Positions 1-64,000 of a DNA stretch of 64,000 nt are shown here, piece after piece (within the stretch, counting starts at the first letter, position 1; every line of letters begins with the position of its first letter). The stretch is taken from positions 1-64,000 of the IMG/VR virus record IMGVR_UViG_3300007734_000761; one strand, given 5' to 3'. Source of the stretch: a virus. The translations under genes were made by a program, and so were the position numbers. The notes below the pieces were generated by a model, which ran no database searches, was not told the DNA's origin, and was given only the letters and a program-made list of their open reading frames with translations.

Positions 1-3
1 CTG

Positions 4-309
4 TCATATTTCCATTGTTATTTTTTCCATACCATAATCACTACACTTCATTCCCCACTGTAAATTAGCCCACATCATTTCTTTTTCTGCCTTATATTTG
101 GGAATTTTAAGAACTTTACGTAAATGACTTACACCCCATTTTTTCCACTCTTCATTTTCAGCTGTAGTCATTTCCCACTGTTGATACCAGTTATCTTGTC
201 TACCTTTAATGTCGTCATAGGTAACATTATGACCTGCTATTTCAAACATTTTATTGATCAAATCAATAACTGCTTGTTCTTGTTTTTCTTCTTTACTTAG
301 TCTTTTCAT
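4..309 (-). CDS. hypothetical protein, 101 aa
   Basis: I do not recognise this protein. It is charged, with a Lys/Glu-rich N-terminus and a cluster of tryptophans in the first two thirds (WYQQWEM, WKKWG). No signal peptide or membrane segment is visible. It overlaps the 3' end of the gene at 293-598 by 17 nt and is the last gene of a tightly packed run of small genes, probably one early transcription unit. Confidence 0.75.
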   Translation of the reverse strand: MKRLSKEEKQEQAVIDLINKMFEIAGHNVTYDDIKGRQDNWYQQWEMTTAENEEWKKWGVSHLRKVLKIPKYKAEKEMMWANLQWGMKCSDYGMEKITMEI

Positions 310-598
310 TTAACAATTTAATCAGTTGTTGTTTAGCTCGTTCGGTTATTGTTCTATCATGTCCACCAATGTGCCATTCAATTACATCATCATTTGAATA
401 TTGTCTGTATTCTTTCCAATCATACACTGTAAACACATCACCATTTTCTAATTCCATTTCCCACTCATGTTGTACTTTATCATCTTTAATTCCATAATGC
501 ATTACACTACCTAATACTTCTTCCAATTGATTTACAGTTGCTTTAACTGTTGACATGTGAAAACTTGTTCCATTTAGTGATCTATTTGTTTGTTTCAT
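293..598 (-). CDS. hypothetical protein, 101 aa
   Basis: Unrecognised soluble protein. The middle (GDVFTVYDWKEYRQ, followed by VIEWHIGGHD) looks like alternating beta strands, and the C-terminus is a short basic helix. Its start overlaps the stop of the upstream gene at 595-783 in an ATGA-type arrangement, suggesting translational coupling. Function unknown. Confidence 0.75.
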   Translation of the reverse strand: MKQTNRSLNGTSFHMSTVKATVNQLEEVLGSVMHYGIKDDKVQHEWEMELENGDVFTVYDWKEYRQYSNDDVIEWHIGGHDRTITERAKQQLIKLLNEKTK

Positions 599-783
599 TT
601 TTCTAATGTTTCTTTTAAAAATGTTACTGCTAAATTAATTCTACTATTTAAAAAACCTACCTCAAAACTATAGTTTTCATCACCTGCTCCATACTTAATT
701 GCTGCTTCTTTAGCATCACGACAAGCAGTTTCAATTTCTTTTAATGCTAACTTGATGTATGTTTCTTGGTCTTTTTTTCTCAT
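595..783 (-). CDS. hypothetical protein, 62 aa, helical
   Basis: Small, mostly helical protein with heptad-like spacing. No motif recognised. It overlaps both neighbours by 4 nt, which is typical of coupled phage operons. Confidence 0.7.
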   Translation of the reverse strand: MRKKDQETYIKLALKEIETACRDAKEAAIKYGAGDENYSFEVGFLNSRINLAVTFLKETLEK

Positions 784-980
784 TGTTCTTTCTTATAAAT
801 ACGACAACATGCTTCACAACCAGCATCCATACCCAATTCATCAGCGTAGTTGAAACTTAGTGCTGGTGTTTTACACAAGTTACCTTTTCCTGACTTATAA
901 ATGTGAGCTGTGTTTGCATAAACATTACCTTTATTACCAAAAATTGTGTAACCTTTCTTCAAATCAAATTTCTTTATCAT
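780..980 (-). CDS. hypothetical small Cys-containing protein, 66 aa
   Basis: The protein has a cysteine at residue 36 and a C-terminal C-x2-C-C cluster (residues 55-59), plus a histidine near residue 27. These could bind one metal ion, but that is inference. The start is preceded by AAAAGTT directly before ATG, a start context seen at many genes here. Confidence 0.7.
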   Translation of the reverse strand: MIKKFDLKKGYTIFGNKGNVYANTAHIYKSGKGNLCKTPALSFNYADELGMDAGCEACCRIYKKEQ

Positions 981-985
981 AACTT

Positions 986-1159
986 TTATTTTTTATTTGC
1001 TTTATAGTTTAAAAATATCAATCCAAAACAAACTCCAATTACAAACCATAATCCAACTCCAAACCACAATCCATTTTTATTAAAATAATCAATACTAAAA
1101 CAAACCAATGCAATTGCTATACATTTGAGGTTAAATTTATGTTCATCACTTATTTTCAT
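986..1159 (-). CDS. small membrane protein, 57 aa
   Basis: A short reading frame of 57 codons with an ATG preceded by AAAAGTT. It has two hydrophobic stretches (about residues 11-24 and 31-50) separated by a short polar loop, and a basic C-terminus (KANKK). This fits a two-pass inner-membrane protein. It overlaps the end of the 46-aa gene upstream. No family recognised. Confidence 0.6.
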   Translation of the reverse strand: MKISDEHKFNLKCIAIALVCFSIDYFNKNGLWFGVGLWFVIGVCFGLIFLNYKANKK

Positions 1160-1286
1160 AACTTTTACTTTGTTTTCTTGAGTATACTTTAGCTGATGGT
1201 TTTACTTTCTGTAACATACGTCTGCGAATTAACTGAGCCATGTGACGTTGTTCAGGTGTGTGTCGTTCATTCTGTGATTGTTTCAT
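1146..1286 (-). CDS. small basic protein, 46 aa
   Basis: A 46-codon frame rich in Arg, Lys and Gln (RHMAQLIRRRM in the middle) with no hydrophobic segment. Its start overlaps the last 20 nt of the gene at 1267-1548, and its stop lies inside the next gene. The tiling with neighbours supports a real gene. It could bind nucleic acid, but nothing shows this directly. Confidence 0.5.
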   Translation of the reverse strand: MKQSQNERHTPEQRHMAQLIRRRMLQKVKPSAKVYSRKQSKSYENK

Positions 1287-1548
1287 CTTCTACCTTTCGT
1301 TTTATTGAAGTTAATGCTTCTTGTAACTGACATTCAATTTCGAATTGTTTTTCATATTCCTTTTCACCTTTCATTCTATATGTCATTACATCTAAATAGT
1401 TTCTGTGGATACAGAAAAACTCATTATTAATAGTGAAGTCCATATTACCACTTTCACCATCAGTAAAATCAGCGTCGCCATATGTTTCATTAACGTATTT
1501 AATGAAATGTTTTAGGGTCAATTTGTTTTGTTTTGTCTTACTTATCAT
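1267..1548 (-). CDS. hypothetical protein, 93 aa
   Basis: A longer frame could start at 1581, but those codons lie inside the TTTTGCC promoter box. I therefore place the start at 1548, immediately after the promoter's -10 repeat, as for three other genes here. The protein looks alpha/beta and ends in a helix (SIKRKVEDETITE). No motif is recognised. Confidence 0.7.
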   Translation of the reverse strand: MISKTKQNKLTLKHFIKYVNETYGDADFTDGESGNMDFTINNEFFCIHRNYLDVMTYRMKGEKEYEKQFEIECQLQEALTSIKRKVEDETITE

Positions 1549-1583
1549 ACTATACCATACAAAGTAAAATTTAAAAGGCAAAA
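1549..1583 (-). promoter_or_regulatory. class A promoter
   Basis: TTTGCC (1577-1582) and TATGGT (1554-1559) are separated by 17 bp. The ATG at 1548 follows the -10 by 5 nt, so the predicted transcript start falls on the start codon. Confidence 0.7.
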
Positions 1584-2344
1584 TATTTTTTAAGTTTCTC
1601 TTCAGCTTTAATTTTAGTCAAACGAACACTTTCTTTATGTATACCTAATTCGTCTGCTATTTCTTTAATGTCCCAATCTTTACCATCTAAACCATAATAC
1701 ATAGTAAGCACTTTATTTTCACGTTCACTTAATTTTGAAAACAACTTATCAATAAGATCCTTATTAGAAACTTCTAAGTCAGGAATCAAAGCATTAGTAT
1801 TTTTAATTACGTCAAGTAGAGTACTAGTTTCATCTTCACCACTAATTGATTGTTGTAGATCAATTGTATTAGGTAAGTTTGACATTTCACTGTCTAATTC
1901 ACCTTTACCATCATTCAATTTTTTAATTTGTCTGTGTAGTTCTTGAGCTATGTTAATTGGCAGTCGAATAGTTCTAGCGTTTTCATAAATACAAGCCAAA
2001 ATACCTTGTTTAATCCAATGGTAACTGTAAGTAGTAAATCTATTTCCACTTGACCAGTCAAAGTTTTCAATAGCATTGATTAGACCTAAATTACCTGCTT
2101 GAATTAAATCAACCATATCTACACCTGCAAATTGAAACTTATTTACTTCTTTAATTACATAGCGCAAATAACCCTTTACCATTTCATCTTTCAGTTGTTT
2201 CTTTTCATCATCAGTAGTAAGTGGATCTAACATTTTACTTACAATTTCCTTTTCACGTTTTGGGTTCATTTGAGGCATTTTAGTAAGCTCCTTACTGTAC
2301 AGTTTAAAACTGTCATCATTTATCATTAGTCTTTTCTTACTCAT
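1571..2344 (-). CDS. phage sigma-70 family RNA polymerase sigma factor
   Basis: A 257-aa RpoD-like factor. Region 2 spans residues 58-128, including the core-binding DLIQAGNLGLINAI stretch and the -10-recognising aromatic segment (NRFTTYSYHWIKQGI). A short region-3-like linker follows. Region 4 spans about 203-252, with a helix-turn-helix (DIKEIADELGIHKESVRLTKIKA) for -35 contact. No anti-sigma domain or region 1.1 is present. It has its own class A promoter with the ATG at the predicted start site. It is an early-type gene and a candidate for redirecting host polymerase to class A or class B phage promoters; which of these is inference. Confidence 0.93.
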   Translation of the reverse strand: MSKKRLMINDDSFKLYSKELTKMPQMNPKREKEIVSKMLDPLTTDDEKKQLKDEMVKGYLRYVIKEVNKFQFAGVDMVDLIQAGNLGLINAIENFDWSSGNRFTTYSYHWIKQGILACIYENARTIRLPINIAQELHRQIKKLNDGKGELDSEMSNLPNTIDLQQSISGEDETSTLLDVIKNTNALIPDLEVSNKDLIDKLFSKLSERENKVLTMYYGLDGKDWDIKEIADELGIHKESVRLTKIKAEEKLKKYFAF

Positions 2345-2380
2345 ACTATACTATACAACTTAATTTTAAAAAGGCAAAAA
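2345..2380 (-). promoter_or_regulatory. class A promoter of the sigma factor gene
   Basis: TTTGCC (2373-2378), 17 bp spacer, TATAGT (2350-2355), then a second overlapping TATAGT. The ATG at 2344 lies 5 nt past the first -10 hexamer, implying a leaderless mRNA. Confidence 0.75.
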
Positions 2381-2391
2381 AATTTTTATAT

Positions 2392-2598
2392 TTAGATAAT
2401 TGTACTTTGACCAATTTCTTTATTTTGTTCTGTTCGTTCGTCAATTATGTCTTTTTCATTCCAATATTCATCAACATCACTAGACATAAGTTCTAACAGT
2501 TCTACATAATCACTAACTTTAACCCAACGTGTTCCATCAAACACATATTCATCATAGCTGGTTAATTCTTTATTGTTGATATTAGTTGTGCTGATCAT
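2392..2598 (-). CDS. hypothetical protein, about 68 aa
   Basis: The frame is open to 2643, but residues 1-15 there would be hydrophobic and overlap the gene upstream. The internal ATG at 2598 gives a soluble acidic protein (ELLELMSSDVDEYWNEKD). Start choice is uncertain. No family recognised. Confidence 0.6.
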   Translation of the reverse strand: MISTTNINNKELTSYDEYVFDGTRWVKVSDYVELLELMSSDVDEYWNEKDIIDERTEQNKEIGQSTII

Positions 2599-2599
2599 A

Positions 2600-2791
2600 T
2601 TAACAATTGTTATAACCCCAAATAAAACAAAATATAAATGCAATTAATTGTAATACTACAACCCAAAATTCACTATGAAATAGACTATCACTACCTGACT
2701 TGACATCATAAATGTACCTGTCTTCTTCCCATGGTGCTTTGGTTATTTTTGTTTTACCTACTCTATATTGATTTCGTTTTGGTTTACTCAT
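2600..2791 (-). CDS. small membrane protein, 63 aa
   Basis: A basic N-terminal half (KPKRNQYRVGKTK) is followed by one hydrophobic helix near the C-terminus (about residues 43-60). It is probably a tail-anchored inner-membrane protein with a cytoplasmic N-terminus. It overlaps the upstream gene by 4 nt. Confidence 0.65.
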   Translation of the reverse strand: MSKPKRNQYRVGKTKITKAPWEEDRYIYDVKSGSDSLFHSEFWVVVLQLIAFIFCFIWGYNNC

Positions 2792-3039
2792 AGTCTATTT
2801 GCTATTTTCTTAATTGTTTCTTCTTCTTCTAATGTTAAATAAACTCGTTTATTATACAACTTATCTAAGGCATTTTTATATTCTAAATCCATTAAATTGT
2901 CTTCACCAATTACACCAGATGAAGTTGAAATGTAACCTTTTTCATTTAACACTTCAATTAGTTCTTTAATTTCACTTTTAGAACATTCCCAAACATAGTC
3001 TGAAGGGTCAATGTCAACGTAATTTCTAAATTCAGGCAT
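2788..3039 (-). CDS. hypothetical protein, 83 aa
   Basis: Acidic, with predicted helices (SEIKELIEVLNEKGY and a C-terminal LEEEETIKKIANRL). No recognisable motif. The upstream and downstream genes are within a few bases, so it is co-transcribed. Confidence 0.7.
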   Translation of the reverse strand: MPEFRNYVDIDPSDYVWECSKSEIKELIEVLNEKGYISTSSGVIGEDNLMDLEYKNALDKLYNKRVYLTLEEEETIKKIANRL

Positions 3040-3041
3040 AA

Positions 3042-3374
3042 TTAAATATTACTAGCAACGTTTTTACCTTTATCAGTCAACCTGTAAACATTTTCTCCAC
3101 TGTCCATATCAATATCACCTTGAAGCAAACCTTCATCTACTAAATGTTGTACATGTATTTTAGTTACAGTAGCCATCATACAATCAATAAATTGATCTTC
3201 AGTCAATGTTGGTTCATCAAATTCAATTATGTTTTCTTCTGCTTTAATAAGCAATTCTTCCATAAACGCTTCTCTTACTTCATCTTCATTTAACTGAAAT
3301 TCTTTAGCCATAGCATTAAAGTCAACTCCGTGTTCAATTTGTGTTCTGTAAATTTCTAGATCAATATTTTTCAT
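3042..3374 (-). CDS. hypothetical protein, 110 aa, possible winged helix
   Basis: The N-terminal half contains a helix-turn-helix-like stretch (FNAMAKEFQLNEDEVREAF). The C-terminal half (VTKIHVQHLVDEGLLQGDIDMDSGENVYRLTDKGKNVA) resembles a winged-helix recognition helix plus wing ending in the common LTDKG turn. It could be a small transcription regulator, but this rests on pattern only. Confidence 0.65.
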   Translation of the reverse strand: MKNIDLEIYRTQIEHGVDFNAMAKEFQLNEDEVREAFMEELLIKAEENIIEFDEPTLTEDQFIDCMMATVTKIHVQHLVDEGLLQGDIDMDSGENVYRLTDKGKNVASNI

Positions 3375-3394
3375 AACTGTTATTTTTTATCGCC

Positions 3395-3425
3395 ACCAAA
3401 AGCCAGTACAAGACTGGCTAAGGTA
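3395..3425 (-). terminator. hairpin, possible terminator
   Basis: Inverted repeat AGCCAGT (3401-3407) and ACTGGCT (3413-3419) with a 5-nt loop lies downstream of the gene at 3453-3710. Only a short T-run follows on the minus strand, so termination is likely weak. Confidence 0.45.
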
Positions 3426-3452
3426 GATAAAAAGATAAAAGTATGAAATATA

Positions 3453-3710
3453 TTATTCTACTTCCCCATCACCGTAGGGGTCGTGGTAATAATCAATATC
3501 GTCTAACTTAGTTGTACTCATGATAATATCATCTAAGCTATCTATAACATTAAGTAGTGGTTCATACACACTACTTTCTAATTCACTAGCAATACTATCA
3601 ACTAGGTTAGTATCACTCATTGATTCATCTAGTTCGCTTGATAAGCGTTTCAATTCAACTAATACGTCGTTCAAATGTTCTAAAATATCGTTTGTCATAA
3701 TGTTATTCAC
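3453..3710 (-). CDS. hypothetical acidic protein, 85 aa
   Basis: Strongly acidic (many Asp and Glu), mostly helical, with no membrane segment. It is flanked by a stem-loop on each side. The small size and acidity are reminiscent of DNA-mimic or anti-host proteins, but nothing specific supports that. Confidence 0.7.
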   Translation of the reverse strand: MNNIMTNDILEHLNDVLVELKRLSSELDESMSDTNLVDSIASELESSVYEPLLNVIDSLDDIIMSTTKLDDIDYYHDPYGDGEVE

Positions 3711-3713
3711 TAC

Positions 3714-3748
3714 CTAAAGCCCGTTACTTGTGGTAACGAGCTAGGTAT
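3714..3748. other. stem-loop between two early genes
   Basis: An imperfect inverted repeat centred on CGTTAC and GTAACG, extended by AGC/GCT and ACCTA/TAGGT pairs. It lies between the AAA+ gene and the acidic protein gene. No long T-run is present, so it may be a processing or attenuating hairpin. Confidence 0.45.
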
Positions 3749-3770
3749 ATGAGACATCTGACTGCGATCT

Positions 3771-4946
3771 TTATTTCAAAATCAACTGACTTAATTCTTT
3801 ATCCATCAACATCATTTGGTACTTTTTGGTATTAGCATTGTAAATGCCTTTAACCATATTAAACATGATGTCTTTAGTAAATATGTCACTCTTAACAAGT
3901 GCTTTGATTCGTTCAATAGTAGTTTTTTCTACTTTACTATCAGTAGCGAATCGTTCAAGATAGTTAACTAAACGAGTTGAAATAGTAGCTGCAATGTCAG
4001 CTCGATACTTATCATCATCACCAATGATACTCTTAAGTGTACCCAAAACATACTTTTCATCTTGATCCATAATGTTTTGTGGTGAAATGATTTTGTCTAG
4101 TTTATTATTAATAAACATAGTAAACATAGAACTAAATTCACTACCAACTGAACCTTCACCAATCATCTGGATCAAAGGCAAGCTGTCTTCAAACGACTTA
4201 ATTGAACTAATTGAGTTAAAGAACATAACTGCACTACGGCTGTTTACTTCTTTGTTAATCAACTCTGGGTTCATCAACATAAAGTTAATACAACGACCAT
4301 CAATGTCATTATGTTCAGCCCATTTACCCCAACAATCCATGTCAAATTTCAAATTAACACTAATGAAACGGGTTTTCTGAGCATTATCAATACTATTAAC
4401 CAAATAATCACCATTATCAGGGTTAGCAGTCAAAATGATATGCCAATCTTTAGGCAATGTCCAGCTAATATATTGCTGACGATCAATCAACTCCATTACA
4501 GCTTGAATAAAACGACTATCAGCTCGGTTCCAGTCATCAAGCAACAACACACCACCATTTGATTTATTAGCAATCCATTCAGGTGGACAATAACTCATTC
4601 TGTTTTTACCTGTGGTTTTATAACCTTCAGTACGAACATCTTCAAGTGCTGATTCGTCTACATACTTAGTAGTTGCACCATCAGTAACTTCAAATTGACG
4701 AATTGGAAAACCAACCAAGTCACCAATCTCTTCGATTTGAGCTAGGTTCAATTTAACAAAATTCAAATTCAGTTCTTCAGCTAGTTGAACAATACTACTT
4801 GTTTTACCAATACCTGATTCACCAATAACTTCTACTGCTACAGGACCTTTACCATTTTCTTGCAAATGGCGATTGTTGCTAATGATGTGATTCAAAAAAT
4901 CTTTCAATTCATTAGGATTAATGGAAACTAAATCTTTTCTACTCAT
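3771..4946 (-). CDS. MoxR/CobS-type AAA+ ATPase
   Basis: A 391-aa AAA+ ATPase. Walker A (GESGIGKT) is at residues 42-49. Walker B (GGVLLLDDWNRAD) is near residues 131-143, followed by a sensor stretch (HIILTANPDN). The 'R-A-D' after Walker B and the 'TANP' sensor are typical of the MoxR and CobS branch. These ATPases usually work with a VWA-domain partner to insert metals or remodel proteins, and such a partner is encoded three genes downstream of it in coordinate order (7038-8336). The two are probably functionally paired. Many T4-like phages carry a CobS-like ATPase whose substrate is unknown. Confidence 0.85.
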   Translation of the reverse strand: MSRKDLVSINPNELKDFLNHIISNNRHLQENGKGPVAVEVIGESGIGKTSSIVQLAEELNLNFVKLNLAQIEEIGDLVGFPIRQFEVTDGATTKYVDESALEDVRTEGYKTTGKNRMSYCPPEWIANKSNGGVLLLDDWNRADSRFIQAVMELIDRQQYISWTLPKDWHIILTANPDNGDYLVNSIDNAQKTRFISVNLKFDMDCWGKWAEHNDIDGRCINFMLMNPELINKEVNSRSAVMFFNSISSIKSFEDSLPLIQMIGEGSVGSEFSSMFTMFINNKLDKIISPQNIMDQDEKYVLGTLKSIIGDDDKYRADIAATISTRLVNYLERFATDSKVEKTTIERIKALVKSDIFTKDIMFNMVKGIYNANTKKYQMMLMDKELSQLILK

Positions 4947-4981
4947 AATTTATCTTTTTATCTTTTTATATTTCTTATTAT

Positions 4982-5015
4982 ACTATACTATACAACTTAC
5001 CTTTTAAAAGGCAAA
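4982..5015 (-). promoter_or_regulatory. class A promoter of the AAA+ gene
   Basis: TTTGCC (5010-5015), 17 bp, TATAGT (4987-4992) with a repeated TATAGT half. The leader to the ATG at 4946 is about 35-40 nt. Confidence 0.72.
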
Positions 5016-5031
5016 AAAGTTTTTTAAAATT

Positions 5032-6027
5032 TTACTTGAAAATTACATCTACGATTTCAGTATTTTCTTGATTAGTCATTTTACTGAACTTAGCATTCAA
5101 GTTATCAACAATATATTTCTTAATACTAGCAGCATAATCAGTCTTACCAAACTTGTTCCACATACTCATACCATACACTTCCCAACCTTGATTCCACCTA
5201 ATTTTATTTACTTCTAAATATGTCAACAATGCTTTGAAGTTTTTACTTGTATATTGACTCATTGCATTAAATCTACTTGTGTGGGTGTAACAGTAATTCA
5301 TTAACAAACTAATTTTGAATACGTTTTCATCACTTAGATTTACGTTACTCAACATTTCAATTCCCAATTTGAATGTGTCTGTGTCTTTAGCCACCAACAT
5401 TCCTCTCAATGTTTCATAAATTTCATCATCTAAATCAATTCCATCTTTATTCATTGTTTGAGTCAAACAATCATCATAAACGATAGTTGCTTTACTACCA
5501 TCTAGACTCAAAATAAAATCAATAGATTCAACTATTTTAGTATTTCTATAACCATTGATTACTTGTCCTGTCAATGTAGTACATTTCTTTTCTAAATCAA
5601 AATACTCTTGATCATTACTATTTGATGATTTCAAATAAAATGTACGATCAGTAGATTTAATTTTTTTCATTTCATTAGCAGGAACAATTTGAAATGATTT
5701 AGTTTCAAGATTTTGTAAATACTTAATTGTGTCTCGTCGAACAAATACTATATCTGCTTTACTTAACAATGTGACTTTTTTGCAATTATTATCAGTCAAG
5801 AACTCTTTCAATTTAGTTCTAGGCACATCACTGTTTTTGTCAATCAACACATTTGTTTTAGGGTTGATTGTAGGCATTTTGTCTTTAATTTTACTAATAA
5901 TAGCATTCATTTTAGCTGTGTCTTTACTGTCAATAACTGTAGCAGCGTTCCATTGTTGGTCAAAGACTTGCCATTCAATTGTTCTCCAACCACCTCGACT
6001 CAATGGATAAATGTTTTGTGTTTTCAT
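5032..6027 (-). CDS. hypothetical protein, 331 aa
   Basis: Unrecognised soluble protein between the AAA+ ATPase and its likely VWA partner, so it may belong to the same system. A helical segment at about residues 207-240 (LRGMLVAKDTDTFKLGIEML) resembles a segment of the protein at 19974-20468, pointing to a shared module. The N-terminal half looks alpha/beta. It has its own class A promoter. Confidence 0.75.
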   Translation of the reverse strand: MKTQNIYPLSRGGWRTIEWQVFDQQWNAATVIDSKDTAKMNAIISKIKDKMPTINPKTNVLIDKNSDVPRTKLKEFLTDNNCKKVTLLSKADIVFVRRDTIKYLQNLETKSFQIVPANEMKKIKSTDRTFYLKSSNSNDQEYFDLEKKCTTLTGQVINGYRNTKIVESIDFILSLDGSKATIVYDDCLTQTMNKDGIDLDDEIYETLRGMLVAKDTDTFKLGIEMLSNVNLSDENVFKISLLMNYCYTHTSRFNAMSQYTSKNFKALLTYLEVNKIRWNQGWEVYGMSMWNKFGKTDYAASIKKYIVDNLNAKFSKMTNQENTEIVDVIFK

Positions 6028-6047
6028 AACTTTTATATCTTTTTTAT

Positions 6048-6081
6048 ACTATACTATACAAATAAACTTTTTAAAGGCAAA
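6048..6081 (-). promoter_or_regulatory. class A promoter
   Basis: TTTGCC (6076-6081), 17 bp, TATAGT (6053-6058) with a repeat half. It drives the gene at 5032-6027 with a leader of about 20-25 nt. Confidence 0.72.
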
Positions 6082-6086
6082 AAAAT

Positions 6087-6833
6087 TTAAAAATTCAAAT
6101 TGTAAATATCTAACATTGTACAGATTATTTTTGTAATGTTTTGTTGACTTGCTCTTGCACTTTGGCTAACTAAATTCCCTTCACTCAACAATTCAGCTGT
6201 AAATGTTCCAGTTTTATTTTTAACAAATTTAAATTCATCAATTAGTTTTTCATGTGTTCCAAATGTTTGAGTCCATTTGCTTGATTCTAATTTTAAATGT
6301 CCTTTATCTAATACATCTTCTATTTTAATAACATCTAATGTTCGTTTTGACTTATCAATTAAGTGATTAATTAATGAAATTTTAGCTTCTAATATTTCAT
6401 TTGAATGAAAACATTTGTGCATTTTATTAAACAAACCATTCATTAATTCTTGATCTGTTCTCATTTTAACAACAATGGCTAAAATCATTTGACTAAAAGC
6501 TACGTTTTTAATCAATCTTTCATCACTGACACTATCACTTAATCTAATATTACAGTCAATATTAGCCCACTCTTGTTTATCTTTAATTTGACTAAATGAA
6601 GCATTTGTTCCATAATAACCATTATCTGTAGTTTCAATATGAATACCCTTTTTATTAGACCAATTATTAGTTCTAAGTACAATGCCCTTTAGATCATAGT
6701 GATAACCTACTTGATCCATTATTTCACCTAATACAGCTTTGGCATTGTTTTGAATTGTTCTTTGACTATCTTTATGTTCTTGTTCAGTAGCTTCATATAA
6801 GTCATTCAAATTCTTTATTACATCTTCAATCAT
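6087..6833 (-). CDS. hypothetical protein, 248 aa
   Basis: Mostly helical at both ends, with a beta-rich middle (GIVLRTNNWSNKKGIHIETTDNGYYG). No catalytic motif recognised. It lies between the MoxR-type ATPase and the VWA protein, each with its own class A promoter, and may be part of that system. Confidence 0.72.
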   Translation of the reverse strand: MIEDVIKNLNDLYEATEQEHKDSQRTIQNNAKAVLGEIMDQVGYHYDLKGIVLRTNNWSNKKGIHIETTDNGYYGTNASFSQIKDKQEWANIDCNIRLSDSVSDERLIKNVAFSQMILAIVVKMRTDQELMNGLFNKMHKCFHSNEILEAKISLINHLIDKSKRTLDVIKIEDVLDKGHLKLESSKWTQTFGTHEKLIDEFKFVKNKTGTFTAELLSEGNLVSQSARASQQNITKIICTMLDIYNLNF

Positions 6834-6847
6834 AACCTTTTATTTAC

Positions 6848-6881
6848 ACTATACCATACACTTTACCTTTTAAAAGGCAAA
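6848..6881 (-). promoter_or_regulatory. class A promoter
   Basis: TTTGCC (6876-6881), 17 bp, TATGGT (6853-6858). It serves the gene at 6087-6833. Confidence 0.7.
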
Positions 6882-6885
6882 AGAA

Positions 6886-7041
6886 TTAATCTTTTTCTCT
6901 TAAGATTTGATGCTCTAGTGTCAGGAGCATACATAAGCGTTGTATACTCCCTTGTGACACCATAGCAATAAACATAAGTTCTTCATCTGAAGCTTTATTG
7001 AACCATTCAATCAGTTCTCCGTTTCCTACTTTTAATTTCAT
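6886..7041 (-). CDS. small protein, 51 aa
   Basis: A 51-codon frame whose ATG overlaps the stop of the VWA gene (ATGA), a strong sign of translational coupling. It is an amphipathic, helical protein (ELIEWFNKASDEELMFIAM). No family recognised. It is probably made together with the VWA/metallopeptidase protein. Confidence 0.6.
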   Translation of the reverse strand: MKLKVGNGELIEWFNKASDEELMFIAMVSQGSIQRLCMLLTLEHQILREKD

Positions 7042-8336
7042 CGTTTAATTTGTATTTGTGCTCCAGGTAATTCTGGATTGATTTGAGCTGTACTATTAAT
7101 AACCCAAAGAATTGGTACCATAGGTACTCGTTGTGGAGCAGGTGCATAACCATCAGTCAAGTAAATTAGGTTTTGATATTTACCTGGTGCTTTAAAAATT
7201 TCTTCCATTACTGGATCAAAACTTGTTCCACCACGACCACATACTCTCAATACATCTTGTTTATTACCTTCATATTCATATGTTCTGTGTACATAGCTAT
7301 CACATTCCATAATAGTAACACTAGTACCTGTCTTGTGAATACTATCAATTTCACTGAAGAATTCAAGTAAGTCTTGATCACTTACTGAACCTGATGTATC
7401 AATAGCAACTAGTGTACGACGTTTAGGTTTAATTTTGATAGCTGGACCTGAACCAAATCTGATGTTTGGTTTCTTTCTAGTTTTCTTAGTTTCAATTTTA
7501 GTACTTCTAGTACCAAAACGTCTCAAATATTGCTTCCAGTCAATAACTGCTTCATGTTTTTCAAATAATTTGTCAATGTAACTGCTCAATTCGCCAGGTA
7601 CAGTTCCTCTACTGCGTTGTGTTTGTTGAGCAGCTTCTTTCAATTGATGATCAATTTGTTTTTGAATCAATTTCTTTTCCGCTTCACTGAGATTCTCGAA
7701 TTCCTGCCACAATGTATGTTCGTCAGCACCTGCTCCAGCGTTGAACCATTCTGCAAATCCTTCACCAGATGAGCTACCGTTTCCTCCTTCATTACTAGTA
7801 CCATTATCCTCACCGTCTCCATCTCCATCATTGCCTTCACTATCATTTCCTGAATTTCCATTTTGATTTCCGTTCTGTTTATCATACTCGTCTAGTTCTT
7901 TTTGTAACATTTCATAGTACACTCTAGTACCGGCTTTCAATGGCAATTTCACACCTTTAAATTCACCATCAATAATATCTAATCCTTCCCAAGTAGCACC
8001 TTTCAACTCAGTTGAAATGTATTGATTAATTTCTAAGTCAGCAGCAACGTTCAACAGTCGCTTATTTTCAAACTGATCAAACATTCCTAAATGTTGCATT
8101 GCAATGTGTAACATTTCGTGTTTCAAAATAGCAACTCGTGTCATTGTATCTTGTTTTTCGAAATACTCAGGGTTAACAACCAACTTGAGGTTGATATTGT
8201 CTTTAGCAACACATGCTGTTTGAATACCTTTACTTAGTTCCTTATTAATACCGATTAGAAACAAACCATAAAATGGTTCTTTCAACATTAATGTTCTGCC
8301 CGCTTTGGCAACTTCTTGATAACTGTCTATGCTCAT
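7038..8336 (-). CDS. putative metallopeptidase with VWA-like domain (DUF2201-type)
   Basis: A 432-aa protein. The N-terminal metallopeptidase-like domain has an HExxH zinc site (HEMLH, residues 73-77) followed by a helix with AADLEIN. A low-complexity Asn/Gly/Asp/Ser linker covers about residues 155-200. The C-terminal VWA-like domain has a MIDAS DTSGS motif near residue 315 and a late GGTSFD segment. This is the arrangement of the DUF2201 family, usually found next to MoxR-type ATPases, and one lies at 3771-4946. The pair could form a metal-dependent protein-remodelling or maturation machine; the target is unknown. Confidence 0.83.
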   Translation of the reverse strand: MSIDSYQEVAKAGRTLMLKEPFYGLFLIGINKELSKGIQTACVAKDNINLKLVVNPEYFEKQDTMTRVAILKHEMLHIAMQHLGMFDQFENKRLLNVAADLEINQYISTELKGATWEGLDIIDGEFKGVKLPLKAGTRVYYEMLQKELDEYDKQNGNQNGNSGNDSEGNDGDGDGEDNGTSNEGGNGSSSGEGFAEWFNAGAGADEHTLWQEFENLSEAEKKLIQKQIDHQLKEAAQQTQRSRGTVPGELSSYIDKLFEKHEAVIDWKQYLRRFGTRSTKIETKKTRKKPNIRFGSGPAIKIKPKRRTLVAIDTSGSVSDQDLLEFFSEIDSIHKTGTSVTIMECDSYVHRTYEYEGNKQDVLRVCGRGGTSFDPVMEEIFKAPGKYQNLIYLTDGYAPAPQRVPMVPILWVINSTAQINPELPGAQIQIKR

Positions 8337-8352
8337 AACTTATGTTTATTAT

Positions 8353-8386
8353 ACTATACTATACACTTTTACTTTTTAAAGGCAAA
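8353..8386 (-). promoter_or_regulatory. class A promoter of the VWA gene
   Basis: TTTGCC (8381-8386), 17 bp, TATAGT (8358-8363), with a second TATAGT half. It lies within the 3' end of the phosphatase gene. Confidence 0.72.
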
Positions 8387-9135
8387 AGATTTTTTGAAAA
8401 AGTTTGATTTTCATAAATCAAATATTCAGGTTGCTTATTGTCTAACGTGTCAATAAAATAATACCGTCCACCAGTAGTTTTACCCTTAATGTCGATTTGA
8501 TTTTGTTGTGTATGACCTACTACCTGAATGATTTTTTTATTCAAAATACCTTTATTTGCTTTCATAAGTGAATTAGGCCGAATCCAAATAGGTGTTTGAT
8601 AAACGTCATCACCATATGGATTAGTTCCAAAAAATTCAAATATTTGTGGTTTGTACTGAAAATATCCATTTATTAAATCACAAACATCTTCCATTCGATC
8701 AATGCTCCAATTGTGTTCTGATTCGTCATTTTCTAAACCAAACACTTCTTTCAACCAAATGTAACTAATACCAGCATGACTACAAATAACATTGTCAAAC
8801 ATGTAACACATTTGAAAGTGAAGAATATTTTGACTAATTGCTTCTCGAAACTGATAAGCCATTGCTGCTTGATAACCACTATATCCAATTCCTGTAAATC
8901 CAGGCATGTAATGATAATCATGATTTCCAAACAACATAATTACATCTTGATTTGTTTCTTGTTTGAATTTGATAATTTCATTAAAATTATGTAGTTGTTC
9001 TACACCTTTAATGTCAAAGCTATCAAAATAGTCACCTAAAAACACAATTCGATGTGCATCTTGTTCTTGTTCAACAATTTGTTTCCAAGTATCTCGTCCG
9101 TGGATGTCTCCGCAAAAAATTATTATTGTTTTCAT
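8359..9135 (-). CDS. metallophosphoesterase / PPP-type protein phosphatase
   Basis: A 258-aa calcineurin-like phosphoesterase. All signature blocks are present: GDIHG near the N-terminus, LGDYFDS, GNHDYH, SHAGIS and a late VGHTQ. These residues bind the two-metal centre. The order and spacing fit the PPP/lambda-phosphatase group, so Ser/Thr phosphatase activity is likely, though other phosphoesters are possible. The ATG is 5 nt after a class A -10 box. Early expression suggests a role in reprogramming the host. Confidence 0.88.
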   Translation of the reverse strand: MKTIIIFCGDIHGRDTWKQIVEQEQDAHRIVFLGDYFDSFDIKGVEQLHNFNEIIKFKQETNQDVIMLFGNHDYHYMPGFTGIGYSGYQAAMAYQFREAISQNILHFQMCYMFDNVICSHAGISYIWLKEVFGLENDESEHNWSIDRMEDVCDLINGYFQYKPQIFEFFGTNPYGDDVYQTPIWIRPNSLMKANKGILNKKIIQVVGHTQQNQIDIKGKTTGGRYYFIDTLDNKQPEYLIYENQTFSKNLLPLKSKSV

Positions 9136-9169
9136 ACTATACTATACAAATTAATTTTTAAAAGGCAAA
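9136..9169 (-). promoter_or_regulatory. class A promoter of the phosphatase gene
   Basis: TTTGCC (9164-9169), 17 bp, TATAGT (9141-9146). The ATG at 9135 sits at the predicted transcript start. The last codons and stop of the upstream HNH gene run through this promoter. Confidence 0.73.
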
Positions 9170-9786
9170 ACTTTATCTTTAAATTCTTCTTTAATGTAAT
9201 CTATAACAATTTGATAATATTCTTTATCTATTTTATTGCTATAAAAATTTTTTTTACTTTTATTTTCTATTTCATTTAAAGGATGTAAATTTCTTAAATC
9301 ATTAACAATATGGGGTGGTGTTTCATTATTAAACCATGTTATTGGTATTTTATGGTCTATATGGTCGGTTTCCCAGTTCATATTCTGCTTGTCTAAATGT
9401 TCTTTTAACTCTAAAGCTGAGTATTTTAATAAATCATGTGTTGATGCTTCTTTAGCTTTACCTAAACGTTTAACAGAATCCCACAATAAATCTCTCCATT
9501 TATACAGATGTGGATTTTGTTTTTTGTTTTTTATATGGTATAGTTTCATGTATGTTTTAAAATACTCACTATTTTTCTCCTTCCATTTATATCCTCTTTG
9601 TTTATGAATATCTGTATTGTTTTGATAATGGTTTTGGTGGTATTTGTTTATTTTATCTTTAAAAAGCAAATGATATTCATTTACACATTGTTTACATTTA
9701 GTTTGCAACCCATCACTATTAGCTTTACATTTACTAAATTCAGTTGTTGGTTTTGTCTGTTTACATTTACCACAGACCTTAGTCAT
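9151..9786 (-). CDS. HNH endonuclease (homing type)
   Basis: The N-terminal zinc-binding region has C-x2-C pairs (CGKCKQTK, CKQC). The C-terminal HNH core is WETDHIDHKIPITWF, followed by DLRNLHPLNEIENKSKKN. This is the layout of free-standing phage HNH endonucleases. I prefer the ATG at 9786 (protein starting MTKVCGKCK) over the one at 9798. Its 3' end overlaps the phosphatase promoter, as expected of an insertion between two genes. Confidence 0.85.
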   Translation of the reverse strand: MTKVCGKCKQTKPTTEFSKCKANSDGLQTKCKQCVNEYHLLFKDKINKYHQNHYQNNTDIHKQRGYKWKEKNSEYFKTYMKLYHIKNKKQNPHLYKWRDLLWDSVKRLGKAKEASTHDLLKYSALELKEHLDKQNMNWETDHIDHKIPITWFNNETPPHIVNDLRNLHPLNEIENKSKKNFYSNKIDKEYYQIVIDYIKEEFKDKVLPFKN

Positions 9787-9819
9787 ATTTATACACATAT
9801 TTAATTATTTTAGTCGATA

Positions 9820-9827
9820 ATAAATAT
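9820..9827 (-). promoter_or_regulatory. class C motif
   Basis: ATATTTAT on the minus strand about 33 nt upstream of the HNH gene start. It is out of place among class A genes, consistent with the HNH gene bringing its own promoter. Confidence 0.45.
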
Positions 9828-9864
9828 GTAATTGGGGGTGTTTTAACGCTCCCTTTTATTGTTT

Positions 9865-10314
9865 TCATAGTGTCTGTAATAAATCTAACATTCTTTTTAA
9901 TTTGTATGCTTGTTGTGTGTTGATTCTATAATCTTGTAACGATTCAGCAATGTAATTAGCTGCTTTAGTATAACCAAATGTGTCATACAACAATTCTACT
10001 TTATCATGTACTTTTTGATATAATCCTTCACTGCCAATAGTATTGTTGTTACAACCAACTTCAATTTTACGGCTGAATTCTTTAACTCCACCTTTACCAA
10101 TTCGTCCTAAGTTACTACCAAAACCTGGTCTGCGAGCAATTTTGTTGATTTGGTCAGCTGTTTCTTTATCTAAGTGTTGAACAGTATTACCTGTTTTATG
10201 ATACACAATATCTACTGTACCATATGTTTCTACTGTGCTACAATCAACACATTGTTTAAATCCTAATTCAATACGTTTTGTTGGTAAACCACAACCACAA
10301 TTTTTACAATTCAT
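9865..10314 (-). CDS. zinc-ribbon protein, 149 aa
   Basis: A four-cysteine N-terminal zinc ribbon (CKNCGC, then CVDC) is followed by about 110 residues with no recognised fold and a helical C-terminus. The ATG at 10314 follows a class A -10 by 5 nt. Possibly DNA- or RNA-binding; no function can be assigned. Confidence 0.75.
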   Translation of the reverse strand: MNCKNCGCGLPTKRIELGFKQCVDCSTVETYGTVDIVYHKTGNTVQHLDKETADQINKIARRPGFGSNLGRIGKGGVKEFSRKIEVGCNNNTIGSEGLYQKVHDKVELLYDTFGYTKAANYIAESLQDYRINTQQAYKLKRMLDLLQTL

Positions 10315-10348
10315 ACTATACCATACACCTTAAATTTTGAAAGGCAAA
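10315..10348 (-). promoter_or_regulatory. class A promoter
   Basis: TTTGCC (10343-10348), 17 bp, TATGGT (10320-10325). The ATG is 5 nt beyond the -10, predicting a leaderless transcript. Confidence 0.72.
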
Positions 10349-10381
10349 AAAGTTTTTAAAAGATTTTTTTGAGAAAATTTT

Positions 10382-10420
10382 GAAAAAAATTGAGCTTACA
10401 GGAATCAACCCTGCAAGCTC
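10382..10420 (-). terminator. intrinsic terminator
   Basis: On the minus strand a GAGCTTGCAGG / CCTGTAAGCTC hairpin is followed by AATTTTTTTC. The hairpin overlaps the stop codon of the SWIM protein gene. Confidence 0.75.
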
Positions 10421-10824
10421 GCTCTTAATTCTTTAACATGTTTACAGTTACCATTACTTCTCCAAAACCCCATACATGAACACTTAAACTTACCAGTTGC
10501 TGTGTTGAATGTGGTTTTGTATTTGCCGTCTCCTGTTTTAACAGAAATGTCTGCTCTAGGACGTTTTTGAGGTTTCACCCACTCAATGTCTTCTAATGTT
10601 GTGAGTGGGTGAACTTCTTGCCACGTTGGGACTATAATTCGTTTACCGTTTAACGTAACTATAGATGGATTAATGTCTGTTTTAACTTCATATTTAAAAC
10701 ATTGTACTAAACGTGACACAACTTCTTTAACTGGTTTATATGATGTGGTTGTGTTTTCGTTCCACACGATTTCATCAGTTCGTGTTCCATCTCTTTTTAC
10801 TGTAATAACTCTATGTAAAGGCAT
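10405..10824 (-). CDS. SWIM zinc-finger protein, 139 aa
   Basis: The C-terminus carries a SWIM motif, C-x-C-x(n)-C-x-H (KFKCSCMGFWRSNGNCKH), which binds zinc and is usually a DNA- or protein-interaction module. The preceding about 95 residues are not recognised. Its 3' end is embedded in a terminator hairpin and a class A promoter precedes it. Confidence 0.8.
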   Translation of the reverse strand: MPLHRVITVKRDGTRTDEIVWNENTTTSYKPVKEVVSRLVQCFKYEVKTDINPSIVTLNGKRIIVPTWQEVHPLTTLEDIEWVKPQKRPRADISVKTGDGKYKTTFNTATGKFKCSCMGFWRSNGNCKHVKELRASLQG

Positions 10825-10843
10825 AATTTTTATAATTTACTAC

Positions 10844-10872
10844 ACTATACAAAGAATTTTTTAAAAGGCAAA
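10844..10872 (-). promoter_or_regulatory. class A promoter
   Basis: TTTGCC (10867-10872), 17 bp, TATAGT (10844-10849). The leader to the ATG at 10824 is about 14-19 nt. It is the most upstream class A copy seen. Confidence 0.7.
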
Positions 10873-10879
10873 AAAATCG

Positions 10880-10993
10880 TTAATCTTCGTCGTCAACGAT
10901 AAATTTCTGTTTTTTCGGTTTTACTTTTTTCTTTAGTTCAGCTAACCAAACTTTAAAAACCGCTAAACGTTGTGTATTACTGTTCTTGCTCAT
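10880..10993 (-). CDS. small basic protein, 37 aa
   Basis: A 37-codon frame with a lysine-rich centre (ELKKKVKPKKQK) and an acidic tail (VDDED). It overlaps the 3' end of the gene upstream by 17 nt. The distinct charge segregation suggests a real peptide, but support is modest. Confidence 0.5.
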   Translation of the reverse strand: MSKNSNTQRLAVFKVWLAELKKKVKPKKQKFIVDDED

Positions 10994-11231
10994 TCTTCAA
11001 TTCTCCTGTTACTGGATTGATTTGAACGTTTGAACCATAAACAGTTTCTAAATGTTTAAGGAATTGTTCACGTTCAGCAATAGCTTTGTTTGACTGAGCA
11101 ATCCACTCTCTACGTTCTGCTTTCAAGTTTTCAATTTCAATTGTGTACTGGCCTGTTCTAAATGAGGCTTCTTCATACGTTTGAAGAATAGATTGCAATT
11201 TTTCTAGTTCTTCGGGTTTCAATGTGTTCAT
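10977..11231 (-). CDS. hypothetical coiled-coil protein, 84 aa
   Basis: Highly helical and Glu/Gln/Lys-rich, with a likely coiled coil over residues 5-60. No family recognised. It overlaps the stop of the gene at 11228-11590 by 4 nt, so the two are probably coupled. Confidence 0.7.
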   Translation of the reverse strand: MNTLKPEELEKLQSILQTYEEASFRTGQYTIEIENLKAERREWIAQSNKAIAEREQFLKHLETVYGSNVQINPVTGELKNEQEQ

Positions 11232-11590
11232 TTTGTTGGATATAAATTATAAAATTTGTTTGTAATATTTCTTTTTAGTTTAGTAATTTTGATGTTAAAA
11301 CGTCTTGCTGCACATTCAATAACATATGTTTTAGGTTTTTCATTCAATGAACGAATATATTGTTTTAATGCCTTACCAAAGTCATTCTTATAAATACTAA
11401 ATAAGAACCAAAACAATTTCTTTTCATTGTAATCACTAAAAATCCATTTACCACCTTTATAAGTAGCAATTTTAGTGTTGTTTGAAGTGCCTTCATGTCC
11501 ACTGTACAACTCAAAATAATCTCGTTGTGTTTTAAATACTAAGTATTCCGTGTCGCTCAAATTGTAAATAAATGTATTATTAATTTCCAT
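11228..11590 (-). CDS. hypothetical protein, 120 aa
   Basis: The N-terminal half looks beta-rich (YLVFKTQRDYFELYSG, IATYKGGKWIFSDY) and the C-terminal half is basic and helical. It is preceded by a class B promoter and AAAAGGTT before ATG. Function unknown. Confidence 0.7.
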   Translation of the reverse strand: MEINNTFIYNLSDTEYLVFKTQRDYFELYSGHEGTSNNTKIATYKGGKWIFSDYNEKKLFWFLFSIYKNDFGKALKQYIRSLNEKPKTYVIECAARRFNIKITKLKRNITNKFYNLYPTK

Positions 11591-11606
11591 AACCTTTTAC
11601 TTTAAT

Positions 11607-11635
11607 ATTGTAATAAAAATCATTTAAAAAGCCAA
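11607..11635 (-). promoter_or_regulatory. class B promoter
   Basis: TTGGCT (11630-11635), 17 bp, TACAAT (11607-11612). It is the first class B promoter when reading from the low-coordinate end. Confidence 0.65.
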
Positions 11636-11641
11636 ATTTTA

Positions 11642-11764
11642 TTAAAAGAAATAACCTTTTACATCCCATCCACCTGTTTCTTTTCTGAAATGGTAAATTG
11701 CTTGATAAAGTGAGTAACTATTTTTATTTGTGCCCCAATTACAGTAAGCTTCTATATCTAACAT
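11642..11764 (-). CDS. array microprotein, 40 aa (cluster 1)
   Basis: Member of a family of tiny tandem genes. It has an aromatic-rich core (YCNWGTNKNSYSLYQAIYHF) and a GGW...GYFF ending that match the family pattern: an early W/N, a central Y-S-M/L-x-x-x-I-x-x-F and a final W-x-x-WLF-like end. Its ATG overlaps the stop of the next gene upstream by 1 nt (TGATG). Confidence 0.6.
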   Translation of the reverse strand: MLDIEAYCNWGTNKNSYSLYQAIYHFRKETGGWDVKGYFF

Positions 11765-11904
11765 CATACAAATAACCAATTATATAAATCCACTCCATCA
11801 TCTTTATGAGTAAAATAATTTGACATTTGAATTAAATAAAATAAATGCCAACTATTACCATATTCACGATACATGTCCATTGTTGTAACTTCCCTGTATT
11901 TCAT
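11764..11904 (-). CDS. array microprotein, 46 aa (cluster 1)
   Basis: Contains MDMYREYGNSW near the N-terminus and ends LYNWLFV, close to the ends of cluster 2 members. It overlaps the gene upstream by ATGA and the gene downstream by TGATG, so three genes are chained by stop/start overlaps. Function unknown. Confidence 0.6.
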   Translation of the reverse strand: MKYREVTTMDMYREYGNSWHLFYLIQMSNYFTHKDDGVDLYNWLFV

Positions 11905-12008
11905 AAAAATAGCCATTTACGTATTCCTTCATTCCGTCCTTTTTTCCAAATTCTAAATATTATTAATATTCCCTGAATACAATGAATATGACCCCATTGT
12001 GAATACAT
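11901..12008 (-). CDS. array microprotein, 35 aa (cluster 1)
   Basis: The shortest clean member of cluster 1. It starts MYSQWGH, has a hydrophobic middle (IQGILIIFRIW) and ends IRKWLFL. The WLF ending and overlap with the downstream gene support membership. Confidence 0.55.
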   Translation of the reverse strand: MYSQWGHIHCIQGILIIFRIWKKGRNEGIRKWLFL

Positions 12009-12028
12009 AAAAATTTTATCTTCTTTAT

Positions 12029-12163
12029 TCACAGTGATAATATATTAACAATATTCCATCCATAACTTGTTTTTGAACTTAGAACATTTACATAATAAAT
12101 CATACTTTGTGACGCTTTACCCCTATTATAATCTGCCCACAATTCTACTTTTGAAGTTCTCAT
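12029..12163 (-). CDS. array microprotein, 44 aa (cluster 1)
   Basis: Contains LWADYNRGK, shared in part with the next member (WWADYNNKDG), then a YYVNVL segment and a GWNIVN segment near the C-terminus. The pairwise similarity to 12172-12285 shows recent duplication. Confidence 0.6.
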   Translation of the reverse strand: MRTSKVELWADYNRGKASQSMIYYVNVLSSKTSYGWNIVNILSL

Positions 12164-12171
12164 TTTACTTA

Positions 12172-12285
12172 TCAAAAAAACATTTTAATTAAAGTCCATC
12201 CTGTGTCAAATTTACCTGTTAAATAAAGCATGTAATAATGTAAGCATTCTCCATCTTTATTGTTGTAATCAGCCCACCACTTCAT
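12172..12285 (-). CDS. array microprotein, 37 aa (cluster 1)
   Basis: Starts MKWWADYNNKDGE, has HYYMLYL in the middle and ends GWTLIKMFF. It lies just downstream of the AAA ATPase gene at 12293 with a 7-nt gap, so it is probably co-transcribed with it. Confidence 0.6.
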   Translation of the reverse strand: MKWWADYNNKDGECLHYYMLYLTGKFDTGWTLIKMFF

Positions 12286-12292
12286 TTTTGTT

Positions 12293-13414
12293 CTAAAAGC
12301 CAACTTTTTTATGTCCATTGTCTGTTACAAATTCTTTTTCATCAATATTGTAAATGTCAGCTAATGTCATTGGTTTAGTTGTAGTTTGTTCGTGTCCTAA
12401 GTGTTTCAACAAATTATTAGTTGATTCAACATCTAAACTATCAAATTTATGTTCAGCAATCAAACGACCTTTACGCAACAATGCTGGGTCAATTTTATTT
12501 CTGTTCATGTTAAAACTACAAATGATTTGAATGTTCATTACATCACCCATAATTCCATCAGTCATATTCAAAATGTTACTTACACCAATACTTGAACCAC
12601 TGCCTGATACCCTGTCACTTACTACACGTTCTGCGTCTTCAATTACTAATACACTGTCAGTGTATCTAGCCAAAAATGGAACAAACTCAGGTGAAGTAAT
12701 ACTTTCAGTCAAAAACGGTGGAACAAAAATTACCTTTTTAGTTTTATTTAATTGACTAACTAGCCATTTGATGTAAGTAGTTTTGCCTGTTCCTGGTTCA
12801 CCGTGCAACAATACAAGTCCTTTATTTTTCTTTTTACTTAATTCAGTAGTAATTTTATTATTTACTTCAGTAAAATTCTTACCATAATTTAATTCCAAAT
12901 CCATTTTAGGATTTTTAATGTCAAATTCTTCTAAGTCAAATCCGTTTCTAGTTTGAACAACTAAGTAAATTTGTGACATGTCTTCCTCTTCCTCTTCAAC
13001 AATGTATTTACTAAGTTTTTTAGTAATTTCTAACATTTCGTCTTTATAAGACTTAGTGAAAAATAATCTAACATCAGCGGAATCTTCTTCAATTTCCTCT
13101 ACATCTTCTAATCTCTTTTTATGGAGTTCTTCAATGTTAAAATGCCAATTACCTTCTACTTCTGCAATTACACAACCATCGTTGTTTTGTTTAATGAATA
13201 CTTTATATTTAGTAGACATTTCACCTTTACTAGATTTTAGTTCTTCAGTAATTAAGGTCCAATCATCAAAAATTTCAATTACACTTTTAATAAAATCGTC
13301 TCTAAAACCAAGTTCACTAGCAACTTCACCATAAGCCATTTGAATGTAAGTTGCTGGTTTGAATTGGCTATCGCTAATAACCCCAATTAAATTTTGTTTG
13401 ATAATTTCTTTCAT
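12293..13414 (-). CDS. AAA family ATPase (BCS1/FtsH-like)
   Basis: A 373-aa protein with an unrecognised N-terminal region of about 190 residues. The classical AAA domain has Walker A GEPGTGKT, a pore-loop-like stretch, Walker B VLVIEDAE, a sensor-1 asparagine (CSFN) and an arginine-finger region ending ALLRKGR. The ordering fits a hexameric AAA protein-remodelling ATPase such as BCS1 rather than a helicase. It leads the first microprotein array and has a class B promoter. Substrate unknown. Confidence 0.83.
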   Translation of the reverse strand: MKEIIKQNLIGVISDSQFKPATYIQMAYGEVASELGFRDDFIKSVIEIFDDWTLITEELKSSKGEMSTKYKVFIKQNNDGCVIAEVEGNWHFNIEELHKKRLEDVEEIEEDSADVRLFFTKSYKDEMLEITKKLSKYIVEEEEEDMSQIYLVVQTRNGFDLEEFDIKNPKMDLELNYGKNFTEVNNKITTELSKKKNKGLVLLHGEPGTGKTTYIKWLVSQLNKTKKVIFVPPFLTESITSPEFVPFLARYTDSVLVIEDAERVVSDRVSGSGSSIGVSNILNMTDGIMGDVMNIQIICSFNMNRNKIDPALLRKGRLIAEHKFDSLDVESTNNLLKHLGHEQTTTKPMTLADIYNIDEKEFVTDNGHKKVGF

Positions 13415-13436
13415 ATATAACCTTTTATGCCTTTAT

Positions 13437-13465
13437 AGTATAATAAAAGCTTTTTTAAAAACCAA
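13437..13465 (-). promoter_or_regulatory. class B promoter
   Basis: TTGGTT (13460-13465), 17 bp, TATACT (13437-13442), upstream of the AAA ATPase gene at 12293-13414. Confidence 0.68.
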
Positions 13466-13467
13466 AT

Positions 13468-14196
13468 TTAAAGTTTTTTTAATTTTAATTCTTCAATTAC
13501 ACAACTAGCCATTTTTCTGTGTCCTGAAGCTGTCATGTGACATAAGAAATCACCACAGTCAGTTCTTGAAATACAATGTGTTTTAATTACAACAGCTCGT
13601 TGAATTGAATCGACTAACATTTGTTGAAAACGAGCATAGCGTTGTGGATAACCTTGATAGGCTTGTCTTGTTCCTACATTAATACATGTTTTAGGATCAA
13701 ATCCTGTAATAACAATAGGTGTTACTTGATTTTTGTTACAAATGTCAACTATAGTTTGAATGTTTTTTACTGATTTTATTGGTGGTCTGTTTCCAGCCAT
13801 GTCATTTGCTCCACCATAAATAAAACAATAGTCAAAGTATTCTGTAACTTTAGCTTTGGCAACACCAACCATCCAAGTTGTTTGTTGTCCACCAACAGCT
13901 GTGTTTAAGTAAGTCATTCCTGTTTGTTTACAAACCTGATGTTGCCATCCGTAATCTGCAGCAGTATGTGAATCACCAATAAATAAAGCTTTTTTACCTC
14001 TTACAGAGGTTAAAGTTACAGGAATCACTTTAGGCGTGTCTATAACATTTGGTTTTACTGTGTCAAAAGCTATAAAAGCTGGCGACACACTAAGTGGAAG
14101 TTGACTTGCTAAAATTGAGGTGTAAATAATTGCTCCCCCAAACACTAATACTAGTGACGTAACTATAATATTTTTCATAAATTTAATTAGTATCAA
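13468..14196 (-). CDS. SGNH/GDSL-like hydrolase, membrane-anchored or secreted
   Basis: A 242-aa protein with an N-terminal hydrophobic segment (about residues 10-30: signal anchor or signal peptide). It then has an SGNH hydrolase fold: block I FIGDSH with the catalytic Ser, a glycine in the TAVGG stretch, block III YGGANDM with the Asn, and block V DFLCHMTASGH with the Asp-x2-His pair. Such enzymes remove acyl groups from sugars, peptidoglycan or lipids. Next to fibre-type genes it may de-acetylate surface polysaccharide; that is inference. The start overlaps the sigma-like gene by 4 nt. Confidence 0.82.
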   Translation of the reverse strand: MILIKFMKNIIVTSLVLVFGGAIIYTSILASQLPLSVSPAFIAFDTVKPNVIDTPKVIPVTLTSVRGKKALFIGDSHTAADYGWQHQVCKQTGMTYLNTAVGGQQTTWMVGVAKAKVTEYFDYCFIYGGANDMAGNRPPIKSVKNIQTIVDICNKNQVTPIVITGFDPKTCINVGTRQAYQGYPQRYARFQQMLVDSIQRAVVIKTHCISRTDCGDFLCHMTASGHRKMASCVIEELKLKKL

Positions 14197-14924
14197 AGTC
14201 CTTTCATTAACTTAGGTAAAATTTCAGTTCTAAATTTAGCTCTAATTCCATTTAAGCCTTGAACTGTAGGTGTTTTACCAGTTATTTGTCCAATAATTTT
14301 ACCTACCTCAGCAGCTGTCAATTCTTGGTATCTAGGATCTGTTGTCCATTTTAAAGCATATTTGTGAACTGGATTTTTAATTCCGGTTTCTAATTGTTTT
14401 AATCGTTTTTGAAACACTTCATTGTCCATCATTCCGTCAATGCGTTCTTGAGCTCCCATTTCACCCACAACATCAGCTACAGTTAATGCATCACCTTCTT
14501 TACTTGTTCCAATTGGTTTGTCTAATGAAATTGCTTTTCTTCTTGCTTTTTCTTTACCATAGTTGATAGTAGCATTTCTGATAGCCATTCTAGCATATGC
14601 TCCATATTCATTAGGCTTAGTCCAATCAAATTTTCTACTAGCACGAAGCATGGCTTCACTAGCATAACTAATGAAGTCGTCTACAGGAACACCATTACTA
14701 GCTGCTCCTACTTCTTTATACCATAAAGGCATAAGACGCAAATAACTTGAAATAACTCGTCTTTTTAAGTCTTCTTTAGTTTTGTTATCTACATTAGGAT
14801 CGTTTATTTGTTTTCTTATCGAAACACGTTCTTCACTAGACAATGGATTAAACTCGTCTCCTCTAACAGCCTTAACATATTCGTTCCAAGTAATTTCTAA
14901 TAACAGCTGTTTTAATGTAGTCAT
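14193..14924 (-). CDS. sigma-70-like factor with N-terminal capsid-targeting-like peptide
   Basis: A 243-aa sigma-like protein. Region 2 is recognisable at about residues 55-135 (YLRLMPLWYKEV, then FISYASEAMLRASRKFDW and the YGAYARMAIRNATINYGK segment). A divergent region-4-like helix-turn-helix lies near 195-240 (LTAAEVGKIIG followed by a basic helix). The N-terminus MTTLKQLLLE|I matches the T4 prohead protease rule (L-x-E) at residue 10 and the pattern of four other proteins here. Both a class B and a class C promoter precede it, so late expression is likely. It may be a late sigma factor, or one packaged and injected with the DNA; the latter is inference. Confidence 0.8.
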   Translation of the reverse strand: MTTLKQLLLEITWNEYVKAVRGDEFNPLSSEERVSIRKQINDPNVDNKTKEDLKRRVISSYLRLMPLWYKEVGAASNGVPVDDFISYASEAMLRASRKFDWTKPNEYGAYARMAIRNATINYGKEKARRKAISLDKPIGTSKEGDALTVADVVGEMGAQERIDGMMDNEVFQKRLKQLETGIKNPVHKYALKWTTDPRYQELTAAEVGKIIGQITGKTPTVQGLNGIRAKFRTEILPKLMKGL

Positions 14925-14930
14925 ATATAA

Positions 14931-14940
14931 TATAAATATT
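14931..14940 (-). promoter_or_regulatory. class C promoter motif
   Basis: AATATTTATA on the minus strand, 6-7 nt upstream of the ATG of the sigma-like gene. Confidence 0.6.
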
Positions 14941-14963
14941 AGAAGAGATTTGTTCTCTTATAT

Positions 14964-14992
14964 AATATAATAAATTTATTTTTAAAGTCCAA
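14964..14992 (-). promoter_or_regulatory. class B promoter
   Basis: TTGGAC (14987-14992), 17 bp, TATATT (14964-14969). With the class C motif just downstream, the sigma-like gene has two stacked promoters. Confidence 0.6.
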
Positions 14993-16604
14993 ATCTATTT
15001 CTCTGAGTATTAAAGTTTTGGTTAACCTCCGAAGCAGTAAACGCTTTACCTTGATAAACTTGAACTGTAGATATATCACCCTGGAAATTAGCTGCCCAAC
15101 TTCCTCCTATAATATCAATAGGATTATTATTTCCAGCATTGGTAGGAGAAATAGTAGTATCTAAAACACCATCTACATACATATCCATAGTGTAACCTAC
15201 TTTATTTACCCAAGTAAGCATATGCCAAGCTCCGTTGTTTACAGTTATAGTTCCTTGCCATCCTTTCCAACTATTTATGTTTGAGGGATAAACCCAATAT
15301 ACTATTTTACCTCCATTTATTCCCATCATAGAATAAACCGGACCACCATTTGAGTTAGATAAAACTGAACCAGCTCCTAAACCATTAGCAGCTGTTGTTG
15401 TTTTAACCCAAGCATTTACTGTCCAATTAGAATTTCCATCACCTAATGAAAAACTATAATTAGAATTATCTAATAAAATTCTATCATCAACTCCATCAAA
15501 TGACCAATAACCTCCATTTCCTGAATTATAACTAACTCCGTTTTGAAGAGTACCATTAGTACTACTAGTCATATTGTATGTAGTGGTACCAGTTCTAGGA
15601 TATGATTTTAAATTACCAGCATCCCATAAATGAGTTAAACTACCGGTTACTATAGGAGCTTGAAAATAATTTTGATTAACTTCAGCTTGGGTTAATGCTC
15701 TGTTGTATACTTTAAATACAGCACAGTCCATAGGCATATAATAACCACCATAGCCCCAAGTTGCTATAAACCCATTTCCTCCTGCAAAACTTTTACCACC
15801 TTCTCCACCATATTGTTGACTTAAAGTTTGTAAAATTCCATTAATGTAAATTTTATTATTAGTATAAGAAACATCACTTCTAAATTCAAAAATATAGTGT
15901 GCCCACCTATTAATAACACCTAACGAATTCACTGTAGATTGAGAAATACCATAAACGTCACCCCCACCGGTATTATATCCTATAGTTCCCCCATTGCACC
16001 ATACATCATAAGATGTATTCCACCCACAAAACATTTTTCCACTATACCCATCTCCAATTTTACATAACATTTCAATAGTAGCAATTGTTCCTAAATTAGG
16101 AGCGTAAAAAGGAACATAATCATCTGCTCCGTCAAATACAATAGCTCCGTTTGCATTAAATGTAAGACCATTAGTTAAAGTACCATTATTTGAACCCCCA
16201 CTTACATCATACCAAGTAGTTCCTGTTTTAGGATATGAAGATGCCATACCAGCATTTAAGTTTAATACTAAACCATTAGTTACACTAACAGGAATATCAT
16301 CACTAGAAGCAATAACTATTTTATCTGTTTGAGTAGAAAAGTAATCTAAACAAGCAGCAGCACTACCATATGTTGTTCCAGATATGTGTTTTGTAAAACT
16401 AATTAATGAAGCATCATTTGATGCTACATAAATGCTAGGACCACCAGATGCTTTGTATTGGTATATAACATATCCACCTGAAGGTGGCTCAACAGTAGTA
16501 TAAAAAGTAGATCCGTAGTCAAAGGCACCTGGTCCAATAGCCATGTTACCTTTTCTTAAACTACCTGAAGGAGTAGTTGTGCTGTATTTTACTACTTTAG
16601 GCAT
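14982..16604 (-). CDS. LamG-domain virion/fibre protein, 540 aa
   Basis: The N-terminal about 100 residues (KYSTTTPSGSLRKGNM ... GGPSIYVASNDASLIS) are shared with the 330-aa protein at 16896. Two concanavalin/LamG-like jelly-roll domains follow (about 108-300 and 320-530), each opening with a 'YP.TGTTWYD/N.....NGTL.NG' stretch and a 'FDG.DD' calcium/sugar-site-like motif. The C-terminus EVNQNFNTQRNRFGL is also shared. LamG domains bind carbohydrate, so a receptor-binding fibre or head-fibre role is likely. No signal peptide. Confidence 0.82.
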   Translation of the reverse strand: MPKVVKYSTTTPSGSLRKGNMAIGPGAFDYGSTFYTTVEPPSGGYVIYQYKASGGPSIYVASNDASLISFTKHISGTTYGSAAACLDYFSTQTDKIVIASSDDIPVSVTNGLVLNLNAGMASSYPKTGTTWYDVSGGSNNGTLTNGLTFNANGAIVFDGADDYVPFYAPNLGTIATIEMLCKIGDGYSGKMFCGWNTSYDVWCNGGTIGYNTGGGDVYGISQSTVNSLGVINRWAHYIFEFRSDVSYTNNKIYINGILQTLSQQYGGEGGKSFAGGNGFIATWGYGGYYMPMDCAVFKVYNRALTQAEVNQNYFQAPIVTGSLTHLWDAGNLKSYPRTGTTTYNMTSSTNGTLQNGVSYNSGNGGYWSFDGVDDRILLDNSNYSFSLGDGNSNWTVNAWVKTTTAANGLGAGSVLSNSNGGPVYSMMGINGGKIVYWVYPSNINSWKGWQGTITVNNGAWHMLTWVNKVGYTMDMYVDGVLDTTISPTNAGNNNPIDIIGGSWAANFQGDISTVQVYQGKAFTASEVNQNFNTQRNRFGL

Positions 16605-16605
16605 A

Positions 16606-16884
16606 TTAAGGTCTAGATCCTGACATAGGAGCAGTCCATTCTGGAGTGTCTAAAATAACTAAAAATTCATCATAAGTGTATTCTTGTGATTTAGTAGTCA
16701 AACCAGCTACTGATGATGGTTGAGGCATGTCATACTTAACAAATGTTTTTGTTTCGTCTACTGATTTGCGAACTGTGTTGATGTCTGTTTCAAATACTTG
16801 AGTAAAGTCAATTTGATTAAGTTCTGTTACGTTAAAAATAACAAAACGTCTGTCGGGGTATTCTTGTTGAATTAATGATGCCAT
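16606..16884 (-). CDS. hypothetical protein between fibre genes, 92 aa
   Basis: A small alpha/beta protein (RRFVIFNVTELNQIDFTQVF) between the two LamG genes with a class C motif upstream. Small genes at this position often encode fibre partners or assembly chaperones, but nothing in the sequence proves it. Confidence 0.72.
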   Translation of the reverse strand: MASLIQQEYPDRRFVIFNVTELNQIDFTQVFETDINTVRKSVDETKTFVKYDMPQPSSVAGLTTKSQEYTYDEFLVILDTPEWTAPMSGSRP

Positions 16885-16887
16885 ATA

Positions 16888-16897
16888 TATAAATATT
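16888..16897 (-). promoter_or_regulatory. class C promoter motif
   Basis: AATATTTATA on the minus strand, 3-4 nt from the ATG at 16884, overlapping the 3' end of the next LamG gene. Confidence 0.6.
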
Positions 16898-17888
16898 AAA
16901 GTCCAAAGCGACCTTTTTGAGCGTTGTAGTTTTGGGTAATTTCTGATTGTGATAATACCCTATTATACATTTGAAAACTATAAACATTTCCATCTAACGG
17001 ATAATATGTGCCTCCAATTTGTAAACCTGTTAGATTACCCAATCCAGCACTTCCTCCTTCTATTGTTGTTAATAAATTACCATTTTTGTAAAACTTTATA
17101 TTTCCACTTGATAAACCGTTTCCATTATAGGTCATTGTAAAATGAAAAATCTGATTTGTAGGAAATTCACTAGTAGTTTGGGTAAAGTTCGTTTGGACTG
17201 CAGTGCTATTTTTTATAAAATACCAATAACTTTTTTGATCAGTATAAAATACATTTGTAACAATATAATGTGAACTATTGGATGAATTTAAATTAACTAA
17301 ACATTTATCACCAAGAGTATCGAGTTTCATCCATGAACTAAAGGACCAAGCTCTTGTTGACCAATCAATATTACCAAATGGGGAGGTTACTTGAACGTAA
17401 TCATCTACCCCATCAAACACAATTGAACCACTATTAGTAGAGTTAAATGTGGGTCCATTAGTTAATGTTCCATTATTAGAATTTCCACTTAAATCATACC
17501 AAGTAGTTCCTGTAGTTGGATATGAAGGATCGAACCCAGCATCCACATTTAACACTAAACCATTAGTTACAATTCCCTCATAATTAAAATTAACAACTAT
17601 TTTGTCTGTTTGAGTAGCAAAATAAGCTAAACATTGAGCAGCAGTAGTATAATTAGCTCCTGCTATTTGATTAGTTATACTAATTAATTGTGTATCGTTA
17701 GCAGGACAATAAATGCTTGGTCCACCACTAGCTTTATTTAAATAAATTGTGTAACCACCTGCTGGAGGATTAATTCCTGTGTAAAAAGCATTTCCTGTAT
17801 CAGCAGTATTATTGCTGATTAACATGTTGCCTTTTCTAAGACAACCTGCTTCAGTAGCTCCTGTTGAGTATTTTATTCCGTTAGGCAT
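16896..17888 (-). CDS. LamG-domain virion/fibre protein, 330 aa
   Basis: A paralogue of 14982-16604 with a single LamG-like domain. It shares the N-terminal module (LRKGNMLIS..., GGPSIYCPANDTQLIS, AAQCLAYFATQTDKIV) and the C-terminal NQNYNAQKGRFGL. The lectin-like domain (about residues 112-320) has the TGTTWYDLSGNSNNGTL opening and FDGVDDYVQ. Probably an adhesin or fibre subunit, made by duplication and domain loss or gain. Confidence 0.82.
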   Translation of the reverse strand: MPNGIKYSTGATEAGCLRKGNMLISNNTADTGNAFYTGINPPAGGYTIYLNKASGGPSIYCPANDTQLISITNQIAGANYTTAAQCLAYFATQTDKIVVNFNYEGIVTNGLVLNVDAGFDPSYPTTGTTWYDLSGNSNNGTLTNGPTFNSTNSGSIVFDGVDDYVQVTSPFGNIDWSTRAWSFSSWMKLDTLGDKCLVNLNSSNSSHYIVTNVFYTDQKSYWYFIKNSTAVQTNFTQTTSEFPTNQIFHFTMTYNGNGLSSGNIKFYKNGNLLTTIEGGSAGLGNLTGLQIGGTYYPLDGNVYSFQMYNRVLSQSEITQNYNAQKGRFGL

Positions 17889-17895
17889 TATATAA

Positions 17896-17904
17896 TATAA
17901 ATAT
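17896..17904 (-). promoter_or_regulatory. class C promoter motif
   Basis: ATATTTATA on the minus strand, 7-8 nt upstream of the ATG at 17888. Confidence 0.6.
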
Positions 17905-17934
17905 AAGACACAAGAAGGAGCATACGCTCCTTCA
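17905..17934 (-). terminator. hairpin terminator
   Basis: Perfect 8-bp stem GAAGGAGC (914-921) and GCTCCTTC (926-933) with a 4-nt loop, between the secreted protein gene and the LamG gene. On the minus strand a moderately T-rich tail follows. Confidence 0.65.
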
Positions 17935-17958
17935 AGTTGACTTATACATTGTAATTTA

Positions 17959-18804
17959 TTATTTTTTAATTATTTTTTTACTTGTTCCATCACTGTAAAT
18001 ATAAATCACCAATTCCTCCTCTTTAACGTTATAAACACGTCTACCCATCATATCATACATTGCAACTAATTTAGGTTCAGGACGAGTTAAATTAACCACA
18101 TTAGATGTTGGTCCTGATTTACACACATCCAAACGTCTAAACATGAAAGTATCTTGTTTAATACACTTATTCCACCATTGTGCAATCATTAATACACGAC
18201 CTGTATCTTTAAACGTAAAATCAGCAAGTCTAGTTTGAGTATAACCTAAAAAGTCATCATCCGGAAAATCGTATTCCATACCAATTTGGTAGTCAGTCAA
18301 ACCGTCCCATTCTTTTTGTGACATAGTATCCATCCAAGGACCTTTATAGAACATCAAGTAATATTCCATACAAGTATCTTTCAAGGGCATGTTTTTAATA
18401 TAGTTCATTTCAAACAAATATCTTTTACAATCAGTTGGTTTTACTTGCCAACCCAATCCAGCACCGGGAAACTGAACGATTTCGATTGGACGATAAAGTG
18501 CCGTATCACACTTCAAACATTTATTCCATACTTTCAAATACAATTTGTATTTACCTTTAACATTAAATTGTACCTCAACAATACCCCTAAAATCCTGAAC
18601 TGTATCAGTTTTCTTAGTTTGAAAATCATACACCATAAACAAATAATCCACACAGGTGTCATCTAATACTTGTCCACTTACATACCACTTGTAGTAATTA
18701 CGTTCATTCCATTGTTGGAGTTTCAATGTGCTCCAATCACATTTTGCGTTCAAACCCAATACTGTCGATAGGGTGAAAAAAAGAATCATTAGTTGTTTTT
18801 TCAT
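17959..18804 (-). CDS. secreted protein with duplicated PKD-like module and T9SS-like C-terminus
   Basis: A 281-aa protein. The signal peptide covers about residues 1-20. Two similar modules follow, each with DTC-x-[DE]-Y...., a DT pair and WNKC-x-K-x-DT near the end, suggesting a duplicated disulfide-bearing beta-sandwich. The C-terminus (LVAMYDMMGRRVYNVKEEELVIYIYSD, then KKIIKK) resembles a type A T9SS sorting domain: D-x-x-GR-x-V, a Y-x-Y strand and a basic tail. It is probably exported to the cell surface of a Bacteroidota host. Function unknown. Confidence 0.72.
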   Translation of the reverse strand: MKKQLMILFFTLSTVLGLNAKCDWSTLKLQQWNERNYYKWYVSGQVLDDTCVDYLFMVYDFQTKKTDTVQDFRGIVEVQFNVKGKYKLYLKVWNKCLKCDTALYRPIEIVQFPGAGLGWQVKPTDCKRYLFEMNYIKNMPLKDTCMEYYLMFYKGPWMDTMSQKEWDGLTDYQIGMEYDFPDDDFLGYTQTRLADFTFKDTGRVLMIAQWWNKCIKQDTFMFRRLDVCKSGPTSNVVNLTRPEPKLVAMYDMMGRRVYNVKEEELVIYIYSDGTSKKIIKK

Positions 18805-18844
18805 ATTGATTTTTTATTGTTTTATTTGTTATTGATACAGTAAT

Positions 18845-18853
18845 TATAAATAT
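18845..18853 (-). promoter_or_regulatory. class C promoter motif
   Basis: ATATTTATA on the minus strand, about 40 nt upstream of the secreted protein gene. This is the longest leader seen for this class. Confidence 0.5.
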
Positions 18854-18894
18854 CAAAATTAGTAATATGCTATACGGATTTAGTTTCATAAAAT

Positions 18895-19032
18895 TTAAGT
18901 AAAAAGCCACCCATATAAAGTCCAGTTATCATTTTCTTCACTTTCATTAAAAACATAAGTAAAACTTCTCATGTGAAATCCCATGATTTCACTATCATTC
19001 CATTTTATATAACTATACATATAACTTCTCAT
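18895..19032 (-). CDS. array microprotein, 45 aa (cluster 2)
   Basis: Shows the family pattern: SYIKWNDSEIMGFHM, then SFTYVF, ending WTLYGWLFT. Its ATG lies 1 nt beyond the stop of the next gene upstream. No known family. Confidence 0.6.
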   Translation of the reverse strand: MRSYMYSYIKWNDSEIMGFHMRSFTYVFNESEENDNWTLYGWLFT

Positions 19033-19033
19033 A

Positions 19034-19195
19034 TTATTTTATATCTTCATTAAAAAACCATTGATAGTATGTCCACTTATATGATGGGGGGTTTTTGTGA
19101 AATCTTATAATTGTGCCTTTCATGTCATAGCTATAGAAAGTGCCATCACTCCACCTCATGTATTCACGCATGTCCATTATTCTAAAACTATTCAT
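19034..19195 (-). CDS. array microprotein, 53 aa (cluster 2)
   Basis: The longest member. It has MDMREYMRWSDGTFYSYDM, then TIIRFHKNPP and WTYYQWFFNE. The MDM-x-REY segment also occurs in the 46-aa member of cluster 1, linking the two arrays. The start overlaps the end of the gene upstream. Confidence 0.62.
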   Translation of the reverse strand: MNSFRIMDMREYMRWSDGTFYSYDMKGTIIRFHKNPPSYKWTYYQWFFNEDIK

Positions 19196-19319
19196 ATAAC
19201 CATAAATTAATAGTTTGACCTTTGTTGCCTTCTTTAAATGCTTTAATTGTTGATATTATTCCCCAACCCCAACCAACTGTAGAATTCCAACTAGTGTAAA
19301 GTTCCATTTTAGTTGTCAT
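19188..19319 (-). CDS. array microprotein, 43 aa (cluster 2)
   Basis: Has LYTSWNSTVGWGWGIISTIKAF and ends LWLYE. It overlaps neighbours on both sides by 8-11 nt, as expected for a translationally coupled chain. Confidence 0.6.
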   Translation of the reverse strand: MTTKMELYTSWNSTVGWGWGIISTIKAFKEGNKGQTINLWLYE

Positions 19320-19461
19320 ATAACCATTCATAAAAACTAATCCAATCTATAGGAAAATTAATGTGAAATGAAGTAATTGTATCATACATACTGTATCCAT
19401 AGCTTTTACTACTATTCCACGCTGAATATTCTCTTATTTGACTTTTTCCAAAACTACTCAT
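19309..19461 (-). CDS. array microprotein, 50 aa (cluster 2)
   Basis: The clearest match to the family pattern: QIREYSAWNSSKSYGYSMYD, then TITSFH and a terminal FYEWLYDN. It overlaps both neighbours. Confidence 0.62.
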   Translation of the reverse strand: MSSFGKSQIREYSAWNSSKSYGYSMYDTITSFHINFPIDWISFYEWLYDN

Positions 19462-19570
19462 ATAACCATTCTCTTAAATCCCAATAAACTTTATATTCAT
19501 CATAATTGAATTCACGAACAAAATCCCACATAGAATAACTTCCTGCACCATTCCAATTACTATAAGTCAA
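19454..19570 (-). CDS. array microprotein, about 38 aa, non-ATG start (cluster 2)
   Basis: Contains TYSNWNGAGSYSMWDFVREF and ends LREWLYE. The family similarity extends upstream of the only in-frame ATG (at 19531), so a TTG start at 19570 is more likely, or the gene has lost its start. Moderate confidence. Confidence 0.45.
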   Translation of the reverse strand: MTYSNWNGAGSYSMWDFVREFNYDEYKVYWDLREWLYE

Positions 19571-19593
19571 TATGTGAATATGTGGTGGTTTTT

Positions 19594-19671
19594 TCAAAAT
19601 CTTTTTTTATCTGTTATCCAATTTACTGAGTATACTGCACATCCATCTTCATACACGGCCCATCTCAACAT
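19594..19671 (-). pseudogene. degenerate array microprotein (cluster 2)
   Basis: A 25-codon frame with LRWAVYEDGCAVYSV, the family's N-terminal half. It stops early, and a second ATG at 19681 is in another frame. Together these look like a frameshifted, decaying member at the upstream edge of the array. Confidence 0.4.
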
Positions 19672-19690
19672 TTTCAGCCATAATTTTTCT

Positions 19691-19981
19691 TTATTTTCCT
19701 TGTAATTCGTAGTCAAAATAATATCCTAAATAATTTGTTCTTACAATTTTAGATATAATGTAATCTGGGTGTTCCTTTAACATACATTGAAGACCATCAT
19801 CATACCAAAAACCTTTGTCTATAAAAAACAATGAACTATTCTTTACTATACTTTCCATATAGTACTTAGTTTGGCTACTCCAAGGTGAAGTTCTTGAATT
19901 GATATTATTGTCAAGATCCCAACCACGCAGTGCGTCTTGTGGAGAATAGCCAAACTGAGTCCAATATCTCTTTTTAGTCAT
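19691..19981 (-). CDS. hypothetical protein, 96 aa
   Basis: Rich in aromatic residues (KRYWTQFGY, TKYYMESIV, GFWYDDGLQ). It heads the second microprotein array but does not clearly share its pattern. It overlaps the stop of the gene at 19974-20468. Function unknown. Confidence 0.7.
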   Translation of the reverse strand: MTKKRYWTQFGYSPQDALRGWDLDNNINSRTSPWSSQTKYYMESIVKNSSLFFIDKGFWYDDGLQCMLKEHPDYIISKIVRTNYLGYYFDYELQGK

Positions 19982-20468
19982 TCATTTGATATTCAATGCC
20001 CAACAAATCAGCTACTCGTTTGTTGATTTCATGAATTTCAACTTCAATTAGTTCTTTGCGTTCGTCAGTGCAATTATCATCTAACCATTCTTCAGCTAAA
20101 TACTTACGAGCAACAAAGTTTTTTTCAATCAAAGCTGCTACTTTGACGTCCATCCAATGAACAATGTCATTGCCTTCTTTTGTTTTACCTAACTCAACTT
20201 TAGTTTCATGAGTAAGAAATTCTTCTTCCTCAAGGTAAACAAAGAAATCTACTACTTCTTTCATAGTCTCAGCATCCATTTCATACCAATCCATAATGTT
20301 TGCTTGACTCAACGTTTGAACTTGTTTCATAGTTTCTTTATCGTCCAAGTTACAGTTTTTCAACATTTGAATTCCCATTTTACTGGCTTGTTTGTCTTTA
20401 CTCAAAATCATTGATTTGAGTGTTTGAATTGACTCACTGTCAAATGTATGTACATTTTTCCTTTTCAT
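19974..20468 (-). CDS. hypothetical helical protein, 164 aa
   Basis: All-helical, acidic protein. Residues 11-45 (LKSMILSKDKQASKMGIQML) match a segment of the 331-aa protein at 5032-6027 in spacing and several residues (K-x-GI-x-ML, then N-x-x-L-x-D). It may be a shared helical-repeat module. It has a class B promoter and AAAAGGTT before ATG. Confidence 0.72.
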   Translation of the reverse strand: MKRKNVHTFDSESIQTLKSMILSKDKQASKMGIQMLKNCNLDDKETMKQVQTLSQANIMDWYEMDAETMKEVVDFFVYLEEEEFLTHETKVELGKTKEGNDIVHWMDVKVAALIEKNFVARKYLAEEWLDDNCTDERKELIEVEIHEINKRVADLLGIEYQMND

Positions 20469-20484
20469 AACCTTTTACAGTAAT

Positions 20485-20513
20485 ATTATAATAAAACTTT
20501 TTTAAAAAGCCAA
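20485..20513 (-). promoter_or_regulatory. class B promoter
   Basis: TTGGCT (20508-20513), 17 bp, TATAAT (20485-20490), upstream of the gene at 19974-20468. Confidence 0.7.
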
Positions 20514-20516
20514 ATT

Positions 20517-21422
20517 TTACAAAAAATCTTTTTTATATTTCATAACAGCCAACTCCTTTGCTTTACATTCCATCATTACATCTACATCTAAACCATAAGT
20601 CTCACACTTGTTGAGATAATAATCACTATGTGCTTGCATTTTAACTTTTAGTCCTTCATTTAGGGCTTTAGATTCACTGTAGTGAACAATGGGTTTAATG
20701 TCACCCCATGTTGATACAGCGAGTCGTAGTGCTTCTTCTTCGGATTGGCCGCCTGTACAAAATTTATGATGGTGGTAGTCGAATACGATTGGTATGTTCG
20801 CATTTTTGAATATTCCTTCGAATAGTTCTTTAGTTGAGTACATATTCCCTTTGTCGTCGTTTTCGATGGTAAGTCTACTTTTAATTGCATCTGGTAAATT
20901 GTTGAAATTCTTTAGAAATGTTTTAATGGCTTGTTGTTTATCACCATACGTTGCGCCCATATGTATGTTGATTTTATTGTAATGTGTTCGACTCAAACCC
21001 ATTAAGTCCATAATGTCACTGTGCATTTGTAAGTCACTTACACTATTATCAATAACAGACTGATGAGGACTAGTAAGAATACAATATTGGCCTGGATGCA
21101 TTGTAAGTCTCATTCCATGTTTTGTAGCAAATTCACCACAACGAGCTAAAACATCTTTAATTTCATTAAAATCTTTAAAACTAAACCAATCAACTTTATT
21201 TCCCCAAGGAATCATATTGCTAGACATTCGAAATACAAGAATGTCATTTTCATAGTTCCAGTGAAGATATTTTTCAAGATCTCTAATATTTTGAACAGCG
21301 AGTTCACTACAATATTCTAAACCTTTTTTGTCTAGAGTTGCTTTCTTTAAACTTCTGTTTGTTGTAACACCTTCTTTTTTGAGTGTTTCATTAATGCAAG
21401 CGTAACCATAATTTTTATTCAT
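20517..21422 (-). CDS. uvsE: UV damage endonuclease (UvdE/UvsE)
   Basis: A 301-aa TIM-barrel nuclease that nicks DNA 5' of UV photoproducts and abasic sites. Hallmarks seen are the N-terminal GYACIN start, FRMSSNMIPWG, the MHPGQY metal-ligand strand, INIHMGATYGDK, the IENDD strand and FDYHHHKFC near the C-terminus, and a late histidine in IVHYSES. Full length for the family. It probably protects phage or host DNA from light, fitting a surface-water environment. Confidence 0.93.
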   Translation of the reverse strand: MNKNYGYACINETLKKEGVTTNRSLKKATLDKKGLEYCSELAVQNIRDLEKYLHWNYENDILVFRMSSNMIPWGNKVDWFSFKDFNEIKDVLARCGEFATKHGMRLTMHPGQYCILTSPHQSVIDNSVSDLQMHSDIMDLMGLSRTHYNKINIHMGATYGDKQQAIKTFLKNFNNLPDAIKSRLTIENDDKGNMYSTKELFEGIFKNANIPIVFDYHHHKFCTGGQSEEEALRLAVSTWGDIKPIVHYSESKALNEGLKVKMQAHSDYYLNKCETYGLDVDVMMECKAKELAVMKYKKDFL

Positions 21423-21427
21423 AACTT

Positions 21428-21892
21428 TTATTTATATTGTAATAAGAGACATTTTGAACTACAATAAAGAGGATGTTTAGGAGATCCATCTTTATTTATT
21501 TTCAATGCTTTACTGTTGGGAAACATGTTTATTAATTGTTGGTCTCTGCCTGTTTTTTTCATAATATCAAAACTACCCCAAGCAAACACTACGTCTTCAC
21601 ATTTATTTTTTACTTCTAATAGTGCTTGATCATTAATATCGTTGTTAGTTAAATCAGTAAGTTGTTTAGGATCAGTTGCCATAAATGGAAAACTGTTCAT
21701 CATGTAAAAACCACCATAACCGTTTTGTTTAGCAATTTTACCTACATTGTTTACAGTATTATCGTCTTTTACTTCATCAGCTGTAGATGGATTTAAACCA
21801 ATAAACATTACTAAAGGCAGAGTATCATCCCATATTCTCCACAGTTTATATCTGTATTTTCTACAGGGTGAAAACTCTGCTCCTTTATTCAT
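21428..21892 (-). CDS. DUF1643 family protein, 154 aa
   Basis: Matches the DUF1643 pattern: a YRYKLWRIWD strand, FIGLNPSTAD, a D-x-T-V-N-N helix, then GGFYMMNSFPFMATDP and FAWGSFD. The family is common in phages and bacteria, and its function is not established. It overlaps the DUF2452 gene by 4 nt. Confidence 0.85.
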   Translation of the reverse strand: MNKGAEFSPCRKYRYKLWRIWDDTLPLVMFIGLNPSTADEVKDDNTVNNVGKIAKQNGYGGFYMMNSFPFMATDPKQLTDLTNNDINDQALLEVKNKCEDVVFAWGSFDIMKKTGRDQQLINMFPNSKALKINKDGSPKHPLYCSSKCLLLQYK

Positions 21893-22260
21893 ATTTTATT
21901 CCATTTATTATTTGAGTCTAAAACAAAACTTCCTACACATTCATATTGCCACTCATTTGGATTTACCATTGATAAAAATATATTACCATCTCTACCAACA
22001 TATAAATGATACTTTTGGCCTATAACTGGTTCAAAACTAAACTTAGCATTATATACTAATTCATTCCATTTATATTCATCAACTAATTTTTGATATTCTT
22101 CTTTTAATTCATTAAAACGTTTTTGTAGCTGATGATTTACTTTTATTGAATTAACGGTTTTCCAAGCTGTAGTGTCTTCTACCCTTATAGCAGGTGCACT
22201 TACGTTTGTTCCATAAGGTAACAACCCTGGGTTATCTGCTACATTATCGGGTTTATTCAT
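21889..22260 (-). CDS. DUF2452 family protein, 123 aa
   Basis: NPGLLPYGTNVSAPAI near the N-terminus, a long central helix (RFNELKEEYQKLVDEYKWNELVYNA), then FEPVIGQKYHLY and a final GSFVLDSNNKW. I recognise this as the DUF2452 pattern, known mainly from Bacteroidota. Function unknown; a useful host marker. Confidence 0.75.
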   Translation of the reverse strand: MNKPDNVADNPGLLPYGTNVSAPAIRVEDTTAWKTVNSIKVNHQLQKRFNELKEEYQKLVDEYKWNELVYNAKFSFEPVIGQKYHLYVGRDGNIFLSMVNPNEWQYECVGSFVLDSNNKWNKI

Positions 22261-23344
22261 AGTTTCTAATTGATATCACTTTAGGAAAGCGAGGTACATT
22301 ATCTACTGTTAATTCAAAGTATTTAATTGTTGCTTGTTGACCAATCAACTGATCTTTTTGTTCCCAAAGTTCAGTTAAGTATTCTTCAGTACCATTTACT
22401 GTTGAGTAAAATTCTTTTCCATCTTTATTTTTAAACAACATTTGTCCTACTTTACCTTGTAAACGACCTTTACCTTCATGTACTTCTAAAATGGTATATT
22501 CACTATCGTGGAATTCTTTATATTTCAATAAGTTTTTACTTCGTTTATTTTCGTATTCCCCTTTTCCAACTCGAATCATTAGTCCTTCAAAACCTTGACT
22601 CATGTAGTTTCCATACTGTTCTTTTAATTTTTCTTCATCATTTACTATTGTTGTAAATACCATTTTGACTTTATCAATACCATGAAATTTATAAAGACTA
22701 ACTTTACGACGATCAAATGGTCCATTATGGGAAGGAACATCATAAACCCAATATTCAATCAGTCGAGCTGATTCAGCTAAGTCATTTTCTGTTGGTTTTG
22801 TTTTCTTTACTAAACTACAAATTGTATTAAAATCATTATTATTTGAATGAATATATAATTCTCCGTCTACAATTAAATTGGGATCTTCATCAAATAAGTG
22901 TTTAATATTTTCGAAAATATGTGGCGCGGAAATAATGGCCTTACCATTTCTACTCCACATACCATCTTTACGCACTATACAACGAATACCGTCTAATTTT
23001 GGCTGAACATATATTGGATATTTGATTTTATCTTTATAATCATTGTAATCAACAGCCAACATAGGTTTAAACAATGTAGAACTATCAATATCGTTTATGT
23101 TTTCAAAAAATCCTAATTCTAACTTTTTACGATGAAGAGCTTCTGCTTCTTTTCGAGCTTGTTCTACATCACTTGTTTCATTTGCTTTACCAATATTCTT
23201 ACCAAAACACTCAGTCCATGCACTTTTAGTTTTAATTCCATCTTCAAAACCAGTAATAGTGCGATACAAATTACCTTGTGTTTCTACCTGAAACGTGTTT
23301 ACCTTTTGGTTTGCGGCTCTTTGATACAGTTTGTTTAGCTTCAT
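22253..23344 (-). CDS. ATP-dependent DNA ligase with WGR-like N-terminal domain
   Basis: A 363-aa ligase. An N-terminal WGR-like domain (residues 15-75: VETQGNLYRTITGFEDG, then GKNIGKANETS and EQA..EA) precedes the nucleotidyltransferase core. Motif I is KLDGIR with the catalytic lysine, followed by SRNGK (motif Ia/III area), VDGELY, EGLMIR (motif IV) and LLKYK (motif V). The OB domain is at the C-terminus. It seals nicks in replication and repair. The WGR-like part supports the upstream start even though it overlaps the next gene by 74 nt. Confidence 0.88.
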   Translation of the reverse strand: MKLNKLYQRAANQKVNTFQVETQGNLYRTITGFEDGIKTKSAWTECFGKNIGKANETSDVEQARKEAEALHRKKLELGFFENINDIDSSTLFKPMLAVDYNDYKDKIKYPIYVQPKLDGIRCIVRKDGMWSRNGKAIISAPHIFENIKHLFDEDPNLIVDGELYIHSNNNDFNTICSLVKKTKPTENDLAESARLIEYWVYDVPSHNGPFDRRKVSLYKFHGIDKVKMVFTTIVNDEEKLKEQYGNYMSQGFEGLMIRVGKGEYENKRSKNLLKYKEFHDSEYTILEVHEGKGRLQGKVGQMLFKNKDGKEFYSTVNGTEEYLTELWEQKDQLIGQQATIKYFELTVDNVPRFPKVISIRNYE

Positions 23345-23513
23345 TTCGAGTTCTTCTTTTATTTATCTTATTTTGTTGTAATTCTACTTGGATTTGTTTA
23401 TACGTACGATGCCATTTATGGACTACTGAAACGGGACCATTCGAAGTAATGTCTGTATCATAATACCAAATCGAATCAAATTCCTCACCGCTTGTGTGTC
23501 TTTCATATTTCAT
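23271..23513 (-). CDS. hypothetical basic protein, 80 aa
   Basis: Aromatic N-terminal half (FDSIWYYDTD) and a very basic C-terminal half with many Arg/Lys, suggesting nucleic-acid binding. It overlaps the ligase start by 74 nt and the gene upstream by ATGA. Unrecognised. Confidence 0.6.
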   Translation of the reverse strand: MKYERHTSGEEFDSIWYYDTDITSNGPVSVVHKWHRTYKQIQVELQQNKINKRRTRNEAKQTVSKSRKPKGKHVSGRNTR

Positions 23514-23674
23514 ATAAGTTTTTTAAATTTATCAACATCAATTTTATGACCTTGCTCTTTTAATTTTTGAAATTCTTCATCACGTTTTAGAATTTTATCA
23601 GCTTGACGTTCAAGAGCCTTTTGTTTACTACGTTCTTTACGACGTTGTTTTTTATACTCTTTATCTTCTTTCAC
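23510..23674 (-). CDS. basic helical protein with GTG start, 54 aa
   Basis: A 54-codon frame starting at GTG (23674) and overlapping the downstream gene by ATGA. Rich in Lys, Arg and Glu and almost certainly one long helix (QRRKERSKQKALERQADKIL). The ATG just upstream (23678) gives only five codons, so GTG is the likely start. It lies directly behind a composite terminator-promoter. Confidence 0.6.
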   Translation of the reverse strand: MKEDKEYKKQRRKERSKQKALERQADKILKRDEEFQKLKEQGHKIDVDKFKKLI

Positions 23675-23680
23675 TCATAT

Positions 23681-23713
23681 AGTATAAAAAAAGCTTGACT
23701 AAAAGCCAAGCTC
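23681..23713 (-). promoter_or_regulatory. composite terminator-promoter (class B)
   Basis: Hairpin AGCTTGGC / GTCAAGCT followed by seven Ts ends the unit at 23736-23996. The left arm contains TTGGCT (-35, 23704-23709) and the T-run abuts TATACT (-10, 23681-23686), separated by 17 bp. Confidence 0.65.
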
Positions 23714-23735
23714 TTCATAAATCTGAAAATAATTC

Positions 23736-23996
23736 TTACTCTTCTGTATTTTTAGCTTGTTTAGCTTTTGGTGGAGTTGTAGGTTTTTTACGGTAACTTT
23801 TTTTACGATTAGTTTTCTTAGTTGGTTTTACTTCAACATAATCGTTTTCTACAACCACTGTAGGACTTTCAACCGCAATGGGTTCTTCTAAAATTGACTC
23901 ACTCGGAGCAACCTCAGGATCTGTTGACTTTTCTCTAAGAGCAAAATACAAACTCAACGATAAAGCAACTGCAAATATAATAATAAATGTATACAT
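23736..23996 (-). CDS. single-pass membrane protein with basic tail, 86 aa
   Basis: N-terminal hydrophobic helix (residues 2-17), an acidic middle (EVAPSESILEEPIAVES), then a lysine-rich C-terminus (KPTKKTNRKKSYRKKP). It lies beside the lytic transglycosylase and another membrane protein, so it may be part of a lysis or entry cluster; the role is unproven. Confidence 0.65.
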   Translation of the reverse strand: MYTFIIIFAVALSLSLYFALREKSTDPEVAPSESILEEPIAVESPTVVVENDYVEVKPTKKTNRKKSYRKKPTTPPKAKQAKNTEE

Positions 23997-24000
23997 ATTC

Positions 24001-24534
24001 TTAATTTAAATCAACCCACTTACTTTTATAATCTTTATTGTTAGCACAGTAAATAGCATATTCGTTTCTAATTGGCTGTCCTGAATTATAAGCACCACAC
24101 GCTTCTGTCCAATCACCATAAATACTGTACCACTTGCGTAACATTTGCATACTAATTTTTACGTTTAAGTCAACATTTGTTTTTAACTCACGTTCACTTA
24201 CTCTACGTCTTGAATACTTTTGAGCCCATTTAGTAATAATTTGCATAGGACCAACTGCGCCTGCACTTGATTCTAATCTGTGTTCATAATTAAAATCAAA
24301 TGGACCTCTGTATCTAGTTTCTTTGTAAGCTATGTTGTAAGCGATATGTTTTGGAATTTCAAAACTGTCACTCCAATGTTCAATAGATTCATACATTTGA
24401 AACGAAACAGTTCCTTCAGCAATTTCAAGTTTTTTCTCAAAACGACTTATGCTACTATCTATACTCCAAAGTAGAGCAGCAATGATTGCTAAGATTACTA
24501 AAACAAAAGTGTCTCTAATTTTTAAAAACATCAT
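24001..24534 (-). CDS. lytic transglycosylase (SLT domain), membrane-anchored
   Basis: A 177-aa protein. An N-terminal transmembrane helix (about residues 8-26) precedes a goose-type/SLT lysozyme domain: IAYKETRYRG with the catalytic Glu, the SAGAVGPMQI turn and the late GAYNSG segment. It cleaves peptidoglycan glycan strands. The anchor suggests a periplasm-facing enzyme. It overlaps the next gene by 4 nt. Confidence 0.85.
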   Translation of the reverse strand: MMFLKIRDTFVLVILAIIAALLWSIDSSISRFEKKLEIAEGTVSFQMYESIEHWSDSFEIPKHIAYNIAYKETRYRGPFDFNYEHRLESSAGAVGPMQIITKWAQKYSRRRVSERELKTNVDLNVKISMQMLRKWYSIYGDWTEACGAYNSGQPIRNEYAIYCANNKDYKSKWVDLN

Positions 24535-24797
24535 TGATAAATATACTTAACGCCCATACGAGTAATTACTCTCAATGTAGAATCACTGTATTTTTTACCA
24601 TCTAGCAAAAGATTACCTTGATAGTCAATAGCTGGGCTTGCTGTTTCTAGGTCAATGTTAGCTGGTACAGCTGGTTTGACTTTAAATTCATGGAAATAAT
24701 AACCAATTCCAAATCCGGCAACCATAGTAGTAACTACAATAGCTGCATTGAAAAATCTGCTTACAAATTTTTGTACTTGTTCTTTATTAATTTTCAT
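24531..24797 (-). CDS. single-pass membrane protein, 88 aa
   Basis: Basic N-terminus and one transmembrane helix (about residues 14-33, with a glycine-rich AGFGIGYYF run), followed by about 50 periplasmic residues. Position next to the SLT enzyme suggests a partner such as a spanin- or holin-like protein, but no signature proves it. Confidence 0.65.
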   Translation of the reverse strand: MKINKEQVQKFVSRFFNAAIVVTTMVAGFGIGYYFHEFKVKPAVPANIDLETASPAIDYQGNLLLDGKKYSDSTLRVITRMGVKYIYQ

Positions 24798-24813
24798 AAC
24801 TTAATTTTTATAT

Positions 24814-24842
24814 ATTATAATAAAAAGATTTTATTTTACCAA
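24814..24842 (-). promoter_or_regulatory. class B promoter
   Basis: TTGGTA (24837-24842), 17 bp, TATAAT (24814-24819), upstream of the membrane protein gene at 24531-24797 and reaching into the 3' end of the gene before it. Confidence 0.65.
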
Positions 24843-25232
24843 ATTTTCCCAATAATTTTTAGCGTGAGCTGGATCAAACGGAGTCATAGGGTTTAGATTT
24901 TGAAAACAAAATACTAATAAACTATTGTATGCTTCCTTAAGACGTTCTGCTTCAGTATTGTTAGCTAAATTTTTAATTTTATTTTCTAATATTTCTTTTT
25001 CACTTTGAAGTTGTTCAATTTGAACTTTTAATTGTTCATTAAAAGGATTTTCAAAAACTTTTTCAACTGTTTGAGGTTTAGTAATTAAACTATTAATTGT
25101 TTCATTTTGGATACGAATAGTTTCCTTTAATGATTCAATAGTGTCTAAAAAGATTTCATCACTTTTTAGTACTTTTTCTTCTTGAGGTTGAAGGGGTTTT
25201 TTGTGACTCTGTAACCAATTTATTAATTTCAT
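24831..25232 (-). CDS. coiled-coil protein, 133 aa
   Basis: Long coiled coil over about residues 20-100 with repeated Leu/Ile/Glu/Lys heptads (LKVQIEQLQSEKEILENKI). The first in-frame ATG is at 25256, but I favour 25232 (MKLINWLQ). Either start overlaps the preceding gene by more than 70 nt. Unrecognised. Confidence 0.6.
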   Translation of the reverse strand: MKLINWLQSHKKPLQPQEEKVLKSDEIFLDTIESLKETIRIQNETINSLITKPQTVEKVFENPFNEQLKVQIEQLQSEKEILENKIKNLANNTEAERLKEAYNSLLVFCFQNLNPMTPFDPAHAKNYWENLVK

Positions 25233-25527
25233 ATTCTTTTTGTAATTCTTGAACAATTATACATTTTTCATATTCTTCCATAGCAATAAAAGTTTTCATG
25301 CAACTTTCTAATGCTGTAGGCCAGTCTTTTTGATCTGTGTAAAGTCTAAAAATGTCTTCTTCTTCTTCAATTTCAACATCACATACACTGACTTTTTTAT
25401 TTCCTTTTTCCATTCCTCTCTGTATGGCTTCTAGTAAGCAATCTACTAATTCTAGTTGGTCAAAATTAGTTATTTGCAATTGAAATTCATCGAGTGATTT
25501 AAATTTAATTGTTTTTATTGCTTTCAT
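25159..25527 (-). CDS. hypothetical protein, 122 aa
   Basis: N-terminal strand-helix (TIKFKSLDEFQLQITNF) and acidic EIEEEEDIFRLY. It is helical toward a basic C-terminus (SRRKSTKK). Its 3' end overlaps the coiled-coil gene. No family recognised. It has a class B promoter. Confidence 0.65.
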   Translation of the reverse strand: MKAIKTIKFKSLDEFQLQITNFDQLELVDCLLEAIQRGMEKGNKKVSVCDVEIEEEEDIFRLYTDQKDWPTALESCMKTFIAMEEYEKCIIVQELQKEYEINKLVTESQKTPSTSRRKSTKK

Positions 25528-25535
25528 TAGTATAT

Positions 25536-25564
25536 AATATAATAAAGAGACTTATGTTTTCCAA
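25536..25564 (-). promoter_or_regulatory. class B promoter
   Basis: TTGGAA (25559-25564), 17 bp, TATATT (25536-25541), upstream of the gene at 25159-25527. Confidence 0.62.
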
Positions 25565-25565
25565 C

Positions 25566-26198
25566 CTACATTCGGGAAATGTACTTTTCGTCACTGTCTT
25601 CATCATCTATTAAACCTAAATCTTTAAAATGGTCTAACTGCCAACCATCTAAATCCCAAGTAGGTTTACTAGCTTCTGTAGGGTGATAAGTATCCTCTAT
25701 GTGTTGTTGTTCCTTGACACTAAATATGTCTCCAACAGTCAAATAATAGCAGTTATAGCAAAGAATTTCTAAATTATTTTTATTCCAATTATTTTTATTG
25801 GTGTCTTTAAAGTTCAATAAAAACGGTTGTCTCATATCACTAGCCCTACGTTCATGAAAACCACACTTGTAACATTCACTTCTTAGTATACACTCAGTTA
25901 ATAGTCTAGTTTTTATTTTTTCAGCTGAAAATGAATGTGGAAGAATTTTACCACTTAAAATGTCTTCTAATGGTGGGTTTTTACCTTTATTAGGTAAAAA
26001 TTTAGGAATGTTTTTTCCAGACGGATTTAAGTGTTTTTCAAATAATGTTTGACCTGTAGTTTCATCTGTATACTGTTTAGCATACATTTTATACGTGTTG
26101 TAACTACAGTTAAGATACCTTGCAGCTGATCTATTGCTTAAGGTGTTTTGCTGTGCTTTAAGAATTTGTTGTTTAGTAAAGTGTTTTGGTAAACCCAT
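25566..26198 (-). CDS. HTH plus HNH-like zinc protein, 210 aa
   Basis: N-terminal helix-turn-helix (ILKAQQNTLSNRSAARYLNCSYNTYKMYAKQY). The middle holds C-x2-C (CYKCGF), and later CYNCYYLTVGDIF follows a NLEILC strand, the zinc-finger layout of HNH nucleases. The first catalytic His is not obvious (FLLNFKDTNKNNW where DH is expected), so it may be an inactive or divergent HNH. It could be a DNA-binding protein rather than a nuclease. Confidence 0.65.
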   Translation of the reverse strand: MGLPKHFTKQQILKAQQNTLSNRSAARYLNCSYNTYKMYAKQYTDETTGQTLFEKHLNPSGKNIPKFLPNKGKNPPLEDILSGKILPHSFSAEKIKTRLLTECILRSECYKCGFHERRASDMRQPFLLNFKDTNKNNWNKNNLEILCYNCYYLTVGDIFSVKEQQHIEDTYHPTEASKPTWDLDGWQLDHFKDLGLIDDEDSDEKYISRM

Positions 26199-26200
26199 AA

Positions 26201-26608
26201 CTATTTTTCATCTGGACCTGCAGGTAAATCTTCGTCTCCTGCTTCTGCTTTAGGAACATTACCACCAATAATATTTTTCATAATATATTGAGACAATGAA
26301 TCTAAAGGAATAATAAAACCTATTGCTGTTAATTTATCTTCGAAGTCCTTGTCACGATCAACTATAATATCGTACTTGGAAAATTTTCTTTGTAAGTAGG
26401 CTGCTAAATCGTTTCCAACTTCATTCAACCGAGTTCCGTCCAATTGGGAACTGTCCTTAGGATAAAATTGCATTCGAACACCTACTTTTGTTGGGTTTTT
26501 ATTTACGTCAAACTTTACAGACCAATCGTATCCACCAAATTTAGTTGAATAACGAACTGGTCCAGTTATATTTGAAACTTCATTTAATATATTAGTTAAA
26601 CTAATCAT
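26201..26608 (-). CDS. hypothetical protein with capsid-targeting-like N-terminus, 135 aa
   Basis: Starts MISLTNILNE|V, matching the L-x-E prohead-cleavage rule at residue 10 and four other proteins here. The rest has a beta-strand pattern (YDWSVKFDVNKNPTKVGVRM) and an acidic C-terminus. A class C motif precedes it. It could be an internal virion protein; function unknown. Confidence 0.65.
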   Translation of the reverse strand: MISLTNILNEVSNITGPVRYSTKFGGYDWSVKFDVNKNPTKVGVRMQFYPKDSSQLDGTRLNEVGNDLAAYLQRKFSKYDIIVDRDKDFEDKLTAIGFIIPLDSLSQYIMKNIIGGNVPKAEAGDEDLPAGPDEK

Positions 26609-27671
26609 TGTTGTCTATAAATATTAACTCTTTAGAACGATCTGCAAGAGAGTTAATAGTAATTGTAAGATTTCCTACTTGAAATTTTCCTGTTTCGTTT
26701 GTTTCTTGAACTATTTGATTTAAGTTTATTACAACATGGTATTCTTCTTCGGCAAATGTATTAGTATTTAATTCAACTATTACGTCAAAGCTACTTGGAT
26801 CTTGCGGGTTAATTTCACTAAACCAATCGTCTACCGGACTGGGTTTATAATCATGTATTATCGCGCATTTTTTATAAACTGGCGTTAAAATAGGATATTG
26901 ATATTCATCATTTTTAATCCAACTTCCCCATTTCTTGATGTAATACTGTCTTGCTTTCTGTTCAGCTTGAGTAAAATAATCATCATTTTTTCCAATTTCA
27001 CCAGTCCATCTGTGTCCTCTACAAGTTAAATGATAAACAAAACTATCTCTACTTTGAATCAATTCATAACCTGCTAAAATCCATCTTTGAAAAATATCAC
27101 TGTCTTCATATGGAAATGGAGCAAAACCCCAATCGTGTCCTCCTATTGATAAAAAATCTTCTTTATAAATTACCCAAGGAGCAAACATTCCTTTTGTTGT
27201 TTGGTCTTTATGTTTAGGTTGAATGATACCTACAAACTTTTCAAAATCTTCAATGTTTAAACTGTCAAAATCTAAACCAAAGTTTTGAACAATTTTTTCA
27301 GGTCCTGAAGGATGCAATGGTGGTTCAATTCTAGTGCCGCAAACTACAGTTTTGGGTTTTAAGTGTTTAATACAATTTTCTACATAATTAGGCCCCATAA
27401 TCATGTCAGCATGCATAATTCCAACTATTTCATTTGTAGCAGCTTTAATGCCTTTATCATATAACACAGTATGACCTACACGCACATCACTTTTAAGTAT
27501 TTTACAATTTCTATCTAATGTAGCTGTTTTTAACATCCAACCCCAAGTGCCATCAGTTGAAGCATCATCATAAAGAATAATTTCAGCTTGAGGTGCATGT
27601 TTTTTAATGCTTTCATAAGCATTTTTTAAGTGTCTTAAGTTATTGTGACTAGGAATTACTATTGAGATCAT
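26601..27671 (-). CDS. family 2 glycosyltransferase, 356 aa
   Basis: GT-A fold: ISIVIPSHNNLRHL opening, the YDDASTDGTW nucleotide-sugar site and the HADM (D-x-D-like) metal site. The C-terminal about 100 residues are an extra beta-rich domain. It is the last gene of the glycosylation island. Confidence 0.85.
   Translation of the reverse strand: MISIVIPSHNNLRHLKNAYESIKKHAPQAEIILYDDASTDGTWGWMLKTATLDRNCKILKSDVRVGHTVLYDKGIKAATNEIVGIMHADMIMGPNYVENCIKHLKPKTVVCGTRIEPPLHPSGPEKIVQNFGLDFDSLNIEDFEKFVGIIQPKHKDQTTKGMFAPWVIYKEDFLSIGGHDWGFAPFPYEDSDIFQRWILAGYELIQSRDSFVYHLTCRGHRWTGEIGKNDDYFTQAEQKARQYYIKKWGSWIKNDEYQYPILTPVYKKCAIIHDYKPSPVDDWFSEINPQDPSSFDVIVELNTNTFAEEEYHVVINLNQIVQETNETGKFQVGNLTITINSLADRSKELIFIDNND
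26616..26625 (-). promoter_or_regulatory. class C promoter motif
   Basis: AATATTTATA on the minus strand about 7-9 nt before the ATG at 26608, inside the 3' end of the glycosyltransferase gene. Confidence 0.55.
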
Positions 27672-28296
27672 AATTTACATTTTTAAATAAAACATCTTTT
27701 TGAATACCATCTAAATCTACTTCATCGAGAATTTCAAACCCTTGATTTTTCAAATAGTTAACTACATCATTATAATATGATTGATTTTCCCATACTTGAG
27801 ATACTTCTAATTCAATTTGAATGTATTTAGTATTTTTTAGTTTTTCACCAAATCCTTCTAATACTTGTAGCCCTAAACCTTCAACATCAATTTTCATAAA
27901 ATCAAATTTATCAATATTAATTTGACTCATTACTTCTTCCATCCTCCACCCGTCAACTTCAATTTGTTCTGATGTAAACGATGATAAAGTTCTATTTAAC
28001 ACAGAAGAAACTCCAACATTTTCTTCTTGTCCAAAAATTCCAGCATTGAAGTTTATAATACCGGTTTGATTAGATGCTGCTATATTAAATGTTCTATATT
28101 GAGGATACTGTGAAATAATATTTTTAAAACATTGAGGATGAGCTTCAATAATAAAACAATTTACTGAGTTTATGTTAAAGTAATGACTTATATAATGAGT
28201 ATCATGACCATCGCGGGAACCAATTTCAATAAATGACGTTGGTTCAAAATTTTCTTGTTTAAGTAAATCTGTTAATTGGTAAATATCGTGTCTCAT
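27649..28296 (-). CDS. FkbM-family methyltransferase, 215 aa
   Basis: SAM-binding motif I FIEIGSRDG, a FIIEAHPQ acidic loop, and the FkbM-type FDFMKIDVEGLGLQVLEGF strand-helix. FkbM enzymes O-methylate sugars or small molecules. Within the island it probably methylates a glycan. Confidence 0.85.
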   Translation of the reverse strand: MRHDIYQLTDLLKQENFEPTSFIEIGSRDGHDTHYISHYFNINSVNCFIIEAHPQCFKNIISQYPQYRTFNIAASNQTGIINFNAGIFGQEENVGVSSVLNRTLSSFTSEQIEVDGWRMEEVMSQINIDKFDFMKIDVEGLGLQVLEGFGEKLKNTKYIQIELEVSQVWENQSYYNDVVNYLKNQGFEILDEVDLDGIQKDVLFKNVNYDLNSNS

Positions 28297-29027
28297 GGGT
28301 GATAATTTTCTGCTTTTTGTCTTTGATCTAAAAATCTATCCCAAAGTCCTTTTTCTCTAAAATACTGAAACATTTCTTGTTCTGCTAACTGGTTATATTG
28401 AGAAATAATAGGATTATCACTGTTATCTTTTACAGAACCATTACCAAAATGAACAACAGGTAACCAATCACAAACTCCTACTTTCCATCCTTCATCCTCA
28501 CAAATAATTCCAGTCATAACATCTTGAACCCATCCAAAATGACTTCCGAAACCACCTACTTTTTCTACAAATTTTCTTTTTAACAAGCTACATTGATAAT
28601 CAACCCATGGAACATAACGCAGTGTTTTATGACCCCAATTATGTATAGCTTTCCAATGACATTGATTTTTTTCTGGTTGAATAACACACCCACTTACTGA
28701 TACTAAGTCTTCTTCACTAAATAATTCATTTCTTAATGATTTAACAAAATTTTGTCCATGAATAATTAAATCACTATTTAACAACATCATTGAATCATAT
28801 TGATTATTTTCAATAAAATAATTCATTGTAACATCTAATCCTCCACCATAATATACGTTTTCTTCTAGTCTAAATGTGGTGTACTTAGATGTTTTTTGTA
28901 AATCAGAACCATTATCAATAACAACCAAGTCATAATCATCACGTTCATAAGGTTTTAACATTTCATATAAAGTATCAGTATATTGAGTACTATTATAATG
29001 TAAAATCGCAACTAAACTTTTTGTCAT
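28293..29027 (-). CDS. family 2 glycosyltransferase, 244 aa
   Basis: LVAILHYNSTQYT opening, VVIDNGSD, GGGLDVTMNYFI and a D-x-D-like LLNSDLII. This is the rhamnosyltransferase-like GT2 pattern. It overlaps its neighbours by 4 nt. Confidence 0.83.
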   Translation of the reverse strand: MTKSLVAILHYNSTQYTDTLYEMLKPYERDDYDLVVIDNGSDLQKTSKYTTFRLEENVYYGGGLDVTMNYFIENNQYDSMMLLNSDLIIHGQNFVKSLRNELFSEEDLVSVSGCVIQPEKNQCHWKAIHNWGHKTLRYVPWVDYQCSLLKRKFVEKVGGFGSHFGWVQDVMTGIICEDEGWKVGVCDWLPVVHFGNGSVKDNSDNPIISQYNQLAEQEMFQYFREKGLWDRFLDQRQKAENYHP

Positions 29028-30247
29028 ACAGTTTTAATATTTGGTATTAGTATAATAAAATTTCCTGAATAAGACTCTTTTAAACTTTCCATAATATAAT
29101 CTGCAAAATTGTGAGCTAAAATTAAAATATAATCTGGTTGTTTTTCTTTTAAAATGTCTCTACTTACAATTTTAATACCAGTACCCGGTACAAATTTACC
29201 TTGCTTTAAATCTGTGTCATCTATAATATAATCAAGATGCAAATCAGTTAATCCCATAGCATTTAAATAAATACAACCTTTAGCAGCAGCACCAAAACCA
29301 TAAATAGTTTTACCTGAGTTTTTAATTTTTTTAATAAAATCTCTAGAATTTTTAATGTGTTCTTGTACTTGATCACCCCACTTAATGTGATATTCTAAAT
29401 CATAATTTTTTTCTAATTGTAAATAAGCTTCAACAGTAATGTCAGGTGTTAATTTACTTTCTTTTTTAGCAATTACTAATCTCAACGTTCCTCCATGAAT
29501 GTTTTGTTTAGTTACATTGATTAACTTCATTCCATGTTTTTCCATCATCATTTTCATTGGTGTAACTAAATGATAATACATGTGTTCATGATAAATTTGA
29601 TCAAATTGATTTGTTTTCATATCATGAATCCAATAAGGAAATTCTAATACCCAAATACTATGTTTAGTTAAAATCTTACTAACACCTTCTGCAAATCCAT
29701 TAATATCCTTCAAATGTTGAAATACATTTGTTGAAGTAACTACATCTACTTTACCTATTTTATCAACGGTATCAACTCCAAAGAACTCAGTTAGTGTAGG
29801 AACACCTTTTGCTTCTGATAAAGGAGCTAAATTTTCAGATGGATCTACATTTAACACGTTAATGTCCTTTTCACTTACTTCTTTAAAAGCAGCTAATAAG
29901 GTTCCATCGTTTCCACCAATATCAACTATTTTAGTTAGAGCTGTTATTTTTACATATTCCTGAATAAATTCAAACATTTTTTTACAATGTTCAACATATG
30001 GAATGTTTATTTCAGATTTAAATAAATAATTTTTAAATAATAACTCACTATCAACAGCAAAATCTAGACTAGATTCACCAGATGCTGGGTAATAATTTAT
30101 ATTTAAGGGAAAACGTTCTGCATTTAATGCTTCTTCTCTAGTATCACACAAATTATTTACTAAAGGTATATTACCTAAATCAAAGTATTTAATTTGCTCA
30201 TCATGACCTGTTATTGGACACTCTTTAATGTAAGAATGATTGTTCAT
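29024..30247 (-). CDS. NDP-sugar C-methyltransferase-like protein, 407 aa
   Basis: Three-part layout of sugar C-methyltransferases. The N-terminal zinc-binding-type domain (ECPITGHDEQ, DLGNIPLVNNL) is followed by a SAM-binding core (KIVDIGGNDGTLLAAF; VVTSTNVFQHL) and a C-terminal domain ending with IIDDTDLKQGKFVPGTGI and LILAHNFADYI. The family methylates carbons of nucleotide deoxysugars. It suggests an unusual branched sugar is built in the infected cell. Confidence 0.82.
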   Translation of the reverse strand: MNNHSYIKECPITGHDEQIKYFDLGNIPLVNNLCDTREEALNAERFPLNINYYPASGESSLDFAVDSELLFKNYLFKSEINIPYVEHCKKMFEFIQEYVKITALTKIVDIGGNDGTLLAAFKEVSEKDINVLNVDPSENLAPLSEAKGVPTLTEFFGVDTVDKIGKVDVVTSTNVFQHLKDINGFAEGVSKILTKHSIWVLEFPYWIHDMKTNQFDQIYHEHMYYHLVTPMKMMMEKHGMKLINVTKQNIHGGTLRLVIAKKESKLTPDITVEAYLQLEKNYDLEYHIKWGDQVQEHIKNSRDFIKKIKNSGKTIYGFGAAAKGCIYLNAMGLTDLHLDYIIDDTDLKQGKFVPGTGIKIVSRDILKEKQPDYILILAHNFADYIMESLKESYSGNFIILIPNIKTV

Positions 30248-30905
30248 ATTTTTCTGTATTTAATGTAAAGTTTGTAGATATTTCTTTTTGTGTTGGGTTT
30301 GTTTTATTTCGTTTTTGAACGTATTCGTAAATACTTTTAGTTTCAGTGCCTATATTTAATACTCCTGTAGTATTTGATAAAGCCGATTTTAAAATCATAG
30401 GAGCAATTACATCAATATAATCTTTACTTACTAATTGATTAGTCCAAGAATTTTCATAAAAAATTTCATCTGATCCAAAACTTGTTCTAATAATAAGATG
30501 ATTCGGTACTAAACATACACTACATTCTCCACCTAATTTAGTCCATGCATATTCATTATATGGTAAAATAGGATCTGTTTCTTTATAATTACCCACTGTT
30601 CCTTCATATATGTAATCAGTACTAATATACACTAATCTTTTCTTCTGTTGAATACAATAATTAGAAATATTAGCTGTACCTACTATATTTGTATTAATAG
30701 CTACAACAGGATTATTTTTTACCATTGTAGAATTAGTAACAGCACCTGCATGTATGATAATATCTGGGTTTACTTCCATTATTTTTCTAGTAGTTTGTGG
30801 GTCTGTAATATTATAATTATAACTGTCTAAAACTACTAGATTAGGATAAAGCTTTTGTAATTCTTGACTTAAAATGCCTGACTTACCCGTAATTGCTACT
30901 TTCAT
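30225..30905 (-). CDS. RmlD-like dTDP-4-dehydrorhamnose reductase / SDR, 226 aa
   Basis: NAD(P)-binding Rossmann start KVAITGKSGILSQEL, the VVAINTNIVGTANI helix and a catalytic ISTDYIYEG ... YAWTKLGGE (Y-x3-K) pair. It is short for RmlD (typically about 290 aa), lacking part of the C-terminal substrate domain, so it could be a reduced reductase or an epimerase. Probably makes a deoxysugar precursor. Confidence 0.8.
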   Translation of the reverse strand: MKVAITGKSGILSQELQKLYPNLVVLDSYNYNITDPQTTRKIMEVNPDIIIHAGAVTNSTMVKNNPVVAINTNIVGTANISNYCIQQKKRLVYISTDYIYEGTVGNYKETDPILPYNEYAWTKLGGECSVCLVPNHLIIRTSFGSDEIFYENSWTNQLVSKDYIDVIAPMILKSALSNTTGVLNIGTETKSIYEYVQKRNKTNPTQKEISTNFTLNTEKYEQSFLH

Positions 30906-31603
30906 AATAAATTTTCTTTTGTTGGATTGACAGCAAAGTAAATGTATTTTTTAGGTAAATGTAAACATTCTACTTTTTCTACATCATAAGGATAAACTTT
31001 AGTATAAAATAAATAAGGAATACTAGCTGCACTTTCTAATTGATCACAGTTTCCATATTGAAAACTATATTGTTTAAAATATGTTTCCCATAATTTATTA
31101 TCAATCATATTTTTTACATCTTGTTTACTAAACAACCAATTTCCACTGTGTAAATTCCAAGGTTCCCAAACATCATCAAACTTTTGTTTAACGGTTCCTT
31201 CTTGACCTCGATGTATTCCATGAACCGGATTCATGTCGAAATATCGTTTAGTATTATCTCTATCATCAAATTCATATCTAATAAAACCTGGAATGAGAGG
31301 ACTAGGTAAAGTGTTGTATAAATTAATTACGTTTTTTACTGATTCTTCTGGAATTAGAATATCATCTTCGTTGTATAATACATAATCCCAGTCTTTATCA
31401 ATATTGTTTAAAACCCATTCTCTTGGTTTATAGACTAATTCTCTACCTACTGATTTATCGAAGTATACAGTTTCATCTACACTTAAAGTATGGTCTTCAG
31501 TAGTAAATAAGATTATAGTGGAAACTTTTTTAAGTTCCTCTATAACCTTACTTACAAACTCATTATTAGGATTAAAACTTGGGATTAATGATATTATTTT
31601 CAT
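30902..31603 (-). CDS. glycosyltransferase-like protein, 233 aa
   Basis: GT-A-like start (IISLIPSFNP) and a metal site LYNEDDI. Conserved aromatic residues cluster later (WEPWNLHSGNW). It sits within the island with a 4-nt overlap to each neighbour. Acceptor unknown. Confidence 0.7.
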   Translation of the reverse strand: MKIISLIPSFNPNNEFVSKVIEELKKVSTIILFTTEDHTLSVDETVYFDKSVGRELVYKPREWVLNNIDKDWDYVLYNEDDILIPEESVKNVINLYNTLPSPLIPGFIRYEFDDRDNTKRYFDMNPVHGIHRGQEGTVKQKFDDVWEPWNLHSGNWLFSKQDVKNMIDNKLWETYFKQYSFQYGNCDQLESAASIPYLFYTKVYPYDVEKVECLHLPKKYIYFAVNPTKENLL

Positions 31604-32235
31604 TTAATATATTTGATTCCTATTCCCATTTCATCAGCAACAGAAATTTCTTCATCTAAAACAATATTAGAATCTTGAATAGCTTGATAAACTCCACAAT
31701 GTTCATTAGTTTCAATAGGTCTAATATCATGAAACATTAACATGTCTGTAGCTAAACTAGAAAATTTATCAATATCATTCTTAATTTCGTGATATTTGTG
31801 ACCAGCATCTATGAACACCATATCATAAGTTTGATGATATTTTTGTACTTCACTCAAAGCATTTTCATTAAAAGTATTCATATCAATTAAGGTAGCAGTC
31901 ATTTTAGGCTGATCATTAATGTAATTAATACTATTATAAAGTGGTCTATTGTTAGGATCATGATCAATCATAGTAATTGTAACATAATCTCCTTCAATTC
32001 CTTTTTCTTTACAAAACTCAGCAAAAGCAATACCCCATAATCCTTTCCAAGCTCCTACTTCTAAAAAAGTAAGTTTAGATGGCTTCTTTTTCTCATAAAA
32101 TTCTTTAATAAAATTCCATGCTTTGAAAAATTCACTTTGTCTTTGAGAACCATCAAATGAAGGAAAATTGTCGTTTGTGTAGTACTGTTTTGTGTGAACC
32201 CATGAATAGGCCTCAATAATATTTAATTCTAACAT
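31600..32235 (-). CDS. class I SAM methyltransferase (Methyltransf_24/CmcI-like), 211 aa
   Basis: Motif I FLEVGAWKGLWGIAF, an acidic IDHDP loop, MVFIDAGHKYHEIKNDID and MLMFHDI. The VFIDAGH-x-Y pattern marks the group that methylates sugar hydroxyls. Confidence 0.82.
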   Translation of the reverse strand: MLELNIIEAYSWVHTKQYYTNDNFPSFDGSQRQSEFFKAWNFIKEFYEKKKPSKLTFLEVGAWKGLWGIAFAEFCKEKGIEGDYVTITMIDHDPNNRPLYNSINYINDQPKMTATLIDMNTFNENALSEVQKYHQTYDMVFIDAGHKYHEIKNDIDKFSSLATDMLMFHDIRPIETNEHCGVYQAIQDSNIVLDEEISVADEMGIGIKYIK

Positions 32236-32237
32236 AG

Positions 32238-33032
32238 TTAATATTTTACAGGTGCATTAAAATTTGATTGCATTATTATTCCTAAATAATTTTGAGCAAT
32301 GTGTTGTGTTGTGTAACCTTGTTGTTTGTATTCTTCAATTTGTTGAGCATAGTGAAATACTTTAAATAGAGGTTCTACTGGGTAGATAGGAATAGATTTA
32401 AAATGAAGTAATGATTCTCCATACCAGCTAAATTCACTTGGTGAAAATTCTAACATTTGTTCCCAAGTTAAGTTATTGGGTTTGATATAATTTTCTTCTA
32501 AATCTTTCCATACTTTACTTGACCAAATAGTAGGAACAGGTCCAAAATCATAATGTTTTCCTTTTCTACCAAAAACACTCATAATCTTTTCTCTATCATT
32601 AATATAAGAAATTTTTGGATCAAATCCAAGAATATGAGACTTATTTACAGTCCAAGTAAATAATTCTTTTTGTTCATGAATAACAGTAAATGGAGTTTCT
32701 TCATCAAACATAAAATCAGACTTATAAAAATCTCTAATAAAATAAGCATCCGAGTCTATACAGACATAATTTTTTACTAAACCTAATTGCCAAAAATTAC
32801 TTTTTACTATTTGTTGAGAAACCCAACCAGGAGCATCAGATTTATATATTGCTTCATCTTCAATAAGTCTTGTTTCAGGTAATGCGTTTTGAAACTTTTT
32901 TAAATCTTTGTAAGGAGCACTAACATAAACAGGAATGTTATCAACATTGTGTTTATTTATACTTTCTACTAAGTTACTTACTAAATTTAAATCTCTGTCA
33001 AATGATTTACAATATAGTGCTATATTATCCAT
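32238..33032 (-). CDS. DUF6492-like putative glycosyltransferase, 264 aa
   Basis: Starts IALYCKSFDRDL and has an IDSDAYF metal-site strand and GWVSQQIVKSNFW before it, matching a DUF6492/GT-A-like layout. A late ESLLHF and VFHYAQQ may bind the acceptor. Glycosyltransferase activity is likely by context. Confidence 0.72.
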   Translation of the reverse strand: MDNIALYCKSFDRDLNLVSNLVESINKHNVDNIPVYVSAPYKDLKKFQNALPETRLIEDEAIYKSDAPGWVSQQIVKSNFWQLGLVKNYVCIDSDAYFIRDFYKSDFMFDEETPFTVIHEQKELFTWTVNKSHILGFDPKISYINDREKIMSVFGRKGKHYDFGPVPTIWSSKVWKDLEENYIKPNNLTWEQMLEFSPSEFSWYGESLLHFKSIPIYPVEPLFKVFHYAQQIEEYKQQGYTTQHIAQNYLGIIMQSNFNAPVKY

Positions 33033-33880
33033 TATTTTACTCCATTAACCATTCCATACTCATCAAATGTAGGCATTCCACCCCATTTATTGTAAAACTT
33101 CATAGCATTATCTCTTTCAGCTATAACTTGCCTTCTAGATGATTTACCATCATTTTCTTCTAATCTATGACTACCCCTTGCTCCAAAGTGCCAAACCATA
33201 GATTTACTTGTTAAAATAAATTGGTAACCTTCTTGTTTCATTCTTAAAAATAAATCCATGTCTTCCCAAGATGTAGGAGAAAACTGTGAGTCGTTTCCTC
33301 CTATTCTATCCCAATCTTCTTTTTTAATTAGTCCACTTACTCCTTCAGCTTTTGGAATAGTAAAATTATTTTGACTAGTAAAAATATCTATCCAATCTTC
33401 TAAAATTTCCTTATCTAAATCATAATAATAAGCACCAAAAGTATCTTTAGGAACAATAATTGTTCCTGGTCTGCTTGACCCATTTCCGAACATGTCTGGT
33501 TCTACTCTATGACTAAACACCCAAGTAGGAATACTATGTTTTTCTAATTCTTCAATGCAAGCTAAATCCCAAAAATGACCTACATAAAAATCACTGTGTA
33601 AAAACATTATATATTTTGTTTGTACTTTATCAGCACAAAAATTCATTCCTCCACCAATACCTTTAGGAACGTTATTTTTTTCTACATAATATTCAATATT
33701 ATACTGGTCTTTAGCATCACGTAGCCATTCATCAGTTCCATCATTACAATTTTCAGCATACACAATAAAAGGAGCATTTTTATAAAAACTGTTTTTTCTA
33801 ACAGATTCAACAGCCAATTTTAAATACTCTAAATTATTGTATGTGCTAATACAAAAAGTTAAAGGGCTAGATTGTGTCAT
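33032..33880 (-). CDS. family 2 glycosyltransferase, 282 aa
   Basis: TFCISTYNNLEYL opening, IVYAENCNDGT, a MFLHSDFYVG metal site, SWEDMDLFLRM (ED catalytic base) and a late WHFGARGSHR. A typical full-length GT2. Confidence 0.86.
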   Translation of the reverse strand: MTQSSPLTFCISTYNNLEYLKLAVESVRKNSFYKNAPFIVYAENCNDGTDEWLRDAKDQYNIEYYVEKNNVPKGIGGGMNFCADKVQTKYIMFLHSDFYVGHFWDLACIEELEKHSIPTWVFSHRVEPDMFGNGSSRPGTIIVPKDTFGAYYYDLDKEILEDWIDIFTSQNNFTIPKAEGVSGLIKKEDWDRIGGNDSQFSPTSWEDMDLFLRMKQEGYQFILTSKSMVWHFGARGSHRLEENDGKSSRRQVIAERDNAMKFYNKWGGMPTFDEYGMVNGVK

Positions 33881-34526
33881 AAAGATTGTTTTGTTGTTCT
33901 TGTCTTTGAATAGTTTTATTATGTACTAATGCTAATACATCTTCAGCTGGTAGTAAAGTAGCATTTTTAAATCCTACTAACTTTTCATGTACTTTACCCT
34001 CCCAATAAACTTCAGGAATATTTTTACAAATTCTAAACTGATAGTCAGGCCAATTAATTCTTCCATTTTCTACTTTCCATCCCCATTTTTCAATATGGTA
34101 TGGTGTTAAACCGGACACTGTATTAATTCTAGGGACTAAAAAACAATCAAAATCAGGATTCATATTTAAAATCTCTCGAATTAAATGAATCTGATCTTGG
34201 CTTACTTCTTCATCTGCATCTATGAAAAAAATATAATCTCTTGTGCAATTTTTCTTAATATTGTTTTTAAATTCGGAAAAATCATTATTTAATGAACTAA
34301 ATATTTTTGTAACAGGAGTGATAACTTTCTTTTTTCTAGAAGTTAAAGGACTATAGATACCTTCAAAATCAGATACTATTTTAATCACTTCATCTGTTGT
34401 GTTATTATTGTCAACTTGAATAATAATTTCATCATCTTCTACAACACAACGTTCAAGTTGTTTTAGTAAACGTTTTAATTCATTCGCTTCATTACAAACT
34501 GTAATGGCAAAACTAATATTTGTCAT
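33867..34526 (-). CDS. family 2 glycosyltransferase, 219 aa
   Basis: ISFAITVCNEANEL opening, IIQVDNNNTTD, FFIDADEEVS (D-x-D) and the VYWEGKVHEKLVG ending typical of the SunS/WaaE branch of GT2. It overlaps the previous gene by 14 nt. Confidence 0.85.
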   Translation of the reverse strand: MTNISFAITVCNEANELKRLLKQLERCVVEDDEIIIQVDNNNTTDEVIKIVSDFEGIYSPLTSRKKKVITPVTKIFSSLNNDFSEFKNNIKKNCTRDYIFFIDADEEVSQDQIHLIREILNMNPDFDCFLVPRINTVSGLTPYHIEKWGWKVENGRINWPDYQFRICKNIPEVYWEGKVHEKLVGFKNATLLPAEDVLALVHNKTIQRQEQQNNLYDTI

Positions 34527-34975
34527 ATAACCTCAATATAATTAAGGGCTTTTAAAAATCCCATCTTTCCGAAGTGTTCTAAAGTACTACTATCTGACTT
34601 ATAAGGAGGTACTTCTTTATTTTCGTTAATGTAAACTTGTTTTTCTTCTTCAGTTAAAGGTCTATTTTTAATAGCACCCCAACCCCAATTTTCTATACTA
34701 TTTCCATCAACAAAAACAATTCCAGTTTCGTTTTGAATTACTAATGGATACCAAACTCTTTTTTCATTATCTATATATTTAAGATCTTTATAGAGTTCAG
34801 GAAGAATTTCTTCAAATTGTTCCATATCAAATTCTCCTTCTTTAAGTAAATCATTAGCTGTAAATCCACACCCAGTGCAACTATAGCTCCAAGCTGTTTC
34901 ATTTATTTGAGTGGTGTAACACATGTCACTTCCACAATGTTCACATTTTGTTAATTTATCTTCCATATTAAGCAA
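34523..34975 (-). CDS. zinc-ribbon protein in glycosylation island, 150 aa
   Basis: N-terminal zinc ribbon (CEHCGSDMCY and CTGCGF) followed by about 110 residues of unknown fold (YPLVIQNETGIVFVDGNS). It is translationally coupled to glycosyltransferases on both sides and may be an accessory factor. Confidence 0.7.
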   Translation of the reverse strand: MLNMEDKLTKCEHCGSDMCYTTQINETAWSYSCTGCGFTANDLLKEGEFDMEQFEEILPELYKDLKYIDNEKRVWYPLVIQNETGIVFVDGNSIENWGWGAIKNRPLTEEEKQVYINENKEVPPYKSDSSTLEHFGKMGFLKALNYIEVI

Positions 34976-36272
34976 TTTTATTTAATTTAGGTAATGTTGG
35001 TAAAACTAGTTTTGGTGTCTTTCTTACATTTTTATTATAATATTCTTTTAATGTTTCAACCATTTTTTCAAAACTGAAATTTGATTTAGCATAGTGGGTT
35101 TGACGTTTTGCATTAGCTTCATATTTTTTATAATTACTCCAAACATCTACCATCTTTTGAGAAGCAGAAACAAAATCTGCTTCAAACCAACTACTTTCTT
35201 TTACTAAAATATTTTCTACTACAGCAGATGGATGAATTGGTTGTAATCTTCCTTCAACCAAACTAACAAATTCACGATTTAGAAAATCTACGTGTCCTGA
35301 CCATCCACTAGCAATGATTGGTTTTTTAAACATACTAAACTCTAATAAAGGACGACCAAAACCTTCACCTTTGGTAAAATTAATCATAGCTTTTACTTTA
35401 GGATGGTTATAAAGATGATTCATATCTTCTTCTTCTAATTCTCCATGTATCAAGTAGATATTAGGTAACTTTTTAGCTTTTACTGTACTTTTAATACTAT
35501 TAATTTTATTTAATACTTCAGTACGATCCATAATACTTCCATTATGAATTGCTGTTTTTAAAATTAAAGCAGGGGCATTATGTTTATTTTTAAATGTTTC
35601 TAAAAATACTTTAATAGTTTGACCTACATTTTTTCTGTCTTGACCAAATTCCCCTTGTAACCAATGTCCTACAAATAAAAATGCGAAGTTCTCATCAATG
35701 TTGTCGAGAGATGTGATTAAATCTGTTTCTGGTAGGTCATTGTTATTTATTTCAAAATATGTATTTAAATCAACACCTTCAAACAAAACTTCTACTGGTT
35801 TTTGAATTTGAATTCTTCTTGTAACTTCTCCATTAGGATTTCTTTCTTCCGCTTGAGTTGCTTCAAATACTCTTTTAGCGTGTACTGAGCTAACTAAAGT
35901 TAAATCCATACGGTTAATTCCATCAATCCAACTAGGATGACATAATGTTGTTTCAATACCTGCTGTTACTCCAATGTTATAATTTCCGATAGGTTGAAAC
36001 TCATTTGGAATTGTAATTTGCATCCAAACATCAGGTTTTTGATTAAGAGGTTGTTGAAAAGGTAACATTTTTGGTTCTAACCATCCCCATTCTTCTTTAT
36101 GGTCTTGAATGTATCCCCAAGGTGTTTCACCCCAACGTTGAGGCATTACCCAAACATCCCATTCGTCTTTTTTAGCTTCAACAGTGGCTTTGACAAAATC
36201 ACGTGCTCGTGAACCATATCCACTATAGGTGTCAATAGGGCAACTAATAACTACATATTGTTTTTGTTCCAT
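34968..36272 (-). CDS. GT-B (family 4-like) glycosyltransferase, 434 aa
   Basis: N-terminal SYSGYGSRARDF-like donor-loop region, FLFVGHWLQGEFGQDRKN at the start of the C-terminal domain, and the nucleotide-sugar site FTKGEGFGRPLLEFSMFKKPIIAS (E-x7-E type). Full-length retaining GT-B. Confidence 0.86.
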   Translation of the reverse strand: MEQKQYVVISCPIDTYSGYGSRARDFVKATVEAKKDEWDVWVMPQRWGETPWGYIQDHKEEWGWLEPKMLPFQQPLNQKPDVWMQITIPNEFQPIGNYNIGVTAGIETTLCHPSWIDGINRMDLTLVSSVHAKRVFEATQAEERNPNGEVTRRIQIQKPVEVLFEGVDLNTYFEINNNDLPETDLITSLDNIDENFAFLFVGHWLQGEFGQDRKNVGQTIKVFLETFKNKHNAPALILKTAIHNGSIMDRTEVLNKINSIKSTVKAKKLPNIYLIHGELEEEDMNHLYNHPKVKAMINFTKGEGFGRPLLEFSMFKKPIIASGWSGHVDFLNREFVSLVEGRLQPIHPSAVVENILVKESSWFEADFVSASQKMVDVWSNYKKYEANAKRQTHYAKSNFSFEKMVETLKEYYNKNVRKTPKLVLPTLPKLNKIA

Positions 36273-36275
36273 AAC

Positions 36276-37718
36276 TTAATATACTAATTTGTGTCTTAAT
36301 TTTTTCTTTGGTAATTCTTCTACTTTTGTAAACGTATAAGGTTTGCGAGGTTTAAAGTTAGCTAACGTTTCATTAATGCAATCTGCCATGTTTTTAGCCA
36401 TGTTTTCAGCTGTCATTAAAGCTTCATTACCTGTTACCCACTCACGAGCTAACATTCCTCTACGATTTCTTTCTTCTTTACTCATTTCAAATACTTGAAC
36501 TAATCCTTTAGCAGCATCTCTAAAATCACAACGATCATCAAAGATATAAGGAGTTGGTACTGAACCTTGAATACTCATACAAGATGGATATAAAGGAATT
36601 GCCCACTCACTATGAGTTTTGTAAGTTCCAAAATGATTTGAACAGAAATTATCGTCAAACTCAATCCAGTTTCCATTTTCATCTGTAAATCTCATTTGAT
36701 CTTGCATTCCTCCTGTTACGGTAGCCATAATCATTTTTCCACACATCATAGCTTCTGTAAGTGATAAGCCCCATCCTTCATTTGAAGACAACAAACTAGT
36801 CAAGTCAGACATGTTATACAGGAAGTTCATTTCTTGAGGAGAAACTATGTGATCCCAAAAAATAACATCTCCGTGTTTTTCTTCATCAATTAACAAGTCT
36901 TTTACAGCGCCTAAATTGGTTCCATTTTCATCAGAAACTTGAGTATGAAGTAAGAAACAACATTTTTTACTTTTTTCAGGGCCTATTGTTTCACAAAACT
37001 GGTTCCAAGCAGCAAACATGTCAGAAGGTTGTTTGCGGCGAATATTACGAGCATTATAATACCAAACAAAGTCATATTCTTTACCTCCAAAAACTTGTTT
37101 TTTATAAGACTGAAAATTTTTCCAATCTGGGTCTGATTCTGTTAATGGTCTAAACATTTCATGATCGATTCCATGAGGAACATATTTAATTACTTTGTTT
37201 TTAGCATCGTCACCTAAAACAATTCTATTGATGTTAGCGGTTTGTTTACTAATAGCAGCAAATCCATCACAAGATTTGTAATAGTCTTCATTGTAAAGGG
37301 GTGCTGGATAATCATCCCAAATATTTAAGTAAACAATAGGAATATGTTTTCTAACCTCATTTTCAATTTGAAATAACCAAATATAATAACGTGGATCAGT
37401 CATCATCATTAAAACATCTGGTTTTTCAAATTTAATCATGTCTCTAATTAATTGAGGACTACCATAACCATTAATAGGAATAAGAGTAATATCAGCATCT
37501 TCTATACCAAACTGGTCTTTTGTTGCTTGACTTAAATCAAACTTTTTACCTTGTTCTGGATGGTTAATAGCTCCTGCTAATTGGACCCAATTAAAATGAT
37601 TAGATGTTTTCGTAACGATTTCTCTCAACATAGTAGCCACACCACTATGCATTCTAAGATCGTCACCTAATAGTAAAATCTTTTTACGTTTGTTTTTTGG
37701 AATATAACTTGTTTTCAT
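36276..37718 (-). CDS. GT-B (family 4-like) glycosyltransferase, 480 aa
   Basis: LLLGDDLRMHSGVATMLREI donor-loop start, WYYNARNIRRKQP opening the C-terminal half, and the E-x7-E site SSNEGWGLSLTEAMMCGKMIMAT. Second large GT-B of the island and the first enzyme after the small RHH protein. Confidence 0.86.
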   Translation of the reverse strand: MKTSYIPKNKRKKILLLGDDLRMHSGVATMLREIVTKTSNHFNWVQLAGAINHPEQGKKFDLSQATKDQFGIEDADITLIPINGYGSPQLIRDMIKFEKPDVLMMMTDPRYYIWLFQIENEVRKHIPIVYLNIWDDYPAPLYNEDYYKSCDGFAAISKQTANINRIVLGDDAKNKVIKYVPHGIDHEMFRPLTESDPDWKNFQSYKKQVFGGKEYDFVWYYNARNIRRKQPSDMFAAWNQFCETIGPEKSKKCCFLLHTQVSDENGTNLGAVKDLLIDEEKHGDVIFWDHIVSPQEMNFLYNMSDLTSLLSSNEGWGLSLTEAMMCGKMIMATVTGGMQDQMRFTDENGNWIEFDDNFCSNHFGTYKTHSEWAIPLYPSCMSIQGSVPTPYIFDDRCDFRDAAKGLVQVFEMSKEERNRRGMLAREWVTGNEALMTAENMAKNMADCINETLANFKPRKPYTFTKVEELPKKKLRHKLVY

Positions 37719-37722
37719 TTAA

Positions 37723-37926
37723 TTAAATTGCGGAACCGGTAACTTCGTGTTTGTAATTGTGCATTAATTTTCTAAAGCTCTCGTCGTTATTATACAAATG
37801 CATTGCACGATCGACTAATTTAGATAAAGAAAATTTTGTTCTTACACACATAACTTTGAAATCATCAAATTCTTGGGGTTCTAGTTTTAAACTAGTAAGT
37901 GTTTTGTCTTTTGCTGGTGTTGCCAT
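37723..37926 (-). CDS. ribbon-helix-helix-like protein, 67 aa
   Basis: TSLKLEPQEFDDFKVMCVRTKFSLSKLVDRAMHLY has the strand-helix-turn-helix spacing of Arc/MetJ DNA-binding proteins. It is the first gene of the island with a class C motif upstream, so it may regulate the glycosylation operon. Confidence 0.68.
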   Translation of the reverse strand: MATPAKDKTLTSLKLEPQEFDDFKVMCVRTKFSLSKLVDRAMHLYNNDESFRKLMHNYKHEVTGSAI

Positions 37927-37949
37927 AAATTTTATTATTTTGTTTAATA

Positions 37950-37957
37950 ATAAATAT
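37950..37957 (-). promoter_or_regulatory. class C promoter motif
   Basis: ATATTTAT on the minus strand, 23 nt upstream of the RHH-like gene. It is the only promoter seen before the 13-gene island, so the island is probably late. Confidence 0.55.
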
Positions 37958-37973
37958 ATCCGTATTTATGTTT

Positions 37974-38924
37974 CTATGCAAAAAATGTAACTTTTTTTTC
38001 TCCTTTATTACAAAGTCCATTAGTACTAAAAGGACACCAAGTACAAGTGTCTTTACTTATGTTCATAGGATATTCTTTATCAAAAATATACTTTCCATCA
38101 TCTGTAAAACATTCATTTAGAAACTGTTGAAAATCATTTTCAGCTTGTTTCATTTTAGTTTTACCACTTGCTGGTGTAACGGTTTGAGTTCTAGGAACAA
38201 TAAAATCAGGACTGTCCCAAACTTTTCGTTTTACGACAATAAATTCAACATGAATTTTGTCTTTATCTACCCCATACAATTCACTGTAGAATTTTTTATA
38301 GAGTAGGATTTGTTGCATTTTAGTTTGATTTTTCTTTTCTTTATCACCCCAACCTCTAGTACTGGTTTTAATATCATAAATGTAATACCGATCATATTTT
38401 TCATCATATAAAACAAGATCAATGTAACCTTTCATGAATAAGTTACTTTTTTTAGCTATTGGGTAAATAATAGGAACTTCACATCCAATTAGTCTCCAAC
38501 CTCTTAAACCAAACCACTTTATTCTGTCTTTTTTAAATGCTTTAATAATTTCACAACCATCTTCGTAAAATTCTCTTAGTTCATCTGGTGTGGAATATTG
38601 TTGGTTATTGTTTTGGACGAGACCTCTTTTGTATTCTTCCGTAAGTTGAGTTTTGAAATAACTTTCCAAATCAATTTCATCAGCCTTTTTACCAGAAACA
38701 TTGAAGATGTAATCAATGTAATACTGAAGAGTATTATGGATGGCAGTACCAAATACAGTATGAATGCTTTGGCTATAAACAGCATTATTTTGCGCATATG
38801 CTAAGTACCACTGATAATTACAAGCTCTCCAAGTAGCATATTGACTATAGGATACAGTTTTGTCAGTGGCATAATTAACTTCATGCAGCTTAATTTTACT
38901 TATTGGGTTCTTCCACTTTGCCAT
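37974..38924 (-). CDS. PD-(D/E)XK nuclease, RecB/Cas4-like, 316 aa
   Basis: Core motif GYIDLVLYDE ... YYIYDIKTST (D...D-x-K) plus a GTAIHNTLQYYI helix carrying a conserved His. Four cysteines, one early (RACNYQWYLAY) and three late (CTWCPFSTNGLC), match the 4Fe-4S arrangement of Cas4/AddB nucleases. Likely an exonuclease in recombination or DNA processing. It overlaps the MazG-like gene by 29 nt. Confidence 0.85.
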   Translation of the reverse strand: MAKWKNPISKIKLHEVNYATDKTVSYSQYATWRACNYQWYLAYAQNNAVYSQSIHTVFGTAIHNTLQYYIDYIFNVSGKKADEIDLESYFKTQLTEEYKRGLVQNNNQQYSTPDELREFYEDGCEIIKAFKKDRIKWFGLRGWRLIGCEVPIIYPIAKKSNLFMKGYIDLVLYDEKYDRYYIYDIKTSTRGWGDKEKKNQTKMQQILLYKKFYSELYGVDKDKIHVEFIVVKRKVWDSPDFIVPRTQTVTPASGKTKMKQAENDFQQFLNECFTDDGKYIFDKEYPMNISKDTCTWCPFSTNGLCNKGEKKVTFFA

Positions 38925-39171
38925 TCAAAACCTGTTTTAATTTTTCTAAATAAAGAATACCATCATGCAACTCATCTTGAATGTGTTGAATCCAATCTAC
39001 TACACTCAAATCAGTTCTGTCTAAATCAGTACCATATTTTTTTCGTCCAAAAGCCGCTCTTGATTCAAATCTATCAATAATAGTTTGAACAACACTATCT
39101 ACTTTAGGTTTTTCACTTTGGCTACTATGTGTTTCTATTGTTACGTTGTACACGTCGCTTCTTTTTGTCAT
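38896..39171 (-). CDS. MazG-superfamily-like small protein, 91 aa
   Basis: The region RAAFGRKKYGTDLDRTDLSVVDWIQHIQDELHDGILYLEKL resembles small phage proteins with a MazG-like helical bundle (acidic residues in the last helix). Nucleotide pyrophosphohydrolase activity is possible but the full E-x2-E pattern is not evident. Start overlaps the gene upstream by 47 nt. Confidence 0.6.
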   Translation of the reverse strand: MTKRSDVYNVTIETHSSQSEKPKVDSVVQTIIDRFESRAAFGRKKYGTDLDRTDLSVVDWIQHIQDELHDGILYLEKLKQVLNGKVEEPNK

Positions 39172-39550
39172 CTTTCAAACCTTTAACTTCTAATAGTATA
39201 ATATCTTTAACTTGAGAATCCAAAAGATTTACTATGTCTTTTGATTCACGTTGGCTACACTCAAAGTACTCACTAATAAATTTAAGTTCTTCTTCATCAT
39301 AAACTACTTGACCTTTTACCCACTTACTCCAAATTGGTTTTTTGGGAATGACGTCTCTGTAAAATTCATATAATTTTTGAGGAGGCATAGGATATACCAT
39401 AGCCATTTCAACAATTTGAATGTAGTCTTTATTAAAGCTAAGTGCTTTATTTACAATAAATGGATTGAAATTATTTTGTTCTTCTTCAGTAAAACTGTCC
39501 CATTCACGTTTTTCAACTGTGATTTGTTTTACCCAATCAAATGGAGTCAT
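39125..39550 (-). CDS. hypothetical protein, 141 aa
   Basis: Mostly helical, with prominent aromatics (MTPFDWVKQITVEKREWDSF) and a basic C-terminus (DDKKKRRVQRNNRN). No family recognised. It is in a replication/recombination operon with the clamp loader. Confidence 0.68.
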   Translation of the reverse strand: MTPFDWVKQITVEKREWDSFTEEEQNNFNPFIVNKALSFNKDYIQIVEMAMVYPMPPQKLYEFYRDVIPKKPIWSKWVKGQVVYDEEELKFISEYFECSQRESKDIVNLLDSQVKDIILLEVKGLKDDKKKRRVQRNNRNT

Positions 39551-39770
39551 TTGTTTTCTTTAATTCAGCAGGCATAAACTCATCATTTACATGTCCACAA
39601 CTTGTACAACAGAAAATAGGAATTGGGACTAAACCATCTACTGATTGTCCTGTCAAAAATCTACTTACTTTTCTTAAAATAACAGCTTCTGAAAATGTTT
39701 GATTCTCACATTTTTCACATACGATTGGAACTGTTTTGTCTAGCGATACGTTTAATTTAGGGGTATTCAT
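39537..39770 (-). CDS. zinc-ribbon protein, 77 aa
   Basis: Two C-x2-C pairs (CEKC and CTSC, about 39 residues apart) form a likely zinc ribbon. Small phage zinc-ribbon proteins near replication genes often bind DNA or polymerase; that is inference. Confidence 0.68.
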   Translation of the reverse strand: MNTPKLNVSLDKTVPIVCEKCENQTFSEAVILRKVSRFLTGQSVDGLVPIPIFCCTSCGHVNDEFMPAELKKTNDSI

Positions 39771-39776
39771 ATTAAT

Positions 39777-39965
39777 TTATTTTTTATGTTCTTTCCATTC
39801 TAAGTAAAAACCATAGGCTACTAGTAGATTCATACCTACAGAAGACCAAAGTTCCATTACATCTTCATATACATTCATTGTAAGATGAACATGACCTACC
39901 ATCCAAAAAGGAATTGATAAGTTTCCAGCAATCCATCTAATTAAAAAATGTGTAAATTGTTTCAT
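39777..39965 (-). CDS. small membrane protein, 62 aa
   Basis: Hydrophobic with two short helices (about residues 6-27 and 42-56) and a charged C-terminus (EWKEHKK). It overlaps the clamp loader gene by 4 nt. Unrecognised. Confidence 0.6.
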   Translation of the reverse strand: MKQFTHFLIRWIAGNLSIPFWMVGHVHLTMNVYEDVMELWSSVGMNLLVAYGFYLEWKEHKK

Positions 39966-40849
39966 AACAGTTTACTGATAGTAGCCATAAATGTAATTTC
40001 ACGATCAGGTGAATTTACACTATTATGTATTCCTTCAGCGATAATAATTATTTGTTGAGCATTAGAAGTAGCATCATATAAAGCTCTATAAATTTCAGTA
40101 AAGTCTTTAACTCCATTGTCTGCTACAATTTGTCTTACTTTTTGAAATGAGTCTTTGTTTTTGTTAAACACTAAGTCAACAATTTCTTTAACATAATTTG
40201 ACTTTGTAAAACTTTTACCCTCAATACTTAACTTTAAATCTCTAATACATGCTTGAACATTGTTTAATACTTTACGAATGTCTGGATAAAAGGTTTTAAC
40301 AATGTGTGCTAATTCTTTGTCTATAAATACAACGTTTTCCTCTTGTAAAATACCCACCATTCTATCGTATACTTGGCGAGGAGTAGGCGATATTAACGCG
40401 TAACTAGCTAGTCTCGACTGGAGTGGTGAAATAATTCTTTCTACGAAATTACACGTGAAGATAAAACGAGTATGTAAACTGAAGGTTTCAATAATATTAC
40501 GTAATGCTGCTTGAGCATTCAACGTCAAAAAGTCAGCTTCATCTAAAATAACAACTTTTAACTTTTTAAAGGTAGCAGCTGAGGCAAATTGTCTTACTTT
40601 ATCTCGAATAGCATCAATTCCATTTTCGTCACTACAATTTAGATATAAGTAGTCACAGTCAATGCTATTAATAATCAGTTTTGCTGCTGTTGTTTTACCT
40701 GTACCTGGTCCTCCATGTAATAATAAATTAGGAAAGTCTTGATTTTTAATCCATTCTTCTAAGTCTTTAATAAAAGACTCATTTCCTAAGTAACCATCAA
40801 GTGTAGATGGTCTGTATTTTTCAACGAATAAAGTGTGTTTCTTTGACAT
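39962..40849 (-). CDS. clamp loader ATPase subunit (T4 gp44 / RFC small-subunit-like)
   Basis: A 295-aa AAA+ protein: RPSTLDGYLGNE opening, Walker A GGPGTGKT, a strand with VVILDEADFL (Walker B, DEAD box), and SRLASYALISP with the SRC-like arginine finger. It loads the sliding clamp (57110-57841) on primed DNA. A class B promoter is upstream. I did not see a separate gp62-like subunit in the window. Confidence 0.9.
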   Translation of the reverse strand: MSKKHTLFVEKYRPSTLDGYLGNESFIKDLEEWIKNQDFPNLLLHGGPGTGKTTAAKLIINSIDCDYLYLNCSDENGIDAIRDKVRQFASAATFKKLKVVILDEADFLTLNAQAALRNIIETFSLHTRFIFTCNFVERIISPLQSRLASYALISPTPRQVYDRMVGILQEENVVFIDKELAHIVKTFYPDIRKVLNNVQACIRDLKLSIEGKSFTKSNYVKEIVDLVFNKNKDSFQKVRQIVADNGVKDFTEIYRALYDATSNAQQIIIIAEGIHNSVNSPDREITFMATISKLL

Positions 40850-40862
40850 AATTTACTTATAT

Positions 40863-40891
40863 AGTATAATAAAAAAAGACTTTAAAAACTA
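40863..40891 (-). promoter_or_regulatory. class B-like promoter (weak -35)
   Basis: TATACT at 40863-40868; a TTAGTT-like -35 lies 18 bp upstream, weaker than other members. It drives the clamp loader. Confidence 0.5.
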
Positions 40892-40914
40892 ATTGTAAAA
40901 AAATAAAAAAGTTT

Positions 40915-40924
40915 AATATTTATA
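40915..40924 (+). promoter_or_regulatory. class C promoter motif on plus strand
   Basis: AATATTTATA in the plus orientation 15 nt before the ATG at 40940. It confirms that the motif is directional. Confidence 0.65.
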
Positions 40925-40939
40925 GTCAAACTAATAACT

Positions 40940-41401
40940 ATGGCACAATACGCAATCGCATATGCACCTAATCTTTCTGGAGGACAACCCGCTAGTACTC
41001 AAAAAACAGGAAGTTTTTACATTGGTAACCTTGCTCAAGGAAAAACTTGGAACCAAGCTGTTCCTCAAACTACTACTAATACTTTATTTTTTGCTAGTCC
41101 TTTAGCTAATAATAACAATGCACAACCATATGTTATAGCTATTCCTAATCCAAACAAACCAGCTCCTTTTACAGGTCTAGATCAACCACAATTTTTCTAT
41201 TCACAAACTGGAGGTGCATTTTCTCAAACAGATGGAGCTTTTATTGCTACTTGTGATTATATTTTAAAAACATATAAAACTGATGGTTCTGTAGGTCAAC
41301 CTTCTGCTAATCCAGCTGGATGTAATAGTGTACCTAACTGTCAATCAGCATTAACAACTGCTGGTTTCTTTCAATCATATGGTTTTAATGCTCCTGCTTA
41401 A
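40940..41401 (+). CDS. probable virion protein, 153 aa (only plus-strand gene)
   Basis: A Gly/Gln/Asn/Ser-rich protein with no signal peptide or charged segments (Lys/Asp few). Its order of features (SGGQPASTQKTGSFYIGN, then YVIAIPNP, GGAFSQTDGAFIATCDYIL) parallels the N-terminal module of the LamG proteins at 14982 and 16896. It may be a fibre-associated protein. It has its own late-type motif and faces the gene at 41405 with a 3-nt gap. Confidence 0.75.
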   Translation: MAQYAIAYAPNLSGGQPASTQKTGSFYIGNLAQGKTWNQAVPQTTTNTLFFASPLANNNNAQPYVIAIPNPNKPAPFTGLDQPQFFYSQTGGAFSQTDGAFIATCDYILKTYKTDGSVGQPSANPAGCNSVPNCQSALTTAGFFQSYGFNAPA

Positions 41402-41404
41402 TAA

Positions 41405-42100
41405 TTAAAAAGGTAATTTAATATCAACATTACCATTTTCTAAAAAATAAAGATAGTTACTTCTTAAAGAAGCCATAAAATCCATTTTTTTAGTAAACAC
41501 TCCATAATTTTTACAAAGTAAATCAATCAAATCATCTTTGTGTTTGTTCTTTTTATGGTAATGTTCTGTAAAAGCATACAATGCTTTATGTGAAATAGCA
41601 ATTTTAGGATGTTGAACATAAATAACATATGGATCATCATTATCTAGTGTAACTACAGGTATTAAATTAACTAAATTATCAGTAACTTGTTCTGTAAAAA
41701 TGTCTATAATAATTTCGTCTGGTGTAGCCTGTTTATAAATAAAACTAATCAATTTACCTTTCAATAAAGTAATATTACTGTCATCTGTAATATATCCATT
41801 TCTGTCTAGTACTTTTAAATCAAAAAATCCTTTTAAAAAGTCAATGTCTTCTGAAGTTATAGGTTCAGTTAAGGCAAAATCTAAGTCTGGTTTTCTTTGA
41901 TGGAAATCATAACTTTCAATTCCTAAAACATGAAATGACAGTTGTCCTGTTAATACAAGTTTAGGGCAAATAGTAGTAATACTATTAATAAAATCTGTGT
42001 ATTTTTGTGGCATGTTAGGCCATGTAGTAGAACAATAACTGAACTTGCTTTTAATTGAGGGTACTTGTTCTCTAATGTCGTTTTCTTTTGTAAGTTTCAT
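41405..42100 (-). CDS. nucleotidyltransferase-like protein, about 231 aa
   Basis: LVLTGQLSFHVLGI ... KPDLDFALTEPI resembles the G-S-x(n)-D-x-D active-site pattern of the polymerase-beta nucleotidyltransferase fold (AbiEii/MenT-like). A late HPKIAISHKALYA ... KHKDDLIDLL matches the KD-helix of that group. I chose the ATG at 42100; a further-upstream frame would read through the promoter. Target unknown. An anti-host or tRNA-modifying role is possible but unproven. Confidence 0.6.
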   Translation of the reverse strand: MKLTKENDIREQVPSIKSKFSYCSTTWPNMPQKYTDFINSITTICPKLVLTGQLSFHVLGIESYDFHQRKPDLDFALTEPITSEDIDFLKGFFDLKVLDRNGYITDDSNITLLKGKLISFIYKQATPDEIIIDIFTEQVTDNLVNLIPVVTLDNDDPYVIYVQHPKIAISHKALYAFTEHYHKKNKHKDDLIDLLCKNYGVFTKKMDFMASLRSNYLYFLENGNVDIKLPF

Positions 42101-42116
42101 AACCTTATTTTTATGT

Positions 42117-42149
42117 AGTATAACAAAAAAAGCTTGGTAAACCAAGCTT
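42117..42149 (-). promoter_or_regulatory. composite terminator-promoter (class B)
   Basis: Hairpin AAGCTTGG / CCAAGCTT followed by a T-run. -35 TTGGTT (42140-42145) lies in the hairpin and -10 TATACT (42117-42122) abuts the T-run, with a 17-bp spacer. Confidence 0.68.
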
Positions 42150-42154
42150 CTTTA

Positions 42155-42895
42155 TTAAGGTTTAAAAGCGTCTTTAAACGTAAATAAGGTTTTATAAATT
42201 TTAGAAGTTTGAGGAATTATTTTATTACCATATGGGATTTTTTCTCCTGTTAATGGATCTTTAGTATTATTTTTATCACGATTAACAGCATCAAAGTCAG
42301 CTTTAAGTGAATCAGGTAAACCAGAAGCCATTAATGACTGGAATGCGTATGGAGAATACATTATAGTTCCATCTTCTTCGTAGTACTGTAAATTATCATT
42401 AGAAAATAAATCATTTGCTAAGCTACGTAAGTCTTTTACTTTAACCTTACCTGGCATGACAGGGGCAATTTGAGGAGAAGATTTAGCAGCAACTGATGCT
42501 CCTTTATTTTTAAATGAATTTATGTCAGCCTTAGCTGTTTCACGTTTTATTTTTTCAGCTTCTGCTTTAGGTACAGGATTAGGTGTTAATTTAGTAACAG
42601 TAAAAAGTTTTTGTATAGCTTGGTTGTTGTTTGCTAATTCATCAGATAACTTTAAAATGTATCTATACATGTAACCATCATTACTAGTATCTGTTGTTGG
42701 AATAACTTTACCACGTTTTTTAAGATCAATAATTTTAGAAATAAGTGAACCTAATACTTGTGATTCAGGAAGGATATTTACTGTGTATCCATTCATGTCT
42801 AAGTCGTTTGCATGTACACGATAAGTATTCCACAACGGATCTTTAGGATTAGAAACTCTAGCAGCTTCTGGTAATAAAGATGATAATGTTATCAT
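42155..42895 (-). CDS. hypothetical protein with capsid-targeting-like N-terminus, 246 aa
   Basis: Starts MITLSSLLPE|A, an L-x-E site at residue 10 like the sigma-like and LRR proteins. The rest is soluble with a lysine-rich central linker (PKAEAEKIKRETAK) and a Pro/Gly-rich stretch. A class C motif is 4 nt upstream. A packaged internal protein is plausible; no enzymatic motif seen. Confidence 0.68.
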   Translation of the reverse strand: MITLSSLLPEAARVSNPKDPLWNTYRVHANDLDMNGYTVNILPESQVLGSLISKIIDLKKRGKVIPTTDTSNDGYMYRYILKLSDELANNNQAIQKLFTVTKLTPNPVPKAEAEKIKRETAKADINSFKNKGASVAAKSSPQIAPVMPGKVKVKDLRSLANDLFSNDNLQYYEEDGTIMYSPYAFQSLMASGLPDSLKADFDAVNRDKNNTKDPLTGEKIPYGNKIIPQTSKIYKTLFTFKDAFKP

Positions 42896-42898
42896 ATT

Positions 42899-42908
42899 AA
42901 TAAATATT
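42899..42908 (-). promoter_or_regulatory. class C promoter motif
   Basis: AATATTTATT on the minus strand just before the ATG at 42895, between the gene and the last tRNA. Confidence 0.55.
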
Positions 42909-42909
42909 G

Positions 42910-42984
42910 TGGACCCTGTAGGGTTTGAACCTACGACCCCCTGATTATGAGTCAGGTGCTACTGACCAACTGAGCTAAGGGTCC
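42910..42984 (-). tRNA. tRNA with CAT anticodon (Met or Ile2)
   Basis: Acceptor GGACCCT/AGGGTCC, D-arm with AGTTGGTCAG, anticodon stem CCTGA/TCAGG around CTCATAA, and a T-arm with GGTTCAAACC. The body resembles bacterial tRNA-Ile2, which reads AUA after lysidine modification, but Met cannot be excluded. No CCA encoded. Confidence 0.9.
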
Positions 42985-42990
42985 ATTTAG

Positions 42991-43064
42991 TGATTCCGAC
43001 AGGATTCGAACCTGTGACCTACAGCTTAGAAGGCTGTTGCTCTATCCAGCTGAGCTACGAAACC
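42991..43064 (-). tRNA. tRNA-Arg (TCT)
   Basis: Anticodon stem ACAGC/GCTGT around CTTCTAA. T-arm ACAGGTTCGAATCCTGT. Acceptor GGTTTCG/CGGAATC with two G-T pairs. Confidence 0.92.
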
Positions 43065-43069
43065 ATTTG

Positions 43070-43143
43070 CTCCCCGAGCTGGACTCGAACCAGCGACCTA
43101 ATGATTAACAGTCATTTGCTCTAACCTACTGAGCTATCGAGGA
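43070..43143 (-). tRNA. tRNA-Asn (GTT)
   Basis: Anticodon stem AATGA/TCATT around CTGTTAA. Acceptor TCCTCGA/TCGGGGA. T-arm with GGTTCGAGTCC. Confidence 0.92.
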
Positions 43144-43159
43144 ATCTGTCTTCAGCGGC

Positions 43160-43232
43160 GTTACCCCCCAGAGATTCGAACTCCAATTAACTGGACCAAA
43201 ACCAGTTGTCCTGCCGTTAGACGAGAGGGTAA
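43160..43232 (-). tRNA. tRNA-Gln (TTG)
   Basis: Anticodon stem ACTGG/CCAGT around TTTTGGT. Acceptor TTACCCT/GGGGTAA. T-arm with GAGTTCGAATCTC. The discriminator base appears to be C, which is unusual for Gln. Confidence 0.88.
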
Positions 43233-43343
43233 TATTTGCTAGGTCACCACCTCCACCTAGCATGAGGAGATTTAACGTGATTTCTTTCTTGCACTAGAAG
43301 AACAGGCCTCCTTTGTTCACGAACCCGAATTGGTATTAAGGTG
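43233..43343 (-). ncRNA. structured inter-tRNA spacer
   Basis: A 110-nt gap between the Ser and Gln tRNAs. It contains the hairpin GCTAGGT/ACCTAGC (43238-43261), TTCTT/AAGAA within GGAG/CTCC, and a GTTCGTGAAC hairpin. It may be a remnant of a lost tRNA or a separate RNA. Low confidence. Confidence 0.35.
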
Positions 43344-43430
43344 CGGAAGATGTAGGATTCGAACCTACGGAACCTTTTAAAGTTCAACAGTTTTCAAGAC
43401 TGCCGCGATCGACCACTCTGCCAATCTTCC
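43344..43430 (-). tRNA. tRNA-Ser (TGA)
   Basis: 87-nt class II tRNA with a long variable arm. Anticodon stem CAGT/ACTG around CTTGAAA, acceptor GGAAGAT/ATCTTCC, T-arm TAGGTTCGAATCCTA. Confidence 0.92.
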
Positions 43431-43435
43431 GTATA

Positions 43436-43502
43436 GTGGAGCGTCACTTATTTCTAAGTTATCCACTTCGGTTACGTTATCTTGCGATAAGAGGCTTTAC
43501 CG
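43436..43502 (-). ncRNA. structured inter-tRNA RNA element
   Basis: Between the Ser tRNA and the odd tRNA. Nested pairing: ACTTA-GAAA-TAAGT closed by GTGGA/TCCAC, and TTATC-GCAA-GATAA closed by CGGT/ACCG. Both tetraloops are GNRA type, which is unlikely by chance. It may be a separate small RNA or a spacer processing signal. Confidence 0.5.
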
Positions 43503-43510
43503 AGCCCAAG

Positions 43511-43583
43511 GTAGTCAGGACAGGATTCGAACCTGTATTTGCAGACCCTTTCGAGCCCGTGGTTACCATTCCGCCACCTGACT
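43511..43583 (-). tRNA. odd or degenerate tRNA, anticodon not assignable
   Basis: Acceptor AGTCAGG/CCTGACT, a T-arm ACAGGTTCGAATCCTGT and a D-region like Leu/Ser tRNAs (GGTGGCGGAAT) are intact. The anticodon region (GGGCTCGAAAGGGTC) does not form a 5-bp stem; CGA (Ser) would be the anticodon if the loop is CTCGAAA. Normal 73-nt length. It may be a tRNA pseudogene or need an unusual fold. Confidence 0.6.
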
Positions 43584-43735
43584 AAAAAACCCTAGCAGTT
43601 TCTGTTGATCAGGCAGGCTTACTAGGGGTTGTTACTGGTTATACCCGAAAGCTTTCCCAGTAACTCGAAGACCATCGGGCAGATCTTACGGGATGCTGGA
43701 TGGTACATTGCCTACAGATACTATCTATAGGGGTG
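43584..43735 (-). ncRNA. novel structured RNA with its own terminator
   Basis: About 150 nt with four hairpins in 5'-3' order on the minus strand. Hairpin I at 43711-43731 has a 9-bp stem. Hairpin II at 43671-43704 is closed by ACCATC/GATGGT. Hairpin III at 43631-43664 is GTTACTGG/CCAGTAAC. The terminator hairpin is at 43588-43630, followed by a T-run. No open frame of note. It is flanked by tRNAs and probably processed from the same transcript. It does not match an RNA family I know. Confidence 0.6.
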
Positions 43736-43736
43736 G

Positions 43737-43807
43737 TTGCGGACGACAGACTCGAACTGCCAATTTAAGGTTATGAGCCTTATGTGTTACCATTACACTA
43801 ATCCACA
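43737..43807 (-). tRNA. tRNA-Met (CAT)
   Basis: Anticodon stem TAAGG/CCTTA around CTCATAA. Acceptor TGTGGAT/GTCCGCA with G-T pairs. T-arm CAGTTCGAGTCTG. Second CAT tRNA of the cluster; probably the elongator Met. Confidence 0.88.
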
Positions 43808-43813
43808 ATATTT

Positions 43814-43888
43814 GAGCCACCTGTAGAAATCGAATCCACAACCTACTGAGTACAAATCAGTTGCTCTACCAGTTGAGCTAAGGTGGCT
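43814..43888 (-). tRNA. tRNA-Thr (TGT)
   Basis: Anticodon stem ACTGA/TCAGT around TTTGTAC. Acceptor AGCCACC/GGTGGCT. T-arm with TGGATTCGATTTCTA. One mismatch near the T-arm end. Confidence 0.88.
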
Positions 43889-43901
43889 TGTAAAAGAACT
43901 A

Positions 43902-44096
43902 TTACTTCTTTAACTCTACGATTTCTGTATGAAGTGAATCAGCGTGAGCATTAGCACTCTCAATAAGAGAATCAATATTCATAGAATCAGAACAAGTTGA
44001 GTCAGCACATTTCAAAGTGTCAACATTAGAAGTAGAGGTTTCGTTTGAGCAAGAAGCCAAAGTAACCAAGGCAGCGATAAATAATACTTTTTTCAT
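43902..44096 (-). CDS. small lipoprotein, 64 aa
   Basis: Signal peptide with a lipobox LASC (Cys at residue 16), followed by a Ser/Thr/Asp-rich segment and two Cys (KCADSTC), then a helical tail. A class C motif lies upstream. Its location inside the tRNA cluster suggests an inserted late gene. Role unknown. Confidence 0.78.
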   Translation of the reverse strand: MKKVLFIAALVTLASCSNETSTSNVDTLKCADSTCSDSMNIDSLIESANAHADSLHTEIVELKK

Positions 44097-44100
44097 TTGA

Positions 44101-44109
44101 TATAAATAT
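44101..44109 (-). promoter_or_regulatory. class C promoter motif
   Basis: ATATTTATA on the minus strand, 4 nt before the lipoprotein ATG. Confidence 0.6.
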
Positions 44110-44123
44110 ATAGTTTTTTAATT

Positions 44124-44531
44124 TTATTTGTTTTTACCCGTATATGTTTCTGTTTGTGAGTGACAGTTTGGACATAAGAATCTTAAATTTTCAATTCTAT
44201 GATCCCAACTCTTCCCATTTATGTGGTCTAAATGAAGAGATATTGGTTTATTATTCCATTCATTTAACCCACAATTACAACATACATATGATAACAAGTT
44301 CTCTTTTAGAATCCTATTTTTAATACCTCTTCTAGATTGTATTTCTGAAATATCCTTTTTATCAGGAATAGGTTTCGATTTTGTTCTCCAACCTTTTTCA
44401 GGATTATACAATCCTTCTTTTTGAGCTCTTGTTTTAAATGTATTAAAATGCCATCCTAACTTTGAACAAGCTTCTTGCATTGAATCTGATGATTCAATTG
44501 CTTCTTTAAGTTTATCTACATCGTAATTCAT
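44124..44531 (-). CDS. HNH endonuclease in tRNA cluster, 135 aa
   Basis: N-terminal helix-turn-helix (LKEAIESSDSMQEACSKLGWHFNTFKTRAQ). The HNH core has CCNCGLNEW, LHLDHINGKSWDHRIENLRFLCPNCHSQT, i.e. C-x2-C, D-H and N, plus C-x2-C-H. This is the common phage homing-endonuclease layout. It separates the Leu tRNA from the rest of the cluster. Confidence 0.9.
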   Translation of the reverse strand: MNYDVDKLKEAIESSDSMQEACSKLGWHFNTFKTRAQKEGLYNPEKGWRTKSKPIPDKKDISEIQSRRGIKNRILKENLLSYVCCNCGLNEWNNKPISLHLDHINGKSWDHRIENLRFLCPNCHSQTETYTGKNK

Positions 44532-44535
44532 TTAG

Positions 44536-44619
44536 TACTGTAGGTGAGACTCGAACTCACACAACCCTGCGGGTTACTGCCTCTTAAGGGCAGCGCGTCT
44601 ACCATTCCGCCACTACAGC
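44536..44619 (-). tRNA. tRNA-Leu (TAA)
   Basis: Anticodon stem CTGCC/GGCAG around CTTAAGA. Long variable arm (AACCCGCAGGGTT). Leu-type D-arm GTGGCGGAATGGTAGACGC. First tRNA after the composite promoter. Confidence 0.93.
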
Positions 44620-44646
44620 ATTTTTTTATTCTTATCTTATGACCAT

Positions 44647-44678
44647 ATTATAAAAAAAGGTTTGGTAAAAACCAAACC
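44647..44678 (-). promoter_or_regulatory. composite terminator-promoter driving the tRNA cluster (class B)
   Basis: Hairpin GGTTTGGT / ACCAAACC (44659-44678) followed by seven Ts. -35 TTGGTT at 44670-44675, -10 TATAAT at 44647-44652, spacer 17 bp. It ends the gene at 44692-45069 and probably starts the tRNA operon. Confidence 0.7.
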
Positions 44679-44691
44679 TTCTTTAAAGACT

Positions 44692-45069
44692 TTATCCTAT
44701 TTCATCGTCTAGGTGGTCTGGTATTCCGTCTCCATCTACATCCGAGATTTCTTTATAACCAAAAGCAGCCATAAATTTAGCTACACGGTTTTTTAAGTCT
44801 CCATCTGTGTCTTCAAACCAATCTTCTTTTAATTGGTCGTGGTCTAAAATGTGAGTCAAAGCATTATACATTTTTTCTACATCATCAACTAAGTAAATAT
44901 CTGGTGTATGAAAATCTAAACTAAAAGCATAATCATCTATTTGGGGAATAGTTAATAAAGAATCTGTTTTACCAATTTTCTTTTCAGTTGGAATGTCTTT
45001 TCCAAATTTATGAAAGTATTCTCCAACATAAATGTATCCTTGTCCGGGTTGTAATTGAAATTCACTCAT
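44692..45069 (-). CDS. GIY-YIG/T5orf172-like protein with calcium-binding tail, 125 aa
   Basis: GYIYVGEYFHKFGK ... KKIGKTDSL resembles the first part of a T5orf172/MUG113-type GIY-YIG domain, followed by IYLVDDVEKMYNALTHIL. The C-terminus DVDGDGIPDHLDDE is a thrombospondin type 3-like calcium site. The combination is unusual; the nuclease activity is unproven. Confidence 0.62.
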   Translation of the reverse strand: MSEFQLQPGQGYIYVGEYFHKFGKDIPTEKKIGKTDSLLTIPQIDDYAFSLDFHTPDIYLVDDVEKMYNALTHILDHDQLKEDWFEDTDGDLKNRVAKFMAAFGYKEISDVDGDGIPDHLDDEIG

Positions 45070-45070
45070 G

Positions 45071-45646
45071 TTATTTTAATAAATATTTTGTATAATCACT
45101 TTGTGTAGGCACAATATTTGGAAAATAGTATAATTCCTTTTTGTTACCAATCCAAATAGTTTTATAAAAACCATCTGGTACTGTAGCTCCTGAAGGTAAT
45201 ACTTGTGAACGAGAAGAATAAACCATTCTAATTTCAACTTTAATAGTTGCTGCTTTAGCTAAATCTCTTTCGTGTGCTTCTAATATTCTCCAAACACCTC
45301 TATTCAATCGTTCATGTTGTAAAACACAATTTACATATGAAAATGTTTTAAATAACATTTCTTTAGTACAATTGAAATCGGCAGCAGGTGCGCAATGTCC
45401 TTTATCCCAAACGTTATTTATATAATCATTGTTATCTGATGTAATAATACCCGGAACCGTGTAAAAATCCATACCTGTGCGAGGTGCTGTACCTGTTGGA
45501 CATTGAACTGTGTACCACACCCGTTTTGGTTGTTGTAATACTTCTGAGTAAACGGCTTCGTAAACATCTGTTTTTACATAAACAGAATCACGTTGAGCTA
45601 ATAAAGATAAAGGAAGTAAAAATAATCCTAATAATAATTTTTTCAT
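45071..45646 (-). CDS. secreted DNA/RNA non-specific endonuclease, 191 aa
   Basis: Signal peptide ending LLAQ|R-like (residues 1-18). The active-site region WDKGHCAPAADFNC is a D-K-G-H variant of the NucA D-R-G-H motif, followed by MLFKTFSYVNCVLQHERLNRGVWRILE with the metal-binding Asn. It probably degrades nucleic acid outside the cytoplasm, during lysis or against competing DNA. Confidence 0.8.
   Translation of the reverse strand: MKKLLLGLFLLPLSLLAQRDSVYVKTDVYEAVYSEVLQQPKRVWYTVQCPTGTAPRTGMDFYTVPGIITSDNNDYINNVWDKGHCAPAADFNCTKEMLFKTFSYVNCVLQHERLNRGVWRILEAHERDLAKAATIKVEIRMVYSSRSQVLPSGATVPDGFYKTIWIGNKKELYYFPNIVPTQSDYTKYLLK
45078..45087 (-). promoter_or_regulatory. class C promoter motif
   Basis: ATATTTAT on the minus strand, 8-9 nt before the ATG at 45069, inside the nuclease gene's 3' end. 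Confidence 0.55.
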
Positions 45647-46491
45647 TTTAATAAATTATAATATTCGTTAAAATGTTTAATACGATCAGGTAAACCAATA
45701 GTTCCACCATTTACTCTTTTTGTAACAGCAGTTACAGTTCCTTGATCAGCTCCTTTATCACAAATAGCCCACAAACCATTCTTATTAAAGAACCAAGCAG
45801 CAGACATTAAAGGATACTTTGTAGCAACCAAATCAGGATTAGCTAAAATATCTTCAGGAACAAACTTATCAAAAGCCGAGTAATTATCTTTTCCAGTTAA
45901 CTGGATATAACCACGGCCTCTAAATTTATATCCATCTTGAGTAGGTTCAGCACCATTACCCATTCTACCTCCGTAAACACGAGAGGCAATAGCAATAGGT
46001 TTACGAGCATATTGTTCTGCTAATTGTAAAGTAGGAAAGTATTTTTTAAAAATACCCATTAAACCCTTAGAAGAATAATTTAAATTTTCTGAAGTTGCTC
46101 TCCAACCTCCTGATTCATGACCACATTGAGCTAAGAAATGAGCTAATCTTAAAGGATTAGTAATATTAAATTTAGCTGCTGTGTCAGGAATTTGTGCAAG
46201 CACCGCGTCTGGAATGTGTCCTTTTAATGCACCTAACTTGAATGAGCTAGCAGGAATTGTTGCGCTCACCTGAGTTGGGGCAGCAGGAGTTGGTGTACTC
46301 ACCTGAGTTGGAGGAAATAATTTATTCCAAGTTCCATCACCTACAATTCCATCTGCTGTTAAACCGTTAGTTGATTGGAATTTTTTAACTGCTTCTTCAG
46401 TTTTAGGACCAAAAGTTCCAATTGCTTCTACTCCAAGTCTAACTTGAAGTTTTTTAACGTTTTCGTTGTTGTCGCCTCTTTTCAGTAACAT
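45643..46491 (-). CDS. endolysin: peptidoglycan-binding plus GH19 chitinase/lysozyme domain, 282 aa
   Basis: N-terminal PG_binding_1 domain (residues 3-60: NNENVKKLQVRLGV, VGDGTWNKLF), a Pro/Thr linker, then a GH19 domain (from about 105) with FLAQCGHESGGW (catalytic Glu), FRGRGYIQLTGKDNY. It cleaves cell-wall glycan at lysis. Next to a holin-like gene. Confidence 0.92.
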   Translation of the reverse strand: MLLKRGDNNENVKKLQVRLGVEAIGTFGPKTEEAVKKFQSTNGLTADGIVGDGTWNKLFPPTQVSTPTPAAPTQVSATIPASSFKLGALKGHIPDAVLAQIPDTAAKFNITNPLRLAHFLAQCGHESGGWRATSENLNYSSKGLMGIFKKYFPTLQLAEQYARKPIAIASRVYGGRMGNGAEPTQDGYKFRGRGYIQLTGKDNYSAFDKFVPEDILANPDLVATKYPLMSAAWFFNKNGLWAICDKGADQGTVTAVTKRVNGGTIGLPDRIKHFNEYYNLLK

Positions 46492-46492
46492 A

Positions 46493-46759
46493 TTAACCTA
46501 ATTCTTCGTCTTTTTCTTCAGTTTTAGATCCTTTTCTAGCATTGATAAATTTATCAACACTTCCAATTCCGAAGCTACCTAAAACAATTACCATAAATCC
46601 ATCAAAAATGAATTCATTGATTAATAGTTCTTTACCTAAGTAGCCTGTTACTAAATCAACAGCTAAGGCAATTACCATCATCATAAATGCAATGAAACCA
46701 ACTACTGATTTTTCGTTGATTGTGTTGTTGTCGTCAAATAATTCTCTAAAAAATTTCAT
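46493..46759 (-). CDS. holin-like membrane protein, 88 aa
   Basis: Two transmembrane helices (about residues 19-38 and 51-68), short loops and a charged C-terminus (KGSKTEEKDEEL). Directly upstream of the endolysin gene with a 1-nt gap, the usual holin position. Confidence 0.72.
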   Translation of the reverse strand: MKFFRELFDDNNTINEKSVVGFIAFMMMVIALAVDLVTGYLGKELLINEFIFDGFMVIVLGSFGIGSVDKFINARKGSKTEEKDEELG

Positions 46760-46760
46760 G

Positions 46761-47219
46761 TTATTCGTTGTTAATGTTGTGTTTGAGGGTCATAGCATCT
46801 TCTAAAGACTTTTGAAGTGCTTTCGAAAACGCTTTTTTGTTTAGTGGAACCTCATTATTTTCAACATTAAGGAAAGCAGCAAACACATATGTTTGTCTTT
46901 TTGCTATTCCTTTAAAACAACCAGTGCCTATGCACACTTGTGTCGTAACAATATAGTCTTTTTTTAGCCATTGAAGGCCTATGATATTAAGTATTCTTTG
47001 TGGACTAGAAATTTCATCTAAACTTACACTTACATCCATTCCGTTTGAGTCTAAACTATATCCTTGGTCAACTAAAATTTCTTCCAGTGTTTCTTTTATA
47101 CCAAAAACAACCGGTCTGTCTCCTATTTTTTCAATAGGAGTACTGTTACTTACATTACTTACCTTAACTGAAATGGGAGGTTGAATTGATAACAATATAG
47201 AAGCTAAAACACTTAACAT
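46761..47219 (-). CDS. periplasmic protein, YajG/CsgG-accessory-like, 152 aa
   Basis: N-terminal hydrophobic segment, then IGDRPVVFGIKETLEEILVDQGYS and later QTYVFAAFLNV and KAFSKALQKSLEDAM. The order is reminiscent of YajG-like lipoproteins, but no lipobox cysteine is present. It may cooperate with the CsgG-like protein at 50444. Confidence 0.55.
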   Translation of the reverse strand: MLSVLASILLSIQPPISVKVSNVSNSTPIEKIGDRPVVFGIKETLEEILVDQGYSLDSNGMDVSVSLDEISSPQRILNIIGLQWLKKDYIVTTQVCIGTGCFKGIAKRQTYVFAAFLNVENNEVPLNKKAFSKALQKSLEDAMTLKHNINNE

Positions 47220-47223
47220 CAGT

Positions 47224-47233
47224 AATAAATATT
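47224..47233 (-). promoter_or_regulatory. class C promoter motif
   Basis: AATATTTATT on the minus strand, 4-5 nt before the ATG at 47219. Confidence 0.58.
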
Positions 47234-48434
47234 AATAAGTTACAGAACCTGCATATCCTGGAGCAATGATATATAGATTTAATGTTCCACCTGATGTTAA
47301 AGTACCTGTTGTATGGTTAGTTACTCCTGGATAAGTTGCTCTAACGTTAGTAGTAGATGCTACAATAGCATTGTATTGAGATGTTGTAAAAATCCTAACA
47401 TCAGGAGCTGTTCTCCACTTAGAAAAAATTCCTGCCTTCCTCGCAGCAACATAATACTTATCTGCAATTGAAATTACTCCATCGTCATTAACATCAAATC
47501 TATGAAACGATAAGCCATTCCTAACTACTTTTCCTAAAATAATATTTGATACTCCTTGAATGTCTGAAGTTGTGTAAGCTTGAATTCTTGTTGGAGCATC
47601 TATTTGAATTGTAAATTGATCTCCAGCAACAGTGGTTCTTGAGAAAGAATAGTAACCTGATGAGTTGGTATTAACTGTAGCATCTAAAGAAGTAGAAGAA
47701 CTTGTTGTAGTTGATGTAGTATTTATTTCCCAACTCGTACTAGCAAAAGTACCTGCTGTAATAAATGAACTAGCCATCCAGGCACTGCCTGTTGATATAC
47801 CCATCACCTCTTGGTTTGAACCGTCGGCAGTAAATGTTCTCCAGACTACTATTTGTTTTGAGGCTTGGTTTTTAATAAAATATAAATCCCAAACATAGTT
47901 AATTCCAGTCTGATTGTATTTGCAGTTACCCTCGTATCTAACTCTAAACACATCTCCGTAAGTTCCGTCTGTGTAACTTTCAGTTGAAACAAAAGAAACG
48001 TTGTTATCTGTAGAACCATTATCTACTGATCCAATATGAATAGTAGGTTGATTAGGATTAGTAGCATTTCCGTTATATCCTGAACTAGAACTTGTACCAA
48101 AAGTAAACCATGAGTTAGCATTTACGTGACCTGAAGAATAGCTGGTGCCTGCATAAGAAGGACTAAACCCAGAAGGGAATGTAATAGCAACAGATGCTTC
48201 GTCTGAATTAGCTGTTGAGAATAATACAGAAGTTCCTCTTCCTCTATCTGAGGGAATGCCAGATGTTATTTTAGTTAATGTTCCTGATTTAGTAGTAGCT
48301 CCAGCTGCACTTTTATAAAGTTTAACAGGAACATTACTAGCACCAGATCCGTTTGCATTATAAAGATATCCTGAATAGGTAAATTGGCCTAGTAATGAAT
48401 TTGTTAATAATAAAAATACAAGTAATAATCTCAT
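47232..48434 (-). CDS. secreted protein with dockerin-like module, 400 aa
   Basis: Signal peptide ending LLGQ|F (Gln after cleavage). An Ig/CNA-B-like N-terminal module is followed by a large Ser/Thr/Gly-rich beta region. Near residues 310-345 a dockerin-like calcium loop DVNDDGVISIADKYYVAARKAG is followed by IFTTSQYNAI. The same module occurs in the protein at 51800. No T9SS tail. Probably a surface or virion-associated adhesin. Confidence 0.7.
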   Translation of the reverse strand: MRLLLVFLLLTNSLLGQFTYSGYLYNANGSGASNVPVKLYKSAAGATTKSGTLTKITSGIPSDRGRGTSVLFSTANSDEASVAITFPSGFSPSYAGTSYSSGHVNANSWFTFGTSSSSGYNGNATNPNQPTIHIGSVDNGSTDNNVSFVSTESYTDGTYGDVFRVRYEGNCKYNQTGINYVWDLYFIKNQASKQIVVWRTFTADGSNQEVMGISTGSAWMASSFITAGTFASTSWEINTTSTTTSSSTSLDATVNTNSSGYYSFSRTTVAGDQFTIQIDAPTRIQAYTTSDIQGVSNIILGKVVRNGLSFHRFDVNDDGVISIADKYYVAARKAGIFSKWRTAPDVRIFTTSQYNAIVASTTNVRATYPGVTNHTTGTLTSGGTLNLYIIAPGYAGSVTY

Positions 48435-49774
48435 AACAGTAATTTGGCTCCCATTAATATTTGATAGTTAAGTACACTCTGAGTAGCAATATAAGTACCA
48501 CCGCCGGTTAATCCAACTCCAAATGTTTTAGTCAGTTTATAATTAAAGTTAAAGAAGGGAATAACGATTGGCTTTGATTCAAATAAAGACTCTGTGTAGT
48601 ACTTAGTATAAGGGGAATACACACAGGCAGCAATAATAGTAGCATCTAAAGCTTTTGCTAACTTACCTTTATACATAAACCCTCCAATTGCTAAAGTTGA
48701 AATCATTTCTTCTCCGTAAAGATTTCCATAAGTTCCAGCTCCTCCATAAAGTGCTGTAAAGTTCTTAACTGAGTTTACTCTTACAAATAAAGCTGTATTA
48801 GACCAAGATTTAGGTAAAATACCAAAAGCATCTGAAACGACGTTAATGTGTTTGTTACCTTTCTTATTTATTCCAATCCAAGATCTCATTACTGAAAGGT
48901 TTCCAATTCGAGCATTAACCATGTAATCAGCTGAAAATCCTAATGAGGCTGTTCCATCTCCTTTTACTCGAGTAAATGACATAGTTCCTCTAGCATCTCT
49001 AGAACCATCGTCTGCTTTTTGTACTCCAACAATATCCCCGGTAACTAAGATTGCAGGCTTGGCAACCTCTGCTTTTGCCTTTGAGGTTGATTTAGCTGTT
49101 GAATTAGAAGACTCTTTTTGAGTTTCGGTTTTTTGTTCCTCTACTTGTTGTTCAGTTGATTTATCTTCTGTTTTTGGTTCTTCTGTTTTACCTTGCCCCG
49201 ACCCTGAACCGGATCCGCTGCCATTGCCACTGCTACCAGAAGAGGAACCACTGTTACCACTAGAATTGCCACTGTTTGAATTATTACTTCCATCGGGGTT
49301 CTGGTTCGTATTCGACTGAGGATTTCCATCTTCTTGTTTATTATCTGAGGTACTAACCGATCCTGAACCCGTTGAAGTTGCTCCGCCTACATTTGTTCCC
49401 ACTGACGTGAATGACCCGACGTTTGCAATAGCATTTAAATTCATTACACTATTAACAACATTCGAAGCCAAGTTAGTCGATGTGGTTGTTGTAGTTGTAG
49501 CTACAGCCCCTTGACATGGAGAGGTTGACTTGTATTTGTTATAAATATCATTCAACCATATGTCAAATGTACCATCTTGTAATTCTGTGTAGTTAAATGT
49601 CTTTACTTGTCCATAATAAACAATTACTATAGGACTGTTCATATCAGCTGTTATAAACTTGCTTTCTTTCGTGCAGGGATCAATATAACTAAATAAAAAA
49701 GATTGAGAATAACTAAGTTTTGATATACATAACAATATCAATAATAAGAGTGTTTTATATAAACTTCCACCCAT
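48431..49774 (-). CDS. outer-membrane beta-barrel-like protein with low-complexity linker, about 447 aa
   Basis: From the ATG at 49774 a signal peptide ends SYSQ|S. FLFSYIDPCTKESKFI and YYGQVKTFNYTEL lead to a long Ser/Gly/Asn/Thr-rich linker (about residues 130-250). A C-terminal half of alternating amphipathic strands follows (SLGFSADYMVNARIG ... LTGGGTYIATQ), ending in LL. It is probably an outer-membrane barrel. The upstream in-frame codons overlap the GIY-YIG gene and are not used. Confidence 0.7.
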   Translation of the reverse strand: MGGSLYKTLLLLILLCISKLSYSQSFLFSYIDPCTKESKFITADMNSPIVIVYYGQVKTFNYTELQDGTFDIWLNDIYNKYKSTSPCQGAVATTTTTTSTNLASNVVNSVMNLNAIANVGSFTSVGTNVGGATSTGSGSVSTSDNKQEDGNPQSNTNQNPDGSNNSNSGNSSGNSGSSSGSSGNGSGSGSGSGQGKTEEPKTEDKSTEQQVEEQKTETQKESSNSTAKSTSKAKAEVAKPAILVTGDIVGVQKADDGSRDARGTMSFTRVKGDGTASLGFSADYMVNARIGNLSVMRSWIGINKKGNKHINVVSDAFGILPKSWSNTALFVRVNSVKNFTALYGGAGTYGNLYGEEMISTLAIGGFMYKGKLAKALDATIIAACVYSPYTKYYTESLFESKPIVIPFFNFNYKLTKTFGVGLTGGGTYIATQSVLNYQILMGAKLLL

Positions 49775-50354
49775 ATCCTTTAATAGTTTTACAAAGTCCT
49801 CTACAACACATAGAAATATTTCCATTGGGTATATTGTAATATAGTGTAGGTTCTTTTAATGAATCCCATATTTTTATTAAATTTCCATTTAAATCAAACT
49901 GGCCTACTTTTTTATATTTTTTCTTATTTTCTTCAGTTCTGTCTCTTTCTTTTTGTATTTTACTTATTTTAGATAAACCTTCTGGTGTGTGAAAGTTTAC
50001 CCCTAAATGAGTTTCTCTCATTCTTTGTTTATTATACTCACTTTGTTTTTTACCTTTCATTGGAGATACTCTACCAACATAAAGGTTACTTCTATATTGT
50101 TTTTCTTTATCATTCATTATTTGTCTACCTCCACCACCATTGTTTTTATTTTCTAAAACATAACCCCAATTTTTAAATAAACTAATATAATAACCCTCCC
50201 AAAAAACCCATTCATTATCATTTACAGTATCAATAATAAAATAACTTGTTGGTTGTTTTTTATTTTTATGTTGACCTATTCTACTAGAAGTATTTTTTGA
50301 TTTTCCAATATAAAAAGGAATATTATTTTTTTCTAAAACATATATATCTATCAT
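49755..50354 (-). CDS. GIY-YIG homing endonuclease with NUMOD domain, 199 aa
   Basis: N-terminal GIY-YIG-type domain (IDIYVLEKNNIPFYIGKSKNT, then EGYYISLF). A central basic part with KGKKQSEYNKQRMRET is followed by a C-terminal NUMOD1-like FDLNGNLIKIWDSLKEP ending ISMCCRGLCKTIKGYGWKF. Free-standing homing endonuclease upstream of the barrel gene. Confidence 0.88.
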   Translation of the reverse strand: MIDIYVLEKNNIPFYIGKSKNTSSRIGQHKNKKQPTSYFIIDTVNDNEWVFWEGYYISLFKNWGYVLENKNNGGGGRQIMNDKEKQYRSNLYVGRVSPMKGKKQSEYNKQRMRETHLGVNFHTPEGLSKISKIQKERDRTEENKKKYKKVGQFDLNGNLIKIWDSLKEPTLYYNIPNGNISMCCRGLCKTIKGYGWKFI

Positions 50355-50359
50355 ACATG

Positions 50360-50369
50360 TATAAATATT
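50360..50369 (-). promoter_or_regulatory. class C promoter motif
   Basis: AATATTTATA on the minus strand, 5-6 nt before the GIY-YIG ATG. Confidence 0.58.
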
Positions 50370-50393
50370 AGAGGTCTATGTAGGAATACATGA

Positions 50394-50419
50394 AGGACTG
50401 CCCGTTTAAAGACAGTCCT
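50394..50419 (-). terminator. hairpin terminator
   Basis: AGGACTG (50394-50400) and CAGTCCT (50413-50419) form a 7-bp stem after the CsgG-like gene. Weak T-run. Confidence 0.5.
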
Positions 50420-50443
50420 ACCATAAATAAAAATAATAATATT

Positions 50444-51139
50444 TTAGTTTTTAAAGACACCGTTTCTGATTAAGCTTTCAATTACTTTAGTTGTAGCTGT
50501 CTCTAAAGACTTACGAGTTGCTTTACCTACTGTACTCTGTGAAAACTTCATATCAAGACTTTTCAAAAACGATTCTCCTACTTTAGTTGATTCACCTTCG
50601 CCTGATCCAATGTAAACTTGACCGGTCATGGCATCAACGAACCTAACTTGGAGACGTATGAAAGTAGTGACAACAACTTTGCTTTTGCCTTTTTCAACGG
50701 TCTCATCTTCATCAACAGCAAAATCGGCCACAGTAACATAAACAAAGTAACGAGCAGCTTTAATCTTGCCCTTTCCATCAATGGGCTCTTCAAATACTCC
50801 TTTTTTAGAGGCTTTAAATTGGGTAACCATCCGTTCTTTAATTTCGGATTTTTCTTCGGTAAATATAAATCTTCCTGTTTCATCTAAATAATCTAGTACT
50901 GATTCGGCAAAACCTAAACCAACATTTTTTTCTTGAAGGTCTGGGTATAAAGCAAGAACCTTAGTCATGTCAACATTGATTACTTGCACAGCATATTTTA
51001 AACTGTCTGTGTAATTAGACACTGTTGAAATGTCTTTAGTTTCAATAACATCCTGCTCGGTAGTAGTCTTCATAGAACCACAACCAGCTAATGTCATAAC
51101 CACTAAGGTCATAAACTTATTGAACCATTTTTTTACCAT
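50444..51139 (-). CDS. CsgG-like outer-membrane lipoprotein, 231 aa
   Basis: Signal peptide with lipobox-like LAGC (Cys at about residue 20). The CsgG pattern: VGLGFAESVLDYLDETGRFIFTE (the 'L..sgRF.v.E' core), RYFVYVTVADF, then a transmembrane hairpin candidate and IRLQVRFVDAMTGQVYIGSGEGE, ending with a long helix (ATRKSLETATTKVIESLI). CsgG forms a nonameric export pore. CsgG homologues occur in some marine T4-like phages. Here it may export the barrel or adhesin proteins beside it. Confidence 0.78.
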   Translation of the reverse strand: MVKKWFNKFMTLVVMTLAGCGSMKTTTEQDVIETKDISTVSNYTDSLKYAVQVINVDMTKVLALYPDLQEKNVGLGFAESVLDYLDETGRFIFTEEKSEIKERMVTQFKASKKGVFEEPIDGKGKIKAARYFVYVTVADFAVDEDETVEKGKSKVVVTTFIRLQVRFVDAMTGQVYIGSGEGESTKVGESFLKSLDMKFSQSTVGKATRKSLETATTKVIESLIRNGVFKN

Positions 51140-51456
51140 GGATCTTCTTCTTTAGGTTCAGGTTTAGCAGCAGGAGCAGGAGTAGCAGCAGCTGGTTTTT
51201 CAATTACACGTTCTTTAATAACCGTGTTGGTACCACCGCTTGACTGTTTCTGTTGGTTAGTGTTGTTGTTTTGTAAGTTAATCACAACAGGTGCACCAGG
51301 TGCTGTCTGTTCTGTTTTAGCTTCTTCTTTAGGCTCTTCTCCACCGCCTAAGTGGGTTGCAAACCAGGCTCCGCCGGCTGTAACTGCTGTAGTGATAGCA
51401 CCAATAATTGCTTTCTTGGTAGCTGACATTACGCTTTCTTCTTTTTCTTCTGACAT
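51133..51456 (-). CDS. single-pass membrane protein with Pro/Ala-rich tail, 107 aa
   Basis: Short N-terminal cytoplasmic part, a small-residue transmembrane helix (AIIGAITTAVTAGGAWFA, about 15-32), then a Glu/Lys region and a low-complexity Asn/Gln and Pro/Ala tail ending KEEDPW. Its stop overlaps the CsgG-like gene start. It may span the envelope; role unknown. Confidence 0.68.
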   Translation of the reverse strand: MSEEKEESVMSATKKAIIGAITTAVTAGGAWFATHLGGGEEPKEEAKTEQTAPGAPVVINLQNNNTNQQKQSSGGTNTVIKERVIEKPAAATPAPAAKPEPKEEDPW

Positions 51457-51458
51457 GT

Positions 51459-51803
51459 TTATTCGTTATTTAAAGTGTTTGATATTGCTATTCCATCTTC
51501 TTCATCAACTTTTTGAACTAACATTTTATCTCGGTCTTCTGAATTAAACCAGTAATCAATTACTTTGTTTAAGTTACCTACGAAAGCACCTAATAAAATA
51601 AGTAACATTTCTTTCCAAGATTCAATAATTTCAATCTTAGCAAAAATAGCTACGTTAATTCCCAAAACAATAAAAAAGAATAATCCTAATACAATTGCTG
51701 TAATCTTCCAACGATTAACTTGCATTTGTTGTAACATGTAATAGAAACGATTTTTATCGTCTACTTTTACATAATCTGATTTGAATAAATTTCCTAATTT
51801 CAT
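51459..51803 (-). CDS. two-helix membrane protein, holin-like, 114 aa
   Basis: Two transmembrane helices (about 33-55 and 64-85) with charged ends (SEDRDKMLVQKVDEEDG). Small polytopic proteins like this near lysis genes are often holins, but a second holin-like gene exists at 46493, so the role is open. Confidence 0.65.
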   Translation of the reverse strand: MKLGNLFKSDYVKVDDKNRFYYMLQQMQVNRWKITAIVLGLFFFIVLGINVAIFAKIEIIESWKEMLLILLGAFVGNLNKVIDYWFNSEDRDKMLVQKVDEEDGIAISNTLNNE

Positions 51804-53689
51804 TTATTTATAATTATTTTAGAAGTTGAAATTTTAGTATCTGTTTTTACTGATAAAAAGTAAAAACCATCTTCAAGTTTAGTTAAATTAACAACATACT
51901 TATATTCACCAACAGGCATTTTAGTGTTGATAACTTCCATAACTTTTCTGCCTACTAAGTCACTAACTGCAACTTCTGTTTGAGATTCTTGATCTACTCT
52001 GAATTGAAGAGTAATTTCACCACTATTTGGATTAGGGAATACAATAAGATCTTCTAATTCGGTTAATTTAACAGGCTTATTAATTCTTCTTACTTCAATT
52101 ACTCCCATTGCTGGAGTAATGTTCATGTCTCTTGCATCATTACCTCCAACAAACTTAGGTCCGGTCCAAATAGCAGCACTTGACCATTCTTCTTGTGGTT
52201 TTTTGGCGATAAATTGCATTACTAAAATTTGTTCACCGTCGTTGATTAACTGATTTCCTTTTAAGTCAGCTGCACCGAAAGCAACCACTCCGTCAGAAGG
52301 GTTAGTATATGAAGTCCAGTTCATCATTTTTTCAGTCAAATCGATTTTCTTGAACTCAAGTAATGCTGTGTCGTATTTTAACTCTAATTGAACTGCCCCT
52401 AATTGTTTTCCGTTAGTAAGCATTTTAACAGGAACGTTAACTAAGTTACCTTCGTCAACTTTAACTTTAGGCATATTAACCTCAATAGTCTCAGTTACAT
52501 TATCGTATTGAACTGTGTTGTCGATGATGTAGTTTTTAGCATTAACGGGGTTAATAATCTTAATAGGAGTCAAACGAGCCATTTTAAAGCCTGTATTATT
52601 TGCATCACCCTTAACTGCTACATAGTAAGTAATAGAATCTTTACCATCAATTGAGTAATTAAAGTTATTAATAGTAGCGTAAGTACCTGTTAAGTTAGTA
52701 GCTGATCCGTTGATTGCATTGTATTCGGCAACTGTGAAGAACATTACATCCTTCTTGCCATTAGGCCAAGCCGTGAATCTACCTGCCAATCTTCCATATA
52801 CTGAATAAACGTCTGCAATACTAATTGAACCATCAGTGTTGTTTACATCCATTGTATAATAATCAAAGCCTGAAGGAGTGTATTGTGCTAAGATAGACTG
52901 GTTAATCTTTTGAGCGTCTGCAGTTGAAATAACAGATCCAGGAGTCATTGTATCTCCTTTAACCACCATTCTAACATCCCAGTAAGTAGTATCTAAGAAT
53001 TTTCTAAATACAACATGACCTAATGAGTTAGTTGCTTTAGCTTCTACTTGAGTCCAAGATCCACCTGGTGCTTTCTTTTCTAAAGACACCCACAAGTTTT
53101 TAGCATCTGAACCAGTAACGTTCTTAAACTTAGCAGCAAAGCGTAATACTTTTTGATTGAAACGACCACCGTAAGAATAAACTACTAAAGTAGTATCGTT
53201 ACCAAAGTTAGTAGCTGCTTTGTTTGCGAATGATTTAACACCTGCAACTTTCAAAGTCTTAATAGAATCTAAATTGTTCCATACCGAGCTTCCGGCATGA
53301 GTAAAAGTCAAATCAAAAGTAGCACCGTTTGAATAATTAAATGTTGAACTAGTTCCTGTGTAAACTAGAGTAACAGTTAAGAATCCTTGAGCATTACTAT
53401 CCACATATTGAAGATATTGGTCAGTAGCAGAAATCTTTAATGAAGGAACAACTGCTGTAAATGCAGTGTTGTCATAAAATACTCTGTACTGCATACCAGT
53501 GATCTTTTCAGATGTAGAAGTATTGTAGAAGTGTAAAGGGGCAACAGTTTGCCCGGCAGTAGTAGTTGCTACTTGATAACCAGAATCAATTACCACCCAG
53601 TGCCCTGTTCCAGGTGATGTTGCTGACGATTGTGCTGATGCTTCGAAAATGGCTAAAGCCGTTAATAAGAATGCGATTATTTTTTTCAT
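51800..53689 (-). CDS. surface protein: cohesin-like, dockerin-like and T9SS sorting domains, 629 aa
   Basis: Signal peptide ending ASAQ|S. The N-terminal domain (about 25-150) is cohesin-like: AGQTVAPLHFYNTSTSEKITGMQYRVFYD. A beta-sandwich follows. The dockerin-like module (about 275-340) has MDVNNTDGSISIADVYSVYGRLAG. A second cohesin-like domain (about 405-530) has VNVPVKMLTNGKQLGAVQLELKYDTALL. The C-terminal about 75 residues are a type A T9SS sorting domain: VFPNPNSGEITLQF, VSDLVGRKVMEV, GEYKYVVNL, GFYFLSVKTD and the basic end KIIINK. It is therefore probably exported and anchored on a Bacteroidota host surface. Confidence 0.87.
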   Translation of the reverse strand: MKKIIAFLLTALAIFEASAQSSATSPGTGHWVVIDSGYQVATTTAGQTVAPLHFYNTSTSEKITGMQYRVFYDNTAFTAVVPSLKISATDQYLQYVDSNAQGFLTVTLVYTGTSSTFNYSNGATFDLTFTHAGSSVWNNLDSIKTLKVAGVKSFANKAATNFGNDTTLVVYSYGGRFNQKVLRFAAKFKNVTGSDAKNLWVSLEKKAPGGSWTQVEAKATNSLGHVVFRKFLDTTYWDVRMVVKGDTMTPGSVISTADAQKINQSILAQYTPSGFDYYTMDVNNTDGSISIADVYSVYGRLAGRFTAWPNGKKDVMFFTVAEYNAINGSATNLTGTYATINNFNYSIDGKDSITYYVAVKGDANNTGFKMARLTPIKIINPVNAKNYIIDNTVQYDNVTETIEVNMPKVKVDEGNLVNVPVKMLTNGKQLGAVQLELKYDTALLEFKKIDLTEKMMNWTSYTNPSDGVVAFGAADLKGNQLINDGEQILVMQFIAKKPQEEWSSAAIWTGPKFVGGNDARDMNITPAMGVIEVRRINKPVKLTELEDLIVFPNPNSGEITLQFRVDQESQTEVAVSDLVGRKVMEVINTKMPVGEYKYVVNLTKLEDGFYFLSVKTDTKISTSKIIINK

Positions 53690-54150
53690 TTCTGTATGTT
53701 AATTAGTTGAGTTATTGCATGTTCTTTCAACCAAGGTTCAGGATTAGATAACTTGTTAATAAAATCAAGCTCATACCTGTAACACCATGCTTCCTCTTGT
53801 TCAGGAATTATAATGTACCCTTTTTGCAAAACATGTAAATGTAAACTCTCATGAACTAACACTACAGCGAGGTTGTTAATTGAATTTAACTGTACATCTT
53901 TAACAGAAATTAAGATTGTTCCTTTCTCTCCATACTTTCCTTCGTTAGAAGAAAATCCAGAAATCCAGAAATCTACTTTTTCACAAACACTGTCGATTAA
54001 TTGATATTTTTCAATATCAGTTTTTTTAATCAACAATAATGCAGAGTCTACTTGTCTGTTCCATCCATCTCCTACTTTACTCACTTCAATTTGAGCGTAA
54101 GTAAAACAAGTTAGTGAAAAACTAACAAGTAAGACTAGCATTTTCATCAA
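53686..54150 (-). CDS. secreted zincin-like metalloprotease, 154 aa
   Basis: Signal peptide ending TYAQ|I. HESLHLHVLQKG carries the HExxH zinc site, with a later Glu (EEAWCYRYELDF) as a possible third ligand. Compact secreted zincin. It overlaps the 629-aa surface protein gene by 4 nt and may process it. Confidence 0.72.
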   Translation of the reverse strand: MMKMLVLLVSFSLTCFTYAQIEVSKVGDGWNRQVDSALLLIKKTDIEKYQLIDSVCEKVDFWISGFSSNEGKYGEKGTILISVKDVQLNSINNLAVVLVHESLHLHVLQKGYIIIPEQEEAWCYRYELDFINKLSNPEPWLKEHAITQLINIQK

Positions 54151-54152
54151 GA

Positions 54153-54160
54153 ATAAATAT
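54153..54160 (-). promoter_or_regulatory. class C promoter motif
   Basis: ATATTTAT on the minus strand just before the zincin ATG at 54150. It probably starts the secreted-protein operon. Confidence 0.58.
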
Positions 54161-54165
54161 GTAAT

Positions 54166-54321
54166 TTAATCTTTATTTTTGAGATTCTTGTAAATAACTA
54201 CAAGATTAGCTATAATAGCAACACAAATAGAAATTATTGTAAGGGTTGTTACTGGGTTCATCATAGCTAAACCAGTCGCTCCTAAAGTAAAAGTATTACT
54301 TACTAAGGTGTCTTTATCCAT
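54166..54321 (-). CDS. small membrane protein, 51 aa
   Basis: A 51-codon frame with one hydrophobic helix (TLTIISICVAIIANLVVIY), a short polar N-terminus and a basic tail (KNLKNKD). A class C motif lies 4 nt upstream. It fits a small late membrane peptide. Confidence 0.6.
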   Translation of the reverse strand: MDKDTLVSNTFTLGATGLAMMNPVTTLTIISICVAIIANLVVIYKNLKNKD

Positions 54322-54325
54322 GAGG

Positions 54326-54333
54326 ATAAATAT
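54326..54333 (-). promoter_or_regulatory. class C promoter motif
   Basis: ATATTTAT on the minus strand, 4 nt before the ATG of the 51-aa membrane protein gene. Confidence 0.55.
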
Positions 54334-54344
54334 GAGATTCTATA

Positions 54345-55946
54345 TTAGAACCCCATATTCATCTCAGGACTTTCTTCTCTTTTTTCGTCAAATACTACCG
54401 ACTCACTAGTCAAAATAGTACTTGCTACAGAAAGAGCATTTTCAAGAGCTACTCTTGTTACTTTCACTGGATCTAACAATCCACTTTCATATGCGTCTAC
54501 AATAACTCCTGTTTTAGCATTATACGTGTTGTTAGGTGATTCAATTAACTTTTCAATCATACTATCAGTTAAATTTAATCCAGCATTAGACAAGATTTTC
54601 TTAAAAGGAGAACTGATACTTGACTTAACAATATCTTCTCCTAAAGTAACTCCTTCTAATTCAGCAGCAATGTTATACAAAGGCCATCCACCACCTGGAA
54701 TTACTCCTTCTGCAATAGCTGCTTTAGTAGCATACAAAGCATCTTCTACTCTGTCTCTTTTTTCTTTAATTTCAAGATCACTATTACCTCCTACACTAAT
54801 AATAGCAACACCACCACTCAAACGACCTAAACGTTCTTGTAACTTTTCACGTTCAAACATTGATTGGGCGGCATCGATTTGGACTTTCAATTCTTCAGCG
54901 CGAGATTCTAAGTCTTCTGCATTACCTTTACCGTCTACAATGGTTGTAGTGTCTTTAGTTACTGTAATCATACGACAACTTCCTAATGCTTGGTTCAACG
55001 CTTCACCACTAATTTTTTCTAGTTTATGACCTTTTTTAGGACTCAAAACAACACCACCAGTCAAAATAGCCATGTCTTCAAGAAGCAAAGTTCTGCGATC
55101 ACCATAATCAGGAGCTTTAACAGCACATACTTTAATTGTGCCTCTTGCTTTGTTTAACAACATCACAGCTAAAGCTTCTTCACCAAACTCTTCAGCAATA
55201 ATAACTGCAGGTCTATTTTCACCACTAGCTTTTTGTAATACAGGAACTAAATCGGCAGCAGCGGCAATAACACCATCATACAACAAAATCATAGGACTTT
55301 CCAAAACAGCTTTCATTGTATTGTTGTCTGTAACAAAGTAAGGTGACTTATAGCCTCTGTCAAACTGCATACCTTCTACAATGTCCAATACAGTTTCGCC
55401 TGTTTTACTAGACTCAATAGTTACAATTCCTTCATAACCTACTTCTTTAATAGCTTCACTAATTAAATAACCAATTTCTTCATCGTTGTTACCTGAAATT
55501 GTAGCAACATACTTAATTTGGTCGTCACTTGTAACTGGTTGGGCTAAATCTTTAAGTTTTTCAATTACATTTGAAACTGTAGATTCCATTTGTTTTTTTA
55601 CTTCTACTACATTTACTCCTTTATTGATTAAATTAATTCCTTCTTCAATCATGGTAGTAGCAAGAAGTGTACTAGTAGTTGTACCATCTCCAGCTTCGTT
55701 AGCTGATTTAATACTAACTTGTTTTACAAGTTGTGCTCCGATGTTTTCAATATCATCGTCTAATTTATGAAAGCTTTTTGCAACAGTTACACCGTCTTTA
55801 GTTGCTGTAATAGTACCGTCTTCTTTTTGAATCAATACGTTTCTACCACCAGGTCCTAAAGTTGAACTAACACTGTTGTTAAGTTTTTTAATTCCGTCAA
55901 GTAATTTACCTTTTAATTCGTCTCCAAATAATGTTTTTGTGCTCAT
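54345..55946 (-). CDS. groL: chaperonin GroEL
   Basis: A 533-aa group I chaperonin with the full ATPase signature: STLGPGGRNVLI, ATKDGVTVA and DGTTTSTLLATTMI. The apical domain (YKSPYFVTD, AEEFGEEAL) and the late GGVAIISVGG region are present. The C-terminus lacks the usual GGM repeats and ends ESPEMNMGF. Phage GroELs help fold capsid or tail proteins. It directly follows groS. Confidence 0.95.
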   Translation of the reverse strand: MSTKTLFGDELKGKLLDGIKKLNNSVSSTLGPGGRNVLIQKEDGTITATKDGVTVAKSFHKLDDDIENIGAQLVKQVSIKSANEAGDGTTTSTLLATTMIEEGINLINKGVNVVEVKKQMESTVSNVIEKLKDLAQPVTSDDQIKYVATISGNNDEEIGYLISEAIKEVGYEGIVTIESSKTGETVLDIVEGMQFDRGYKSPYFVTDNNTMKAVLESPMILLYDGVIAAAADLVPVLQKASGENRPAVIIAEEFGEEALAVMLLNKARGTIKVCAVKAPDYGDRRTLLLEDMAILTGGVVLSPKKGHKLEKISGEALNQALGSCRMITVTKDTTTIVDGKGNAEDLESRAEELKVQIDAAQSMFEREKLQERLGRLSGGVAIISVGGNSDLEIKEKRDRVEDALYATKAAIAEGVIPGGGWPLYNIAAELEGVTLGEDIVKSSISSPFKKILSNAGLNLTDSMIEKLIESPNNTYNAKTGVIVDAYESGLLDPVKVTRVALENALSVASTILTSESVVFDEKREESPEMNMGF

Positions 55947-55947
55947 G

Positions 55948-56250
55948 TTATTTTACAATTCCTATAATATCTGTTTCTTTACATACAATAAAATCTTCAC
56001 CATCTACTGAAATAGTTTGTGAACCCATGCGAGGTACAATACATAAATCACCTATACTTACTTCTGATGATTTATAAGCTCCTTGATGGTAATTAAAGGT
56101 TTCACTTACATCTATTACTTCAGCAATAAGACTTTTTTCTTTACCTAAATCAGGTAAGAAAATATTTCCTACCATTTGTTCACTTTCTTCCACCTGTTTC
56201 AAAACAATATGTCCATTGACAGGTTTAATTATTCTTAATTCTGTAATCAT
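55948..56250 (-). CDS. groS: co-chaperonin GroES
   Basis: A 100-aa GroES-like protein: RIIKPVNGHIVLKQVEESEQMVGNIFLPD opens the beta barrel with a mobile-loop-like stretch, and IGDLCIVPRMGSQTISVDGEDFIVCKETDIIGIV closes it. The gene is one base upstream of groL, so both halves of the chaperonin are phage-encoded, unlike T4, which supplies only gp31. Confidence 0.88.
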   Translation of the reverse strand: MITELRIIKPVNGHIVLKQVEESEQMVGNIFLPDLGKEKSLIAEVIDVSETFNYHQGAYKSSEVSIGDLCIVPRMGSQTISVDGEDFIVCKETDIIGIVK

Positions 56251-56534
56251 ATCTTAAATTTTTCATTAATTTTTTCCATAATTTCATTATAACGTTTTAA
56301 AAAGTCTGAAATTGTAGTTGTTTTTTGTTCATTTACAAGCATTTTAGCAACACTTTTTAAAGCACCATCTAACTGAGTATGGTAAGTCAAATTTTCATCT
56401 TGACCTTTTTCTTTAGGTTTCACTACTGTGTAGCTAAAACCATCAAAATAAATTACATAAGGATTAATAGCCTCATCTTCTATTTTTGTTTGAGATTCTT
56501 CTCTAGACTGTTTTCGGAATTTATTTTCATTCAT
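56247..56534 (-). CDS. hypothetical protein, 95 aa
   Basis: Helical with an acidic N-terminus. The sequence FDGFSYTVVKPKEKG has a short beta hairpin. It leads the chaperonin operon and overlaps groS by 4 nt. Unrecognised. Confidence 0.7.
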   Translation of the reverse strand: MNENKFRKQSREESQTKIEDEAINPYVIYFDGFSYTVVKPKEKGQDENLTYHTQLDGALKSVAKMLVNEQKTTTISDFLKRYNEIMEKINEKFKI

Positions 56535-56540
56535 AACTAT

Positions 56541-56569
56541 AGTATAATAAATTAATTTGAAAAATCCAA
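56541..56569 (-). promoter_or_regulatory. class B promoter of the chaperonin operon
   Basis: TTGGAT (56564-56569), 17 bp, TATACT (56541-56546), just upstream of the 95-aa gene that precedes groS and groL. Confidence 0.65.
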
Positions 56570-56767
56570 TTTATGTTGGATATCTGGAACTATTACTGCT
56601 TCCTGTACTTCATTCACAAACCAATAATTACCTTGAGCTTTAAAAACATGGTCGGTACCTAGTTTATATTTAAACCACTTTGGGTCTATTTGAGTGTACT
56701 CAGGAATGGTTCTAACTACGGAATAAAGTTTATTGTTATTTTTAACTAGTTTGGGGAGGGTTATCAT
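56552..56767 (-). CDS. hypothetical protein, 71 aa
   Basis: Beta-rich, with several aromatic residues (YSVVRTIPEYTQIDPKWFKYKLG). Unrecognised. It overlaps the gene upstream by 26 nt. Confidence 0.65.
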   Translation of the reverse strand: MITLPKLVKNNNKLYSVVRTIPEYTQIDPKWFKYKLGTDHVFKAQGNYWFVNEVQEAVIVPDIQHKLDFSN

Positions 56768-57095
56768 AACTTTTTGGTGTTTGCGGAACTGGATTGTATG
56801 TTGGTTTTTCTACTTTTATAAATGGAGATTCTTGTACTTTAAATTTACGAACTCCTTTTATATTTTCAATATCTTTTATAACTTGGTTATGTACATCTGG
56901 TGTAAATTTACCTCCTAAAGGATTTGGATTTACTTTTGCTACTATAGCTATTTTATCTTTATCTAAAGAACGAGTATTTAATGTAACTATACCTTCGATT
57001 GCACGAATATCATCATAAATTTCTCCATGAGTTTTTTCTGTGTTACTTGTACTTGTAAATAAAAGTCCTTTAATACTAGATAGTTGCCTAGCCAT
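56742..57095 (-). CDS. hypothetical ferredoxin-like-fold protein, 117 aa
   Basis: Pattern IRAIEGIVTLNTR ... IVAKVNPNPLGG ... VIKDIENIKGVRKFKVQE suggests a beta-alpha-beta-beta-alpha-beta fold, with a Pro-rich C-terminal tail (PTYNPVPQTPKSYDNPP). A class C motif precedes it. Function unknown. Confidence 0.65.
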   Translation of the reverse strand: MARQLSSIKGLLFTSTSNTEKTHGEIYDDIRAIEGIVTLNTRSLDKDKIAIVAKVNPNPLGGKFTPDVHNQVIKDIENIKGVRKFKVQESPFIKVEKPTYNPVPQTPKSYDNPPQTS

Positions 57096-57100
57096 ATATG

Positions 57101-57108
57101 ATAAATAT
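57101..57108 (-). promoter_or_regulatory. class C promoter motif
   Basis: ATATTTAT on the minus strand, 5 nt before the ATG at 57095. Confidence 0.55.
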
Positions 57109-57109
57109 A

Positions 57110-57841
57110 TTACTCACTTAGTTTTACTAAAAAATAAGTACCTACTGTTTCATCTTCTGTAAAGATTATTTTTAATAGGCCTTGTTCATTAATTTTTGCT
57201 TTCCCTGTTGCTAATTTATTTACACTAAGTATTTCTCTAAATACGTTAGCACTAAATGGCATTTTATCAACACCAAAAGTAAAATCTGCATTTTGTCTAA
57301 GTTTAATTTTATTAGCATAACTAGCACTATCTCCTACACATAATTCAATGTATTTTTCTTCATTTTCAACTTTACATTCTATTGTAAAGTAATTAGGTTT
57401 ATCTAAAGCATTGTGGGCTTTAATAAAGTTTTTAATAAAATCCTCATCAATGTCAAATTCTACATCATATTGTTCAGGCTCATTAATATTTGGGGCAGTT
57501 GGAATTAAATCTTCACTAGACAAATAATATGTAAGATCAAAATCGTTGTCTTTTATGCTTAATTGATATGGAATATTTTGACTACCCGTTACAACATCTG
57601 CGGTCATAAAAGTATCCATAACACTAAGAATTTTATTAAACTGTGAAGTTGAGTAAATACAAATGTCGTGTTTACCAAAACCAAGATTTTGTGTGGTTTT
57701 AATAGTTCCTGCACAATCTTTAGTTTGAGTAACAAATTTTACTGAACATCCATCCTTTTCTGTGCTGTTCCATTTAACTGATTCTACTAAACCATTAAGA
57801 TGATACTTGTCTATAAATTGAGTAAGGTATTTCTTCTCCAT
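57110..57841 (-). CDS. sliding clamp (T4 gp45-like DNA polymerase processivity factor)
   Basis: A 243-aa protein of gp45 length. Alternating strand/helix halves with FSANVFREILSVNK and a C-terminal strand (LLKIIFTEDETVGTYFLVKLSE) fit the two-domain clamp fold. It forms a ring that tethers the polymerase at 60615, loaded by the clamp loader at 39962. A class B promoter precedes it. Confidence 0.77.
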   Translation of the reverse strand: MEKKYLTQFIDKYHLNGLVESVKWNSTEKDGCSVKFVTQTKDCAGTIKTTQNLGFGKHDICIYSTSQFNKILSVMDTFMTADVVTGSQNIPYQLSIKDNDFDLTYYLSSEDLIPTAPNINEPEQYDVEFDIDEDFIKNFIKAHNALDKPNYFTIECKVENEEKYIELCVGDSASYANKIKLRQNADFTFGVDKMPFSANVFREILSVNKLATGKAKINEQGLLKIIFTEDETVGTYFLVKLSE

Positions 57842-57847
57842 ACTAAT

Positions 57848-57876
57848 ATTATAATAAAACCTTTATTAAAAAACAA
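57848..57876 (-). promoter_or_regulatory. class B promoter of the clamp gene
   Basis: TTGTTT (57871-57876), 17 bp, TATAAT (57848-57853). The -35 is weaker than the consensus TTGG. Confidence 0.58.
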
Positions 57877-57878
57877 TT

Positions 57879-59303
57879 TTAAGAAATAACTTTACCAGCA
57901 GTTCCAGGAGGTACTCTGTCAATTTTTGTTCCTCTGATGTCTAGTGTTCCTCCTACTTTTAAACCAGGAGGTAAAGTTAAATCAGGGTTATTAGAAATGT
58001 TGAAGTCACCTGTTATAGTTAAATTGCTAGGAAGTGTTTTAACACCTGTTGATGAAATGTTAGCATTACCTTGAATAGTAGGTCTAGCGGTTTCAGGAAT
58101 ATTAATGTTTCCTAAAATTCTAATCATTAGCCAGTTTTTGTAAGCTTCTCCAGGTAAAGTTTCTTTACTAAGAAGACTATTACCTTCATTGTCTTTTTTA
58201 TTTGCTAAAAATTTCATTAAAGAAATGTAAGGGAATTTTAACGCTTGTTTAGCTCCAGCTTCTGTACCATCACTAGTTTTCAATAAACCTGTGTTAGAAT
58301 CGTAATAAACTAAATTGTTACTTTGATCAGCTCCTGTTTTGGCATCTATGTAATATGCAGGTCCCACTTTATAAATAGGGAAACCATCAACTACGTCTTC
58401 TTTAAATTTACTTAAGTCTAAGTCAAAAGCCATTGATTTGGAAGGTATTCTACCTTCTTTATCTAATAAGAATTGTAAAAATTCTTTTTGAACAGGACTA
58501 TTATAAGATCTAATTTCTGAATCAGATTCATCTTTTAACTGACCTGACTCATAGTGTAATTGATATTGTCTTCTTGTATTCCAGTTTTTAAATAAGTAGT
58601 AAGGACCATTAGATAAGTAACTATTGAACATACCTGTGTTTCTAGTACACCAAGTTACTCTATATCCTGATTTAGGTGCTTCTTCTTTTTCTTTACTAGG
58701 AGTAAATCGTTGTTCTTGGTCTCCACATCCTGTTATTTCTAAGTATTTTCTATAACAAGCCTCGTCTCCTTTACATTTTTGTGGAACTTTATAAACTGTA
58801 AAACCTGAAGGTGTTTGTCCTAAAATAGTAATAGGAGCAATAAAAGCTCCTCTAAGTTTTTCAGGTCCAGCTTGAACTTCTTCAGCACCACCTTCAATTT
58901 TTGCTTTGGCAACACCTATAATGTTTTCAAAGTCTCTTAAAGTCTTATAAAGGTTAATGTCTGGTTGAAAACCATCTACATTTAATTTTTTAATTCTTTG
59001 TTTGTTTTTATCAAAGAATGGCAACAATAATTTTACTTCTTCATTGTGACCATCATCAAAGAATCTTTTTCTTTCAGTACGATCTAACTTTACATAGCGA
59101 GGTATTAACCAGTTTAAGTAAGTTCCGTTAGGTGTTTCATCAATGTCTACTAATGCTTTAAACTCTTTTTCACTGATTTTATTTGGATCCATAGAACCCA
59201 TTCCCTTAGGAGCGTCTTTGTCCACTTGTTGAACAAACTTAGTTTTTAACGCTGCTTCTTTTTCAGCCGATAACGCTTCTGCAAGTAAGTCTAGTAATCG
59301 CAT
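57879..59303 (-). CDS. capsid-targeting-like N-terminus, WCTR-motif and leucine-rich-repeat protein, 474 aa
   Basis: Starts MRLLDLLAE|A (L-x-E site at residue 9). A central domain (about 155-310) contains four Cys (CKGDEACYRK, TGCG), then TWCTRNTGMFNSYLSNGPYYLF and YQLHYESGQLKDE, a motif set I recall from uncharacterised large-phage proteins. The C-terminal about 75 residues are leucine-rich-type repeats (VKTLPSNLTITGDFNISNN, then LTLPPGLKVGGTLDIRGTKI). A possible injected effector; function unknown. Confidence 0.68.
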   Translation of the reverse strand: MRLLDLLAEALSAEKEAALKTKFVQQVDKDAPKGMGSMDPNKISEKEFKALVDIDETPNGTYLNWLIPRYVKLDRTERKRFFDDGHNEEVKLLLPFFDKNKQRIKKLNVDGFQPDINLYKTLRDFENIIGVAKAKIEGGAEEVQAGPEKLRGAFIAPITILGQTPSGFTVYKVPQKCKGDEACYRKYLEITGCGDQEQRFTPSKEKEEAPKSGYRVTWCTRNTGMFNSYLSNGPYYLFKNWNTRRQYQLHYESGQLKDESDSEIRSYNSPVQKEFLQFLLDKEGRIPSKSMAFDLDLSKFKEDVVDGFPIYKVGPAYYIDAKTGADQSNNLVYYDSNTGLLKTSDGTEAGAKQALKFPYISLMKFLANKKDNEGNSLLSKETLPGEAYKNWLMIRILGNINIPETARPTIQGNANISSTGVKTLPSNLTITGDFNISNNPDLTLPPGLKVGGTLDIRGTKIDRVPPGTAGKVIS

Positions 59304-59307
59304 ATAG

Positions 59308-59316
59308 TATAAATAT
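59308..59316 (-). promoter_or_regulatory. class C promoter motif
   Basis: ATATTTATA on the minus strand, 4 nt before the ATG at 59303. Confidence 0.58.
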
Positions 59317-59320
59317 GTTT

Positions 59321-59397
59321 TTAAGAATTTAAATCATTTATTAAAGTTTGCATTTCTTTATCCGCAGGTCCACCATAACTAAAAGTGTATGTTCCTT
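59321..59397 (-). pseudogene. frameshifted C-terminal remnant of the LRR protein
   Basis: In a different frame from the gene at 59398-59856, but directly adjoining it, about 30 sense codons (YSEFLKGTYTFSYGGPADKE..., ending INDLNS) are open. They look like coding sequence, suggesting the LRR protein once continued here or does so by frameshifting. Confidence 0.4.
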
Positions 59398-59856
59398 TTA
59401 AAAATTCACTATAATAATATTGTTAATACCTGGAAGTTGATTTTCTAACTCTTCTTTATCAAATTTTTTAGAATTTAAAACTAAATTTCCATTAACTATT
59501 AAATCATCAGGAAAAGATGTGAGATTTTTACAATTAAGAAGATCTAAATCTCCTCTCACTATTAGTCCTTTTGGAAGAGAATTAATTTTAGTGTTAGATA
59601 AACTCAAATAACCATCAATTTCTAAATAATCAGGAAGAATAGTTACATTACTTCTAGATAGATCTAAATACCCATCAATGTATTCTACATTTGCTAGTAA
59701 TTCATTAACATTTGGTGCTTTAGTCAATTTATACCCAGAACTAAATTCTGAATTTCCTTTTTTATAAGGTTTTAATTGAGAATTTTCTTCATTTAAACGA
59801 GATTGGAAAGTGATTTTATTCTCTACTAAGAATTTTTTTAGGTCAAAATTGTCCAT
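59398..59856 (-). CDS. leucine-rich-repeat protein with capsid-targeting-like N-terminus, 152 aa
   Basis: Starts MDNFDLKKFLVE|N (L-x-E at residues 10-12). Then about four 20-22-residue repeats of the type L-x-G-x-L-x-L-x-x-x-x-I-x-x-LP-x-x-L (YIDGYLDLSRSNVTILPDYL). The repeat matches the C-terminal repeats of the protein at 57879. The C-terminus may be truncated by a frameshift (see 59321). Probably a protein-binding surface. Confidence 0.7.
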   Translation of the reverse strand: MDNFDLKKFLVENKITFQSRLNEENSQLKPYKKGNSEFSSGYKLTKAPNVNELLANVEYIDGYLDLSRSNVTILPDYLEIDGYLSLSNTKINSLPKGLIVRGDLDLLNCKNLTSFPDDLIVNGNLVLNSKKFDKEELENQLPGINNIIIVNF

Positions 59857-59870
59857 ATCTTTTTATTTGT

Positions 59871-59879
59871 TATAAATAT
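59871..59879 (-). promoter_or_regulatory. class C promoter motif
   Basis: ATATTTATA on the minus strand, 14 nt before the ATG at 59856. Confidence 0.55.
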
Positions 59880-59880
59880 G

Positions 59881-60600
59881 TTATTTTTTATATTTCCAGA
59901 GATAGCCACCAGCTTGTTTTTGTTTACCTGCTAAGCATCCTGCTATATCTCCTTTTCCTAACCACTTTTCAGCTTCTTTTCTACTAGGCCAATCTTGAAT
60001 AAAGTTACCTTCTAAATCATACTGAGTGATTGGTTTATTATTTCTTGTTTTTCCTATGCTTTTATTAAGTCTTTTTTGTATATGTTCTTGAGATTGAGGT
60101 CCTTTTGGTTTTCTCATTTTTTGTTTAGTTTCTTCAGTTCTTGGTTGACCCTTAGGATAGCCATTTTTTCCAATCATATTTTTTCTATTTTCTTCAGTTC
60201 TTGGTTGACCTTTAGGATAGCCATTAGTTCCAGTTTTACTAATACTCTGTTTTATAGCCATTGTATTTTTTTCTTCTTCACTTCTTTCATCCCACATTTG
60301 TTTAGCTTGTAAACTTTTATTATGTTTTTGTTCTTCAGTCCAACTTTCCATTCCTCCCCCTCCTTCTTTTCTTGGATTTACAACATCAAAACCCCAACCA
60401 ATAAAACTTTGTATCCACATTGTTTCTATTGGTCTCCATTTTTTTCTATCTAAAGAATCTACTTGGTCAATAATAATATAATCCTCACTACCATAAGTTC
60501 TTTTATGGTCATTTTTTCTTTTGTTAGGATTTTTAGTTTTTCCTATATAAACTTTATTAGAATCTCCATAACAGTTTTCAACTAAATAAATGTAAGTCAT
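59881..60600 (-). CDS. GIY-YIG homing endonuclease with NUMOD3 repeats, 239 aa
   Basis: GIY-YIG domain (TYIYLVENCYGDSNKVYIGKT), a basic middle with repeated NUMOD3-type helices (NGYPKGQPRTEE occurs twice), then a NUMOD1-like TQYDLEGNFIQDWPSRKEAEKWL ending GGYLWKYKK. It follows the polymerase gene closely, a common homing site. Confidence 0.9.
   Translation of the reverse strand: MTYIYLVENCYGDSNKVYIGKTKNPNKRKNDHKRTYGSEDYIIIDQVDSLDRKKWRPIETMWIQSFIGWGFDVVNPRKEGGGGMESWTEEQKHNKSLQAKQMWDERSEEEKNTMAIKQSISKTGTNGYPKGQPRTEENRKNMIGKNGYPKGQPRTEETKQKMRKPKGPQSQEHIQKRLNKSIGKTRNNKPITQYDLEGNFIQDWPSRKEAEKWLGKGDIAGCLAGKQKQAGGYLWKYKK
60110..60240 (-). repeat. direct repeat encoding NUMOD3 units
   Basis: Two near-identical copies of about 36 bp, about 60 bp apart. 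They encode the repeated NGYPKGQPRTEE segment of the endonuclease and reflect protein repeats rather than a mobile element. Confidence 0.7.
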
Positions 60601-60605
60601 TCACA

Positions 60606-60614
60606 TATAAATAT
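60606..60614 (-). promoter_or_regulatory. class C promoter motif
   Basis: ATATTTATA on the minus strand, 5 nt before the endonuclease ATG at 60600, right at the stop of the polymerase gene. Confidence 0.55.
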
Positions 60615-63194
60615 TTAAAAGTTAAAAAATTTTGAAACATTCTCATTGAGTGAAGGGAACTGATTAGGTCCATAGATATCTTCATAAATGCCTTGAAGTT
60701 TATTTAGTAAGACGTTGTTGAATCCACTATCTGTATCAGCATATTTGTCTAAGAACTCTAATATAAATGGAGGTGAATCATTAGTAAATGCAAGAACTTC
60801 AATACCATATGGGTTTTTCTTTAAGGGGATAAACTTGATTTTGCTTCCCTCAGTAATAAGGGGATATTCTTTGTCTAAACCTTTAAACTTGATTAGATCA
60901 TTTGTGTAAATAGCACTCTTTGTGTTAATAGGACACTTGTTTCCTAATTTACTAAAAATTTGACCTGCTGCTGGAGGAGATGCTATATAGCTTTTTATTT
61001 GTTTTACTCCTGTTGGTTTAGCTAACTTTGAATAGTGAGTTAATTTTACTTCTTTTCTAAAGTCTTGAATCTTCTTATCGATTTCTTTTTTAGGCTTACC
61101 ATACATAATGTCCATTAATAATCCTTTACCAAAAGTAGCATACATTGGAGTCATGTTACTTTTCATAATGTCCATTCCTTTAATGTCTAATTCTTCAGTT
61201 GGAACACCTTCTTTATTTACAATAAATTGAGCATATCTTCTTTTACCAGCAAAATAACCTCGTTCAAGAATAACTTCTTGTTTCAACTCAAAATATTCGT
61301 TGTCACAGTTGAACTGTGTTTTACATAAGTTTTGTAAAAATGGTTTTGTTTTTTCTTGATATTCAGCTGTGATTTCTAATGCTACAGGAACTACTTGTTC
61401 TCTTGATTTAATGTCTACTGTTGGATTTCTGTGAGCAATCAAGTCTTTCATTTCAAAAAATAATGAGTCTGTGTCAGCAGTAACAACATAATCTTTATTA
61501 GTACCTAACTCTTGATTGATTTCTTTATTTACAAACTTAATTGATTCTTGGTCTAATCGTTGACCAGTTAAAGTAATAGCTTTACTAATAAACAAGTTAC
61601 CATCACTGTATCTCCAACCATTTTGAGCATAACAACCATACAAGTCATTAAGTTTAATCTTCATTGCGTGTTGTCTTTTATTGTAAAATTCACCAAGTTC
61701 AGGATCTTTTAATACTTTGTAAGCTTCCTTCATTTTGTTTTTGTAAGCTTTACGTTTGTCGAACCAATCATTTAAAACGTCTGCTACAATACTATTTTTG
61801 TCTGTTCTAAACACAGTACCATTAGCAGCAATAATCATTTTCTTTGATTCAATAAACTCAATAAATACACTAACTATCATTTCTATTTCTTGAACCTTAC
61901 GGTCTGCTGTTACTCTTTCAAGATAAAGTGTTTGGTGTGGTGGAAGTTGTTTTAAGTCTTCTAAACCCCACTGATTATCGTATTTGTCTCTGTTTTTAAT
62001 TCTACAAACTAAAGTTTCAATTCCCATATTTAAGTTACGAATAATTGAAGGATACAAAGAAGTAAAATCTAAGTCACTAACCCACTCATATAAGCCTGGA
62101 ACTGGGTCCTTTAAATAACCACCGGCATATTCTTCATTTGCACCTTTTAATGCGGGATTCATTGTAGTCGGCTTATTCGGTGAAACAATATCTTTACGGC
62201 GCAAATATGTGAGAATAGCGCCCTCATTTAATGCAGTTGAATAATATATGTTCTCGTAAGATGTATGACACAAGTGACAAATATTTTTTGTTAATTCAAT
62301 AAACTGAAGCTTGTTGTCTAGAGCAATTAAAATTTCAACGTCTCGTAAGTTATATTCAATAAATTTATTTACATCTTCTTGAAATAACCTGTCTAATGAT
62401 CCTTCATATTCAATCTTACCTAACTTTACATATTTTTCACCAATAGCAGCAAGTGCATAACTTGGTTCTTGAGACATAATAAACTTCTTATGAAGCAACA
62501 TATAGTCAAGATGATTGATTCCACTGATTTTAATTGTTTCTTCATCACCGTATCCTGTTGGTTTACAACGTTTTAGTGGACTCAATCTATTAGCGTGATC
62601 ATTTCCCAACACATTACACATTCTGTAATACAAGTAAGGAATATCGAAAAACTCACTATTCCATCCACTTATGATTGTTGGATCACATTCTTCCCATTTA
62701 CTTAAGAATCCTTTTAATAAGTCTTTTTCTGTACTATAAGGAATAATTTCTTTACCTTCTTCTTCTACTCTGTTGAGTTGTTTTTTTTCGTCAAGAATTA
62801 AACAGTAGTATTTTTTTAAAGTTGAATCATAAAGAGCAATTGAAGTAATTTTCATTGGTGCTCTCTTAATGTATTCTATTGTCAATGCTCCACCAATTTC
62901 ACACTCAATGTCTAAAAATACTACATTGTGCCATTTTGGTGTGTCATCACTTTCTTTATAAATGTCTACTAAAGCATTAGTTTCTGTTGGAATATCTATT
63001 TCATAAAATTTAGTTGGTTGGGTCTTGTCCATTTCGTGAGTTGGACTTACTCTTTTACCATCTAAAGTAAAAAATTCCCCATTATCATCTAACTTGTAAT
63101 ATGTTGGTTTGTAGTCTATTTCTTGCCATCCTAACTCATCATCTCTAATAATAACCTTTTTTGTATAATAATTATAATCTATAACTTGGTACAT
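60615..63194 (-). CDS. family B DNA polymerase (T4 gp43-like)
   Basis: An 859-aa replicative polymerase. The 3'-5' exonuclease motifs are VVFLDIEC (Asp95, Glu97) and SGWNSEFFDIPYL. The polymerase motif A is DLDFTSLYPSIIRNLNMG, motif B is KIKLNDLYGCYAQ and motif C is VTADTDSLF. The C-terminal end may bind the clamp. Complete, with no intein or split. It is driven by a composite terminator-promoter. Confidence 0.95.
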   Translation of the reverse strand: MYQVIDYNYYTKKVIIRDDELGWQEIDYKPTYYKLDDNGEFFTLDGKRVSPTHEMDKTQPTKFYEIDIPTETNALVDIYKESDDTPKWHNVVFLDIECEIGGALTIEYIKRAPMKITSIALYDSTLKKYYCLILDEKKQLNRVEEEGKEIIPYSTEKDLLKGFLSKWEECDPTIISGWNSEFFDIPYLYYRMCNVLGNDHANRLSPLKRCKPTGYGDEETIKISGINHLDYMLLHKKFIMSQEPSYALAAIGEKYVKLGKIEYEGSLDRLFQEDVNKFIEYNLRDVEILIALDNKLQFIELTKNICHLCHTSYENIYYSTALNEGAILTYLRRKDIVSPNKPTTMNPALKGANEEYAGGYLKDPVPGLYEWVSDLDFTSLYPSIIRNLNMGIETLVCRIKNRDKYDNQWGLEDLKQLPPHQTLYLERVTADRKVQEIEMIVSVFIEFIESKKMIIAANGTVFRTDKNSIVADVLNDWFDKRKAYKNKMKEAYKVLKDPELGEFYNKRQHAMKIKLNDLYGCYAQNGWRYSDGNLFISKAITLTGQRLDQESIKFVNKEINQELGTNKDYVVTADTDSLFFEMKDLIAHRNPTVDIKSREQVVPVALEITAEYQEKTKPFLQNLCKTQFNCDNEYFELKQEVILERGYFAGKRRYAQFIVNKEGVPTEELDIKGMDIMKSNMTPMYATFGKGLLMDIMYGKPKKEIDKKIQDFRKEVKLTHYSKLAKPTGVKQIKSYIASPPAAGQIFSKLGNKCPINTKSAIYTNDLIKFKGLDKEYPLITEGSKIKFIPLKKNPYGIEVLAFTNDSPPFILEFLDKYADTDSGFNNVLLNKLQGIYEDIYGPNQFPSLNENVSKFFNF

Positions 63195-63200
63195 ATTAAT

Positions 63201-63232
63201 AATATAAAAAAAGGCTTGGTAAATACCAAGCC
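63201..63232 (-). promoter_or_regulatory. composite terminator-promoter upstream of the polymerase (class B)
   Basis: Hairpin GGCTTGGT / ACCAAGCC followed by a T-run ends the fibre-type gene at 63257-63871. -35 TTGGTA (63224-63229) lies in the hairpin, and -10 TATATT (63201-63206) is 17 bp on. Confidence 0.68.
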
Positions 63233-63256
63233 CTTTTACTTTTATATTTTTTAAAA

Positions 63257-63871
63257 TTAACCTTTAAATACCATTAAATATTTTGAACCACTTGCTGAAC
63301 CTGCACCACTTCCAGATAACCATAAAGAGCCTGTTACTAAAGGTTCTGTGGTAGGTAATCCTACTAACCTAATTGGAGATCCTGTTACAAAAAGTGAACC
63401 AGAAATAATAACAGTTTGAACTAAAGGACTAACAGATGAAGCTGTTTGAGCTGTTGCTACATAAGAAGCTGTATTTGCTGTTACTACATAAGAAGCAGTA
63501 CTAGCATTAGTAGCCCAAGAAGCAGTGCCAAATAAAGATCCAGTAACATTTCCTGTAATAGTACCTGCTCCAATTGTTAATCCACCATTTAATGTAACGG
63601 TTCCTGCTGCAGTTAAATTAGTTACGTTTAATGTACTAACAGTAGCTGTACCAATGTTAGAACTTGAAATACTTGCTGACCAAAATGATTGTGAAGTTCC
63701 AGACATATACACGTTACTTGATCCTGTGTATGCTGCTTCTTTAATTACATTAATAACACTGTCAATTGAGGCAGTTAAGTTACCAAAGTTAGTGTCCATT
63801 TGGGTATAGGTTAACGCTGAACCAGTAGATAACCTAGACGTGATTGTTGGGTTCGATGGAAAAGTAGGCAT
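63257..63871 (-). CDS. fibre-type virion protein, 204 aa
   Basis: Low-complexity, Ser/Thr/Gly/Val-rich beta-strand repeats (TGNVTGSLFGTASWATNASTASYVVT) and an N-terminal helix (YTQMDTNFGNLTASIDSVINVI) typical of tail-fibre or baseplate-associated proteins. Ends SASGSKYLMVFKG. No signal peptide. Confidence 0.75.
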   Translation of the reverse strand: MPTFPSNPTITSRLSTGSALTYTQMDTNFGNLTASIDSVINVIKEAAYTGSSNVYMSGTSQSFWSASISSSNIGTATVSTLNVTNLTAAGTVTLNGGLTIGAGTITGNVTGSLFGTASWATNASTASYVVTANTASYVATAQTASSVSPLVQTVIISGSLFVTGSPIRLVGLPTTEPLVTGSLWLSGSGAGSASGSKYLMVFKG

Positions 63872-63892
63872 TTTATTAAATTTTTATCAGTA

Positions 63893-63900
63893 ATAAATAT
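63893..63900 (-). promoter_or_regulatory. class C promoter motif
   Basis: ATATTTAT on the minus strand, about 21 nt before the ATG at 63871. Confidence 0.5.
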
Positions 63901-63926
63901 GTAATATTTTTTAAAAAATGAAAGAA

Positions 63927-64000
63927 TTATTTAATTTGGGTTACTGTGGCAATAATAGAAGGTACTCCAACGTTTCCATTTCCTCCTGATCCTGGGGTTG
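63927..64000 (-). CDS. partial fibre-type protein, C-terminal end
   Basis: The C-terminal 23 codons of a frame that runs beyond the window edge. It is glycine-rich and ends SIIATVTQIK. It is probably another fibre or structural protein with a low-complexity C-terminus. Nothing more can be said. Confidence 0.55.
   Translation of the reverse strand, partial: TPGSGGNGNVGVPSIIATVTQIK

Follow-up and report, generated by a model that had tools for sequence, protein, structure and literature searches.

The window, i.e. the whole analysed stretch of 64,000 nucleotides, covers positions 1 to 64,000 of an IMG/VR record of 176,311 bp and carries on its minus strand (14193..14924) a gene for a sigma-70-family protein that is probably targeted to the phage prohead by a ten-residue leader of the T4 type. 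Prohead targeting is supported because the register of this leader recurs on ten unrelated ORFs, the genome contains a gp21-like protease gene, a diverged sigma of a related phage (G001) carries a similar leader, and a late-type element precedes the gene. It is the most economical reading of these observations. In the proposed scheme, the leader-bearing gene would be transcribed late, together with the structural genes. By its first ten residues, the product would attach to the prohead scaffold core in the manner of the T4 capsid targeting sequence, and the gp21-like protease of the phage would cut the leader off after Glu10 at head maturation. Packaging and cleavage of the sigma factor are well supported by the sequence, although unproven. 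The mature protein, from Ile11 onward, would remain in the head with the DNA and be ejected together with it. We infer that the ejected sigma could then bind the host core RNA polymerase and, as infection begins, direct it to phage promoters. The chances are about even that the entire scheme holds, with a cleaved sigma being packaged and injected by means of a T4-type leader and redirecting the host core RNA polymerase from the first minutes on, with no new protein synthesis needed.

The ORF starts with ATG, and the N-terminus of the 243-aa precursor reads MTTLKQLLLE/ITWNEYV (here and below, the slash marks the predicted cut). This start is credible because a TATTTAT element is found 7 nt before the ATG and the same start is shared by a close relative, L010 (95% identical). 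The predicted leader MTTLKQLLLE occupies codons 1-10 (14895..14924, minus strand), and a cut of the gp21 type is predicted to follow Glu10 (codon 14895-14897, minus strand); the predicted mature form comprises residues 11-243. In T4 IPIII, residues 4 and 7 have been found to direct targeting, and residues 8 and 10 to be needed for processing (PMC9026906). The sigma leader matches at both the targeting positions 4 and 7 and the processing positions 8 and 10 (Glu), so that cleavage at residue 10 by a gp21-type rule, proposed in the initial annotation, agrees with the full T4 register. The L/I-x-E match on which that proposal relied is present; alone it is too weak, as a bare [LI]xE near the N-terminus occurs in 47 of 216 ORFs and is uninformative. 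The case is carried by the exact register and its repeated use. At the level of sequence, all predictions of the initial annotation that were checked turned out as it expected.

The strict register was fixed from T4 IPIII (hydrophobic residues at 4, 7 and 8, Glu at exactly 10) and applied to all ORFs, which were called piece by piece, so that giant ORFs crossing piece borders were missed and spurious collagen-repeat ORFs included. It was found in 10 of the 216 ORFs of the 176-kb record (record positions 14193, 26201, 42155, 136677, 137099, 137416, 137772, 139377, 145974 and 168019). Interior protein positions gave an expectation of 0.31 matches and column-permuted N-termini one of 1.28, with none of 2000 permutations reaching 10; by the permutation null, about one in eight single Glu10 matches could be due to chance. 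The mature parts of the ten proteins showed no mutual similarity in blastp. Besides the sigma, two of them lie in the window on the minus strand, with leaders MISLTNILNE/V (26201..26608) and MITLSSLLPE/A (42155..42895), and a third protein has a leader one residue shorter, MRLLDLLAE/A (57879..59303, minus strand); all three have the TATTTAT element and no assigned function. Five further Glu10-leader genes, mostly of unassigned function, cluster tightly near the head genes (record 136677-140009).

Applied to T4, the strict register picks exactly three proteins, IPII, IPIII and gp24, all of which are gp21 substrates that stay in the virion. It misses T4 IPI, whose leader ends later, and Alt, and is therefore specific but incomplete. 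By the permutation null, the enrichment of Glu10 leaders was not significant in G006, in Flavobacterium phage immuto or in T4 (3 against 1.28 in T4), so the T4 benchmark speaks for precision and not for enrichment. In immuto, a Glu10 leader is carried by two ORFs (24569-24994 and 103366-103806). The residue following Glu10 (P1') is Ile in the sigma and often Val or Ile in the leaders of this phage, and Ala or Ser in the T4 matches.

A search of the rest of the genome for a gp21-like prohead protease, suggested in the initial annotation, was successful: the gene lies at record 126034-126693 (phrog_207, E 4.7e-57), and the stretches GELDHPE and GISSRGMG of its product resemble T4 gp21. It belongs to a T4-like head set and is accompanied by genes of the major capsid protein (record 122738-124474, phrog_138), the portal (record 129507-131441, phrog_213) and the terminase (record 131466-133094), as well as by an acidic scaffold-like protein (record 124494-125894) recognized from position and composition, with no family match. 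Cleavage sites were likewise looked for in the capsid protein, and conserved gp21-like sites were indeed present in its N-terminal region: about 30 relatives keep hydrophobic-x-Glu sites within the first 60 residues of their major capsid proteins, one of these sites being at about residue 60, close to the point at which T4 gp23 is cut (FLTE/A). The local protease plausibly has a T4-like specificity. Immuto is the closest cultured relative by the major capsid protein (49% identity); because it infects Flavobacterium, the host is probably a member of Bacteroidota.

The TATTTAT element before the sigma gene (14932..14938, minus strand) resembles a late promoter. TATTTAT occurs on the coding strand, in many cases 2-22 nt before ORFs, and is found within 45 nt of 43 ORFs in this orientation versus 7 in the opposite one. 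Pooling of six phages placed it before 61 of the 197 homologues of structural genes and before 33 of the 347 non-structural homologues (p 6e-10). It also stands directly before the leader-bearing sigma gene of G001, and it was not found before the RpoD-like paralogues of both phages or before the gp55-like gene of this phage. From this distribution, TATTTAT may be interpreted as a late promoter element that would make the sigma available at head assembly. The reverse complement of TATTTAT makes up the core of TATAAATA, the T4 late box. No enrichment of the strict Bacteroidota promoter TTTG-N17-22-TANNTTTG was seen in the window, where 4 copies stand against an expectation of 5.8, or in L008 and L009; this count neither supports nor refutes the need for a delivered sigma.

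The major capsid protein of G001 (179.7 kb) is 71% identical to that of this phage. Its sigma-like protein, about 25% identical in the body, begins with MLSLKFILLE/S; the leader has thus been kept while the sigma body diverged. T-even internal proteins have likewise been described as highly diverse, only their targeting sequence being conserved (PMC3012670), and the two phage sigmas resemble them in this respect. The leader was absent from all five other sigma-like proteins examined in this phage and G001. These are an RpoD-like second sigma with regions 2 and 4, which lacks TATTTAT as well and serves as an internal control (1571..2344, minus strand), its RpoD-like paralogue in G001 (4329-5081), the probable gp55-like late sigmas of this phage (record 165384-166139) and of G001 (about 166.2 kb), and a small sigma of G001. 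The leader was not found on the sigma homologues examined from unrelated phages. Searches of IMG/VR and GTDB with the single sequence and a three-row alignment for further leader-bearing sigmas returned only the 95% relative and the G001 protein, which gives two lineages with such a sigma, and none was detected among about 48 further related records (many of them fragments) or, by the same search, in immuto. One candidate, L185, was rejected as a sigma fragment match without a leader. A pattern scan for relatives of the RpoD-like paralogue gave none. The leader-bearing sigma was also considered as an ortholog of the gp55-like late sigma of the group and rejected (hhalign probability 2.2%), the gp55-like protein being encoded by a separate gene.

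It is doubtful, against this background, that the protein is an ordinary late-made sigma that is never packaged and acts in the same cell, its leader likeness being due to chance or another cause. A chance background of about 1.3 pattern matches per genome and the Ile at P1' would fit such a protein, and the late-type upstream element suits a late-acting sigma equally well. However, the leader is kept on the diverged sigma body of G001, the phage already possesses a probable gp55-like late sigma along with the RpoD-like one, and sigma homologues of other phages have no such leader.

Assignment of the protein to the sigma family, as in the initial annotation, was borne out by several searches. 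Pfam Sigma70_r2 scored 24.1 bits against a cutoff of 24, phrog_351 (sigma factor) matched with E 3.9e-7, and hhalign against a phage sigma profile gave 97.8% probability with coverage to residue 231. A profile of the protein matched PDB entries at 7e-10, all matches listed being sigma factors. The NCBIfam SigK and SigE subfamily models gave 1e-11 and 2e-10, under their curated cut-offs. The matches that Foldseek listed for the predicted model (best E 2.8e-3) were sigma factors of RNAP or complexes that contain sigma, which is only supporting because the confidence of AlphaFold, run on three sequences, was low (mean pLDDT 51, below 50 in the C-terminal half). Region 2 spans about residues 51-128 (14541..14774, minus strand) according to Pfam, the PDB profile and the SigA alignment. 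In the latter it is followed by a second domain made up of the finger and region 4, against SigA residues 258-351. The finger, or region 3.2-like stretch, AISLDKPIG...ALTVADVV (residues 131-153; 14466..14534, minus strand) aligns there with SigA VSLETPIGEEDD.HLGDFIED. A probable region 4 helix-turn-helix at about residues 200-238 (14211..14327, minus strand) is indicated by this second domain and by hhalign; the Pfam region 4 match was weak, below the cutoff, and obtained only in the relative. Sigma homology starts near residue 25-37, which places the leader outside the sigma body. With regions 2, 3.2 (finger) and 4, the protein is, by sequence criteria, a diverged member of the sigma-70 family. 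Of the region 2.2 core-binding signature D..Q.G, the Q and G are not conserved here and are kept in the G001 sigma. Given prohead targeting, injection and real sigma activity appear likely; the activity is favoured by the kept region 2, finger and region 4, while the degenerate region 2.2 weighs against it.

The same features bear on whether a packaged and injected protein might act not as an initiation factor but as a decoy, by inhibiting the host sigma, or as an internal protein that binds DNA. The degenerate region 2.2 would agree with this, as would the fast divergence of the sigma (about 25% identity versus 71% for the major capsid proteins), which is like that of T4 internal proteins (PMC3012670). 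Such a role is nevertheless unlikely, as the protein retains regions 2, 3.2 (finger) and 4 in recognisable form and a mere decoy would not need them. It is highly improbable that the leader only tethers the protein to the prohead core and that the protein is lost, through degradation or expulsion, before the DNA is packaged, with nothing injected, since the T4 proteins with the ten-residue register (IPII, IPIII and gp24) stay in the virion, even though gp21 does degrade T4 core proteins such as gp22 (PMC5694885; T4 record annotation).

Delivery of a sigma factor in the head would have partial counterparts in known systems. As with T4 IPII and IPIII, a ten-residue leader with hydrophobic residues at 4, 7 and 8 and Glu10 is carried by unrelated, fast-evolving cargo in a genome with a gp21-like protease. 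Unlike in T4, the cargo here is a sigma, the leader has the form M(I/T)(K/T)LxxLLxE instead of MKTYQEFIAE, P1' is Ile instead of Ala, and packaging is predicted from the sequence. T4 Alt is a packaged and injected ADP-ribosyltransferase that modifies RNA polymerase. The sigma would similarly be a virion-delivered protein acting on the host RNA polymerase, but as a sigma factor and not as an ADP-ribosyltransferase. In N4 and phiKZ-like phages, a virion RNA polymerase starts early transcription. Transcription machinery would be carried in the head here too, whereas only the specificity factor would be brought in and the host core enzyme would be needed. The phage sigmas of PHROG 351 and T4 gp55 share the sigma-70 family fold, and the protein matches phrog_351; the examined ones are without the leader. 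We know of no virion role for T4 gp55. The targeting tag is already known, while a phrase search of the open-access literature found no precedent for sigma factors being packaged or injected, nor for a sigma as cargo of the tag.

If the reading of a packaged and injected sigma is true, it would represent a third and cheaper way of controlling transcription in the first minute of infection, beside the delivery of a whole RNA polymerase or of an injected modifier. The T4 capsid targeting tag would then serve this phage group as a general delivery code whose cargo can be read from the genome, and this phage would have about ten candidate injected proteins, among them a zeta-toxin-like kinase. The latter (Pfam PF06414, 4.7e-12; record 145974-146816) has the leader MINLQSLLLE/V, and a similar P-loop protein of G006 begins with MYKLRDIILE/Q.

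Several other features were observed. A second common N-terminal leader, M(D/E)NFDLKKFL(I/V)EN, occurs on different proteins of this phage (window 59398-59856; record 148605-149090) and its relatives (immuto 1803-2318 and 118632-118931). The motif RMQxLAGI, often followed by x-x-Glu, is N-terminal in several proteins (record 142379-142726 and 82462-84195; immuto 25061-25456 and 111675-112139) and also forms the extreme C-terminus of the scaffold-like protein (record 124494-125894); it is possibly a core-docking motif. At record about 108095-118000, an open frame longer than 3,300 aa consists of collagen-like Gly-X-Y repeats, mostly GTS/GSS. The gene at window 13468-14196, which shares 4 nt with the end of the sigma gene, encodes a GDSL lipase/acylhydrolase-like protein whose N-terminal part contains a hydrophobic stretch. 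GroEL- and GroES-like frames were recognized by eye at window 54345-56250 and are annotated as such in immuto.
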